DNA of 40,493 nucleotides from Propionimicrobium sp. PCR01-08-3. GTDB taxonomy: Bacteria > Actinomycetota > Actinomycetes > Propionibacteriales > Propionibacteriaceae. The stretch spans positions 1 through 40,493 of the forward strand of contig NZ_CP127391.1 in assembly GCF_030286045.1 (NCBI RefSeq), given 5' to 3'. The position numbers and the translations under genes were made by a program. The notes under the pieces are model-generated. The model ran no database searches, was not told the origin of the DNA, and saw only the letters and a list, made by a program, of their open reading frames with translations. Below are positions 1 through 40,493 of this stretch, one piece after another. Numbering within the stretch: the first letter of the stretch is position 1; the number at the start of each line of letters is the position of its first letter.

Positions 1-900
1 ATGGTCGCAACTACCGCCGACCTCTCGGGCATTCTGCCCAACCAAATCGCTGACGGAATGGTCGAAAAGGTGAAGTACGGCTCCACCATCGCCGCTCTGT
101 CTGCGTCCGAAGCGATGCGCTTCGGAAACGTGAACATCGTCACCTTCGATGCTGACCCTAAGGCGCAATTCGTCGAGGAGCGCGGTGCAAAGGCGTCGCA
201 GGACATCAAGCCCGAGTTTGTGACCGCCGTCCCTCATAAGACGCAGGTCACCTACCGCACCTCGGATGAATTCCTTTGGGCGGACGACGACTACAAGATC
301 GGGATCCTCCAGAAGTTCTCGGAGAAGGCATCACGAGCCCTGGCTCGTGCACTTGATTTCGGCGCATACCACCGAATCAACCCTCTCAGCGGCACCGCGA
401 TCACCGCGTGGACCAATTACCTCGGTGCGACGACTATGCGCGTCACTGCTGGCAGCGATCCCGACAAGGAGATCGAGGCGGCGGCCGGGTTGGTCATCAA
501 TTCGGACGTGCTGCCGACTGGTGTGGCTATGGACCCGTCCTACGCCTGGCAAATCGCCACTGCCCGTTACCCAGACGACCGGAAGAAGTTCCCTGATTTC
601 GGACTGTCGGTTGACGTAACCCAGTTCCAGGGACTGCGCGCGTCGGTGTCCAACACTGTGTCGGGCAAGCCGGACTCGGCCGACACCGGAGTTCGCGCCA
701 TCGTGGGCGACTTCAATCAGGGCATCCGTTGGGGCATCCAGAAGCAGATCCCTTTCACCGTGATTCCGTACGGCGACCCGGACAACTCCGGTCAGGACCT
801 CAAGGGCCATAACGAGGTCGCGCTGCGCGCAGAAATCCTCTACGCCTGGTACGTCTTCGTGGACCGCTTCGCGATCGTCAGCAGCAACACCGGCAGCTAA
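1..900 (+). CDS. Major capsid protein (HK97-type fold)
   Basis: Structural protein of 299 aa that would build the icosahedral shell. The call rests on length, sequence character (an early Ala-rich helical segment, then the long E/P-loop-like stretch VTFDADPKAQFVEERGAKAS) and position directly after portal, MuF-like and scaffold genes once the ends of the window are joined. The ATG is base 1; its ribosome binding site AAGGAGG lies at 40480-40486, at the far end of the window. No maturation protease domain is fused to it. It is followed by a perfect 12-bp hairpin, which may set its mRNA level apart from the genes downstream. Confidence 0.88.
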   Translation: MVATTADLSGILPNQIADGMVEKVKYGSTIAALSASEAMRFGNVNIVTFDADPKAQFVEERGAKASQDIKPEFVTAVPHKTQVTYRTSDEFLWADDDYKIGILQKFSEKASRALARALDFGAYHRINPLSGTAITAWTNYLGATTMRVTAGSDPDKEIEAAAGLVINSDVLPTGVAMDPSYAWQIATARYPDDRKKFPDFGLSVDVTQFQGLRASVSNTVSGKPDSADTGVRAIVGDFNQGIRWGIQKQIPFTVIPYGDPDNSGQDLKGHNEVALRAEILYAWYVFVDRFAIVSSNTGS

Positions 901-917
901 TCGATCCACCCAAAACA

Positions 918-949
918 GGCACCCTGGCGCGATAGGACGCCAGGGTGCC
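918..949 (+). terminator. Hairpin after the capsid gene (attenuator or mRNA stabiliser)
   Basis: GGCACCCTGGCG (918-929) pairs perfectly with CGCCAGGGTGCC (938-949) around an 8-base loop. There is no T run, so it is not a classic intrinsic terminator. It more likely protects the 3' end of the abundant capsid mRNA or partly stops transcription before the glycosyltransferase genes. Confidence 0.6.
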
Positions 950-967
950 CCTACGTGAGGCAGGGCA

Positions 968-3010
968 ATGCGCATCCAGGTTGACGGCGTCGATTATGCG
1001 CCGGCACGTCCACGCAAGATCGGTGTGGCAATCACCACCCGCAATCGCCGCGACGCGTACAGTAAGTCGCTCGCGGCCTGGATTAAGCATCTGCCCATCG
1101 GCGTGACCTTGGTCGTGGTTGACGACGCGAGCGAGGTGCCCGTCGATGTGCCGATCTGGGCCACGCTAATCCGCTTCTCCGAGAATCGGGGCGTGGCCGC
1201 GGCCAAGAATGCCGGTATCGCGGCGCTCATGGATGCCGGTTGCACCGATCTCTTTCTTGCCGACGACGACACCTACCCTCTCGTAGATGGCTGGGCCGAG
1301 CCGTACCTGTCGAGCCCTGAGCCGATCGCCTGCTACATGTGGGGCGATCCGGTTTATCAGGACGACGACGTGCTCGGCTATTCGTGGCCGCACGGTTGCC
1401 TCGTCTACGCCGAGCGTTCGGTTATTGACCGCATCGGCGGCTGGTGGGGTGCCGGCGTCTGGGGCGGCGAGGATTCCGATTTTCTGCGCCGTGCCCACAA
1501 CGCCGGTTTGTCGCGCTGCGAGTTCCAGGACGTGCACCATGGCCGCATCTTCGAGGCTCTGGACGAGCACGGCAGCGTGGAGTCTTCAGTATCTGAGGAT
1601 GTGCGCCGTGTCTGGCGCGCAGACCTACTGGAGGCACGCAAAGACTCTGCAGAGTTTGTTCCCTACCGCGAGCATGTGGCGACGGAAGCCAGCCCGGTTT
1701 TGAGCGTGCTGGTGCCGTCCGTAGCATCACGGCGAGACACTTTCCTGCCCTCAATTCTCGATCAGCTCTACGGCCAGCACGAGGCACTGTCCGATGTCGA
1801 CCGGAGCCGGATCGAGATCCTGACTCTCGTCGATGCGAAGGGCGTCTCGCTCGGGCAGAAGCGCAACGACATGATCAACCTCGCGCGCGGCCGCTACGTC
1901 GTGTTCGTTGACGACGATGACCGGCTCGAAGACGACTATCTCGTAGCCCTACTTGAGGCTGCCAATTCCGGCGCCGACGTGATCACTTTCCACGTCTCGG
2001 TCTCCACTGATGGCGGAAGCCCGACCGTCTGCAAATACGGGCTCGAATATGAGCATAACGAGAACATCGCGAACGAATTCCACCGCATCCCGAACCACAT
2101 CTGCATGGTCCGCCGGGATCTCGCTTCAAGGTCGCCGTTCCCGGACAAGAGTTTCGGCGAGGACTCGGAGTACGCAGCACGGCTAAGGCCCCTGCTGCTG
2201 TCCGAGCACAAGATCGATCGCGTCCTCTACCACTACGACTATGTGCCGTCGCAATCCGAAACACGGGTCGTCAACGAGGCGCAGTCCCGTATCGGGAACG
2301 CGACCCGGAAGCCAACCGCCGACCTGGTGATCCTGTCGAAGGCCGACACCGCAAAGTTGCGCGAGATGACGCAGCACACCATCGACACGGCCCGCGAGAA
2401 TGCTGGACGCAATCCCGATCCGCTCGTGATCAACGTGATCGTCATTGAACAGACTGAGGGCGTCCGCTATCGGGGCGCGACGACCGTCCACATGCCAGGA
2501 CCATTCGCTTACAACAAGTTCATGAACAACGGAGCCAGGCGAGGTTTCGCCCCCTGGGTCGTGTTCGCCAACAATGACCTGGAGTTCGAGCCCGACTGGC
2601 TCGCGGAGCTTCTCGCAGCCGACCATGAGCTTGTTTCCCCGGTCAATCCGGGCGACGACCGTCAGCGCGGCTTCACCGTCAACGAGTCCGGCTGGACGAA
2701 CGGTCGGCATTTCTGTGGCTGGTGTTTCATGATGAAACGCAGCCTGTGGGAGGAACTACACGGGCTGGACGAGGACTTCATTTTTTGGTGCGCAGACGAC
2801 GTTGTCATTGAGCAGGCGCGGGCTGTCGGCGTGAAACCCATGCTGGTGTCGGCCGCGAGGGTGAAACATCTGACGTCGAAAACGGCAGGCACCAGCGTCC
2901 CCGACGAGCTGACGTGGGGAATGGTCCGCCTGTTTGAGGACAAGTACGGCGTGAAGAAGTTCGAGAACGACTCCCGATATACGGCATGGAAGCGGGCGAA
3001 CCCGAGATGA
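968..3010 (+). CDS. Glycosyltransferase with three GT2-like modules
   Basis: A 680-aa protein that reads as three tandem GT-A (family 2 type) modules. Module 1 (about 15-220) has GVAITTRNR, VVVDDAS and the acidic triplet D99-D101. Module 2 (about 240-430) has LSVLVPS and D315-D318 in VFVDDDD. Module 3 (about 475-680) has INVIVIEQ and N535-N536-D537, a weaker metal site. GT2 enzymes move a sugar from a nucleotide donor. In several mycobacteriophages, glycosyltransferases coded beside capsid or tail genes decorate virion proteins; that role here is inference from position. It overlaps the next glycosyltransferase gene at ATGA (3007-3010). Fusion of three modules in one chain is unusual. Confidence 0.82.
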   Translation: MRIQVDGVDYAPARPRKIGVAITTRNRRDAYSKSLAAWIKHLPIGVTLVVVDDASEVPVDVPIWATLIRFSENRGVAAAKNAGIAALMDAGCTDLFLADDDTYPLVDGWAEPYLSSPEPIACYMWGDPVYQDDDVLGYSWPHGCLVYAERSVIDRIGGWWGAGVWGGEDSDFLRRAHNAGLSRCEFQDVHHGRIFEALDEHGSVESSVSEDVRRVWRADLLEARKDSAEFVPYREHVATEASPVLSVLVPSVASRRDTFLPSILDQLYGQHEALSDVDRSRIEILTLVDAKGVSLGQKRNDMINLARGRYVVFVDDDDRLEDDYLVALLEAANSGADVITFHVSVSTDGGSPTVCKYGLEYEHNENIANEFHRIPNHICMVRRDLASRSPFPDKSFGEDSEYAARLRPLLLSEHKIDRVLYHYDYVPSQSETRVVNEAQSRIGNATRKPTADLVILSKADTAKLREMTQHTIDTARENAGRNPDPLVINVIVIEQTEGVRYRGATTVHMPGPFAYNKFMNNGARRGFAPWVVFANNDLEFEPDWLAELLAADHELVSPVNPGDDRQRGFTVNESGWTNGRHFCGWCFMMKRSLWEELHGLDEDFIFWCADDVVIEQARAVGVKPMLVSAARVKHLTSKTAGTSVPDELTWGMVRLFEDKYGVKKFENDSRYTAWKRANPR

Positions 3011-3618
3011 GAATCGCTGTCGGCGTGGTCGCGGTTTTATCCCGCTTAGAGCAGGCGATGCGGCTGTCAACCGAGGTGGGCGCCGAGGTTCTGCAGGTCG
3101 ACGACGGCGGATATGGCGAGCGCGTCAATCATCAGGAAACCCTCAGAAGGCTGGCTGGGACGGGCGCTGACGTGCTGGTGATGCTGGAGGATGACGCGAT
3201 CCCCTGCACTGGTTTCCGGAGCGCCCTGGACGACTATTTGGTGGCCAGGATGCGCCCGGAGATCGTGTCCCTGTATTTGGGTACCGGTCGTTGGGCGGGT
3301 ACATCGCCGAGCGTTCAGGGTCCGAGAGTCCAGGCCCTGATTGATCGCGCTGACGCCCGCGGCGATAGGTGGATTTTCGCTGACGCGTTATGGCATGCGG
3401 TCGGTTTGGCGATCCCTCAGTGCATTGCCGGATCACTACTCGATTACTTGGCAGGCGACCCGTCGCCGACCGATGAGGCGATCACTCATTGGGCCCGGAA
3501 GCGCGGCGAAAAGATCGCGTATACGCATCCGAGCCTGGTCGACCATCGGGACGATGAGCGTGTGGTGGACCAGCCGGAGGACTTCGTCCCACGGCATGCG
3601 ATCCGATTCAGGGGGTAA
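3007..3618 (+). CDS. Second glycosyltransferase-like protein
   Basis: 203 aa starting at the ATG that overlaps the previous stop; an in-frame ATG at 2986 is less likely because it lies inside the upstream gene. The N-terminus (IAVGVVAVLSRLEQAMRLS), the acidic MLEDDAIP motif near residue 60 and a central HAVG segment resemble small GT-A glycosyltransferases that start from an aligned nucleotide-sugar site. It is coupled to the three-module enzyme before it, so the two probably act on the same glycan. The acceptor is unknown. The call is by motif only. Confidence 0.6.
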   Translation: MRIAVGVVAVLSRLEQAMRLSTEVGAEVLQVDDGGYGERVNHQETLRRLAGTGADVLVMLEDDAIPCTGFRSALDDYLVARMRPEIVSLYLGTGRWAGTSPSVQGPRVQALIDRADARGDRWIFADALWHAVGLAIPQCIAGSLLDYLAGDPSPTDEAITHWARKRGEKIAYTHPSLVDHRDDERVVDQPEDFVPRHAIRFRG

Positions 3619-3621
3619 CCG

Positions 3622-4011
3622 ATGGAGCCGTTCGCGACAGCCGACTATTACACGTCCAACGGTTTTGGCGCGCCGTTCGATCATCTGGACGCCATGCTGG
3701 CCAGGGCGTCCCGGATCGTCCGGGCCGAAACTACGGCGCGCGGCTACGACATCGACCAGCTGATTGCGGATGGGAGGGTGGACCACAATCTGGTGGCCGA
3801 CATTGTGTGCGACATGGTCGCCTACGCGCAGGCCGGCCCCGGTGTTGGCGTCAACAGCATTCAGCAAACCACCGGGCCGTTCCAGAAAACCTTCCAGTAC
3901 GCCACGTCGGTCGGCTCGTTGAGTTTCACGAAAGTGCATTGGAAGCGTCTCGGCCTGGGTGGTCAGGGCGCGTTTGAGGTTGACCTACTGAAGGGTTCGC
4001 GTGATGGATGA
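3622..4011 (+). CDS. Head-tail connector (Gp19/Gp15/Gp42-like)
   Basis: 129 aa. It starts with an acidic, aromatic segment (FATADYYTSNGFG) and has a helical core with RAETTARGYDIDQLIADGRVD, typical of the Gp19/Gp15/Gp42 family of head completion proteins that add a ring below the portal. It is the first of four short, overlapping neck genes between the head genes and the major tail protein, where adaptor proteins are expected. Confidence 0.72.
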   Translation: MEPFATADYYTSNGFGAPFDHLDAMLARASRIVRAETTARGYDIDQLIADGRVDHNLVADIVCDMVAYAQAGPGVGVNSIQQTTGPFQKTFQYATSVGSLSFTKVHWKRLGLGGQGAFEVDLLKGSRDG

Positions 4012-4342
4012 GTGGATGGTTCCGGTTGTCCGGTTGCGTGAATCTGAGCCCGAGCATGACGACTACGGCGACCCGATTATCGGGTCTGGGGCAATCTCGT
4101 CCACACCCCTACCTGACGCCCTGTTTGCGCCCGGCGGCACCTCGGAGCCGGTCGAGCCGGGAGCAACCCCGGTCATCACCCAGCCAACCGTCTACTGGCC
4201 GGATAAACGTCCGGATGTGGTAGCCACCGACGTGCTGGTCATTGACGGCACCAAATACACGGTGGAGGGAAAGCCAGCAGATTGGCCGATGGGCCTATCG
4301 GTGACGTTGAAGGCTGTGGAGGCGAAAACATGGCGAAAGTGA
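4001..4342 (+). CDS. Head closure (stopper) protein
   Basis: 112-113 aa. GTG at 4001 and ATG at 4004 are adjacent in-frame starts; both overlap the end of the connector gene. The protein has the small beta-rich character of head-tail stopper proteins, with Pro/Gly-rich loops and the ending VLVIDGTKYTVEGKPADWP...VTLKAVEA, common in actinophage proteins at this place. Function is assigned from this pattern and gene order. Confidence 0.6.
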   Translation: MMDEWMVPVVRLRESEPEHDDYGDPIIGSGAISSTPLPDALFAPGGTSEPVEPGATPVITQPTVYWPDKRPDVVATDVLVIDGTKYTVEGKPADWPMGLSVTLKAVEAKTWRK

Positions 4343-4575
4343 ATGTGGAACTGAACCACGCGAAGATCGCCCAGTTTTTGAAGGGCACCGATGTGACCAG
4401 CGCGGTCCGCTCGGCCGGGAACACGGTGAAGGGCCGTTGCGGTGACGGTTTCGAGGCCGATGTGTCCACGAAGGGGGATCGTTCCCGCGCCTATGTGCGC
4501 GCGGTCTCTGCGAAGGCGAAGCTGAAGCAGGCCAAGGATCACGCGATCGAGAAGGCTGTGGGTGAAGGCCTATGA
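4330..4575 (+). CDS. HK97 gp10-like neck/tail completion protein
   Basis: 81 aa from ATG 4330; the frame is open further upstream but that part lies inside the closure gene. It is basic, with a helical repeat of Ala/Lys (KAKLKQAKDHAIEKAV) at the C-terminus and a central RAYVRAVS strand, as in short gp10-type proteins that sit between the stopper and tail terminator. It overlaps its neighbours on both sides by a few bases, which fits translational coupling. Confidence 0.55.
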   Translation: MAKVNVELNHAKIAQFLKGTDVTSAVRSAGNTVKGRCGDGFEADVSTKGDRSRAYVRAVSAKAKLKQAKDHAIEKAVGEGL

Positions 4576-4931
4576 AGCCACCCGATCTGAAGAAGCTCAT
4601 TTCCGCGTATCTTGCGGACGCGATCGGGGTCCGGGTGGTGTCGACACGGCCGGAGAATGAACCCGAGTTTGTTCGGGTGATCGCTACGGGCGGGCAGGGC
4701 CGATCGAATCGGGTTCAGCAGCACGTCCAGTTCACGATCGACTCGTATTCCATCTCGACGCAGAACGCCTGGCAGGTGGCTAACTCGGTAGATGAGGCCA
4801 TGCACAGCCTGCCGCAATCAGATGTTCCCGTCTCTCACGTGCAGGGGTCCACGCCGGCCGACAATCCGGATCCTGACACGGCTTCACCCAGATATTCGGC
4901 CACCTATCAACTCACAACTCTTTGCCGTTAA
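4572..4931 (+). CDS. Tail terminator protein
   Basis: 119 aa. The alternating pattern of a short helix (KKLISAYLADAIG), strands (VRVVSTRP, FVRVIATGG, VQFTIDSYS) and a second helix (AWQVANSVDEAMHSL) matches the tail terminator/completion fold that caps the tail tube and joins it to the head. It sits immediately before the major tail protein, the usual place for this gene. Confidence 0.65.
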   Translation: MKPPDLKKLISAYLADAIGVRVVSTRPENEPEFVRVIATGGQGRSNRVQQHVQFTIDSYSISTQNAWQVANSVDEAMHSLPQSDVPVSHVQGSTPADNPDPDTASPRYSATYQLTTLCR

Positions 4932-4943
4932 GGAGGCAGACCA

Positions 4944-5519
4944 ATGGCTGTTGATGTAAGCAATGTTCATATTTTTGGTTCGGATGATGATGCGCTCTAT
5001 TTGGGCCCGTACACCGTCGACCTGGATTCGCTCACCTTGGATTCTGAGGTTCCCGATACTCTCACCGAGTGCGGGTGGCTGTCGGATGATGGGGCGGCGT
5101 TGGGGATGGATGATTCGGTGAAGTCGATTACCGGGCATCAGGGCCACGCCGAGGTCACCCAGTTCATGGATGAGTCCAAAACTTCGCTGACGGCGACCGT
5201 GCTGGAAACCAAGCTCGACATCATTTTGTGGAATCTGTCCGCGACCGCGGAACGGGTGGGCGAGTACGCGCGGATCCATGCGAAGAAGAACCGCAAGATT
5301 GAGAAGCTGTGCGGTGTTTGGGACACGTTTGATACGGAGCATCCCGGCGTGCAGTATCGGTACATTTTCCCGCTGCTTGCGCTGGGTGAGCGCTCCGATG
5401 TTGCGTTCAAGGCGGGCGAAATCTCGGCCTGGGCTCACAACCTGGGTGTGTTGAAGGACTTCGACGTGCTCACGAACGCGCCGCAGATCCTGGATGCCTT
5501 GAACACCACGGGCAGCTAG
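4944..5519 (+). CDS. Major tail tube protein
   Basis: 191 aa that would polymerise into the tail tube. Placement is decisive: it lies between the tail terminator and the frameshifting chaperone pair. The start has a strong ribosome binding site (AAGGAGG near 4930-4936) as expected for an abundant protein. The N-terminus describes a tube subunit with an early strand (VSNVHIFGSDDDALYLGPY) and a long mixed-sheet core; no C-terminal Ig-like domain is present. Confidence 0.82.
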   Translation: MAVDVSNVHIFGSDDDALYLGPYTVDLDSLTLDSEVPDTLTECGWLSDDGAALGMDDSVKSITGHQGHAEVTQFMDESKTSLTATVLETKLDIILWNLSATAERVGEYARIHAKKNRKIEKLCGVWDTFDTEHPGVQYRYIFPLLALGERSDVAFKAGEISAWAHNLGVLKDFDVLTNAPQILDALNTTGS

Positions 5520-5530
5520 CTAGTCTGCCT

Positions 5531-5585
5531 GGCCCTGTCGTTTCTCTCGCACGGCAGGGCCGGGCCCAAACCCCTAAGCGAGAGA
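5531..5585 (+). promoter_or_regulatory. Leader structure before the tail assembly chaperone
   Basis: GGCCCTGTCGT (5531-5541) pairs with ACGGCAGGGCC (5551-5561; one G-T pair). Its loop contains TCTCTCGC (5543-5550), which is exactly complementary to GCGAGAGA at 5578-5585 and also to GCGAGAG at 5603-5609. The second copy overlaps the ribosome binding site (GAGAGG, 5605-5610) of the chaperone gene. The sequence could therefore fold as a pseudoknot or as a site-blocking switch. The pairing is seen; a regulatory role is inferred. Confidence 0.45.
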
Positions 5586-5620
5586 CCACCACAACATTTC
5601 ATGCGAGAGGAAAAACGATC

Positions 5621-5956
5621 ATGACTGAGAAGAAGACCACTGCGAAGGAAGCCGCGAAAGCTGCCGGGGCGAAAATGCCCGCCGATCATGCGGCGAAGGT
5701 TGAAGCGTCCGAGGATGAGTTCGTGGAGATCACCTACGACGGGTTCGATCTTCGGTTTGAGAGGGACGCGGTGAACGATTTCGAGCTGCTGGAGCAGGCC
5801 AACGCCGGCGCGCCGTTCGCCATGTTCAATCTGATTGTCGGGGATCAGAAGGCTTCCGTGTTGAAGCATTTGAAGGGCGACAACAAGCGGCTCGGCATGG
5901 ATGTTGTGAACGAGTGGCTCAACGGCCTGTTTGAGGCCATTCAAGCGGGAAACTGA
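5621..5956 (+). CDS. Tail assembly chaperone, short form (gpG-like)
   Basis: 111 aa produced when no frameshift occurs. It has a charged Lys/Glu/Ala N-terminus, then EFVEITYDGFDLRFERDAVNDFELLEQ and a helical C-terminus (DVVNEWLNGLFEAIQAG), the usual make-up of phage gpG-type chaperones that coat the tape measure during tail assembly. The stop codon directly follows the slippery heptamer GGGAAAC. Its ribosome binding site may be controlled by the structure at 5531-5585. Confidence 0.85.
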   Translation: MTEKKTTAKEAAKAAGAKMPADHAAKVEASEDEFVEITYDGFDLRFERDAVNDFELLEQANAGAPFAMFNLIVGDQKASVLKHLKGDNKRLGMDVVNEWLNGLFEAIQAGN

Positions 5957-6312
5957 TCAGCCTGCCCGGGCTTCTGGCGGAGTTCGGGCAGGAGATCGAA
6001 GCCGACCTGCAACGCGTCTACGGCGTGGACATGCTCGACCTGTATCGGGGACGGATGACCCCACGCAAAGCGTGGGTGCTCATCTCCCAGCTTCCGCCGG
6101 GATCGAACCTGGCGCGTGCTGTCGGCGGGAACGGCTACTGGTCCCATGAAGAAGTAGCCATCCACGAGGAAGGCTGGGCGATCCGCTCCTCACTGGCAGG
6201 GAAGAAGATCCCGCAACCCAAGCCGCCCGAGGTCGGCTGGCGGGACAAGCAACGCGAACAACAAGAACGATTCGTCCGGAAAGCCGAGGCGCTGCAGCAG
6301 CGCAGCACTTAA
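5621..6312 (+). CDS. Tail assembly chaperone, frameshifted long form (gpGT-like)
   Basis: Join of 5621-5953 and 5953-6312 by a -1 ribosomal slip on GGGAAAC, giving about 230 aa. The second part reads LISLPGLLAEFGQEIEADLQ then YGVDMLDLYRGRMTPRKAWVLISQLP, the usual GT extension of actinophage chaperones, and has no start codon of its own before 6025. The arrangement G-GGA-AAC in the zero frame just before TGA is the standard slip site. The long form is expected at a low ratio to the short form and to bind the tape measure protein. Confidence 0.87.
5947..5953 (+). other. -1 frameshift slippery site GGGAAAC
   Basis: The heptamer is in register X-XXY-YYZ with the short chaperone frame (GCG GGA AAC TGA). 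After the slip, reading continues from base 5953 into a frame open to 6312. The stop codon immediately after the heptamer may help the ribosome pause. Confidence 0.9.
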
Positions 6313-6315
6313 CAG

Positions 6316-6495
6316 CTACTTCGAGAGTGTGTACGTGATGTAGCCGTTGTTTTGGCCAGTCCAAGTCTGGTCAGCAACCTCGCTGATGACCTCCCAGCCA
6401 TCGGCCTTGAATTTGGCCAGCTTCTTGGCGTCATTACCGCCACCCAGCCTCTTGCCCATAAACAACCGAACAACTTTGGTCTTCTGCTTACCCAT
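6316..6495 (-). CDS. Small reverse-strand protein between chaperone and tape measure
   Basis: 59 aa starting at 6495 (an in-frame ATG at 6504 is possible; AGGA lies about 8-11 bases before 6495). It is basic, with KQKTKVVRLFMGKRLGG, then KLAKFKADGWEVISEV and a strand-like end GYITYTLSK, like small domains in which a DGWEV segment joins a helix to a strand. It is the only reverse gene in the tail module and fills most of a 230-base gap, so it looks like an added moron-type gene. I cannot name a function. Confidence 0.55.
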   Translation of the reverse strand: MGKQKTKVVRLFMGKRLGGGNDAKKLAKFKADGWEVISEVADQTWTGQNNGYITYTLSK

Positions 6496-6515
6496 GACCC
6501 ACATCCTAACTGGCT

Positions 6516-6539
6516 GCGGGTTTTTTCATGCCCGGGAGG
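6516..6539 (+). repeat. Copy 1 of a T-run plus ribosome-binding-site repeat
   Basis: A 24-base segment (GCGGG, six T, CATGCCCGGGAGG) just before the tape measure start matches 17277-17300 with only about two differences. At 17277 the same bases are the 3' arm of a terminator. Here the matching 5' arm is missing, so the T run is left without a good stem. Confidence 0.6.
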
Positions 6540-6543
6540 TGTC

Positions 6544-9500
6544 ATGGCTCTCGATCTCGGTACGGCCTGGATTCAGATTTCTCCCAGCATGAAGGGCGTT
6601 CGCGCCTCGGTTGAGAAGGAGCTTGGTGGGGTCAACACCACCAAGATGACTTCCAGCATTTCGGGTGCGTTCACGAGTGTGGCGAAGATCGGCGGCGCCG
6701 CGCTGGCCACGGTGGGTGGGGCTGTTGCTGGTCTGGCCGCGAAGGGCGGCATTGACCGTGCGCTGAGTATCGAGAATGCGCAGGCCAAGCTGACCGGCTT
6801 GGGTCACGACGCCAACTCGGTGTCCGGGATCATGAAGTCGGCCCTGGACTCGGTGAAGGGTACCGCTTACGGGCTCGGTGACGCCGCGACCGTCGCCGCG
6901 TCTTTGTCGGCTGCCGGCGTCCAGTCGGGCGAGCATATGACCAATGTGCTGAAGACTGTCGCCGACACCGCCCAGATTTCGGGCCGCTCTCTCACCGACA
7001 TCGGCACGATCTTCGGGTCTGTCGCCGCCCGCGGCAAGCTGCAGGGCGACGACATGCTCCAGCTCATGAGCTCGGGCGTGCCCGTTCTCCAGTTCTTGTC
7101 GGATCAGCTGGGTGTCACCTCGGCGGACGTGTCCGACATGGTGTCGAAGGGTCAGATCGACTTCGAGACGTTCGCGGCCGCGATGGAGGCAGGTCTGGGC
7201 GGCGCTGCACTCGCTGGCGGCGACACGTTTGTTGGCGCGATGGCGAACGTTCAAGCAGCCTTGAGCCGTTTGGGTGCCGCTGGGGCCACACCTGCCCTCG
7301 AAGCGATCCGTGTCGTGGGTGTCGCGCTCATCCCGGTCATTGATGGGTTGACGACAGCCCTTCAACCCTTGTTTGACAGCTTCAGTGAGTCCGCCCTGGC
7401 CGGTGCGGAACGCTTGGCTGGCGGGCTGGAGCGCGTTAGTAACACGATATCCGGCGGCCAGGTGAACATCTCTGGGTTTACGGGCGTATTCGCGGGCCTT
7501 GCACCGGTAATTGGTGCGGCGGCTTCAGCACTCGCCCCGCTGCTCAAGGGGATACCGATTCTCGGGCCTGAGTTCGCCAAGCTTGGTGGCCCTGTCGGCC
7601 TGGTTGTCGGCCTGTTCGCGTCCATGGTCGCCAGCTCTGAGCCGCTGCGTAGTGCGCTTGGTGAACTGTTGCAGGCTGCAGGACCCGCCCTGTCGTCCGC
7701 CTTCCAGATTGTTGGAAGCGTGGCCACGCAGATGGGTGGGGCGTTCGGGCAGGTTGGTGACGCGATCGCCCCGTTCGTTCAGGCGATCGCCGATGCTCTG
7801 CCCGGCGTCCTGAACGCGTTGATGCCTGCTTTGGGTGCGGTGCTCGGGATTCTGCCGATGCTGGTGTCTGTCGGCGCCGATCTTGCTTCCTCGGTGATGC
7901 CGCTGCTGGTTACTGGTATCACGCTGGCGTCGAGTGTGATCACCGCGATCCTGCCGGTGATCGAATCGTTCGCGAACTGGATTTCGCAGAACACGGGCCT
8001 GGTGAGCACGCTCGCTGCCGGCCTGCTCGTCGGGGTTGGGGCGTTTAAGGCTTTCTCCGGGATTACCTCGATTATCTCCACGGTCACGGGTGTGGTGTCG
8101 AAGCTCGGTTTGGCTATCAAGGCTGTCACCGCGGCGATGGCCGCGAACCCTGTCGGTCTGGCTATCGCCGCTATCGCTGCCCTGGTTGCTGGCCTGATCT
8201 GGGCCTACAACAATGTGGAGCCGTTCCGCAATCTTGTGCAGAACGTGTTCGGGGCGATACGGGACGCGATCGGCGCTGTCGTCAATTGGGTGACCGGCAC
8301 GGTGATCCCCGCATTCCAGACTGCTTGGAATGCGATCGGCACCGCCATGTCGTGGCTGAACGACAACATTATTCAGCCGGTGTGGACTGCCATCAAGACG
8401 GCGATCGCTATCGCAGTGACCGCTGTTGTGGTGATCATCCAGTTTTGGAAGACCGTCATTGAGACGGTTCTCGCCCCGGTGTTCGACTGGCTGTGGCACA
8501 TCATTATCGAGCCGGTATGGAATGGTATTCAGACGGTTATCGGCGCCGTGGTGGGCTGGTTCCAAAACACTGCATTCCCGATCATTCAGACTGTTGTGAA
8601 CGCCATATCGACGGCGTTCACGTGGGTGCGGGATCAGATTTCTGCCGTCTGGTCGTGGATTCAGTACAACATTATTCAGCCGGTAATCGACTGGCTGGTC
8701 GGGGTCGTCGTCAATTCATTTACATTCTGGCGCGACACGATAGTTGGCGTCTTCAACACCGTGCGCGACGGGATCGGTCTCGCCTGGGATTGGATCCGCT
8801 ACAACATCGTGCAGCCGGTCGTGGATTGGTTCCAAGGCACGATCGTCCCGGCCTTCACGGGATTCAAGGATAACGTCGTCGGCGCCTTTGAGGCGATGCG
8901 TGACGGTATTGATACTGCGTGGACTGCCATCAAGGGCATCGCTGCGAAGCCGGTTGAGTTTGTGATCAACCGGGTGGTTGCACCCCTGGTGGAGACCTAT
9001 AACGATGTTGCTGGAGTCTTTGGTGTTGACGCTGTCACGGTGCCGCATTTTGAGGCCGACTATTGGTCTGGTGGCTACACAGGGCCTGGCGGCAAGTATC
9101 AGCCGGCGGGCACGGTGCATGCGGGCGAGATTGTCTGGTCTCAGGATGACATCGCTGCCCATGGTGGCGTCAAGGCGGTCGAGTCGATGCGGCTGTGGCG
9201 CGGGTATGCGAACGGCGGCGTCGTGGTTCCGGTCGACGGGTACACCGTCTCGTCGGGGTATGGCTACCGTAACGGGCCGTTCTATGGCGCGGAGATGCAT
9301 GACGGCATCGATATGGCGGTCCCGTCGGGGACGCCGGTCAAGGCAGCCGCCTCGGGCATGGTTGTTCGTGCTGGTTGGAATGGTGGCTACGGCAACTACG
9401 TCGAGATCAACTCGGGTGCTTTCAGCACCTTCTACGGGCACCTGTCGTCGATCATTGCTTCGGCAGGCCAGCAGATAGCCGCCGGGGCGATCCTCGGTCT

Positions 9501-10353
9501 CGTCGGATCTACCGGCGCATCCACGGGCCCGCACCTGCATTTCGGCGCGAAGGACGCCTCCGGTGCGTCAATGGACCCGAACCAGCTTTTGGATGGTGCG
9601 ATTTCGGGTGGCGGGTTCGACGTGCTCGGCATCATCGACAAGATCAAGGGATTCCTCGGCATCATGGACGAGCTGTCCAACAATCCGTTCACCAGCATGG
9701 TGAAGGGTGCCGGAACGAGCCTGATCAACGCGGCCGTGGACTGGGTGCAATCGAAGATTGCTTCGATCTTCAGCTTCAGTGGTTCGGACGGCAGTTTCGA
9801 TAATTGGTGGTCGGCTGCGATAGCTGTTGCCGGAGCCAATTACGCGCAGTATCGGGATGCGGCTCAGATTGTGGCGCAGAACGAGTCGGGCATGAATCCG
9901 AATGCTGCCAACGATTGGGATTCAAATGCGGCGGCGGGTATTCCGTCGAAGGGGCTGATGCAGTTTATCCAGCCGACGTTTGATGCGTACGCCTGGCCGG
10001 GACACAACAATTGGCTGAATCCGGTCGATCAGATTCTCGCATTCTTCCGGTATTCGCAGGCACGCTATGGCGGGCCGAACAATGTGCCGGGTGTTGTCTC
10101 GGTTCGCAATGGCGGCGGATATGTCGGGTACGCGACCGGCACCAATAATGCGCGCCGGGGTCTCGCATGGGTGGGTGAGAACGGCCCGGAGCTGGTGGAT
10201 TTCGAGGGCGGGGAGCGCGTCTACGACGCCGATGAATCCAAGCGTTTGGGCCGCGGGACCACCGTCGTATTTTCGCCCACCTACAAGGAGGACGATCGCA
10301 GCGTTCGCCGCGATCTCGACGACCTGCTGTGGGGTTTGCGAGAGGTGGTTTAG
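6544..10353 (+). CDS. Tape measure protein with M23 peptidase and transglycosylase domains
   Basis: 1269 aa from ATG 6544 (GGGAGG just upstream); the frame is open to 6352 but that part lies over the reverse-strand gene. The N-terminus (about 1-330) is the usual tape measure region, followed by hydrophobic helical segments to about 700 and Trp-rich repeats with the motif NxIQPVxD (about 590-790). An M23 endopeptidase domain follows with HxxxD at H919-D923, H966 in YGHLS and HLH at 997-999. A lytic transglycosylase-like segment has E1114 in QNESGMNP and GLMQFIQPTF. It sets tail length and probably cuts the cell wall during DNA entry. Confidence 0.92.
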   Translation: MALDLGTAWIQISPSMKGVRASVEKELGGVNTTKMTSSISGAFTSVAKIGGAALATVGGAVAGLAAKGGIDRALSIENAQAKLTGLGHDANSVSGIMKSALDSVKGTAYGLGDAATVAASLSAAGVQSGEHMTNVLKTVADTAQISGRSLTDIGTIFGSVAARGKLQGDDMLQLMSSGVPVLQFLSDQLGVTSADVSDMVSKGQIDFETFAAAMEAGLGGAALAGGDTFVGAMANVQAALSRLGAAGATPALEAIRVVGVALIPVIDGLTTALQPLFDSFSESALAGAERLAGGLERVSNTISGGQVNISGFTGVFAGLAPVIGAAASALAPLLKGIPILGPEFAKLGGPVGLVVGLFASMVASSEPLRSALGELLQAAGPALSSAFQIVGSVATQMGGAFGQVGDAIAPFVQAIADALPGVLNALMPALGAVLGILPMLVSVGADLASSVMPLLVTGITLASSVITAILPVIESFANWISQNTGLVSTLAAGLLVGVGAFKAFSGITSIISTVTGVVSKLGLAIKAVTAAMAANPVGLAIAAIAALVAGLIWAYNNVEPFRNLVQNVFGAIRDAIGAVVNWVTGTVIPAFQTAWNAIGTAMSWLNDNIIQPVWTAIKTAIAIAVTAVVVIIQFWKTVIETVLAPVFDWLWHIIIEPVWNGIQTVIGAVVGWFQNTAFPIIQTVVNAISTAFTWVRDQISAVWSWIQYNIIQPVIDWLVGVVVNSFTFWRDTIVGVFNTVRDGIGLAWDWIRYNIVQPVVDWFQGTIVPAFTGFKDNVVGAFEAMRDGIDTAWTAIKGIAAKPVEFVINRVVAPLVETYNDVAGVFGVDAVTVPHFEADYWSGGYTGPGGKYQPAGTVHAGEIVWSQDDIAAHGGVKAVESMRLWRGYANGGVVVPVDGYTVSSGYGYRNGPFYGAEMHDGIDMAVPSGTPVKAAASGMVVRAGWNGGYGNYVEINSGAFSTFYGHLSSIIASAGQQIAAGAILGLVGSTGASTGPHLHFGAKDASGASMDPNQLLDGAISGGGFDVLGIIDKIKGFLGIMDELSNNPFTSMVKGAGTSLINAAVDWVQSKIASIFSFSGSDGSFDNWWSAAIAVAGANYAQYRDAAQIVAQNESGMNPNAANDWDSNAAAGIPSKGLMQFIQPTFDAYAWPGHNNWLNPVDQILAFFRYSQARYGGPNNVPGVVSVRNGGGYVGYATGTNNARRGLAWVGENGPELVDFEGGERVYDADESKRLGRGTTVVFSPTYKEDDRSVRRDLDDLLWGLREVV

Positions 10354-11856
10354 GTGTATTCGATCAAAGTGACCGACGGGCTGGGGGTCGTCCTGCATGC
10401 GTCCGCGAATCATACGGACTTGCAGGACGGCGTCCTGACCGATGCCGCCGGGCTCGACGGGACAAGCTCAGAGCTGACCAAGGAGGATCTTCTTGGTGAC
10501 GGCGCCGCAATCGGAAACATGCGGCGCCCTGGCCGTGAGGTCACGCTTGAGGGGACCTTGGTCGGGTCTGAAGATCAGGTTAAGTCTGCGCTCGCGCGCA
10601 TACCGGGCCTTTTCAGCGACAAGCAGCTCGGCACGCTTGAGGAGGATCGCGACGGAGCCGTTCGCACGTGCCAGGTTGTCTTGGACGGCCAGCCGAAGGT
10701 GTCCGCCGTGTTCAACGACGAGGAGTCTGTCGCAGATTGGCAGCTCCCCCTTTTCGCCCCCGACCCTCACCTTTACGGCTCCCCGCGTCAAACATTGCTG
10801 CATCCGGTGGGCTCTGGTGTGGGTTTGCAATACCCTCTGTTTGCGCCGAAGGTCACCACCCGCGAGTCCCGCCGGAATCTGATGGTCTACCCGCGCACCA
10901 CGGCGTCGCGTGCGGTTGGTGATGCGTCTGTCAGTGCGGGAGCGAGCCAGAACGGTTGGGGCGTCGCTGCAACTCGTGCCATCGTCGTTGCAGACGGTGG
11001 TGTGCCGTCCGGCTCTGGGTATGTGTCGCAAATCCGCCCGTCAGGCGCAGGTAGGGCGGCAACAGGTTTGCATTTGGCTATAACCGACCCGTCCGCGTTC
11101 GGGGCGGCTGAGGGTGTGACGTATACGGGGTCGATCTACGTCCGTACGTCGATTGATATCTCCATACGAGCGGCGCTGCGCTTCTTGAAGCAGACCGCCC
11201 CAGTGGTCGGCAATCTGAAGCAAGAGTACGGCGACCCTCAGCTGGTGCGGGCTGGGCAGTGGGTGCGGCTTTCGGTGTCAAGTAATGCACCCGCGACTAC
11301 CACTAATGCGCAAGTGTTTTTGTACGCAGCCGCCGTGACCGACTTCCCTGCTGGTACCACTCTGGACCTGGACGCCTGCCTGATCGAGCAGTCGGATGTG
11401 CTTGGTGACTATTTCGACGGTGCGAAGGCGTCCACTCCCGAGCATCGTTACGCCTGGGCTGGCACACCGGATGCGTCGGAGTCGATCGAGTTTGAGGTGA
11501 CGCGCGGCCCCTCGATCCTGAGTTTCGGCGCCGCCCGCAATGTGCAGCGTCAACTCACCAACGACGGCAACGCGACCGCCTACCCGACGTTCACCGTTGA
11601 GGTGGATGACGGCTCCGGCTTCCGGCTGACCGACGGCGAGCATGTGGTCGAGTGGGTCGGCGCCTGCTCAAAAACGGTGCCGGTGACGGTCGATATGGGC
11701 GGCACAGTGACGGTCAACGGGCTCGATCGCAGTGTGCAGCTGTCGCGTGCCGACTGGTTTGGTGTACCCCCGCACGGTTCGATCACGGTCCGTTTGGAGA
11801 CGTTGCAGGGCGGCACCGGTAGCGCGCTTGCCACGGTACGAGACACCTGGATTTAG
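10354..11856 (+). CDS. Distal tail protein with inserted carbohydrate-binding-like module
   Basis: 500 aa with a GTG start directly after the tape measure stop. Residues 1-165 resemble the ring-forming domain of distal tail (Dit) proteins (GNMRRPGREVTLEGTLVG, then PLFAPDPHLYG). About 170-380 is a beta-sandwich-like module with SGYVSQIRP, GSIYVRTS and LDLDACLIEQ...DYFDG, of the kind seen in sugar-binding domains of actinophage tails. The remainder returns to a Dit-like C-terminal domain ending in TVRDTWI. It would form the hub between tail tube and baseplate, and the insert could bind the cell wall. Confidence 0.75.
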   Translation: MYSIKVTDGLGVVLHASANHTDLQDGVLTDAAGLDGTSSELTKEDLLGDGAAIGNMRRPGREVTLEGTLVGSEDQVKSALARIPGLFSDKQLGTLEEDRDGAVRTCQVVLDGQPKVSAVFNDEESVADWQLPLFAPDPHLYGSPRQTLLHPVGSGVGLQYPLFAPKVTTRESRRNLMVYPRTTASRAVGDASVSAGASQNGWGVAATRAIVVADGGVPSGSGYVSQIRPSGAGRAATGLHLAITDPSAFGAAEGVTYTGSIYVRTSIDISIRAALRFLKQTAPVVGNLKQEYGDPQLVRAGQWVRLSVSSNAPATTTNAQVFLYAAAVTDFPAGTTLDLDACLIEQSDVLGDYFDGAKASTPEHRYAWAGTPDASESIEFEVTRGPSILSFGAARNVQRQLTNDGNATAYPTFTVEVDDGSGFRLTDGEHVVEWVGACSKTVPVTVDMGGTVTVNGLDRSVQLSRADWFGVPPHGSITVRLETLQGGTGSALATVRDTWI

Positions 11857-11865
11857 GAGAGAGAC

Positions 11866-12729
11866 ATGGGATATCCGCTTGGGCTCGCACCGATCGAGAC
11901 TGCATCCGGCGACATCCGGGGCACCACCCCGGACGGGATGCAGCGGCTGCTCGGATCACGCTGGGGCAACCCTGGCATCATTGCGGGCTGCCAGGTTGTC
12001 GGCGGCAATGACATGTTGTGGCACTACAAGGCCGGCGCTGTGGTTGTGTCCACCGGTGTCGGGCTCGCTGTGGAGGTGCCGCTGGAGTCGGGCACGATCG
12101 CTGCGCTTCCGGCCCCTGCGACCGGTTCACGCCGGGACTACATCTATGTCACGGCCACAACAGGCACCAATGGCGATCTGGTCGGTCAGGTGCGGATCGG
12201 GTCGGAGATGGCCACGCCGGGCACCACTATCGCGTCCGCGCTCGTGCCTGCCGGTGCGACATCGACCGCGCAGATGGGGGTCGACAAAGCGCAGCGTTTC
12301 GCTTTGCCTGTTACGGCGTCGACCGGCAAGATCGCCGAATGGAGAGACGACTACGGCCAGGACGTGCCTTACGACGGGCCGGAGTGGACCGCTTTTCAGG
12401 GCACCCTGCCGATCTTCCCGACCGACCGGGAGTTAGAGCTGCGCATCACGCAGTCCATCTCGACCGCCCGATACAACGACCCGTACAAGTGGGATCGGGG
12501 CATCTACAAGCACCGCATCAAACTCAACGGAGTCTCGAAGTTTGATTTCGCGGCCGAGTACACGGACGCGTGGGAACCTAAGACATTCATTCTCCCGCTC
12601 CAGGTGGCCGCGAACACGCAGAACACGATCACCTACACGGAGGTGTTCGCGTGGGGCTCGAAGCCGTACCGGTTTGTTTCCGGGGTTGATGCCGGCATCC
12701 AGATTTGGGATAAGGGCGCAATCCAGTGA
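11866..12729 (+). CDS. Minor tail protein
   Basis: 287 aa with GGAGAG before the ATG. The N-terminal two thirds (GYPLGLAPIETASGDIRGTTPDGMQRLLGSR) and the middle (AGAVVVSTG, YIYVTATTGTN, GSEMATPGTT) match baseplate/upper-fibre proteins that follow Dit in actinophages. The C-terminal part is beta-rich (TNTITYTEVFAWGS-like pattern). It overlaps the next gene at GTGA. The exact role in the tip is unknown. Confidence 0.65.
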   Translation: MGYPLGLAPIETASGDIRGTTPDGMQRLLGSRWGNPGIIAGCQVVGGNDMLWHYKAGAVVVSTGVGLAVEVPLESGTIAALPAPATGSRRDYIYVTATTGTNGDLVGQVRIGSEMATPGTTIASALVPAGATSTAQMGVDKAQRFALPVTASTGKIAEWRDDYGQDVPYDGPEWTAFQGTLPIFPTDRELELRITQSISTARYNDPYKWDRGIYKHRIKLNGVSKFDFAAEYTDAWEPKTFILPLQVAANTQNTITYTEVFAWGSKPYRFVSGVDAGIQIWDKGAIQ

Positions 12730-13886
12730 GCTGGTCGGTGCATCTGATTGAGACGCTCACCGGGCAGGTGGTGGCCAGGATCGGTCCGACCGCTGCGACG
12801 TGGTCGGATGGTCCGCTGAACGGAATCCCCGAGTGCAAAGCGACCGTCCCGAAGTACGGTCTGCCGCGGCGTCGTGTGGACGGCGGTGATCTGCCGGACG
12901 TGCTGCGCGAATACTGGGAACGCTCAATCTTCCCGTGGTCCAACGGTCTGCTGGTCTGCTACGACGGGCAGCCGCTCACTGCCGGGCCGATCACCGCACC
13001 CCCGGCCGAGAAGCTGCTCACGGTCGACCTGTCCGCTCAGGGCATTGAGGCGCTGCTCAATCAGTGGATCGTGCTCGACAAAAACTATCCGGATGGTGAG
13101 GCTCTCGCGAAGGGCGGCAACGTCAAACTGTCGGCCGGCAACCTCTCCAGACTCGCCTGGCTGTACGTGCAGCAGAGCATCCAGCGCAACGGATACCTAC
13201 CGATCGTGGACGGCATGCCGGACGCTGACGGAACCGCGAACTACCGGGACATGGAGCCCTGGAATTTGCAGAACAACGGGCTGTGGAAACGGCTCACGGA
13301 GATGACCGAGGTCATCAACGGCCCGGACATCGCTTTCCGCCCGGAGTGGATGCCGGGCGAGGAGGGCTCCCGTATCCGGTGGCGCATGGTTGCCGGATCG
13401 ACGGTCAGCCCGTATATCGGGCAGGAGCGGATGCCGCGCATCGACATGACGGCGCCGCACTCCACTATCACCAGCGTCGGCCCCAAGGTTGCGTGGACGC
13501 CCTCCACGCGTGTCTACGGCTACGGGTCGGGTGAGGGTGCCGGGCAGATTATCGCGATCGCGACCGCTGAGGATTCGATCCGGTATCGGTTGCCGGTTCT
13601 TGAGTCGGTGATGGCTGACGGTGGCGTCGATAACGCCGAGCTGGTGCAGCAGCACACGGACGCCGACGTCGCAGCGAAAGCCAAGCCCACGGTGCAGGTG
13701 CCGATCAGTCTCGCCTGCGATGATCCGTCGGCTGGCGTCTCACGCTGGTGGACGGGTGACGCGTGCATGCTCGTGCCGGACACCCGCTGGTGGTCGATCC
13801 CCAAGGCTACGAAGCCGTGGCGGTGCATTAACCGCTCGGGCACGGTCGGCGCATCCACGTACACGGTCGAACTTCAGGAGGACTGA
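12726..13886 (+). CDS. Minor tail protein (ReqiPepy6 Gp37-like, baseplate hub)
   Basis: 386 aa, GTG start overlapping the previous stop. The protein begins SWSVHLIETLTGQVVARIG and contains PECKATVPK and a segment of PWSNGLLVCYDGQPL, features of the Gp37-like family that corresponds to the tail-associated hub (Tal-type) in actinophages. It ends in a beta-rich domain with RWWTGDACMLV. No protease motif is seen. Confidence 0.7.
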   Translation: MSWSVHLIETLTGQVVARIGPTAATWSDGPLNGIPECKATVPKYGLPRRRVDGGDLPDVLREYWERSIFPWSNGLLVCYDGQPLTAGPITAPPAEKLLTVDLSAQGIEALLNQWIVLDKNYPDGEALAKGGNVKLSAGNLSRLAWLYVQQSIQRNGYLPIVDGMPDADGTANYRDMEPWNLQNNGLWKRLTEMTEVINGPDIAFRPEWMPGEEGSRIRWRMVAGSTVSPYIGQERMPRIDMTAPHSTITSVGPKVAWTPSTRVYGYGSGEGAGQIIAIATAEDSIRYRLPVLESVMADGGVDNAELVQQHTDADVAAKAKPTVQVPISLACDDPSAGVSRWWTGDACMLVPDTRWWSIPKATKPWRCINRSGTVGASTYTVELQED

Positions 13887-16777
13887 TGGTGCAGCGCGTC
13901 AATTTGAATCCTGATACGCGTGAGGTGGCTCGTCGTCTGGCCTCGCGTATCTCGAAGGCGCAGGCTAAGCAGACCGCGCCCGCCGGCGTGAAGGACCTCG
14001 GCAAGCGCGGCGACATGGTGTGGACGGTGCCGACCGGCCAGGTTGATGCTGACGGTAACGAGATTGTTATTGACCGGACGGTCAAAAACGAGGCCGAGCG
14101 CCTGACTGTTGTTTCGGAGAAGGCGGAGCAGATCGCCTCTGAGGTCGCGACGATCACTGACGACGTGCAGGCCGCACAGTCCGCAGCCGATCAGGCCGCT
14201 CAGGACGCGCTGAGAGCCCTCCAGGAGGGCATTGTGCAGGTGGTTACCGAGTGGGCGGTTTCGAGCTCCGAGACGACCGCACCCACCACCGGCTGGTCAA
14301 CAACCACACCGGTTCGCACTGCGGGCACCTTCATTTGGGAGCGCGTTACTACCGAGAAGGGCGACGGCACTTCTTCGGTTTCGGCGCCGGTGCTTCTGAC
14401 GGGCAACGCGGGCGCCCCTGGCGATGATGGGGCTCCGGGGCGCGGGATCGTTTCCTCGGCGGTGGCCTATCAGGCCTCAACCTCAGGCACTGTTGTGCCC
14501 TCTGGCACCTGGCAGACCGTGATCCCGGCTGTCGGCGCCTCGCAATTCTTGTGGACACGCACCATCATCACCTACACGGACAACTCCACGACGAACAGTT
14601 ACTCAGTCGGGAAGATCGGTTCAGATGGAGCTCCAGGTACTCCAGGTACTCCGGGGGCTCCGGGAGCTCCGGGTAAAGACGGAGCTGGAGTGTCCTCCAT
14701 CACGCCCTACTACATCCTGACAGGTGCTGGAGCTGGGGCCCCGGCAAAGCCCACGGCCAATCCTCCGGGAGGCTCTTGGACGATCACGGAGCCTGCCTAC
14801 ACCACAAGCACAGCTTTGTGGTCCGCACCCCTCACAGTGAAGACGGACGGAACGTTCAGCTGGGGAGATGTGAGCAAGGTCTCTTCTTACACTGCTGCAA
14901 GCCAGGCAATGGAGGTCGCCAACCTTGCGGATGCCTCAGCTAAGGGTTTGATCAAGTTCTCCACAACCGACCCTGGCCAAGCTGTTGGCCGGATCTGGGG
15001 AGTCACCAACTCATCCGGTCAGCTCATTGGGCTGAAGTATTCCAACGGGACTGCTTGGTCGAGCTACACCATCATGGCTGATCAGATCCTTGTTCCTGGC
15101 AGCGCCGGTACGGTATCCATTGCCGATGGGGCTATCACGGCCCCCAAGGTGACCGCAAGTGAAGCTCTACTGGAAAAGCTATTGGTGCGCAAGATTACTG
15201 CAGGCGAGATCGACGTGCAAGACCTGCTGCTGTCGGGGCAATTCAAAACCGCTGGTTTCGATGAGGGTCAAGGCGTCCTCATCGACCAGGGTGGCGTGGT
15301 GGCGAAGGGGACGGACGCCGACGGCAACGAGAGTTTGGCGATTCTCGGTTCGGACGGCGCCCTCACCGCGGTCGGAGCTAATCTGGTCGGCGGCTCTCTG
15401 ACGATCAATGCGGAGGACGGCGACGCCACACACTTCGAGGAGGGTTTCGAGTCTGGGGTAATATCCACCGCGTTCAAGCAGCCTAATCGTTGGCTGGAGG
15501 TAATTGAGTCGGGATTCTCGGCACCAGGAGTTAGCTCAACAGCACATACTGGCACCAAAAGCCTTACCATGAGCCACAAGCGCACGGTAGGCAATTCCCT
15601 CGGGTCGGGGTCATATATTCGGAATGAATCCAAGATTCAAATCGAACTGACCGGTCTCAACTCGTCCCTATCTTCTTATCTCTTGTCTTTCTGGCTATAT
15701 ATTCCGAACTATAAGACGTATGGGGATTTAAGGGCTGTTGAGTCAAAGATTCAGGTGCTGAATTGGAGCCAAGAGTCAGGCAATTTCTATTACCCGTCTA
15801 CCTCGCTGAGTTTGAGTGGCAGTAGTCTCAGTGATCTTGGCACCGGTTGGGTCCATATCGAGAATGTAAAACTCGTGGCCGCCAACACCCTCCGGGTGAT
15901 CATCAAAGCCGAATTAAGCCTTGATAATACCAGCACTCCGGCATTGCCCTGCTATCTCGACGATGTGGTGATAGACGGCAACTTTGGTCAAAGCTCGGTT
16001 AGAATATCGAGCGCCGATGGTGCTAATATTGTGTGGACCGACGAGGTTGGCGCACAGATTGGCAAGCTGGGCGTGAATCCCGCCTTGGGTACCATCAAAA
16101 TGACCACGCCGCGACTAGATACCAGCCAAGATGTGGGGCTAGGCGGCAAACTGTATATAGGCAATAACAGCTCGATGTTGTTCGCCAGCCCATCTCAGGT
16201 TGGTGATTTACCTGATGGCACGGACCTGAATTATAAGACGGAGCGCGGTTGGTTCGTCACTACCGAAAATCCGGTTGGGATTGCCAATTCTCCTGTGTCC
16301 GGCGGGTTCATGCTGCGGGTGGAGCTGTTGTCGCCAACGACTTTTATTACTCCAAGATCAGGGTTTTTGCAAACGTTGGTCACGCCCGACGGTGTCACCT
16401 ATATCCGAAGCAAGAAGCTGACCGAGTGGGGCAAATGGGGGATTGTCGCCGCCAATCTCACAGATTGGAAAATAGTCCCATCAGCGGTCGGCATATTCGT
16501 CGAGGACATCCAAGTGTGCAAGACCGGCAATCTTGTTTCCCTGCGGGGCAGGTCGCCGTCCCGCACATGGGCAGCGGGCTGGACGAAAGTGGGGACCATT
16601 CCAGCCGGATATAGACCAGCCGCAGGCCACCAGGTAGCAGTCGACGTGTGCGAGAACTTCGGAAACATCGGATGTAACGCAGCCATCTTCCCGGACGACG
16701 ACAACTCGCTGTATGTGTGGACCGGCGGCGGTACCGGGACGCTCGTCTTCGGTGGCTCGTGGATAGCGGAGGCGTAA
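13886..16777 (+). CDS. Tail fibre with collagen-like repeats and receptor-binding end
   Basis: 963 aa; the start overlaps the previous stop (TGATG). A helical N-terminal part (1-110) is followed by an Ig-like segment (SSETTAPTTGW), collagen-type Gly-x-y triplets at about 172-182 and 247-266, a jelly-roll-like module (about 515-700) and a pyocin-knob-like stretch (LNYKTERGWFVTT, then WGKWG). It ends in a beta-rich tip with WTKVGTIPAGYRP. Such fibres recognise the host surface. Bases from about 15600 to 16250 are visibly richer in A/T than the surrounding gene, suggesting the receptor-binding part was exchanged. Confidence 0.8.
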   Translation: MVQRVNLNPDTREVARRLASRISKAQAKQTAPAGVKDLGKRGDMVWTVPTGQVDADGNEIVIDRTVKNEAERLTVVSEKAEQIASEVATITDDVQAAQSAADQAAQDALRALQEGIVQVVTEWAVSSSETTAPTTGWSTTTPVRTAGTFIWERVTTEKGDGTSSVSAPVLLTGNAGAPGDDGAPGRGIVSSAVAYQASTSGTVVPSGTWQTVIPAVGASQFLWTRTIITYTDNSTTNSYSVGKIGSDGAPGTPGTPGAPGAPGKDGAGVSSITPYYILTGAGAGAPAKPTANPPGGSWTITEPAYTTSTALWSAPLTVKTDGTFSWGDVSKVSSYTAASQAMEVANLADASAKGLIKFSTTDPGQAVGRIWGVTNSSGQLIGLKYSNGTAWSSYTIMADQILVPGSAGTVSIADGAITAPKVTASEALLEKLLVRKITAGEIDVQDLLLSGQFKTAGFDEGQGVLIDQGGVVAKGTDADGNESLAILGSDGALTAVGANLVGGSLTINAEDGDATHFEEGFESGVISTAFKQPNRWLEVIESGFSAPGVSSTAHTGTKSLTMSHKRTVGNSLGSGSYIRNESKIQIELTGLNSSLSSYLLSFWLYIPNYKTYGDLRAVESKIQVLNWSQESGNFYYPSTSLSLSGSSLSDLGTGWVHIENVKLVAANTLRVIIKAELSLDNTSTPALPCYLDDVVIDGNFGQSSVRISSADGANIVWTDEVGAQIGKLGVNPALGTIKMTTPRLDTSQDVGLGGKLYIGNNSSMLFASPSQVGDLPDGTDLNYKTERGWFVTTENPVGIANSPVSGGFMLRVELLSPTTFITPRSGFLQTLVTPDGVTYIRSKKLTEWGKWGIVAANLTDWKIVPSAVGIFVEDIQVCKTGNLVSLRGRSPSRTWAAGWTKVGTIPAGYRPAAGHQVAVDVCENFGNIGCNAAIFPDDDNSLYVWTGGGTGTLVFGGSWIAEA

Positions 16778-17248
16778 ATGATCCCCATGGAGCCGCCCGT
16801 CGTCGGCCTGATCAACGATGCCGCCGCCATCCTGGTCGCCCTGGGCGCGCTCCTGGTAGCCGCGCTCGTGATGCTCGGCAAGGTCCACGCGCAGGGCAGA
16901 GAAATCCGCGACCAGGTGTCCAACACACACCAAACCAACCTGCGAGACGACCTCGACAAAGTCAAAGACATCGCGGGTGAGGTCACGAAGCTCGGGCCGC
17001 AGATGCACGAGATCACCGAGCAAATCCGGGCGATAGCCGGGCGTACAGCCAGCATCGAGGGCAAGGTTCAGTCGATGGCTGACGTCCAGTCGTCGCAGGG
17101 CCACCAACTCGGCGACATCAAGCGCGACCTGTCGGACGAGCGAGCAGAGCGCCGCCAAGATTCGGAGCGCATTCAGACCATCGACAGTAACGCCCGGGAC
17201 GAGCATCAACGCATGTGGCGAGCGATCGGCCGCAAACGCACCAACTGA
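16778..17248 (+). CDS. DUF2746-like membrane protein
   Basis: 156 aa. One transmembrane helix at about 15-38 (AAAILVALGALLVAALVML) is followed by a long charged coiled-coil-like region rich in Asp, Lys, Gln and Ile (DDLDKVKDIAGEVTKLG). This layout fits the DUF2746 family found between tail and lysis genes of actinophages. It may help in lysis or sit in the virion; neither is shown. A terminator follows at 17265. Confidence 0.62.
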   Translation: MIPMEPPVVGLINDAAAILVALGALLVAALVMLGKVHAQGREIRDQVSNTHQTNLRDDLDKVKDIAGEVTKLGPQMHEITEQIRAIAGRTASIEGKVQSMADVQSSQGHQLGDIKRDLSDERAERRQDSERIQTIDSNARDEHQRMWRAIGRKRTN

Positions 17249-17264
17249 ATATCCGACCAACCCG

Positions 17265-17288
17265 AGCCCGCCACGTGCGGGCTTTTTT
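17265..17288 (+). terminator. Intrinsic terminator after the tail genes
   Basis: AGCCCGC (17265-17271) pairs with GCGGGCT (17277-17283) around CACGT, followed by a run of six T (17283-17288). It would end tail transcripts, perhaps partly, because the lysis genes start only 17 bases further on. The 3' arm and T run are shared with 6516-6539. Confidence 0.75.
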
Positions 17289-17300
17289 CATGCCCGGAGG
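17277..17300 (+). repeat. Copy 2 of the T-run plus ribosome-binding-site repeat
   Basis: Same segment as 6516-6539, here forming the 3' arm of a terminator, a T run and then CATGCCCGGAGG, which serves as ribosome binding site of the next small gene. Confidence 0.6.
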
Positions 17301-17304
17301 CCGC

Positions 17305-17406
17305 ATGCACGCACTGATCATCATCTGCGTCTGCCAATCAATCCTGCTCATCGTCGCCGGCCTCACCATCGCCTACGACATCCATCTCAACCACAAGGAG
17401 CAATAA
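17305..17406 (+). CDS. 33-aa membrane peptide before the endolysin
   Basis: Starts at ATG 17305 with GGAGG five bases before it; the frame is open further upstream but only through the terminator. Almost the whole peptide is one hydrophobic helix (HALIIICVCQSILLIVAGLT) with a charged end (HLNHKEQ). Its position directly before the amidase suggests a small holin, antiholin or spanin-like partner, but nothing in the sequence proves this. Confidence 0.6.
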   Translation: MHALIIICVCQSILLIVAGLTIAYDIHLNHKEQ

Positions 17407-17408
17407 CC

Positions 17409-18275
17409 ATGGACTGGCTCAATCTCGAACCCGACGAATACAAGCTGCTGAATGTTCACTACAGCCCCGGCCGTGAGGGTCACGCCATCGACAAGGTGGT
17501 AATCCACCACAACGGCGGCAGCCTCTCGATCCAGCAAATCTGGGACGTCTGGCAGACCCGTGAAGCCTCCGCGCATTACCAGGTGGACGTGAACGGGCGC
17601 ATCGGACAGCTCGTCAACGACTCAGACACCGCGTGGCACGCCGGCGACTGGGGAACCAACCTGACCTCAATCGGTATCGAGCACGCAAACCTGCCCGGCT
17701 CGATGGCCATCTCCGATGCCACATACGAGGCGGGCACGCACCTCACGGCTGCGATCTGCCGCCACTACGGACTCGGCCTGCCGACCTGGGGGCAAAACCT
17801 GTTCCCTCACCGCAATTTCACAAGCACGTCGTGTCCCGGTGAGATCTGGACCAAGTGGCGCGACTGGTATCAGGAGCGGGCCCGCTGGTACTACAACAAC
17901 CTCAGCGCGGACACGGGCAGCGCGCCTGCGGTAGCCGCCCCAGCGAGCGGCGGCGCCGTCAGCTTCCCCGCCTACCCGTTCGACCCGAACGGCTGGGACC
18001 GGCTAGGCGATATCGAGGGACCGGACCAGGTGCACGGCGGCGACGCCCGATACGACGGCGACAACGTCCGGGCCGCTATCCAGGCCGTCCAGCGCTGGCT
18101 CATCATCCACGGATACGCCGAAGTCGACCACGACGACGGATGGGCCGACGGCATCTTCGAGCAGCCCACCATCGACGCCGTGAAGCGTTTCCAGGCGGAC
18201 TGCATGCCCGGCACCACTTATCCCGGCGAGGTTTGGGCAGACGACTACGCATACATGGCCAGCCATAACAACTAA
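17409..18275 (+). CDS. lysA: Endolysin: N-acetylmuramoyl-L-alanine amidase (LysA)
   Basis: 288 aa. The N-terminal amidase_2/PGRP-like domain (about 1-165) has candidate zinc ligands H33, H134 (FPHRNF) and C142 (SCPGEIW), plus HYQVDVNGRI. A Pro/Ala/Gly linker (about 170-190) leads to a C-terminal peptidoglycan-binding-like region (about 215-288) with AIQAVQRWLI and FEQPTIDAVKRFQAD. It would cut the bond between glycan and stem peptide at the end of infection. AAGGAG precedes the start. No signal peptide is seen, so release depends on a holin. Confidence 0.9.
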   Translation: MDWLNLEPDEYKLLNVHYSPGREGHAIDKVVIHHNGGSLSIQQIWDVWQTREASAHYQVDVNGRIGQLVNDSDTAWHAGDWGTNLTSIGIEHANLPGSMAISDATYEAGTHLTAAICRHYGLGLPTWGQNLFPHRNFTSTSCPGEIWTKWRDWYQERARWYYNNLSADTGSAPAVAAPASGGAVSFPAYPFDPNGWDRLGDIEGPDQVHGGDARYDGDNVRAAIQAVQRWLIIHGYAEVDHDDGWADGIFEQPTIDAVKRFQADCMPGTTYPGEVWADDYAYMASHNN

Positions 18276-18285
18276 AAGGAGCAAT

Positions 18286-18618
18286 ATGGACGCAACTCAA
18301 GCGCTCACCGTCATCATCTCGCTGGCGCTCGTCCCCGCCCTCGTGTGGGGGTTAGCTAAATCTAAGTTGACCGGCGACCAAAAGCGGCTCATCGTGCTGA
18401 TCGTCGCGATCCTGCTCGGCGTCATCCAGGCCGTCATCACCGGCATCATTGTGCTGCCCGACGCCTGGCTGGACGCCATCGTCCGCGGCCTGATCATGCT
18501 CGCCGGCGTCGTCACCACCTCGCAAGCCATGTACGTGCTGCTGCGGGGCAAGCTGGGCGGCGACAGCGGGGACGATACTGACGCACCCGAGGCTCCTGAA
18601 CGCGCGCTCATCGAGTGA
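18286..18618 (+). CDS. Holin
   Basis: 110 aa with two to three hydrophobic segments: about 5-24 (ALTVIISLALVPALVWGLA), 34-57 (RLIVLIVAILLGVIQAVITG) and 66-88. A short charged acidic tail ends the protein (GDDTDAPEAPERALIE). It sits right after the endolysin with AAAGGAG before its start and is followed by a strong terminator, so it is the likely membrane pore former that times lysis. Confidence 0.8.
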   Translation: MDATQALTVIISLALVPALVWGLAKSKLTGDQKRLIVLIVAILLGVIQAVITGIIVLPDAWLDAIVRGLIMLAGVVTTSQAMYVLLRGKLGGDSGDDTDAPEAPERALIE

Positions 18619-18628
18619 TTTGATAGTT

Positions 18629-18671
18629 GAGGCCCACCATCGCATCTAGCGGTGGTGGGCCTCATTTTTTT
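18629..18671 (+). terminator. Strong intrinsic terminator after the lysis genes
   Basis: GAGGCCCACCA with TCGC (18629-18643) pairs with GCGG plus TGGTGGGCCTC (18649-18663) around ATCTA: 15 pairs with one G-T, followed by seven T (18665-18671). It closes the late plus-strand unit and faces the end of the minus-strand operon. In the minus direction there is no T run after the stem. Confidence 0.92.
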
Positions 18672-18675
18672 GCGT

Positions 18676-18807
18676 CTACCCTGCGACCCTCACAATCAGC
18701 GGGCGCACCTTCGCCCGACTCGCAGCCAGCGCAGCTGCGATCTGCTGTACCTCATGCGGCGTATCCTCCAGCTCGGGGTGCGCCGCCACCAGCGTGTCGT
18801 CCGACAT
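18676..18807 (-). CDS. Small ORF at the end of the minus-strand operon (possibly truncated)
   Basis: 43 aa from ATG 18807 (MSDDTLVAAHPELEDTPHEV, then an Ala-rich helix and RPLIVRVAG). The frame remains open upstream to 18859 and reads VYSAPLIVHM before this Met, but no ribosome binding site is seen. It may be the C-terminal remainder of a longer gene whose front was replaced when the HNH gene entered, or a weakly translated small protein. Function unknown. Confidence 0.4.
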   Translation of the reverse strand: MSDDTLVAAHPELEDTPHEVQQIAAALAASRAKVRPLIVRVAG

Positions 18808-18815
18808 GTGCACGA

Positions 18816-19277
18816 TCAGCGGCGCGCTATAAACTTGCTTATATCGACACGCGACCAGTCAATTTTTCGATTTCTGAGCATCGCCGCCGGGGAGTCCTTG
18901 CGGCGCGTCTCGTATGCGTCTGGAAGTAACCCGTTCCTGATGGCGTCTTGACGGTTCTCTTGGCAGGTCCCCCACCTTAAATTTACAAGTCGGTTATCTG
19001 TCTTTACGTCGTTATAGTGCAAAGCCATGCATCCATCCGGACGCGGGCCGACGAATGCCTCTAACACCAACTGGTGCACTTTGCGCGACTTTGACGTTCC
19101 GTCTCTGCAAAGGTGTACCTGCTGGTGCGTGGAATGCCCTGACTTATGCGGCTTGAGAACTCGGCCGACTTTCTTGGCGCCTTGCTTTGTGACTCGATCC
19201 AGTGATCTAACTCGGCCGAGATCGGACACCTCATATAACCCCTCGTATTCAACAACGGGCAACCACAATTCTCCCAT
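18816..19277 (-). CDS. HNH homing endonuclease (NUMOD4-HNH)
   Basis: 153 aa from ATG 19277; the open frame reaches 19364 but that part overlaps the upstream gene. The N-terminal NUMOD4-like motif is LWLPVVEYEGLYEVSDLGRV. The HNH part has VHQLVLEAFVG, ALHYNDVKTDN and NLRWGTCQENRQDA. Such enzymes cut a specific site and spread their own gene. It sits 14 bases after the regulator gene and its base composition is lower in GC than the neighbours, so it looks like a recent insertion in this operon. Confidence 0.85.
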   Translation of the reverse strand: MGELWLPVVEYEGLYEVSDLGRVRSLDRVTKQGAKKVGRVLKPHKSGHSTHQQVHLCRDGTSKSRKVHQLVLEAFVGPRPDGCMALHYNDVKTDNRLVNLRWGTCQENRQDAIRNGLLPDAYETRRKDSPAAMLRNRKIDWSRVDISKFIARR

Positions 19278-19291
19278 TTTCAGAACCGCTT

Positions 19292-19690
19292 TCACTCGCC
19301 GTAGAACTTGAACCACACGTGCCCGCCAAACTCCCAGCGGACCCGAAACGCGATAGCCCTCCAAAACGACGCAGGTAGACCAGTTTCAGCACAATCCGCA
19401 TCCACACGTGGAACCTCGACAGTCGGCCAAGCCGACTTGTCCAAGTCCTCAACATCATCAATGTCGTCCAGGCCGATCTGCCCAAGCGCCGAACTGATCA
19501 TGTCGTCAGCCGACTGCTCAGCCGAAACTTCGAGGCTCGCCAACTCCAAGCCGCGACGCTCAGGCACAGGCGCGTCCCCATCTTCCCAGCGCCGTATGGC
19601 CCGCTCAGACTCAAGCCCCCAATGGTTCGCGAGCCAGCCAGTTGACAAGCCGAGGCTTTCACGGATCGTCTTAAACTCTGCACCATTCAT
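19292..19690 (-). CDS. Aca2/YdiL-like (former DUF1870) HTH regulator
   Basis: 132 aa starting at ATG 19690 with AAGGAG about 8 bases before it. Residues 1-45 form an HTH (FKTIRESLGLSTGWLANHWG, then RAIRRWEDGDAPVPE). The C-terminal end (GLPASFWRAIAFRVRWEFGG) matches the tail of Aca2/YdiL-type proteins, where Pro-Ala-Ser-x-x-Arg-Ala is frequent. Aca proteins repress the anti-CRISPR operons they belong to by binding an inverted repeat in the promoter. Here it is the second gene after an unknown small gene, and the promoter has a perfect palindrome. Family call by motif only. Confidence 0.65.
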   Translation of the reverse strand: MNGAEFKTIRESLGLSTGWLANHWGLESERAIRRWEDGDAPVPERRGLELASLEVSAEQSADDMISSALGQIGLDDIDDVEDLDKSAWPTVEVPRVDADCAETGLPASFWRAIAFRVRWEFGGHVWFKFYGE

Positions 19691-19703
19691 TTTCTTGTGC
19701 TCC

Positions 19704-20078
19704 TTATCGGGTCCACTCGGCATCTTCCCAGGCTTGATCGACGCGAGATTCGATCAACCGTGCGATGCCTTTGGTCGTCTCGTCGGCGCGCATCCAAGCG
19801 TTGAAGTCGGCCTTGATCGCGGCGACCGCTTTCGCCTGATCAGCGCTGATGCCGTCGAGTACCTGGGCGATAGTTTCGGGCGAGTAGTACTCGATCCGGT
19901 TGGCGAAAGTTGAGCTGTGATGCCATTCACCGAGATTCAGGTTGAGGGCGAGCGCCTCGGCCTTGGTTAGCCCGTGCTTCGCGACTTTGGGAAGCTGACT
20001 CCAGGGCATCCGCCCATCAATCTCGGCCCACTTGGCGCGACGGCTCTTGCTGTTTCCGGTGCTGTACGTGCTGGCCAT
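19704..20078 (-). CDS. Unknown 124-aa protein, first gene of the minus-strand operon (anti-CRISPR candidate)
   Basis: Starts at ATG 20078 with AAAGG about 8 bases before it. Ser/Lys/Arg-rich at the N-terminus (STGNSKSRRAKWAEIDGRMP), then LTKAEALALNLNLGEWHHSS, a Tyr pair (IEYYSPETIAQVL) and a helical, charged second half ending DQAWEDAEWTR. I recognise no family. It is expressed from a regulated promoter and is followed directly by an Aca2-like regulator, the arrangement used to find anti-CRISPR genes by association. An anti-CRISPR role is a hypothesis; other host-takeover roles are possible. Confidence 0.7.
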   Translation of the reverse strand: MASTYSTGNSKSRRAKWAEIDGRMPWSQLPKVAKHGLTKAEALALNLNLGEWHHSSTFANRIEYYSPETIAQVLDGISADQAKAVAAIKADFNAWMRADETTKGIARLIESRVDQAWEDAEWTR

Positions 20079-20141
20079 GATCTGTGCCTTTCGGTCTCGG
20101 GTATGTCCTGCCGGACTGCCCTTCGTCTTGCTGACATCTCT

Positions 20142-20171
20142 ATTGTAATACCTAAGTTAGGTACCAAGCAA
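20142..20171 (-). promoter_or_regulatory. Promoter of the minus-strand operon with palindromic operator
   Basis: Read on the minus strand: -35 TTGCTT (20166-20171), 18-base spacer, -10 TACAAT (20142-20147). The spacer holds TACCTAA-G-TTAGGTA (20149-20163), a perfect dyad. A repressor bound here would block RNA polymerase. The Aca2-like protein coded in the same operon is the natural candidate for autoregulation. Confidence 0.65.
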
Positions 20172-20232
20172 CCCCAACCCCCCCTTTTCCCGAACTACTT
20201 TCCACGGGCGGGTGGAGGGGTGGGGAGTTCGG

Positions 20233-20251
20233 GGGCACATCGAGGGCACAC
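20233..20251. repeat. Left pair of putative integrase arm sites
   Basis: GGGCACAT (20233-20240) and GGGCACAC (20244-20251) are spaced 11 bases apart, one helical turn. Similar copies lie on the other side of the attP core at 20409 and 20421. Arm-type binding by the integrase is inferred from this symmetry. Confidence 0.45.
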
Positions 20252-20321
20252 TTCCTTGCGCTCGCTTGGCTCTCGTTACGCTCCATTGCGCTACATCGGG
20301 CATAGTCAGACCCCACTTACC

Positions 20322-20373
20322 TGGTACACCGCGTGGGACTCGAACCCACAACCCGCTGATTAAGAGTCAGCTG
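20322..20373 (-). other. attP: attP core: 3' half of a tRNA-Lys(CTT) gene
   Basis: On the minus strand this reads as the anticodon stem-loop with CTCTTAA (anticodon CTT), variable loop, T arm (GTGGG, TTCGAGT, CCCAC), acceptor strand GCGGTGT, A and CCA. There is no matching 5' half, so it is not a tRNA gene. It is the sequence a phage carries to recombine with, and restore, the 3' end of the host tRNA-Lys gene. It lies between putative arm sites and right before the integrase gene. Confidence 0.85.
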
Positions 20374-20408
20374 TTTTACCCCGTTTGACTAGGGGTTTGA
20401 TACCCTGA

Positions 20409-20428
20409 GGGCACATATAAGGGCACAT
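20409..20428. repeat. Right pair of putative integrase arm sites
   Basis: GGGCACAT occurs at 20409-20416 and again at 20421-20428, spaced 12 bases, mirroring the pair at 20233-20251 on the other side of the attP core. Confidence 0.45.
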
Positions 20429-20449
20429 CGTCAAAAAGGGCTAGTCAGG

Positions 20450-21517
20450 ATGGCACGCATAGATCGCTGGTACACAGTGCAGGTGGTGGGTGGCAAGCGC
20501 CGCAAAGTCCGTACGGCGCAGTACGGCAAAGGCTTGCAGTGGGAGGCGCGGTGGCGCGACTCCGCTGGCGTGCAGCGGAAGAAGCGCTTCCAGTACGCCG
20601 ACGACGCAGACGACTGGCTCGCCGAGCAGCGCATGTCGCCGAAGGCGCAGGCCGCGAAAACCACCCTCGCCGACCTCTGGGATCCATGGATCGCCGGAAA
20701 AGACGCCCTCAAGCCGAAGACCCGCGCAGGCTACGAGTCGAGCTGGCACACACACATCGAGCCCGAGCTGGGCGCCCGGCTCGTATCCACACTGACGGCC
20801 CGCGAGATCCGAGACTGGTACCGTCGCATCGGATCTACGGACGCCCGACGCTGTGCGCTGGTAGTCATCAAGGGCATGCTCAAGCTCGCAGTGGAGGACG
20901 GCATGCTGCCCGCCAATCCGGCCGCCAACCTATCGGGCGGGCAGTCGGTGAAGCGCCGCGTCGAGTCCCTGGAGCCCGATCAGGTGGACGCGCTGGCGAA
21001 GGCGTGCGTCGAGGTCGGCATCGAGGCTGAGTTTTGGACGCTGCTGGCGGTCGGGCTGCGGCTCGGCGAGATGGCCTCGCTCGCGCCGAGGAACGTCGCC
21101 AAGGCGGGCTCAGGCTACGTGCTACACATCGAACGCACCGTGCAGCGCATCGGCGGGCAGACGATCTACGGATCGCCGAAGTCGGGCCATCCGCGCGACG
21201 TGCCCTGCCCGGCTTGGGTCGCCGAGCGATTCCGAACCTCGGGGCCGCTGTGTCTGCCCGGCTCCGAAGGCGAGCCTTGGGTGTCGGAGACCTGGCGCAC
21301 ACCATGGGAGCAGGCCCGGAGAGCCGCCGGACTGCCCGAGCTGCACACGCACGACCTGCGGCACGTCTTCGCTGCCCGGCAGATCGAGGCCGGCACCGAT
21401 TTCAAGACTCTCCAAGCCGTCATGGGGCACTCGAAGCTGTCTATAACTTTGGACTTATACGGCTCCATGGCCAGGCCGGACCTCTCGAAGGTCGCGGACA
21501 TCACCGGCCGATCATGA
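20450..21517 (+). CDS. int: Tyrosine integrase
   Basis: 355 aa. The N-terminal arm-binding domain (1-60) starts RIDRWYTVQVVGGKRRKV, followed by a SAM-like core-binding domain (about 65-160) and a catalytic domain. Catalytic residues are visible: R204 (GLRLGEM), H301 and R304 (HDLRH), H327 (MGHS) and nucleophile Y337 (DLYG). It would recombine attP with a host tRNA-Lys gene; attP lies just upstream. A terminator follows at 21538. It places the phage among temperate viruses. Confidence 0.95.
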   Translation: MARIDRWYTVQVVGGKRRKVRTAQYGKGLQWEARWRDSAGVQRKKRFQYADDADDWLAEQRMSPKAQAAKTTLADLWDPWIAGKDALKPKTRAGYESSWHTHIEPELGARLVSTLTAREIRDWYRRIGSTDARRCALVVIKGMLKLAVEDGMLPANPAANLSGGQSVKRRVESLEPDQVDALAKACVEVGIEAEFWTLLAVGLRLGEMASLAPRNVAKAGSGYVLHIERTVQRIGGQTIYGSPKSGHPRDVPCPAWVAERFRTSGPLCLPGSEGEPWVSETWRTPWEQARRAAGLPELHTHDLRHVFAARQIEAGTDFKTLQAVMGHSKLSITLDLYGSMARPDLSKVADITGRS

Positions 21518-21537
21518 TCACCGTTCGGGCATGACTA

Positions 21538-21571
21538 AACCCCCGGCCCAACTCGGGCCGGGGGTTGTTTT
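21538..21571 (+). terminator. Terminator after the integrase
   Basis: AACCCCCGGCCC (21538-21549) pairs perfectly with GGGCCGGGGGTT (21555-21566) around AACTC, followed by GTTTT. The 5' side has AAA, so it may also work weakly in the other direction. Confidence 0.85.
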
Positions 21572-21576
21572 CGTCT

Positions 21577-21655
21577 AGTCGTTGTCGGGGCTGACGACCA
21601 CGTTGCCATAAACGATCGCGCTGATGCGATCCGCTGGGGCAGGCAGGCCAGGAAA
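21577..21655 (-). pseudogene. Gene fragment without start (C-terminal end)
   Basis: On the minus strand the bases read ADRISAIVYGNVVVSPDND followed by TAG, in a frame that begins after a stop and has no ATG or GTG. The composition is protein-like, so it may be the remnant of a gene lost between repressor and integrase. Family unknown. Confidence 0.25.
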
Positions 21656-21832
21656 ATGTCAGAGGATCGTGCAAGAGTATCGAACATGAGTTCGGATAAG
21701 TGGTCACACCTCACGGTCAGCAACCTCGGCACACTCGCCCGCCTGCTGGGTATGCCAGCGTCAACGCTTCTCGATTGCGTGCTCAGCGGCATCGAAAATC
21801 TCATGCGGACTGACTCCCAGCACTCGGCATAA
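21656..21832 (+). CDS. Small ORF overlapping the repressor gene tail
   Basis: 58 aa starting at ATG 21656 with AGGA a few bases before it. The middle (LTVSNLGTLARLLGMPASTL) looks like the C-terminal helices of an XRE-type HTH domain. The last 72 bases lie opposite the 3' end of the repressor gene. It may be a decayed regulator remnant or a chance ORF. Confidence 0.3.
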   Translation: MSEDRARVSNMSSDKWSHLTVSNLGTLARLLGMPASTLLDCVLSGIENLMRTDSQHSA

Positions 21833-22006
21833 GTCCATGAACGCGGGCATGGGGATGTCACGTTTTGCGTTTAGGTAGTTCAGCACACTCGTGCGCCCCA
21901 GCCCTGACAATGAGGTCAACTGCTCAACCGTGATTTGACGCCGGGCGCGCTGCGCCCGAAGCTCGGCCGCCACGGCCGCATTGAATGAATCTCCATACTC
22001 GGTCAT
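21761..22006 (-). CDS. XRE-family immunity repressor
   Basis: 81 aa from ATG 22006. One HTH domain fills the protein: AELRAQRARRQITVEQLTSL, SGLGRTSVLNYLNAKRDIPM and the C-terminal helix LCRVLGVSPHEIFDAAEHA. There is no dimerisation or protease domain, so it would not respond to RecA in the lambda way. It is divergent from the Cro-like gene and lies next to the integrase, the usual place of the lysogeny repressor. A -10 box six bases before the ATG and no ribosome binding site suggest a leaderless mRNA. Confidence 0.8.
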   Translation of the reverse strand: MTEYGDSFNAAVAAELRAQRARRQITVEQLTSLSGLGRTSVLNYLNAKRDIPMPAFMDLCRVLGVSPHEIFDAAEHAIEKR

Positions 22007-22012
22007 ACACGT

Positions 22013-22041
22013 AATGTACACCTATGCAGACTAAAGGTCTA
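22013..22041 (-). promoter_or_regulatory. Leaderless repressor promoter
   Basis: On the minus strand: -35 TAGACC (22036-22041), 17-base spacer, -10 TACATT (22013-22018). The expected start of transcription falls on the A of the repressor ATG (22006). The -10 overlaps GTGTAC, which also occurs at the divergent promoter. Confidence 0.5.
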
Positions 22042-22067
22042 CAAAACGATTCAAAAAGTTGTTCTGA

Positions 22068-22098
22068 TTGGGTTGCTTGGTCCGCACATGTGTACTAG
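22068..22098 (+). promoter_or_regulatory. Early (Cro-side) promoter
   Basis: Candidate -35 TTGGGT (22068-22073) with -10 TGTACT (22091-22096, 17-base spacer) or TACTAG (22093-22098). The ATG at 22108 has no ribosome binding site, so a very short leader is likely. GTGTAC is shared with the repressor promoter in the opposite direction and may be an operator half-site. Confidence 0.4.
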
Positions 22099-22107
22099 AG
22101 TGCTCGT

Positions 22108-22341
22108 ATGCACACCAACCAAGAGACCGGCGCGAAGGTCGCAGAGGCGATCCGCCGGGCAGATCGCACCCAAGCTTGGGTCGCCGACAAGGCCGGTATT
22201 TCTACCGGCACCCTACGAAAGAAGTTGCGCGGCGGTACGTCGTTTACCGTCGCTGAATTGCGCGACATCGCCGAGGCCCTGAATGTCTCGCCGAGCTCCC
22301 TGCTACCCGTTGAATTCGCGGAATCGCGGGCTGCGGCATGA
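22108..22341 (+). CDS. Cro-like XRE regulator
   Basis: 77 aa with one HTH: GAKVAEAIRRADRTQAWVAD, KAGISTGTLRKKLRGGTSFT and the last helix LRDIAEALNVSPSSLL. It is divergent from the repressor and is the first gene of the rightward early transcript, as Cro is. It would repress the repressor promoter and favour lytic growth. It overlaps the next gene at ATGA. Confidence 0.75.
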   Translation: MHTNQETGAKVAEAIRRADRTQAWVADKAGISTGTLRKKLRGGTSFTVAELRDIAEALNVSPSSLLPVEFAESRAAA

Positions 22342-22553
22342 CCATCGCGCTCGACGAAAACGGCATCGTCCGACACACGGTGGAGCTGGCCGCACTGTGC
22401 GAGATCGAGCAGATCAGCCGCAACACCGCGTATCTGCTGATCCGCCAGGGCGTTCTCCCGGTGCATCGCAAGAACCCGGCCGAGCGGCGCTCGCCGTATC
22501 TCGTCTCCCCCGCCGAGCACCGCGCGTATCAGCGCAACGTCTCGGCCGCATGA
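22338..22553 (+). CDS. Excisionase-like small DNA-binding protein
   Basis: 71 aa. LAALCEIEQISRNTAYLLIR followed by QGVLPVHRK and RRSPYLVSPAEHRAY follows the pattern of MerR/Xis-type winged helices (a helix-turn-helix plus a basic wing). Its place after the Cro-like gene in a phage with a tyrosine integrase makes a recombination directionality factor the best guess. It could instead be another regulator. Confidence 0.55.
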   Translation: MTIALDENGIVRHTVELAALCEIEQISRNTAYLLIRQGVLPVHRKNPAERRSPYLVSPAEHRAYQRNVSAA

Positions 22554-22620
22554 AAGCGGCGCCCACCTGAGCCAACAGATGAGCGCCGAGAGCACAAATA
22601 ACTCACGGAAAGCATAACAG

Positions 22621-23472
22621 ATGACCATCACATTCGTAGGCGGCGACAACAGATCGCCGTTCGACCAGATCAAGAAGACCCGCCCGGACGGCTCTGAGTA
22701 CTGGAGCGCTCGGGAACTGGCTCCGGTTATGGGCTACTCAGCATGGCGCAACCTCGAGGTGCCGATCAACCGAGCTATCTCGTCGGCAATCAACCAAGGA
22801 ATCGACGTAGCAACCAATTTTGCGGGATCCCGCAAAATTACCGCCACAAAGCCGCAAGAGGATTACGAGCTGTCCCGCTTTGCGGCGTACCTAGTCGCTA
22901 TGAACGGCGATCCGAACAAGCCGGAAGTAGCAGGCGCTCAGGCGTACTTCGCAGTCCGCACCCGCGAGGCTGAGGTCGCAAAGCCAGCCCTCGACCTCTC
23001 GTCCCTGGACAGCATCAGCGCGATCCTGGACGCCGGGAAAGCCGCACTCAATCGTGCGCAGGCTGCCGAACGGCGGGCGCTTGCCCTCGAAGGCCCAGCC
23101 GCCCAGGCGCAAACCATGCGGGAAGCGGACGGACTGCGCACCATCTCCGACCTCGCCAACGATCTCAAAGTCCACGCGCAATCGAACTACCCGGGCGTGA
23201 AGGTCCTCCGCGATGACATCTTCGACCTCGCCGGACGGTGCGGGCTGATCATCCGGGGCAACACCGTCCGAAACAACCAGCCGACCGCGCAAGCCATCGA
23301 GGCGGGCTGGGTCAAGCCGAAAGACCACGAGTACCAAACCAAGCACCACGGCGTGCGCGCCACCTACTATGCGCGCCTCACTCCACGCGGATACGCCCGG
23401 CTCTGGGATGCCGCAATAGCCAACCTTCGCACCTATGGCCAGGTGCTCGCACCACGGAAAGAGATCGCCTGA
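22621..23472 (+). CDS. Phage antirepressor (ANT/KilAC type)
   Basis: 283 aa with GGAAAG before the ATG. The N-terminal DinD/BRO-N-like part (about 1-118) has SPFDQIKK, YWSARELAPVMGYSAWRN and ELSRFAAYLVAMNGDPNKP. A helical linker (about 130-170) precedes a C-terminal KilAC domain (about 175-280: LRTISDLANDL, ATYYARLTPRGYARL). Such proteins relieve repression by binding DNA or the repressor. The gene contains a perfect 24-bp palindrome at 22816-22839. It overlaps the next gene at TGATG. Confidence 0.85.
   Translation: MTITFVGGDNRSPFDQIKKTRPDGSEYWSARELAPVMGYSAWRNLEVPINRAISSAINQGIDVATNFAGSRKITATKPQEDYELSRFAAYLVAMNGDPNKPEVAGAQAYFAVRTREAEVAKPALDLSSLDSISAILDAGKAALNRAQAAERRALALEGPAAQAQTMREADGLRTISDLANDLKVHAQSNYPGVKVLRDDIFDLAGRCGLIIRGNTVRNNQPTAQAIEAGWVKPKDHEYQTKHHGVRATYYARLTPRGYARLWDAAIANLRTYGQVLAPRKEIA
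22816..22839. repeat. Perfect 24-bp palindrome inside the antirepressor gene
   Basis: The two 12-base halves (AATTTTGCGGGA and its exact complement) meet with no spacer, centred on GGATCC. It lies in the codons for NFAGSRKI. It could be a DNA-binding site for a dimeric regulator such as the antirepressor itself, or an mRNA hairpin. Confidence 0.7.
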
Positions 23473-23897
23473 TGAACCGCCTATATAAAGCCGCGTACGT
23501 GATCGACGAAGAGCAGATCTGGGACGACGACATCGAAATGTACGGCGACGGGTACATCTTCCGCGTGGACGCCAACCCGACGACCGAAGCCGAGGGCGCC
23601 CCTGAGGGTTGGGACGAGTACTGCGAAGACAAATGGGGCGAACCACACGAATTCTTCATCCCCTCCGATCGCCCGATCTACCGCTCTCGCTCAGCCGCTC
23701 AGGACCGCGTGAACCTCATCAACCGGTGGGGAGGACACGCCGTGCTCATGGAGTGCACGCCCGAGTGGACGACTGTCGCGCAGGCGAACGCCTGGCGGAA
23801 ACTCGATCGACTGGCCGACCGCATGCTGACCGCGCAAAAGAAGGTCGACGCCCTACACGCGCAGTACAGCGAGATTGCGAGAGGGGCTGCGCTATGA
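23472..23897 (+). CDS. Hypothetical 141-aa early protein
   Basis: Starts at ATG 23472, overlapping the antirepressor stop; a longer in-frame ORF upstream lies inside that gene. It is acidic and aromatic (EEQIWDDDIEMYGDGYIFRV, then WDEYCEDKWGEPHEFFIPSD) with a central strand/helix segment and a helical C-terminus (KLDRLADRMLTAQKKVDALH). No family recognised. It is part of the early operon, so it is probably expressed soon after induction. Confidence 0.75.
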   Translation: MNRLYKAAYVIDEEQIWDDDIEMYGDGYIFRVDANPTTEAEGAPEGWDEYCEDKWGEPHEFFIPSDRPIYRSRSAAQDRVNLINRWGGHAVLMECTPEWTTVAQANAWRKLDRLADRMLTAQKKVDALHAQYSEIARGAAL

Positions 23898-23992
23898 CCG
23901 GGCTCACACCAATGCTCGCCCTGCTGGGTGCGGCAATCATCATCGCCGTCTGCGTGATCGCGACGGTCGCCATCGGATCGAGGCGGCCATGA
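23894..23992 (+). CDS. 32-aa membrane peptide
   Basis: Short gene overlapping both neighbours (ATGA at each side). Nearly all of it is one hydrophobic helix (MLALLGAAIIIAVCVIATVA) ending in SRRP, which suggests the C-terminus faces the cytoplasm. Function unknown. Confidence 0.6.
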   Translation: MTGLTPMLALLGAAIIIAVCVIATVAIGSRRP

Positions 23993-24135
23993 AACGCATC
24001 CTCATCATCTCCGCAGCCTCGGTCGCAGCCGCCACTGTCGGCGCGCTCGGCCTGTCTATCGCGCTGCTCGTGGTGCTCGTTTTCGATTGCACCGCACACC
24101 TGCTTATCACTGATCCACGGAGGAGCGTCTCATGA
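23989..24135 (+). CDS. 48-aa membrane protein
   Basis: Lys/Arg start (MKRILIIS) followed by a long hydrophobic segment (about 4-40) and a short charged tail (ITDPRRSVS). It could be read as a signal-anchor with one or two helices. It is coupled to the membrane peptide before it and the repeat protein after it, each by four bases. Superinfection exclusion is one possible role of such pairs; nothing proves it here. Confidence 0.6.
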   Translation: MKRILIISAASVAAATVGALGLSIALLVVLVFDCTAHLLITDPRRSVS

Positions 24136-24455
24136 GCCAGATCACCGTCCACAATCAGTCCGAGCTGGACGCGGCACTCGCCCGCGAGGACATCAAAAAA
24201 ATCATCATCAACTCACCAGCTGACGTCTGGCTGACGCTCGGATCAAACGGCGCCGGGTCGTCCCGCGTCGTGGCTCGGGACTCGTCCCACGTCGTGGCCT
24301 GGGGGTTGTCCCGCGTCGTGGCTCGGGAGTCGTCCCGCATCGAGGTGACTGCGCCGGTCAACTCGATCCGCCCTATCGACCCCACAAAATGCAAGTCTCC
24401 GACCGTGCACGTGCTGCGCGAGGTTGACATCGATGGAGAGCCGGTGCAGGCATGA
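24132..24455 (+). CDS. Small protein with four 8-residue repeats
   Basis: 107 aa. The N-terminus (ITVHNQSELDAALAREDIKK) reads like a strand-helix cap, then IIINSPADVWLTLG, then four units of 8 residues at 24258-24353 (SSRVVARD, SSHVVAWG, LSRVVARE, SSRIEVTA), each coded by 24 bases. Regular short repeats of this kind often stack as a small beta-solenoid. The repeat DNA is strongly conserved, so recent duplication is likely. Function unknown. Confidence 0.75.
   Translation: MSQITVHNQSELDAALAREDIKKIIINSPADVWLTLGSNGAGSSRVVARDSSHVVAWGLSRVVARESSRIEVTAPVNSIRPIDPTKCKSPTVHVLREVDIDGEPVQA
24258..24353 (+). repeat. Four tandem 24-bp repeats coding 8-residue units
   Basis: Units begin at 24258, 24282, 24306 and 24330. 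The first three share TCCCRCGTCGTGGCYYGGG; the fourth is more diverged. Each unit border can form a small GGGAC/GTCCC hairpin. Confidence 0.75.
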
Positions 24456-24724
24456 GTGACACACAGCTAGCCCAGATCGCTGCCGCGCTAGAGGCGCTCG
24501 TTCAGATGATCCGGGCAGAGATCGACAGGCTGGATGACTCGGACATCATCTACATCAACTGCGAGGGGTGCGGAAAGCAGACCGACGCCGCCGACCTGAT
24601 CACCGAGGGCTGGCGCGGAGATGAGGACGGCTACATCTGCGCCGAGTGCGCCTCGGTCGAGGACGTGATCGAACGCCAGGTTGACGAGATGATCGAGGAG
24701 CGCGTGCTGGGGGTCGAACGATGA
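24452..24724 (+). CDS. Small zinc-ribbon-like protein
   Basis: 90 aa. An N-terminal helix (QLAQIAAALEALVQMIRAEI) is followed by CEGCGKQ and YICAECASVE, two CxxC-type pairs that could bind zinc, then an acidic helical tail (VIERQVDEMIEERVL). No family named. It overlaps the genes on both sides by four bases. Confidence 0.65.
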   Translation: MSDTQLAQIAAALEALVQMIRAEIDRLDDSDIIYINCEGCGKQTDAADLITEGWRGDEDGYICAECASVEDVIERQVDEMIEERVLGVER

Positions 24725-24882
24725 ACCGCGACACTCCCCGCCACGATGACCACTGCCCGATCTGCCACGGCCGCGGCTACTACCTCGTCGAAATCGACCC
24801 CGACAGCGGCCCGGATTATGACCCGTGCCCCATCGCCGAGCAGGTCGAGAGCGATCGCACGCGAGAGCTGGTGGCGGCATGA
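24721..24882 (+). CDS. 53-aa CxxC protein
   Basis: Starts at ATG 24721, overlapping the previous stop. It contains CPICHGRGYY, a DnaJ-type zinc half-site, followed by an acidic loop and CPIAEQVES; a second full CxxC pair is missing. It overlaps the exonuclease gene at ATGA. Many phage early operons carry such short zinc-knuckle proteins of unknown use. Confidence 0.6.
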   Translation: MNRDTPRHDDHCPICHGRGYYLVEIDPDSGPDYDPCPIAEQVESDRTRELVAA

Positions 24883-25763
24883 TCGTCACGAAGCCCGGAA
24901 TTTACAACGACTTCGACGAGGCCGAATATCACAGCGACCCCATCGTCGACGGCTCGCTGTCCGCATCGGGCGCGAAACTGTTGCTCGACCCTCACTGCCC
25001 CGCGCACTACTACTACGACCGGACGCACCCGAGTAAGCGCACCAAGGCTCTTGATGCCGGATCTATTGCTCACGGCATGATCCTCGGCACCGGCGCGAAA
25101 GCGATCGCGTACCCGGAGAGCGTGCTGTCGTGCAATGGTGCGGCAGGGACCAAGGCGGCGAAAGAGTTCAAAGAGACGCACGAGGCGGACGGCTACATCG
25201 TGGTCAAGCAGGCCGAGCTCGACGAGATCACCGCCATGGTCGAGTCGGTGCGCAATCATCCGGTGGCTGGCGGATTCTTCCAAGCGGGCACCGGTAAGGC
25301 TGAGCAGTCGCTGTTCTGGAAAGACACCGCGCACGGCATCTGGCGCAGAGCTCGCCTCGACTGGCTGCCGACCATCAAGGAGGGCACCCGGTCAATCACC
25401 ATCGCTGACCTGAAAACGGCGCGCACAGCCAACCCTCGCGACTGGCTGAGACATGCGGTCGACTTTGGATATGCGATGCAGGCAGCGAACTACATCGACG
25501 GCGTCAGGTCGCTGACCGGCATTGAATCGGTGCGGTTCGTGTTCGTGATCGTCGAAAAGGATCCGCCGTACGTGCCGGTCGTGATCGAGCTGGACGACGA
25601 GTCACTTCAAGCCGGCGCTGAGCTCATGAACAGGGCAGCCGACGTGTTCGCCCGCTGCAAATCAACCAACACCTGGCCCGGATACTGCGACGACCAGATC
25701 GTCACCGGCTCACTACCCGGCTGGTATCTCGACCACATCTACGACGACGCAATTGAGGTGTGA
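24879..25763 (+). CDS. RecE-like PD-(D/E)XK exonuclease
   Basis: 294 aa from ATG 24879; the frame is open further upstream but through the previous gene. N-terminal PGIYNDFDEAEYHSDP and SLSASGAKLLL are typical of the RecE C-terminal/DUF3799 nuclease group. The active site is visible: RLDWLP (Asp), then IADLKTA (D-x-K) and YAMQAANYIDG (the helix with Gln and Tyr). It would resect double-stranded DNA for phage recombination or replication. No RecT-like annealing protein is recognised next to it. Confidence 0.85.
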   Translation: MIVTKPGIYNDFDEAEYHSDPIVDGSLSASGAKLLLDPHCPAHYYYDRTHPSKRTKALDAGSIAHGMILGTGAKAIAYPESVLSCNGAAGTKAAKEFKETHEADGYIVVKQAELDEITAMVESVRNHPVAGGFFQAGTGKAEQSLFWKDTAHGIWRRARLDWLPTIKEGTRSITIADLKTARTANPRDWLRHAVDFGYAMQAANYIDGVRSLTGIESVRFVFVIVEKDPPYVPVVIELDDESLQAGAELMNRAADVFARCKSTNTWPGYCDDQIVTGSLPGWYLDHIYDDAIEV

Positions 25764-25764
25764 C

Positions 25765-26361
25765 ATGGACATGACCGACACCATCGCCCCGAAATCCGAT
25801 CAAATGGACTTCGAGGACTTAGTTGGAGGCGAGCGGACGTTCACCATCACTGGAGTCCGTAAGGGGCCGTCATCTGATCAACCGGTGCAGATCGACCTGG
25901 AGGGCTTCGATCGGCCCTGGAGGCCAGCAAAGACCGTCCGCCGGATCCTGGTGCACGCATGGGGCACCGACGCGACGAAGTACGTCGGCAAGCGCGTCAC
26001 GTTGTTTGGTGACCCGACCGTCAAGTGGGCCGGGAAGCCGGTGGGCGGCATTCGGGTGAAGGCGCTGTCGGGTATCGAAAAGTCGCTCACAGTGAATCTC
26101 ACGGTCACTCGCGGCAAGCGTGAGCCGTTCACTGTCGACCCTCTTCCAGACGCCCCACAGCCTCGCTCAGACGGCCTGGCGGACGAGCGCATCGCCGAAT
26201 GCACGGACACTGAGCTACTGCGCGACTGGTGGCGGCTGCATCCGGGTAAGCGCGACGCAATCAACGCCCGCGTGGCCGAGCTGCAGAACGCCGAGCAGGT
26301 CGACATCGAGACCGGCGAGATCCCGATGGACGACGGCCCGATGTTCCCGGAGGCGTCGTGA
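25765..26361 (+). CDS. Unknown protein between RecE-like and DnaQ-like nucleases
   Basis: 198 aa from ATG 25765 (GAGGTG just upstream; ATG 25771 is an alternative). The N-terminal half is beta-rich (RTFTITGVRKG, VQIDLEG, KRVTLFGDPTVKW), which would suit an OB-like or single-strand-binding fold. The C-terminal half is helical and acidic. Its position suggests a partner of the exonuclease, but similarity to a known annealing protein is not visible. Confidence 0.7.
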   Translation: MDMTDTIAPKSDQMDFEDLVGGERTFTITGVRKGPSSDQPVQIDLEGFDRPWRPAKTVRRILVHAWGTDATKYVGKRVTLFGDPTVKWAGKPVGGIRVKALSGIEKSLTVNLTVTRGKREPFTVDPLPDAPQPRSDGLADERIAECTDTELLRDWWRLHPGKRDAINARVAELQNAEQVDIETGEIPMDDGPMFPEAS

Positions 26362-27107
26362 GCTGGGCAAGGTGGCGCGACTCGCCCTTGTGTGGATTCG
26401 ACGTCGAGACAACCGGCACACACCCAGAGCAGGCGCACATCGTCACCGCGACGGTCGGCATCGCTCAGGGCAGTGATTGGCAGCCGACGAGCTGGCTACT
26501 AAAGACCGATCGGCCCATCCCTGACGAGGCTCAGCGCGTCCATGGCATCAGTACCGAGCAGGCGAACCGTGACGGCAGGGATCGAGCCGAGGTGGTCGCG
26601 GAGATCGCTGGCATGATCAGCGCGGCCTGGCTCGCCGGTGCCGCGGTCGTGGCTTATAACGCGGCATTCGATCTGACCGTCCTCGACCGGGAGCTTCGGC
26701 GGCTGAATCTCGGCTCGCTACGGCTCGGCGGCATGGTGATCGATCCGCTGATTGTCGATAAAGCCACCGATCGTTACCGCAAAGGCAGCCGCAAGCTCGC
26801 TGACGTCTGCGCGCACTACGGCATCACGCTGGACAACGCACACGACGCCGGAGCGGACGCTCTCGCAGCGGCACGTCTCGCCTGGACGCTCGCACCTCGG
26901 CTGCCGACCCGGACGGACGACCGGCTGGCATCCATCGATCTCGGCATGACGCAGCAGCGCGATTGGAGCCGTGAACAGCGGCTCGGATTGGCCGACCACT
27001 TCCGCACCAAAGATGACGAGCAAGTCGCCCGCGAAATCGAATCACATCTCGAATGGCCTATTTGGCCTGTGCAAGAAACCCTCACCGAAAAGGAATTAGT
27101 GGCATGA
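26358..27107 (+). CDS. DnaQ-like 3'-5' exonuclease (DEDDh)
   Basis: 249 aa. Exo I motif FDVETTG with D15 and E17; Exo II in AYNAAFDLTVL; Exo III in HDAGADALAA with the His four before the Asp, which marks the DEDDh type. The fold ends near residue 180; a further 70 residues (DRLASIDLG and after) form an unassigned helical tail. It could proofread, trim DNA or degrade RNA primers. The start overlaps the previous stop. Confidence 0.88.
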   Translation: MSWARWRDSPLCGFDVETTGTHPEQAHIVTATVGIAQGSDWQPTSWLLKTDRPIPDEAQRVHGISTEQANRDGRDRAEVVAEIAGMISAAWLAGAAVVAYNAAFDLTVLDRELRRLNLGSLRLGGMVIDPLIVDKATDRYRKGSRKLADVCAHYGITLDNAHDAGADALAAARLAWTLAPRLPTRTDDRLASIDLGMTQQRDWSREQRLGLADHFRTKDDEQVAREIESHLEWPIWPVQETLTEKELVA

Positions 27108-27361
27108 CTAGGGATGAGATTGTGCCGAAATTAGCTGGCTTGATCGAGGCGACCGAACTAATGAACGGCATGCACGAGGAGGCAATAGCGAAAGACTGCG
27201 CCACGTTTATGGACGACCTTCGCAATTACTCGTCTCGCGCATATCAGGACTCGCACGGGAGACAAACCGCACTCGTGTACAGCATGGCCGGGACACAGAA
27301 AGCGACCATCAAACAACTACGAGCCCTACTGGACACAATCGAACAAAAGGAGGATGCATAA
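27104..27361 (+). CDS. Hypothetical 85-aa helical protein
   Basis: Starts at ATG 27104, overlapping the exonuclease stop. It is predicted by eye to be helical throughout (IVPKLAGLIEATELM, FMDDLRNYSSRAYQD, ATIKQLRALLDTIEQ). No motif recognised. Confidence 0.65.
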   Translation: MTRDEIVPKLAGLIEATELMNGMHEEAIAKDCATFMDDLRNYSSRAYQDSHGRQTALVYSMAGTQKATIKQLRALLDTIEQKEDA

Positions 27362-27738
27362 TGCCTAGCCGCACCTACATCAACCCGCAAACCGGGGAGA
27401 TTCACGAAGATATCAATCCGAGACAATTTGACGAAGTGCTCAGGGAACTGGGTGAAGGAAGCACCGTTTCCGAGTTATCTGAGAACTTCTGGGACCTGAT
27501 TCAGCGGGTGCAGGAAACCGCGAAAGCCGGAACGTTGACACTATCTCTGCATGTCGCTTTCGATAAGCAGAACCGCATCACCGTAAAGGATGAAGTCAAG
27601 GTCAAACTGCCCGAATTCTCGCGCCCCGAAACAAGGTTCTTCCTCGACGGCCAAGGTAATGCCAGCCGCCGCGATCCGAACCAACCACTATTGCCGAGCC
27701 TCGATGACCGGCGCAACCAAAAGGAGCGAAACGCATGA
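27361..27738 (+). CDS. Hypothetical 125-aa protein
   Basis: Contains a helical middle (FDEVLRELGEGSTVSELS, LIQRVQETAK) followed by beta-like strands (GTLTLSLHVAFDKQNRITV, DEVKVKLPEF) and a charged, disordered end. Genes of this type come just before DUF2303 genes in other phage early operons; function not known. The ATG shares one base with the previous stop. Confidence 0.65.
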   Translation: MPSRTYINPQTGEIHEDINPRQFDEVLRELGEGSTVSELSENFWDLIQRVQETAKAGTLTLSLHVAFDKQNRITVKDEVKVKLPEFSRPETRFFLDGQGNASRRDPNQPLLPSLDDRRNQKERNA

Positions 27739-28637
27739 GCTACCGCAATCCCGAAACCATTGAATTCGAAGACAACGCCTACGCGATGCCGAATCCGACG
27801 CCAACACTGATCGCCTCGCTCGCACAGCAGGCCGCGAACCCGCGACTGCTGGAGGAGGGTGTCTACAGCGTCCTCGACGCAGACGGCGCAGTGCAGATCG
27901 TCGAGACTAGCGGCTACCAGCATGATCGCAAAGAATCCGAATCACCGGCACCTCGTCGAATCAAGCGCACCATGATCGTGCGCGACGTGGAGTCGCTGCT
28001 CGACGCGATCGCTTCCAGCACCAACACAGAAAAGACTGAGCAGTCCATCGGGGAAGGCAGGGGCTGGTTGGAGGTGTGGGCCGACATTGACCGGCGGACC
28101 GTCACGGCGATCACCGATGGCGTGGACGGCTGGCGTGAGCATCGAATCCGGCTGGAGCTGCGGCACTCCGCCGAGTGGGAGGACTGGGTAGATATTGACG
28201 GGAAACTGCTGGATCAGGTGCCGTTCAGCGAGTTCGTCGAGGACCACATGTCTTCGATCGCTCATCCGGACGGCGCTCAGTTACTCGACATCTGTCAGAC
28301 GCTGCAGGCTCACACCGGGGTCGCATTCAAGCAGCAATCCATCCTCGCCAATGGGCAGCGAGCTTTCCAGTGGGAAGAGACTGTCGAAGCCAAGGCTGGC
28401 CAGAAGGGCGACCTCAGCATCCCCAACGAACTGACCTTGGCGCTGAGGCCATTCCAAGGCAGTGAGCCGGTCGCGATCACCGCACGATTCCGATTCCGTC
28501 CCGCCTCGGACGGTCTGCGGCTAGGCGTTCGCCTGGTCGAAACGCCTCGGATCGTCGAGGAAGCGTTCGACGACATGGTGGCCGAGGTGTCCGCCAGCAT
28601 CCCCGTCGCTGTGCGCTTCGGACGCCCCGAAGCCTAA
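27735..28637 (+). CDS. DUF2303 (YfdQ-like) protein
   Basis: 300 aa. The pattern PTPTLIASLAQQAANPRLLE, RTMIVRDVESLLDAI, WLEVWADIDRRTVTAITD and the C-terminal VAITARFRFRP fits DUF2303, common in phage and prophage early regions. Its biochemical role is not established. It overlaps the gene before it at ATGA and ends just before a strong hairpin. Confidence 0.78.
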   Translation: MSYRNPETIEFEDNAYAMPNPTPTLIASLAQQAANPRLLEEGVYSVLDADGAVQIVETSGYQHDRKESESPAPRRIKRTMIVRDVESLLDAIASSTNTEKTEQSIGEGRGWLEVWADIDRRTVTAITDGVDGWREHRIRLELRHSAEWEDWVDIDGKLLDQVPFSEFVEDHMSSIAHPDGAQLLDICQTLQAHTGVAFKQQSILANGQRAFQWEETVEAKAGQKGDLSIPNELTLALRPFQGSEPVAITARFRFRPASDGLRLGVRLVETPRIVEEAFDDMVAEVSASIPVAVRFGRPEA

Positions 28638-28648
28638 CCCCACTACCC

Positions 28649-28684
28649 GCGCCCGACTGCCGACAACCCCCGGCAGTCGGGCGC
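28649..28684 (+). terminator. Perfect 14-bp hairpin before the WhiB-like gene
   Basis: GCGCCCGACTGCCG (28649-28662) pairs exactly with 28671-28684 around an 8-base loop. No T run follows. It may be a partial terminator or RNA-processing site that separates the nuclease genes from the whiB-like gene. Confidence 0.6.
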
Positions 28685-28707
28685 ACCCTCAAACGAAAGA
28701 CCCGCTC

Positions 28708-29085
28708 ATGAAAACCGTCGTCCTCACTTACGTTCCTTGCCAGACCCTTAATCCAGACATCTGGTTTCCGAACCCCGCAGATGTCGAGGTTCGTCAGGCC
28801 GCAATCAACCTGTGCCACGCCTGCCCCATGCTCGCCGCCTGCCGGAAAGCCACCGATGACCTCGAAGATCGTATCGGCCCGCAATTAGGAATCTGGGCGG
28901 GGCAAACCAGATACCAACGCAGACAGCGCACCGGCCGCGTGAAATTCGCCAACGCCTGCGTCGACTGCGGTGCCCGAATATCGCGTGCACGAGCCGCCGA
29001 GAGCTATTGCAAAGGCTGCGCCGAGCGGCACCACGTCTACACCCCGAAACAATCCACACACCGCCTGAAAGGACAAAGTCGATGA
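28708..29085 (+). CDS. WhiB-family iron-sulfur regulator with C-terminal zinc-ribbon-like extension
   Basis: 125 aa. WhiB cysteines at C11, C36, C39 and C45 (CxxC then five residues then C) would hold a 4Fe-4S cluster, followed by GIWAG (61-65), the variant of the WhiB turn. Unusually for a small WhiB protein, residues 84-104 add CVDC and CKGC, a possible zinc ribbon, and then a basic tail. Phage WhiB proteins can alter host sigma-factor-driven transcription. The family is nearly restricted to actinobacteria and their phages, which supports the host call. Confidence 0.85.
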   Translation: MKTVVLTYVPCQTLNPDIWFPNPADVEVRQAAINLCHACPMLAACRKATDDLEDRIGPQLGIWAGQTRYQRRQRTGRVKFANACVDCGARISRARAAESYCKGCAERHHVYTPKQSTHRLKGQSR

Positions 29086-29543
29086 AAGCACTCGACGACA
29101 TTGAGGCCAGCTGGACGCGGGTCACCACCATGGATGACCACGGCACACCCGAATACGCGGAGGCAGTCGATGAGTCGGTACGTGACGTACCGCAGCTGGT
29201 GAAGGCACTGCGGGCGGTGCTGGAGCTGCATGTCAGTGATGGTGAGTCCCAGGGCTATACGCCTGATGGCTACAGGGTAATCCCCAGCGCATGCAGTCAG
29301 TGCGGCACGCCGGGAGAGTATGGGATTCCCTGGCCGTGCGCCACGGTGCGCGCCATCGAATCTGCCCTCGCTCCCCGCCCGCAGATCACCAACGAGCAGG
29401 TAGAGGCGGGCGCTGAGGGTCTTTGGTGGTCGCTGAGTGAGGTCCACAACGCAGCTTGGGAAGACCTGCGTGACAGCACGCGGGCGATGTACCGCAGGCA
29501 GGCCCGTGCCGCGCTTGAGGCTGCTGCGGAGGTGCAGAGATGA
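29082..29543 (+). CDS. Hypothetical 153-aa protein
   Basis: Starts at ATG 29082, overlapping the WhiB-like stop; a longer ORF upstream lies inside that gene. It contains VPQLVKALRAVLELHVS and later CSQCGTPGEYGIPWPCATVR, a typical phage pattern in which a Cys/His-poor zinc site is followed by RAIESAL. The rest is helical and charged. Function unknown. Confidence 0.65.
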   Translation: MKALDDIEASWTRVTTMDDHGTPEYAEAVDESVRDVPQLVKALRAVLELHVSDGESQGYTPDGYRVIPSACSQCGTPGEYGIPWPCATVRAIESALAPRPQITNEQVEAGAEGLWWSLSEVHNAAWEDLRDSTRAMYRRQARAALEAAAEVQR

Positions 29544-29752
29544 GCCGGCTCGGTGGCGTGGTCGGCCATGTCTACCTCGAAGTCGGCACCGCGCGACTAG
29601 ACCTCGGGAATATTGATATCCCGATAGAGGCGGCATGCGAGGCGCACAACGGCGATCTCGTGATCCATATGGCCCCGAACCTGCGCGAGGTTCGCGAGTG
29701 TATCGAGACCATTTTCAGGCAATCCGTCAAGGACGAGGAGGCAGGACTATGA
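29540..29752 (+). CDS. Hypothetical 70-aa protein
   Basis: Small and beta-rich at the start (VGHVYLEVGTARLDLGNIDI), helical at the end (LREVRECIETIFRQSV). It overlaps neighbours by four bases on both sides. No family recognised. Confidence 0.6.
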   Translation: MSRLGGVVGHVYLEVGTARLDLGNIDIPIEAACEAHNGDLVIHMAPNLREVRECIETIFRQSVKDEEAGL

Positions 29753-30003
29753 GCAAGCTCCGCGTCTACAAGCAGGGCGTCGCGATCATCGTAATTGGCA
29801 CACAGGACACCTACGAGGCCTGTCTCGCCGCTGGCCTTAGCCCCGAAATTCACCGATGGGGCTCCACCGAATGGGGCATGTACGCGAGACGCAAGTACGG
29901 CTGGACGGCGTACGACAACGACCAACACCCGAAGGATGCCCGGCCCGGTGTTCGATTCAACGGACCAGTTAGAGCACGCGACGACGCAGAGGTACATCGA
30001 TGA
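29749..30003 (+). CDS. Hypothetical 84-aa protein
   Basis: Starts at ATG 29749. An N-terminal strand (RVYKQGVAIIVIGT) is followed by TYEACLAAGLSPEIHRWG and a basic aromatic C-terminus (YARRKYGWTAYDND). No family recognised. It is part of a run of unknown small genes between the WhiB-like and RusA-like genes. Confidence 0.6.
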   Translation: MSKLRVYKQGVAIIVIGTQDTYEACLAAGLSPEIHRWGSTEWGMYARRKYGWTAYDNDQHPKDARPGVRFNGPVRARDDAEVHR

Positions 30004-30344
30004 GCGGACACGCGATATTTGCGATCGGCGGCAATGAGTCCGGCAAAACCGTCTACTGCACCTGTGGGGCCAACATTCACGAGCCGTCTAATACGCCGAT
30101 GCTGAGCGCATGGTCTAAACACGTTGAGCAGGTGGTGCGCGAGGAGGTTATGCGGGAAGCTGGCGTCTCTGTGCACGCCGAGCAGGCCGCGATGTCAGCC
30201 GACGTGTCATGTCGTTTAGTGCGCGAGGACAAGATCAGGGAGCTGATCGCGCAAGAGATCGAGTCTGAGCGCGGCGCCGGAAACGCCTTTCGCGACGCGA
30301 CTATCGACCGCGCCGCCGCTATCGCGAGGGGGGAGTGGTCGTGA
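30000..30344 (+). CDS. Hypothetical 114-aa protein
   Basis: GHAIFAIGGNESGKTVYCTC has a short zinc-like pair and strand pattern; it is followed by a long helical stretch (WSKHVEQVVREEVMREAG, KIRELIAQEIESE). The segment GGNESGKT resembles a P-loop (GxxxxGKT) but lacks the surrounding fold. Function unknown. Confidence 0.6.
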   Translation: MSGHAIFAIGGNESGKTVYCTCGANIHEPSNTPMLSAWSKHVEQVVREEVMREAGVSVHAEQAAMSADVSCRLVREDKIRELIAQEIESERGAGNAFRDATIDRAAAIARGEWS

Positions 30345-30652
30345 ATAACGAGTATCTGATCCTAGATGAGGCACCCTGTCTCTCTATCAACAACCCTGAT
30401 TGTGATGCGTGCTGCGTCGAGGTGGACTCCGACGGAGATGGATACATCTGTCCCTCGTGCGGCACCTTCTGGGGATATAGCTGTGGGGACGGAGAAGCCG
30501 GAGAACTACTGGAGGAGTGGGCCGGCGAGGTGCCTGAAGGGCCGCGAGTCTCGAATGGAGACGCGTGGCTAGTTGCGCGCTTCCGGGGTGAGGAGCGAGT
30601 CGCTGAGGCTGAGCGGGTCAATGCCATGCGAGACCGGAAGGCTGAGTCGTGA
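30341..30652 (+). CDS. Hypothetical 103-aa acidic protein with Cys pairs
   Basis: GTG at 30341 overlaps the previous stop as GTGA and is preferred; GTG at 30335 is also in frame. DCDACC and YICPSCGTFWGYSC are Cys-rich, and together could bind one zinc. The C-terminus is acidic then helical (GEERVAEAERVNAMRDRK). No family recognised. Confidence 0.6.
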   Translation: MNNEYLILDEAPCLSINNPDCDACCVEVDSDGDGYICPSCGTFWGYSCGDGEAGELLEEWAGEVPEGPRVSNGDAWLVARFRGEERVAEAERVNAMRDRKAES

Positions 30653-30957
30653 ACTACTGGCATGGCGGTATTCGCCCGAAAGACGGTCTGCTCACACCCC
30701 AGCCGATGGCTCGCTGTGGCGAGCCCGGTGACGGCTACGTATACATCACCACCGACCGGGATCTCGCGGCGACCTACGCAGCTACCCTGCCCGGCTCATG
30801 GGTGATGGAAGTGGAGCCGGTCGGCGAGGTCGAGCGCGACCCCGGGAGCATCCTCGCCACATCATTCCGGTGTAGATCGGCGCGGGTGCTGTGGTCGTAC
30901 TCGATCTCCAATGCAGAGCGGGAGCAGCGCGTCCGGTCGGTCGGGAGGTTCGCGTGA
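30649..30957 (+). CDS. Arr-like putative ADP-ribosyltransferase
   Basis: 102 aa. It follows the rifamycin ADP-ribosyltransferase (Arr) pattern: YWHGGI with H5, then a PKDGLLTP loop, GYVYITTDRDLAATYAA with Tyr 30/32, WVMEVEPVGEVERDP with D64, and a closing segment FRCRSARVLWS. In Arr the matching residues His, Tyr and Asp line the NAD site. It is shorter than typical Arr (about 140 aa). The target could be a host protein, DNA, RNA or a small molecule; this is not shown. It overlaps genes on both sides. Confidence 0.6.
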   Translation: MNYWHGGIRPKDGLLTPQPMARCGEPGDGYVYITTDRDLAATYAATLPGSWVMEVEPVGEVERDPGSILATSFRCRSARVLWSYSISNAEREQRVRSVGRFA

Positions 30958-31337
30958 TTCAGACGTTGACGCTCGCTATTCCGTCCAGCGACTGGATGAC
31001 GAGTAACCAAAGGCTCCATTGGGCGGAGAAGGCGCGCAGGACGCGAGCTGTACGCCTAATGGCCGCGTGGGCGGCACGGCGTCAGGGATTAGCCCCGATG
31101 CGATGCCCTGTGCACGTGACAGTCACCGTACAGCCCCGAACCAAGATCCGGTTCGATCCGGGGAACGTGAGTCCGATATCGAAAGCGGCTCTCGACGGAC
31201 TGACGGACGCAAAGATTTGGCCCGACGACTCGGCCCAATTTGTGATCGGTCCGGATCACCGAGCCGGCCAGCCGGACCCCGAACTGCGACCCGGCTGGCA
31301 CCGAATAATCATCGACATCGAGGAGATCAACCAATGA
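30954..31337 (+). CDS. RusA-like Holliday junction resolvase
   Basis: 127 aa from GTG 30954 (GTGA overlap with the gene before); an upstream in-frame region belongs to that gene. RFDPGN (D68, N71), KAALDGL (D81) and the pair D91-D92 match the acidic metal-binding residues of RusA. It would cut branched DNA made during recombination or replication, or before packaging. Directly followed by SSB. Confidence 0.88.
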   Translation: MIQTLTLAIPSSDWMTSNQRLHWAEKARRTRAVRLMAAWAARRQGLAPMRCPVHVTVTVQPRTKIRFDPGNVSPISKAALDGLTDAKIWPDDSAQFVIGPDHRAGQPDPELRPGWHRIIIDIEEINQ

Positions 31338-31783
31338 GCATCCAAACCATCATCGTCGGCAACCTAACCGGCGATGTTTCTCTGCGGTTCACGCCAGCAG
31401 GCCAGGCGGTGGCGAACTTCACCATCGCACAAACCGACCGGAAGTTTGATCGGCAGACCAACGAATGGACAGACGGCGACACCTCGTATCTGGACTGCAC
31501 GATCTGGCAGCGCCCGGCCGAGAACGCCGCCGAGACCCTGCGCAAGGGAATGCGGGTGGTCGCAACCGGCCGTTTGCTCCAGCGCAACTACGAGGACCGC
31601 CAGGGAAACAAGCGGTCCAAGTTCGAGCTCCAGATAGACGAGGTAGGCCCGTCGCTGAAAACGCAGGTCGGCGAGATCCGCAAGGCTGGCTCAGCCCGTC
31701 CTCAGACCCAGCAGGCACCCGCGCAGTATCCGGGTAACGATCCGTGGGCGGACACCAAACCCGTCGACGCACCGCCGTTCTGA
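31334..31783 (+). CDS. ssb: Single-stranded DNA-binding protein
   Basis: 149 aa from ATG 31334. The OB fold is clear: TIIVGNLTGDVSLRFTPAGQ, VANFTIAQTDRKFD, YLDCTIWQRPAENA and RVVATGRLLQRNYED. A flexible Gln/Pro/Ala tail ends in DAPPF, close to the acidic DDDIPF-like tip that recruits partner proteins. It coats single-stranded DNA during replication. The overlap with the RusA gene (ATGA) supports co-expression. Confidence 0.95.
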   Translation: MSIQTIIVGNLTGDVSLRFTPAGQAVANFTIAQTDRKFDRQTNEWTDGDTSYLDCTIWQRPAENAAETLRKGMRVVATGRLLQRNYEDRQGNKRSKFELQIDEVGPSLKTQVGEIRKAGSARPQTQQAPAQYPGNDPWADTKPVDAPPF

Positions 31784-31794
31784 GGGGGCCGGAT

Positions 31795-32058
31795 ATGGAC
31801 TGGTTTGTGCAGGTGTTTTCGTCGCCGTTCGCAATGGTGGCGCTCTATGCCTGCTGCTACATCCTCGGGCGCCATCGTGGATACCAGCGAGGGCACGAGG
31901 CGGCAGAGAGGTCTTATGCGAGGCGCGAGTCGTTGACGCTCAACGTAGGTGACGCAGTACTCTGCGCGCTCGAAAACGACAACGTTGCCGCCGTCACGGT
32001 CACCAGAAGCGACCAGGACCAGGAGTTCACTGTCTGGCCGGAAAGGTTGCCGTCGTGA
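31795..32058 (+). CDS. Hypothetical 87-aa membrane-anchored protein
   Basis: ATG 31795 follows GGGGGCCGG, a weak ribosome binding site. An N-terminal hydrophobic helix (WFVQVFSSPFAMVALYACCY) is followed by a basic loop (GRHRGYQRGHE) and a soluble strand region (LTLNVGDAVLCALENDNVAA). No family recognised. It overlaps the replication gene at GTGA. Confidence 0.55.
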   Translation: MDWFVQVFSSPFAMVALYACCYILGRHRGYQRGHEAAERSYARRESLTLNVGDAVLCALENDNVAAVTVTRSDQDQEFTVWPERLPS

Positions 32059-32504
32059 ACGAGGTAGACCTACCTTCAAAGGACGATAGGCCGGGCATTC
32101 TGATTGCACATGAGATGCCGGACCATCCGAAGATTGCACCGCTATCTGATGCCGCGTTTCGTCTACTGATTAAGGCGTGGGCGTACTGCTCGCGGCTCGA
32201 AACAGACGGGCGTATCCCGAACGTCATATGGCAGAGCATGGGCCCGGCGAAAGCACGTAAGGAATTGCTCGCCCCGCCGGTCGCCATGCCTGACAAGACG
32301 CCACTAGTAATTCAGCGCGAAGGACATGTCGAATGCCATGACTACCTGGCGCATCAGCGATCCTCGGGCGAAATTGAGGCGATCAAGAGCAGCCGATCAG
32401 AGTCCGGTGCCCTCGGTGCTCACAAGCGGTGGCACGTCGCAAGACGGGTCCATGTCGAGTCGTGCCCTTACTGTAACCCGAGTAGTTCGGTAGCTAACGC
32501 ATAG
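32055..32504 (+). CDS. Replication initiator-like protein (winged-helix N-domain)
   Basis: 149 aa from GTG 32055. ILIAHEMPDHPKIAPLSDAA, FRLLIKAWAYCSRLETDG and ECHDYLAHQRSSGEIEAIKS match the N-terminal winged-helix part of phage replisome organiser proteins, and it ends with HVESCPYC. It is short: related proteins often continue. The iterons of a putative origin begin at its stop codon, and the -1 frame stays open for 42 codons across them (to 32629), so a longer form is possible. Role inferred. Confidence 0.6.
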   Translation: MNEVDLPSKDDRPGILIAHEMPDHPKIAPLSDAAFRLLIKAWAYCSRLETDGRIPNVIWQSMGPAKARKELLAPPVAMPDKTPLVIQREGHVECHDYLAHQRSSGEIEAIKSSRSESGALGAHKRWHVARRVHVESCPYCNPSSSVANA

Positions 32505-32629
32505 CAAACGCTATAGCAAGTGCTATGGCAAACGCCATGATTTCGATGGCAAACGCTATAGCAAAACGATGGCGATGCGATGGCATATACATAGTCATAG
32601 ACATAGGCATGTATTTATTACTTACCTAA
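32502..32629 (+). other. Putative origin of replication: 12-bp iterons and AT-rich stretch
   Basis: Tandem units TAGCAAACGCTA (32502-32513), TAGCAAGTGCTA (32514-32525) and TGGCAAACGCCA (32526-32537), then TGGCAAACGCTA (32547-32558) and a decayed unit from 32559. Each is an imperfect dyad. From about 32584 the bases turn AT-rich with CATAGT/CATAGA/CATAGG repeats to 32629. Iterons beside an AT-rich stretch and a replication gene are the hallmarks of a phage or plasmid origin. Confidence 0.6.
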
Positions 32630-32671
32630 GGCGTACAGAGTTACGTCTGTAGGTGGTTAAGATCTAAATCA

Positions 32672-32727
32672 CCAAATCCAAAATCGTCACTTAGCTGACG
32701 TGCGCGCGAGCAACGTTTTGGATTTGG
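32672..32727. repeat. Nested inverted repeat before the 152-aa replication-region gene
   Basis: CCAAATCCAAAA (32672-32683) is the exact complement of TTTTGGATTTGG (32716-32727). Inside, CGTCA (32685-32689) pairs with TGACG (32696-32700). The right arm touches the ribosome binding site AAGGAGGG (32728-32735) of the next gene. It may be part of the origin or an RNA element controlling that gene. Confidence 0.6.
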
Positions 32728-32739
32728 AAGGAGGGAATT

Positions 32740-33198
32740 ATGGATACCGCCGAGATCGACCGCTTGGCCCACGCCATCGCGGTCTTGAGGCCCGACTGGC
32801 CGGTAGGCAGCCTGCGAGCCTTCATGACTTCCAACTTGGCTACCCGCCCATACCTGGACGCCGCCGTTGTCATGTCGTGGGTTGCGTGCGATCCGAAGAC
32901 CAGAACCCCCAAGCGCGTCCTCGAAAGCGGCCCATGGTGGGAAGCGTTGAGGCCAACCGACGTCAAACCGGAGCGTCCGAAGTTGAGCGATGCCGAGACT
33001 TGCGCCGGGTGTTTCCGGAGCAGGGAGGGGCACGACAAGGCCGAGGCGCTCGTTTCGGAAGAGGCTCGCCACGCCTGGATCTCTGTCGCTGATCGCAAGC
33101 GGCAGCAAGCTGTGCGGCCAGACGAGACCCGTGGTTTGGATCATCACGTGCCAGCTGATGTACCGCTGTCGCAGATTGGGAGAGGACGGGCAGCATGA
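32740..33198 (+). CDS. Hypothetical replication-region protein
   Basis: 152 aa with a very strong ribosome binding site. LAHAIAVLRPDWPVGSLRAF and AAVVMSWVACDPKTRTPKRV, VLESGPWWEAL are helical, and the middle has CAGCFRSREGHD, a Cys pair. Genes with this pattern follow replication initiators in other actinophages; a helicase-loader-type role is possible but not shown. Confidence 0.65.
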   Translation: MDTAEIDRLAHAIAVLRPDWPVGSLRAFMTSNLATRPYLDAAVVMSWVACDPKTRTPKRVLESGPWWEALRPTDVKPERPKLSDAETCAGCFRSREGHDKAEALVSEEARHAWISVADRKRQQAVRPDETRGLDHHVPADVPLSQIGRGRAA

Positions 33199-33410
33199 GC
33201 GAGCGAGCGGCAGGCACGCTGACGGCAGACGACCTCGGGCACGAGGTGACGACGCCCGCGTTCGCCAGCGATTGCAGCATCACCGGCGCCCTCGTCGAGG
33301 TGCAGCACTGGGCGTTGGGTGCAGATCGGAGGACCATCGTGCATGTCGAGCATGACGGGCATCGCACGCAGGTCTACCTGCCGGCAGCTGCCACGGTGGT
33401 GGTCCGGTGA
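33195..33410 (+). CDS. Hypothetical 71-aa protein
   Basis: Small, beta-rich protein (GALVEVQHWALG, TIVHVEHDGHRTQVYLPAAA) with several His residues. ATG overlaps the previous stop. No family recognised. Confidence 0.6.
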   Translation: MSERAAGTLTADDLGHEVTTPAFASDCSITGALVEVQHWALGADRRTIVHVEHDGHRTQVYLPAAATVVVR

Positions 33411-33421
33411 GAGGAGGACGA

Positions 33422-33544
33422 GTGAGTCAGAAATACCCCTCAGGCTGGCGTAACCGGGTCCAGGACGCGAGCACGGCTCGAAACCGCATTCGTGTACGTC
33501 ATGGCCTTAGAACGGCTCACAGCGTCGAATTTGGGGACGAGTGA
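33422..33544 (+). CDS. 40-aa basic protein
   Basis: GTG 33422 with GAGGAGG upstream. Basic and polar (YPSGWRNRVQDAST, RNRIRVRHGLRT). Its stop overlaps the first in-frame ATG of the next frame. A small expressed peptide is plausible because of the strong ribosome binding site; function unknown. Confidence 0.45.
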   Translation: MSQKYPSGWRNRVQDASTARNRIRVRHGLRTAHSVEFGDE

Positions 33545-33553
33545 TGGTAGAAT
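33525..33553 (+). promoter_or_regulatory. Candidate promoter of the HNH gene
   Basis: -10 TAGAAT (33548-33553) with a weak -35 TCGAAT (33525-33530), 17 bases apart. A stem-loop and the ATG at 33634 with GGAG before it follow, which makes an 80-base leader. Confidence 0.4.
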
Positions 33554-33572
33554 TGAGTTCACAGACAAAAAC

Positions 33573-33605
33573 GGCTCGGACAAGTGCAGCAACACTCGCC
33601 GAGCC
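33573..33605 (+). other. Stem-loop in the leader of the HNH gene
   Basis: GGCTCGG (33573-33579) pairs with CCGAGCC (33599-33605), and inner AGTG (33583-33586) with CACT (33593-33596) around CAGCAA. Followed by no T run. It may control translation or processing of the HNH mRNA. Confidence 0.5.
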
Positions 33606-33633
33606 TAACCACAGCGACTATCCAGGAGTCGGA

Positions 33634-34266
33634 ATGGCTAATGCCAAGAGTACCTTCGATTGCATCATCTCCGCCATTGCGGACAGCTGGTACCAGCAGC
33701 AGGCGCGGTTGGCGTTCCAGCAAGAGTACGATCGGGAGCTAGATCCTCTGGTTTGGGTTCGGACCACGTGCAAGAACCGTTGCCTAAACCCACAACACCT
33801 CGTCATTCACCAGCCCGTCAAGATCAAATACCCGGCCGGTGTTTGTGTCTATTGCGGGTTTCCGTCAGGCACGAAAGACCACCTGATTCCGAGGGCCTGG
33901 ACCGGCGAGGCTAGACGTTCGCAGACTGCGGTCGTCCCGGCGTGCGCCGAATGCAACTCGCGTATCAATGACTTCGGTAGCCCCAACGTTCAGCGCCGCC
34001 GGGAACGTGTTCGTGAGTTGATGTGCAGGAGATATCGGAACATCCTCTCAGCTCCCGACTGGTCGAAGTCTCAACTCTCCGAGCTGGGACGCACGCTGCG
34101 GAACGGAGTAGAGTTGCGACAAGCCAAGAAGCAGGCTGTTCTCAGCAGGCTCCAATGGCCAGAAGATCCGTTCTACGACCTTCGCGCATTTCAGTTATCT
34201 GGGATTGACGATCCGGTAATTCTTGACCTGTGCGATGACCCAACTATTTCCCGCGATGCCGCATGA
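33634..34266 (+). CDS. HNH endonuclease
   Basis: 210 aa from ATG 33634, preceded by GGAGTCGG; the frame is open back to 33541/33544, so a start coupled to the previous gene is an alternative. The HNH site is CVYCGFPSGTKDHLIPRAW, then VVPACAECNSRIND with paired Cys for zinc. An earlier CLNPQHL resembles part of another HNH. A long helical C-terminus follows. Own promoter and leader suggest a freestanding homing enzyme. Overlaps the next gene at ATGA. Confidence 0.8.
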   Translation: MANAKSTFDCIISAIADSWYQQQARLAFQQEYDRELDPLVWVRTTCKNRCLNPQHLVIHQPVKIKYPAGVCVYCGFPSGTKDHLIPRAWTGEARRSQTAVVPACAECNSRINDFGSPNVQRRRERVRELMCRRYRNILSAPDWSKSQLSELGRTLRNGVELRQAKKQAVLSRLQWPEDPFYDLRAFQLSGIDDPVILDLCDDPTISRDAA

Positions 34267-35315
34267 GTGACCAGCGGTGCGAGATGACGGATCTTCCGAC
34301 GATCATGTGTGCTCACTGCTCGGGAAATACCGGCGACGACTCCGAGATTCCAGAGATCAACCCCAACCGTCAGGAGCGGATCGTTCACGTCAGCGGCGCA
34401 CTCCAGGGGTACAGCGGTCTGCCGTACTATCCGCCGTCGGAGCGGCGAGCCTCGAACGTGGACGGCGGCCGGACATGCTCTTGTGGCCAGCCGTGCGGCG
34501 ACGCCTTCGTCTGCTCCTCGTGCGCCGACGACATTGATCGTTGCCTCGGTGACGTGCCGGCGTTGGTGGAGGATCTCGACATCGCGGCCGCGAGACTGGA
34601 CAACGTCCGCTCGTGGCCACGGGCACCGAGACTGAAAGACTCACCATCATTGCTCGGGAAACCGGTGCGCGAGTGGACGTTCGAGGATTCGGACATGACC
34701 CTGCGCGACGACATCACTGCCCGGACTATGCGCATTCTCGGCCGGGGCAGACCCGACAACCCTGGACCTGCTGCAGCACGTGACCAGCTGGACAGGATCT
34801 TGGTGACTGCGGTTGCTGTGGTTGAGCCGACAGTTCCGGGCCCGCACGATCCGGTCACGATGTCGAGATGGATGCTCCGCAATTTGCAGCGCATCATTCA
34901 CCATCCGGAAGCACCCGGCATTGTGGAGCAGGTCACCAAGGTCCACGACCGCTGCATGCGCCTGGTCGACAACGCACCAGACCGTACTTTGTGGGGATAC
35001 TGCTCCGTCATTCTCGACGATGGCCTGCCGTGTGACGCGCCGGTCAGTATCCCGAACGGTGCTGATGTGTGGACGTGCGAGTGCGGCACACAGTATCGGG
35101 TGGAGGATCTGTCGGCGGCCAGGATCGATAAGGCGCGGGATTCGGTGCTGACAATGAGGGAGCTTGCGTTGATCTCGGGCAAGACGGTGAACGCGGTGAA
35201 GGGTGTGCTGCGTCGGCGTGGCATTGAGCCTGTCGGATCGAGGGATGTGGACGGCAAGCAGGTAGCGACGTTCCGTGGTGCCGACTTCCTGGACACGCTC
35301 ACGGCGAGTGCTTGA
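34263..35315 (+). CDS. Zinc- and HTH-containing DNA-binding protein
   Basis: 350 aa. Three Cys clusters (CAHC near 16; CSCGQPCGDAFVCSSC near 72-87; YCSVILDDGLPCD with CECG near 245-275) suggest zinc ribbons. The C-terminal end is an HTH (SVLTMRELALISGKTVNAVK, GVLRRRGIEP) with a short wing. Similar proteins sit before the terminase genes of many actinophages and may regulate late genes; that is inference. ATG overlaps the HNH stop; ATG 34287 is an alternative. Confidence 0.7.
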   Translation: MSDQRCEMTDLPTIMCAHCSGNTGDDSEIPEINPNRQERIVHVSGALQGYSGLPYYPPSERRASNVDGGRTCSCGQPCGDAFVCSSCADDIDRCLGDVPALVEDLDIAAARLDNVRSWPRAPRLKDSPSLLGKPVREWTFEDSDMTLRDDITARTMRILGRGRPDNPGPAAARDQLDRILVTAVAVVEPTVPGPHDPVTMSRWMLRNLQRIIHHPEAPGIVEQVTKVHDRCMRLVDNAPDRTLWGYCSVILDDGLPCDAPVSIPNGADVWTCECGTQYRVEDLSAARIDKARDSVLTMRELALISGKTVNAVKGVLRRRGIEPVGSRDVDGKQVATFRGADFLDTLTASA

Positions 35316-35344
35316 CATGCTGCGACCAAACCTTGTGGTACGCT
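35312..35344 (+). promoter_or_regulatory. Extended -10 promoter, likely for late genes
   Basis: TTGACA (35312-35317) overlaps the stop of the previous gene. TGG followed by TACGCT (35339-35344) is an extended -10; spacing from the -35 is long (21), while GTGGTA at 35335 is spaced 17. All packaging and structural genes lie downstream. Confidence 0.45.
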
Positions 35345-35465
35345 TCGGCTGTAGCCGGAACTGTGGAACCAACGGGATCGGCTTTCTTCATGTCATAGTC
35401 CCCTCGCCGGGCCTCTCAGCGATTGCACAAATGGCGAGGGCCTATTCGACCCGTACCCGGTGAGA

Positions 35466-35588
35466 CTCGGCGCGCCACACACGCAGTGCGCCGAGGGGTT
35501 ACTCCCGTGGTGCGGGATCATCGTCCCATCCCGGGCTGGACACCATCGCGCAGTGGGGACGCGATGAATGCAGATCCCCCGGGATGGG
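35466..35588. other. Structured non-coding region, candidate cos/packaging site
   Basis: The 293 bases without a gene (35316-35608) contain CTCGGCGC/GCGCCGAG (35466-35473 and 35488-35495), TCCCG/CGGGA (35503-35517), and a nested pair: CCCATCCCGGG (35525-35535) with CCCGGGATGGG (35578-35588) enclosing CATCGCG/CGCGATG (35544-35550 and 35560-35566). It lies before an HNH gene and the terminase genes, where cos sites occur. A regulatory RNA is the other option. Confidence 0.45.
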
Positions 35589-35608
35589 CGGCAAGTTTGG
35601 AGGTCCGG

Positions 35609-35908
35609 ATGAGCACAAGCCGGACCGGTACCGCCGCATACAAGCGGTGGCGCACCGCAGTGCTCCGACGTGACCGGCTCGCCGGCGTGAGCCGCTGTCC
35701 AATCTGTGGAGTTGAGATGGATTACGACGTTGGACTAAAGCCGAACTCAGCTGAGCCTGATCACATACTCGCAGCGGTGTTCGGTGGAAGGAACGAGATT
35801 GAGAATGGTCGCGCGATCTGTCGTCAGTGCAATCAGCGTCGAGGAAATGGTTTGAATGATCGCAAGCCAAAGACAACAAAGGTTGTGACAAACCTGGTCG
35901 CCTGGTGA
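35609..35908 (+). CDS. HNH nuclease next to terminase
   Basis: 99 aa from ATG 35609 with GGAGG upstream; a longer ORF start at 35423 would cross the structured region and is rejected. CPICGVEMDYDVG, AEPDHILAAVFGGRNEIENG and AICRQCNQRRGN form the zinc and HNH motif. In HK97-like phages an HNH protein joined to terminase is needed for cutting at cos; position supports the same job here. Confidence 0.85.
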   Translation: MSTSRTGTAAYKRWRTAVLRRDRLAGVSRCPICGVEMDYDVGLKPNSAEPDHILAAVFGGRNEIENGRAICRQCNQRRGNGLNDRKPKTTKVVTNLVAW

Positions 35909-36053
35909 CCGACTGACAAACCTCGACCGACCAACCGGGGCCGGGGCGACTGATGACTGACCATGGGGGAATACCCCTTCCCCCGCCTCAGCCTCGCCCC
36001 CGAAGGCATAGCGAAATATCTCCCCGGCTCGATTTCCCATAGGAGGCCCCGCC
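35909..36053 (+). other. Gap between HNH and small terminase
   Basis: 145 bases with no gene. It holds a GGGG-AATA-CCCC dyad (35966-35977) followed by C-rich sequence, another possible packaging signal, and GGAGG before the small terminase gene. No promoter is convincing. Confidence 0.35.
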
Positions 36054-36323
36054 ATGGCAGAGGACCCTGAGCCAAGGAAGCGATCGAAGACCATCCTTCA
36101 AGCAGCCTCCGATGGCTCGCAAAAGGACGTTCTTATCGCTCTGCGCCGACGGCTGGCCAGCTCGATTCAATCGAAAGACACGCCTCCCCGAGATCTCGCT
36201 GCCCTATCCCGCCGACTCATGGAGGTCATGGACCAGTTGGAGGCGATCGAGGCGCAGAGCCAAAAGGGGGACGGCGTTGTTGAGGTCCCCGTCGATGCAC
36301 CATTCGACCCCGAAGCTATCTGA
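36054..36323 (+). CDS. terS: Terminase small subunit
   Basis: 89 aa with TAGGAGG upstream. Basic N-terminus (EPRKRSKTILQAASDGSQKD) and a helical core (LIALRRRLASSIQSKDT, DLAALSRRLMEVMDQLEAIE) match short actinophage small terminases that bind the packaging site. It lies directly before the large subunit and overlaps it by 29 bases. Confidence 0.72.
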   Translation: MAEDPEPRKRSKTILQAASDGSQKDVLIALRRRLASSIQSKDTPPRDLAALSRRLMEVMDQLEAIEAQSQKGDGVVEVPVDAPFDPEAI

Positions 36324-37749
36324 GGCCGCCCGCCACCTGAACATCCCGTCCGGCATCGTCTCAACGGCCTGGCCGTCGGTGCAGGCGCAGTGTGCGAAGC
36401 TCGATGTCGGCTTCGACAATTGGCAGATCGGTATCGGCTCGTTGACGTTGTCGAAACGCAAGGACGGGCTCTACGCGTGCGGCGTCGGTGGCGCAGTGCT
36501 ATCGATCCCTCGACAGACCGGCAAGACCTACCTGCTCGGCTGGATGATCTTCGCGTTGTGCATCATGTATCCGGGCCTCACGGTCATCTGGACAGCACAC
36601 CGAACGCGCACCGCCTCAGAAACCTTCGGGTCAATGAAGTCGATGGCCCGCAAGCCGAAAGTGAAACCGCTCATCGCCAGCGTCCGGTCGGTCAACGGCG
36701 AGCAAGGCATCGAGTTCACCAACGACTCGCGCATCTTGTTCGGTGCTCGCGAGTCGGGGTTTGGCCGCGGTTTCGCTGAGGTCGACATCCTCGTCCTAGA
36801 CGAGGCGCAGATCCTCTCTGAGGATGCCATGTCGGATATGGTTCCCGCGACGAACGCGGCGCCGAACGGCCTGGTCATCCTGGCCGGCACACCCCCGCGG
36901 CCGAAAGACACGGGCGAGGTATTCCGCAACCGCCGCGCTGACGGCCTTAATGGTGATCCAGACACGCTGTATGTCGAGTTTTCGGCCGACCGCGGCGCAT
37001 CCCTGGACGACTGGGGTCAGTTAGCGAAAGCTAACCCGTCTTATCCGCACCGAACCGGCAAGACAGCGATCCTGCGCATGCGGAAGTTACTCGGTTCAGA
37101 CGACAACTTCCGCCGCGAGGCATTCGGCATCTGGGACGAAGGCGGCGCTCGCCGCGCCATCTCCGAAGATCTTTGGGAAACCACCGCCGTCGACGAGGCG
37201 CCCGAAGGCATCAAGTCGTTCGGCGCCGCATTCAGCCTGGACGGCACTCGTCAGGCAGTCGCAGGGGCGGTTAAGTCGGACGACTCGATCCACATCGAGA
37301 TGATCGACGCATGCACAGGCTCGACCGAATGGGGCGTAGCCGCAACCGCATCCTGGCTGGCGAAACGCTGGCGGGACGCCGCGATGATCGCAATCAGCGG
37401 TGCTGCAGGATCTCAGGCTCTCGTCGACGCGCTGATCAAAAAGGGCGTGCCAAAAAACGTCATCCACGTGATGACGACGACCGAATACACGGCCTCCTGC
37501 TCAACATTCCTGGACGGCCTGCGAAACGGCTCCATCACCCACCCGAAAGCCGAGGAGGGCGACATGCTCGAAGACTCGGTAGCCGTCTGTGACCAGAAAA
37601 GGCGCAGCGCATCAGGTGCATGGGGCTGGCAGGCGACCACGGTAGACGGAGACGAAACGCCGATCGAGGCAGTGAGCGTCGCAGCCTGGGCCGCGCGCAC
37701 ATCGAAGCGACGCCCGATCGGAGCAACTAAAAGGAGGTCGATTCTGTGA
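36295..37749 (+). CDS. terL: Terminase large subunit
   Basis: 484 aa from ATG 36295 (GAGG upstream); the open frame reaches 36112 but that part lies over the small terminase gene. ATPase: Walker A-like IPRQTGKTYLLG, Walker B ILVLDEAQ, coupling motif ILAGTPP. The nuclease half has SLDGTR and later DMLEDSV acidic residues. It packages DNA into the prohead using ATP and cuts it. It overlaps the portal gene at GTGA. Confidence 0.93.
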   Translation: MHHSTPKLSEAARHLNIPSGIVSTAWPSVQAQCAKLDVGFDNWQIGIGSLTLSKRKDGLYACGVGGAVLSIPRQTGKTYLLGWMIFALCIMYPGLTVIWTAHRTRTASETFGSMKSMARKPKVKPLIASVRSVNGEQGIEFTNDSRILFGARESGFGRGFAEVDILVLDEAQILSEDAMSDMVPATNAAPNGLVILAGTPPRPKDTGEVFRNRRADGLNGDPDTLYVEFSADRGASLDDWGQLAKANPSYPHRTGKTAILRMRKLLGSDDNFRREAFGIWDEGGARRAISEDLWETTAVDEAPEGIKSFGAAFSLDGTRQAVAGAVKSDDSIHIEMIDACTGSTEWGVAATASWLAKRWRDAAMIAISGAAGSQALVDALIKKGVPKNVIHVMTTTEYTASCSTFLDGLRNGSITHPKAEEGDMLEDSVAVCDQKRRSASGAWGWQATTVDGDETPIEAVSVAAWAARTSKRRPIGATKRRSIL

Positions 37750-39326
37750 TCACTACACCTCCAGCAATCAAAGGCCTCACTGAGTATGAAACTGTTGCCT
37801 TTGCCAAGATGTGGCAGCAATGGCAAGCGAAGCGGGTAAAGAATCAACTTCTCGATTGCTACTACGACTTCCACCGAATGTTTCGCGACCTAGGCATCTC
37901 GATTCCGCCGCAGATGGTTAACGTCAAGGCCGCGCTCGGCTGGCCGTCGAAGGCTGTGCAGGCCCTTTCTCGTAAACACGTGTTCGAGGGGTACGCAATC
38001 GACGGGCAGTCTGACCCGTTCGATATCGGCGAAATACTGGTGCGTAATAACTTCGATGTCGAGCTTCCGCAGGTGATCAACTCTGCATACAAGAACTCCT
38101 GCGCGTTCGTCACTGTGACCTCTGGAGATGAGTCGATCGGCGATCCTCCAGTGGTGATTCAGCCGCGCGATGCCAACTGGTCAACTGGACTGTGGGATAA
38201 GCGCCGGCGCCAATTCTCGGCCGCAATGACAATCACCGACACCAAGGACGATGAGCCGTCCGAGGTGATCCTGTATTTCGCCCACGACATTGTCGCACTT
38301 CGACGAGATCGAGCGCAATGGTCAATCGACAGGCTAGGAAACTCAACGGGCCGCGTTTTGGTCGAGATGCTCTCGTATGACCCGCAACTATCGAGGCCAT
38401 TTGGGCATTCCCGAATTACTCGCGAGGTGCGTTACCTAACCGACGCTGCTATTCGGACCTTGGTTCGGACCGAAACGTCGGCAGAGTTTTTCTCGTCGCC
38501 TCAGCGGTACGTTCTGGGGGCAAGTGAGGCCGCATTCCAGGGCGAGAGCCGCTGGACAGCTATCACTGGGCGCATTTGGAACCTCGATATCAACGAGGAG
38601 GGCAATAACCCAACTGTCGGGCAATTCCCTCAAATGTCGATGGACCCGCATTTGTCGATGTATCGGCAACTAGCACAGAATTTCTGTGCAGCCACGAATT
38701 TGCCTCAATCGTCGGTCGGTCTCTTTGCTGACAACCCGTCATCCGCCGAGGCGATGCAGGCGGCCGAATATGCGCTATCCGACGAGGCAGAGTATCAGTG
38801 GAGGATCTTCTCGGGACCCCTTCGCCGCGTCTTGGAGGATGCGGTGATGGTGCGCGATAAATTGACCGAGCCGCCTTCCGAATCGTGGAAAACGCGCGTC
38901 AACTGGACGCCGGCCCGGTACGTCTCGCCGCAGGCATCCTCGGACTATATCGTGAAGATCGTGCAGGCGTTGCCGCAGGTCGCAGAGACTTCTGTTGCTC
39001 TACGACGTGCCGGATTCTCGCAGGGCGAGATAGACGAGATCAATGCTCAGGTGCGCAAGGGGCAAGCGCGATCCCAGATCGCCGCGCTTGCTGGCGCACC
39101 TGAGTCTGCCGCAGTGACCAATCAGGAGTCGCAGCAGACTTCTGGACAAGACGAAGCTGCCGATCTCAAGGCAAAATTCGATGCCCTTGGTGTTGCTGTC
39201 CGCGCGGGCGTCGACCCGGACGATGCTGCAACCCGTTTGGGTCTGGCGGGTGTGCGGTTTACCGGTGCAGTCCCTGTTTCGCTGCGCATGCCAGAGCAGG
39301 ACGCTAAGGGTCTTGAGGAGAAATAG
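37746..39326 (+). CDS. Portal protein (SPP1 gp6-like)
   Basis: 526 aa from GTG 37746. YYDFHRMFRDLGISIPPQM, LVRNNFDVELPQVINSAYKN, FGHSRITREVRYLTDAAIRT and NLPQSSVGLFADNPSSAEAM are typical of the SPP1-type portal family. It forms the dodecameric ring through which DNA passes and to which terminase docks. The C-terminus (after about 450) is Ala/Gln-rich and probably disordered. Confidence 0.93.
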   Translation: MITTPPAIKGLTEYETVAFAKMWQQWQAKRVKNQLLDCYYDFHRMFRDLGISIPPQMVNVKAALGWPSKAVQALSRKHVFEGYAIDGQSDPFDIGEILVRNNFDVELPQVINSAYKNSCAFVTVTSGDESIGDPPVVIQPRDANWSTGLWDKRRRQFSAAMTITDTKDDEPSEVILYFAHDIVALRRDRAQWSIDRLGNSTGRVLVEMLSYDPQLSRPFGHSRITREVRYLTDAAIRTLVRTETSAEFFSSPQRYVLGASEAAFQGESRWTAITGRIWNLDINEEGNNPTVGQFPQMSMDPHLSMYRQLAQNFCAATNLPQSSVGLFADNPSSAEAMQAAEYALSDEAEYQWRIFSGPLRRVLEDAVMVRDKLTEPPSESWKTRVNWTPARYVSPQASSDYIVKIVQALPQVAETSVALRRAGFSQGEIDEINAQVRKGQARSQIAALAGAPESAAVTNQESQQTSGQDEAADLKAKFDALGVAVRAGVDPDDAATRLGLAGVRFTGAVPVSLRMPEQDAKGLEEK

Positions 39327-39328
39327 TA

Positions 39329-40021
39329 GTGCCGTCGGCGAGTGAGGTTGAGCAGGTTAGGCGTGCGCTGCAACGGCTATCGCAAGCGGCACAATCCGAC
39401 TGGCGTCAAATCTTGGCCTCGCTTGGATCTGACGATCAAGCGTTGGTTTCGAAGGCTCTGGCCGAGTCGTGGACCGGAATTATCGAGTACTACGGCGACA
39501 TGGCCTCCACCCTGGCCGCGGATCTGGTCGAGGAGCAGCTGGACAAGTGGGGTATGCAGGCGCGAACCGACATGGTTCCAGGTGTTGACCCAAAGCGTGC
39601 CACGGCACGTCTAGGGTGGGCGAATTCACAGCCGGACAAGCTCGGAAACATGCTCGTGTTGCTGGACGAGCTGGTGAAGCAGCCGTACCGGTCGACGCTT
39701 CAGGATTCAGCTATTAAATCGGGTGCTGGCTGGGCTCGTGTGCCGACCGGCGCCGAGACGTGCGAGTTTTGTATATTACTCGCCTCTCGCGGGGCCGTAT
39801 ATAGCTCGAAAAGGGTGACGATCTACGGATTCTCGGGTAAGCGATATCACGGTGATTGCGACTGCACACCGGCCCTTGTGCGTGGCCCTGAGGATTATCC
39901 GAGGGGTTACAACCCCGATGATCTATATGACCGGTACGACGCCGCAACCTCTGCGGCTGGCCGGAACGACGTAAAAGACATCTTGGCGCAGATGCGCCGC
40001 GACGCCCAGGCGAGCGGTTAA
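39329..40021 (+). CDS. MuF-like capsid morphogenesis protein
   Basis: 230 aa, GTG start just after the portal stop. An N-terminal helical region precedes the MuF-type end: GAETCEFCILLASRGAVYSS, RYHGDCDCTPALV. The paired Cys and His are characteristic of the family. MuF proteins are minor head proteins ejected or used in capsid assembly. No toxin domain is fused to it. Confidence 0.82.
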   Translation: MPSASEVEQVRRALQRLSQAAQSDWRQILASLGSDDQALVSKALAESWTGIIEYYGDMASTLAADLVEEQLDKWGMQARTDMVPGVDPKRATARLGWANSQPDKLGNMLVLLDELVKQPYRSTLQDSAIKSGAGWARVPTGAETCEFCILLASRGAVYSSKRVTIYGFSGKRYHGDCDCTPALVRGPEDYPRGYNPDDLYDRYDAATSAAGRNDVKDILAQMRRDAQASG

Positions 40022-40060
40022 TCGCTGACCATTTCCGAAACTCCCGAACTGGAGGAAACT

Positions 40061-40477
40061 ATGCCCGAATCCAACGAACAGCAGCAGAACGATCCTGAGG
40101 CGAAGTTCACGCAGGCCGACATTGACCGGATTGTCACCGAACGGTTGTCTCGGCAGCAGAAGCAGTTCGCCGACTATGACGAGCTGAAAGACAAGGCTTC
40201 GAAATACGACTCGATGGCGTCCGAGCTGGCCGAACTGAAGGCGAGCAATCAGCTCGCCGACTGGAAGTCGCAGGTCTCGAAAGAGTTGGGCGTTCCGATC
40301 GACCTGCTGCGCGGAGCAACGCTCGAAGAGATTCAGGCGCATGGGGAAAGCTTGAAGCCATTTGTGACCGGAACGCCGGTAGCGCCAGTGGTGCCAAAAG
40401 CCGGCGATCAGCCGGAATCCAACGATAAAGAATCACCCGAGATCGAGCTATTGCGCGATATCGGGCTTTCCGAATAG
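40061..40477 (+). CDS. Capsid scaffold protein
   Basis: 138 aa with GGAGGAAACT upstream. It is strongly charged and helical: ADIDRIVTERLSRQQKQFAD, LKDKASKYDSMASELAELK, with a flexible Pro/Val segment and an acidic C-terminal helix (IELLRDIGLSE). This is the usual make-up of scaffolds that organise the prohead. It is followed by AAGGAGG and the end of the window, leading into the capsid gene at base 1. Confidence 0.82.
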   Translation: MPESNEQQQNDPEAKFTQADIDRIVTERLSRQQKQFADYDELKDKASKYDSMASELAELKASNQLADWKSQVSKELGVPIDLLRGATLEEIQAHGESLKPFVTGTPVAPVVPKAGDQPESNDKESPEIELLRDIGLSE

Positions 40478-40479
40478 CC

Positions 40480-40486
40480 AAGGAGG
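40480..40486 (+). promoter_or_regulatory. Ribosome binding site of the capsid gene, across the window junction
   Basis: AAGGAGG followed by seven bases to 40493. No gene follows in this window, but base 1 is an ATG of the capsid frame. Joined, the spacing is ideal. This is evidence that the sequence is circular or circularly permuted. Confidence 0.85.
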
Positions 40487-40493
40487 CTGAAAA

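What the first reader, a model, noticed from the sequence alone, without database searches (positions are those of the whole stretch)
18676..20171. Possible acr-aca operon: unknown 124-aa protein followed by an Aca2/YdiL-like regulator
Seen: a minus-strand operon with its own promoter, an unrecognised 124-aa gene and then a 132-aa HTH protein whose N-terminal HTH and C-terminal GLPASFWRAIAFRV segment resemble the Aca2/YdiL (former DUF1870) family. Established: Aca proteins are encoded downstream of anti-CRISPR genes and repress their promoter. Inferred: the 124-aa protein may block CRISPR-Cas or another host defence. Gene order, small size and location apart from the core modules all fit.
Basis: partly seen in the sequence, partly recalled or inferred. 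Interest (0 to 1): 0.75.

Follow-up and report, generated by a model that had tools for sequence, protein, structure and literature searches.

The report
Likely phage anti-Cas9 gene with repressor
A phage living in a bacterium carries a small gene of unknown function in front of a repressor of the kind that controls anti-CRISPR genes, and the bacterium's own Cas9 system holds a guide that matches this phage exactly, so the gene is a strong but untested candidate for a new Cas9 inhibitor.

Summary
The two genes are real: a 124-aa ORF (20078-19704, minus) and, 13 bases on, a 132-aa regulator (19690-19292). The regulator has the two-domain Aca2/YdiL fold: its confident model (pLDDT 95) has SO3848, Aca2 and YdiL as the ten best PDB matches, and its relatives match PF08965. 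A perfect palindrome lies between -35- and -10-like hexamers of the 124-aa gene, as in the acrIF8-aca2 promoter of phage ZF40; it occurs once in the 3.29-Mb genome. The phage has a separate CI/Cro-like pair.

Best reading: an acr-aca2-like operon whose 124-aa protein inhibits that Cas9 (0.5).

Against: the PAM is unknown, and the flank does not fit that of related CdCas9. The 124-aa protein has no close relative and no usable model; its residues about 49-115 weakly resemble the N-terminus of aldehyde dehydrogenases. In one survey only 35 of 1223 Aca2-like proteins had a known acr upstream. No function was tested.

The parts
19704..20078 (-). Candidate anti-CRISPR gene, 124 aa, pI 6.8, 13.9 kDa
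   Evidence: ORF, coding-like, no family above cut-off, weak likeness of residues about 49-115 to the N-terminus of aldehyde dehydrogenases
19292..19690 (-). Aca2/YdiL-like autorepressor candidate, 132 aa
20149..20163 (.). Operator candidate, perfect palindrome TACCTAA-N-TTAGGTA
   Evidence: one site in the whole genome
20142..20171 (-). Core promoter candidate: -35 TTGCTT (20171-20166), -10 TACAAT (20147-20142)
   Evidence: read; not found by the strict scan
18816..19277 (-). NUMOD4-HNH endonuclease, 153 aa, downstream of the regulator
18676..18813 (-). 45-aa ORF of unknown nature at the end of the run
3436..3463 (+). Protospacer, 28 of 28 bases identical to spacer 16 of the host array; 3' flank CGCCGACC; inside the glucosyltransferase-like gene 2986-3618
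20322..20398 (-). tRNA-Lys(CTT)-like sequence beside the integrase, probable attP
   Evidence: attP is inferred
20450..21517 (+). Tyrosine integrase
21761..22021 (-). CI-like HTH repressor candidate
22108..22341 (+). Cro-like HTH protein

Best explanation
The stretch is an accessory acr-aca2-like operon of a temperate-type phage. The 124-aa protein is made early from the promoter at 20171-20142 and inhibits the host's type II-C Cas9. The 132-aa Aca2-fold protein from the same run then binds the palindrome between -35 and -10 and shuts the promoter off. The phage can thus persist in a cell whose CRISPR array carries a perfect guide against it. Shown: gene structure, predicted fold of the regulator, palindrome in the promoter, complete-looking CRISPR-Cas9 locus, perfect spacer match. 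Inferred: one transcript, binding of the palindrome, early expression, inhibition of Cas9. Which step of Cas9 action is blocked is not known.
For: Aca2/YdiL fold over both domains and family. The four PDB sequences listed at E<=10 for the regulator are all Aca2, E 0.02-0.95. Small ORF directly upstream, 13 bases apart. Palindrome inside the core promoter, as published for Aca operators (PMC8434428, PMC9410906, passages) and at the same place relative to TTGCTT as in ZF40 by my reading. In ZF40 too the operon lies between lysis genes and integrase (there gp31 matches PF25699 AcrF8). The related phage E6 has only a 38-aa ORF in that place. Host with Cas9, Cas1, Cas2, array and tracrRNA-like anti-repeat. 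Spacer 16 matches 28/28; chance expectation 2.6e-11. Separate CI/Cro-like pair. The same selection rule found AcrIIC4 and AcrIIC5 (PMC6282205, passages).
Against: The PAM is unknown; flank CGCCGACC breaks the CdCas9 rule NNRHHHY at positions 3 and 5, and I found no second protospacer. In one survey only 35 of 1223 Aca2-like proteins had a known acr upstream (PMC9410906). The closest regulators, two copies in G005, stand without such an operon. The 124-aa model is unusable (pLDDT 49.9), and residues about 49-115 weakly resemble the N-terminus of aldehyde dehydrogenases, which no anti-CRISPR reading predicts. The window regulator alone is below the Pfam cut-off, Foldseek E-values are modest (1e-3 to 2e-2), and the strict promoter scan found nothing. 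Other genes of the phage or of the chromosome could be the inhibitor.
Confidence: 0.5

Rival explanations
1. Anti-defence operon with another target: the 124-aa protein blocks a different defence or a CRISPR type met in other hosts, and the coexistence with the Cas9 spacer has another cause.
For: Regulator and operator point to an Aca-like operon without naming the target. [quoted passage not shown] A relative of the regulator on Gordonia plasmid pGOR1 overlaps a lone cas5 gene.
Against: A host with a matching spacer makes Cas9 the simplest target.
Confidence: 0.17
2. Toxin-antitoxin or other addiction pair: toxin first, HTH antitoxin second, both small, on a mobile element.
For: Gene order and sizes fit. 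The regulator weakly hits an MqsA-family antitoxin model (16.9 bits, cut-off 61.8), and antitoxin HTH domains follow in the fold list from rank 11.
Against: Fold ranks 1-10 are all SO3848, Aca2 or YdiL over about 131-145 alignment columns, antitoxins over about 50-60. No toxin family among the hits of the 124-aa protein.
Confidence: 0.1
3. The phage survives without this gene: the protospacer flank is not a working PAM, or Cas9 is silent, or the phage DNA or only part of the cell population is concerned, or another gene is the inhibitor; the operon does something unrelated such as superinfection exclusion.
For: Flank CGCCGACC does not fit NNRHHHY of CdCas9. Two glycosyltransferase-type genes follow the capsid gene, and the protospacer lies in one of them. 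Read depth of the contig is not known to me.
Against: PAMs differ among close type II-C orthologs (PMC9433092, title and start of abstract in a listing). No DNA-modifying enzyme was named among the phage proteins that I scanned, which are only part of all; a place beside the capsid gene suggests glycosylation of proteins (inference). It leaves the Aca2-like operon unexplained.
Confidence: 0.15
4. The 124-aa protein descends from, or mimics, the N-terminal segment of an aldehyde dehydrogenase and acts on host metabolism or oligomerisation of that enzyme.
For: In two draws of genomes the weak matches fall mostly on aldehyde dehydrogenases in one register: 6 of the 7 rows read of 11 and 6 of 10 rows. 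The NCBIfam hit HpaE covers the same part (E 0.021).
Against: Best E 7.2e-6 for one genome of 396, so marginal over the draw. Of two E. coli enzymes not chosen by likeness, AldA aligns in the same register but is reached by 124 of 1000 shuffles, GabD by 864 of 1000. Pfam reports no aldehyde dehydrogenase match up to E 10, with filters on. The enzymes are abundant and alanine-rich there. The segment has no catalytic part.
Confidence: 0.08

Closest known systems
acrIF8-aca2 operon of Pectobacterium phage ZF40
   Same: Small ORF then Aca2-fold regulator; palindrome between -35 and -10 after the same hexamer TTGCTT (my reading); placed between lysis genes and integrase.
   Different: Regulators about 20% identical; operator arms differ in sequence and gap; first genes unrelated by families; host system II-C here. 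In ZF40 operon and integrase share a strand, here they do not.
AcrIIC4-aca2 and AcrIIC5-aca2 loci (PMC6282205, passages)
   Same: Small unknown ORF upstream of an aca2-type gene in genomes with type II-C Cas9.
   Different: Proteobacterial; no sequence comparison with the 124-aa protein was possible beyond the PDB and family searches.
YdiL (1S4K) and SO3848 (2OX6)
   Same: Same two-domain fold.
   Different: Not in prophages, and not with a known acr, according to PMC8434428 (passages).
Actinobacterial DUF1870/HTH proteins of plasmids and phages
   Same: Closest sequence family of the regulator, 31-43% identical.
   Different: Neighbours vary and are mostly unknown; none of those that I read is a known anti-CRISPR.

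Membership tests
Aca2/YdiL-like regulators (PF08965) | Score above the family cut-off | tested here: inconclusive
   Window protein 15.6 bits of 23.8. All 9 members of alignment A2, it included, match at E<=0.1; L073 reaches 29.6 bits.
Aca2/YdiL-like regulators (PF08965) | N-terminal HTH plus C-terminal dimerisation domain of the Aca2 type | tested here: met
   AF2 model pLDDT 95.1; Foldseek ranks 1-10 are 2ox6, 7vjo, 7ezy, 7vjp, 7vjq, 7b5j and 1s4k chains, E 1e-3 to 2e-2, probability 1.00, TM by query length 0.57-0.75. hhalign with ZF40 Aca2 plus YdiL: 96.7%, 92 columns.
acr-aca operon | Small ORF directly upstream of the aca gene, same strand, on a mobile element | tested here: met
   124 aa, 13 bases upstream, in a phage.
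acr-aca operon | Inverted repeat within the core promoter | tested here: met
   7+1+7 palindrome. With up to 3 mismatches, 12 of 100 shuffles of the window hold such a pattern somewhere, so the weight lies in the position. Binding not tested.
acr-aca operon | Host has a CRISPR-Cas system; self-targeting spacer (supporting, not required) | tested here: met
   Type II-C locus and a 28/28 spacer match.
acr-aca operon | The protospacer has a working PAM | tested here: inconclusive
   PAM unknown; flank CGCCGACC does not fit CdCas9; no second protospacer.
acr-aca operon | The first gene inhibits CRISPR-Cas | not testable with these tools
   Needs a cleavage or interference assay.
acr-aca operon | The regulator represses its own promoter | not testable with these tools
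   Needs a reporter or binding assay.
Known AcrIIC families | Sequence or profile match of the 124-aa protein | tested here: not met
   No anti-CRISPR among the hits in Pfam, PHROGs, NCBIfam, PADLOC or PDB sequences; I did not check which Acr families each library holds.
Toxin-antitoxin pair | Toxin-family protein beside the antitoxin | tested here: inconclusive
   No toxin family among the hits of the 124-aa protein; an unknown toxin cannot be excluded.

The most novel reading that the evidence does not exclude
A new anti-CRISPR family, and an inhibitor of the AnaCas9/CdCas9-type branch of type II-C Cas9, under a distant actinobacterial branch of Aca2, possibly built on a fragment like the N-terminus of an aldehyde dehydrogenase. 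The same regulator branch would then mark unexplored anti-defence genes on actinobacterial phages and plasmids, such as the lone cas5 gene of a Gordonia plasmid.
Probability: 0.4. Interest if true: 0.75.

Novelty: new member of a known kind. Interest (0 to 1): 0.6.

Why it matters
In the 2019 survey that I read in passages, the published AcrIIC-Aca loci were all proteobacterial, and three type II-C loci in Actinobacteria were inferred by computation only (PMC6739104). My four library searches on this listed no title on an inhibitor of an AnaCas9/CdCas9-type enzyme; I judged by titles and starts of abstracts, and the library lacks most subscription journals. The locus offers one gene, one enzyme and one natural guide-target pair, so one cleavage assay can settle it. 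A positive result would turn the actinobacterial DUF1870 branch into a marker for anti-defence genes.

Tried and rejected
Relatives of the 124-aa protein. No match in phage records, plasmids, IMG/VR and genome contigs by peptide pattern, or 195 other relatives at E<=0.001. Two wider draws gave 11 of 396 and 11 of 394 genomes at E<=0.01, own genome included. My first reading of the loci looked at the wrong strand for five of seven; one search corrects it. Six of those seven (L023-L026, L028, L029) are aldehyde dehydrogenases by sequence, matched in one register at their N-terminus; L027 is a 373-aa ORF of another kind; four further rows were not read. Of the 10 other rows, six (L119, L121, L122, L123, L125, L126) are aldehyde dehydrogenases in the same register, L118 and L027 are other proteins, and L120 and L124, whose matches hold stops, gave no alignment better than E 0.09. 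L027 is in both draws. Because of this corrected fact I lowered the main odds from 0.55 to 0.5. A control with eight other phage proteins was written into, but the script stopped before it ran. The weak Pfam hit LA-virus_coat (17.3 bits, cut-off 25) was set aside. The AF2 model was too poor to search.

PAM. Blast of the array against phages and plasmids: only matches with E 1 or more. Scan of the window and 104 loci: the exact match and 13 rows with 3-6 mismatches; 12 of these lie in loci fetched because the array hit them, one (L097) in a locus fetched by portal gene; none taken as a protospacer. Searches for spacer 23, the first 22 bases of spacer 20, 28 of 29 bases of spacer 10 with up to 3 mismatches in 198 genomes and the first 20 bases of spacer 16 found only the array itself or nothing. 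One search scored at most 2 candidates per genome. Besides spacer 16, five of 22 spacers reach 8 mismatches in the window, against 11 of 230 simple shuffles at 8 or fewer; the shuffles do not keep dinucleotides, so I take it only as a hint. Spacer 10 resembles the holin gene with 9 of 29 mismatches.

Regulator as the lysogeny repressor: set aside because of the CI/Cro-like pair. tracrRNA by duplex energy alone: other stretches score as well or better, so I rely on the anti-repeat just upstream of cas9 and, for the direction of the crRNA, on the ACTGGGG scaffold start given for CdCas9.

Full report
What the window is. The window is the whole 40,493-base second contig of a two-contig genome. Its last bases place an AAGGAG site at the right distance before the ATG at base 1, so it is probably a circle opened at the major capsid gene (inference). 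It encodes capsid, terminase, portal, protease, tape measure, endolysin, integrase and an antirepressor and a CI/Cro-like pair. Near-DNA search of bases 1-24000 found six phage records, three propionibacterial phages each listed twice, over 3% of the query at 80% identity.

The observation. Between the holin gene and the integrase, both on the plus strand, lies a minus-strand run: 124-aa ORF 20078-19704, regulator 19690-19292, NUMOD4-HNH endonuclease 19277-18816, 45-aa ORF 18813-18676. Phage E6 has only a 38-aa ORF there. The 124-aa frame is coding-like, the HNH frame slightly negative.

The regulator. By itself it is below the Pfam cut-off for Aca2_YdiL (15.6 of 23.8 bits). The PDB sequence search listed four distinct sequences at E<=10, all Aca2, E 0.02-0.95. 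Three of eight plasmid records with a relative call it DUF1870. The nine members of an alignment with IMG/VR relatives all match PF08965 at E<=0.1, and L073 is above the cut-off. Profile comparison with ZF40 Aca2 plus E. coli YdiL gives 96.7% over 92 columns, chiefly the HTH half. The AF2 model from nine sequences has pLDDT 95.1. Foldseek ranks 1-10 are SO3848, Aca2 and YdiL over both domains, with E 1e-3 to 2e-2; from rank 11 come mostly matches of the HTH domain alone. I conclude that it has the Aca2/YdiL fold as a distant branch, about 20% identical to Aca2.

The promoter. TACCTAA-C-TTAGGTA (20163-20149 on the minus strand) fills the spacer between TTGCTT and TACAAT. Allowing 3 mismatches it occurs once in the window; 12 of 100 shuffles hold one somewhere. 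Without mismatch it occurs once in the genome, the reversed control not at all. In ZF40 I read TTGCTT, GTTCGC-GATT-GCGAAC, TATAAT in the same order. Aca proteins are reported to bind such repeats in core promoters (PMC8434428 and PMC9410906, passages). The strict promoter scan found none.

The 124-aa protein. No close relative in the collections searched and no family above cut-off. The model is unusable. Two wider draws of genomes gave weak matches that mostly fall on aldehyde dehydrogenases, in one register at their N-terminal segment around residues 49-115. Best E is 7.2e-6 for one genome of 396. Two E. coli enzymes not chosen by likeness do not support it beyond shuffles (AldA 124, GabD 864 of 1000 shuffles as good), though AldA aligns in the same register. 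I leave open whether this is descent or chance. For comparison, AcrIIC4 had one detectable homologue when described (PMC6282205, passages).

The host and its CRISPR. A cas1 search found a match in 21 of 57 genomes, this host included. Around it lie Cas9 (1137 aa), Cas1, Cas2 and an array of 24 repeats, the first with a degenerate start, and 23 spacers of 28-29 bases. PADLOC calls Cas9, Cas1_II and Cas2_II. The Cas9 aligns over residues 5-1130 with A. naeslundii Cas9 (E 1.4e-253) and with CdCas9; RuvC and HNH motifs are kept in the alignment shown. A tracrRNA-like anti-repeat followed by hairpins lies just upstream of cas9. II-C is my reading: no Csn2 or Cas4 gene was seen among the ORFs of the stretch, and the nearest enzymes are II-C.

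The spacer. Spacer 16 matches window 3436-3463 (+) at 28 of 28 bases, inside a glucosyltransferase-like gene. Chance expectation with even bases is 2.6e-11. The repeat starts GCTGGGG, like ACTGGGG that follows the guide in CdCas9 (PMC6488586, passages), so the PAM side is CGCCGACC. This breaks NNRHHHY at positions 3 and 5. This Cas9 is another enzyme and its PAM is unknown; no second protospacer was found. 'Targeted' is therefore likely, not proven.

Weighing. A small gene before an aca-type gene plus a self-targeting spacer is a published way to find anti-CRISPRs. In one study with Aca5, each of 9 candidate families tested inhibited some system, and 8 of 10 genomes chosen had self-targeting spacers (PMC7648647, passages). 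Against it, only 35 of 1223 Aca2-like proteins in a survey had a known acr upstream (PMC9410906), and the nearest regulators, two copies in G005 (41-43% identical, with an extra C-terminal part), stand beside a divergent cold-shock-like gene (by eye) without such an operon. Type II-C Acr-Aca loci in Actinobacteria had been inferred before by computation (PMC6739104). I put 0.5 on a Cas9 inhibitor and about 0.67 on an anti-defence protein of some kind.

The regulator branch elsewhere. In G070 a relative follows a small ORF without Pfam match. On Gordonia plasmid pGOR1 a relative (22.5 bits to PF08965, just below cut-off) overlaps a cas5 gene (PF09704, E 3e-17); no other cas gene is in the plasmid's gene table, which is incomplete. 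In the mycobacteriophage, Streptomyces, Mycobacterium and IMG/VR relatives that I looked at the neighbours are mostly unknown and not constant.

Noticed in passing
L111:2992-4082 (Gordonia sp. YC-JH1 plasmid pGOR1): An Aca2-like regulator overlaps by 4 bases a cas5 gene (PF09704, E 3e-17); no other cas gene is in the (incomplete) gene table of the plasmid. A lone Cas5 could act as an anti-CRISPR. A second Gordonia plasmid (G. sihwensis, H45) has a like regulator and was not opened.
   Followed up: partly
window 20322-20398; G000:C1:296384-296428 (L020): The tRNA-Lys(CTT) pattern searched for is found only on the phage contig; the chromosome has a fragment that shares about 31 bases in a row by eye, not called as a tRNA. 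The normal attachment site seems to be missing or altered.
   Followed up: partly
window 968-3618: Two genes of glycosyltransferase type directly after the major capsid gene, possibly for glycosylation of virion proteins; the protospacer lies in the second.
   Followed up: partly
window 19704-19934 (residues about 49-124 of the 124-aa protein): Weak, in-register likeness to the N-terminal segment of actinobacterial aldehyde dehydrogenases.
   Followed up: partly
L014:7692-8330 and L015:7819-8460 (G005): Two chromosomal copies of a longer (212-213 aa) relative of the regulator, each beside a divergent cold-shock-like gene; one next to an integrase remnant.
   Followed up: partly
window 18816-19277: NUMOD4-HNH endonuclease directly behind the regulator gene, possibly a free-standing homing endonuclease.
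   Followed up: no
G000:C1:2084211-2085326 and 1627964-1629079: Two portal-like matches of equal score in the host chromosome, probably further prophages that could also carry an inhibitor.
   Followed up: no
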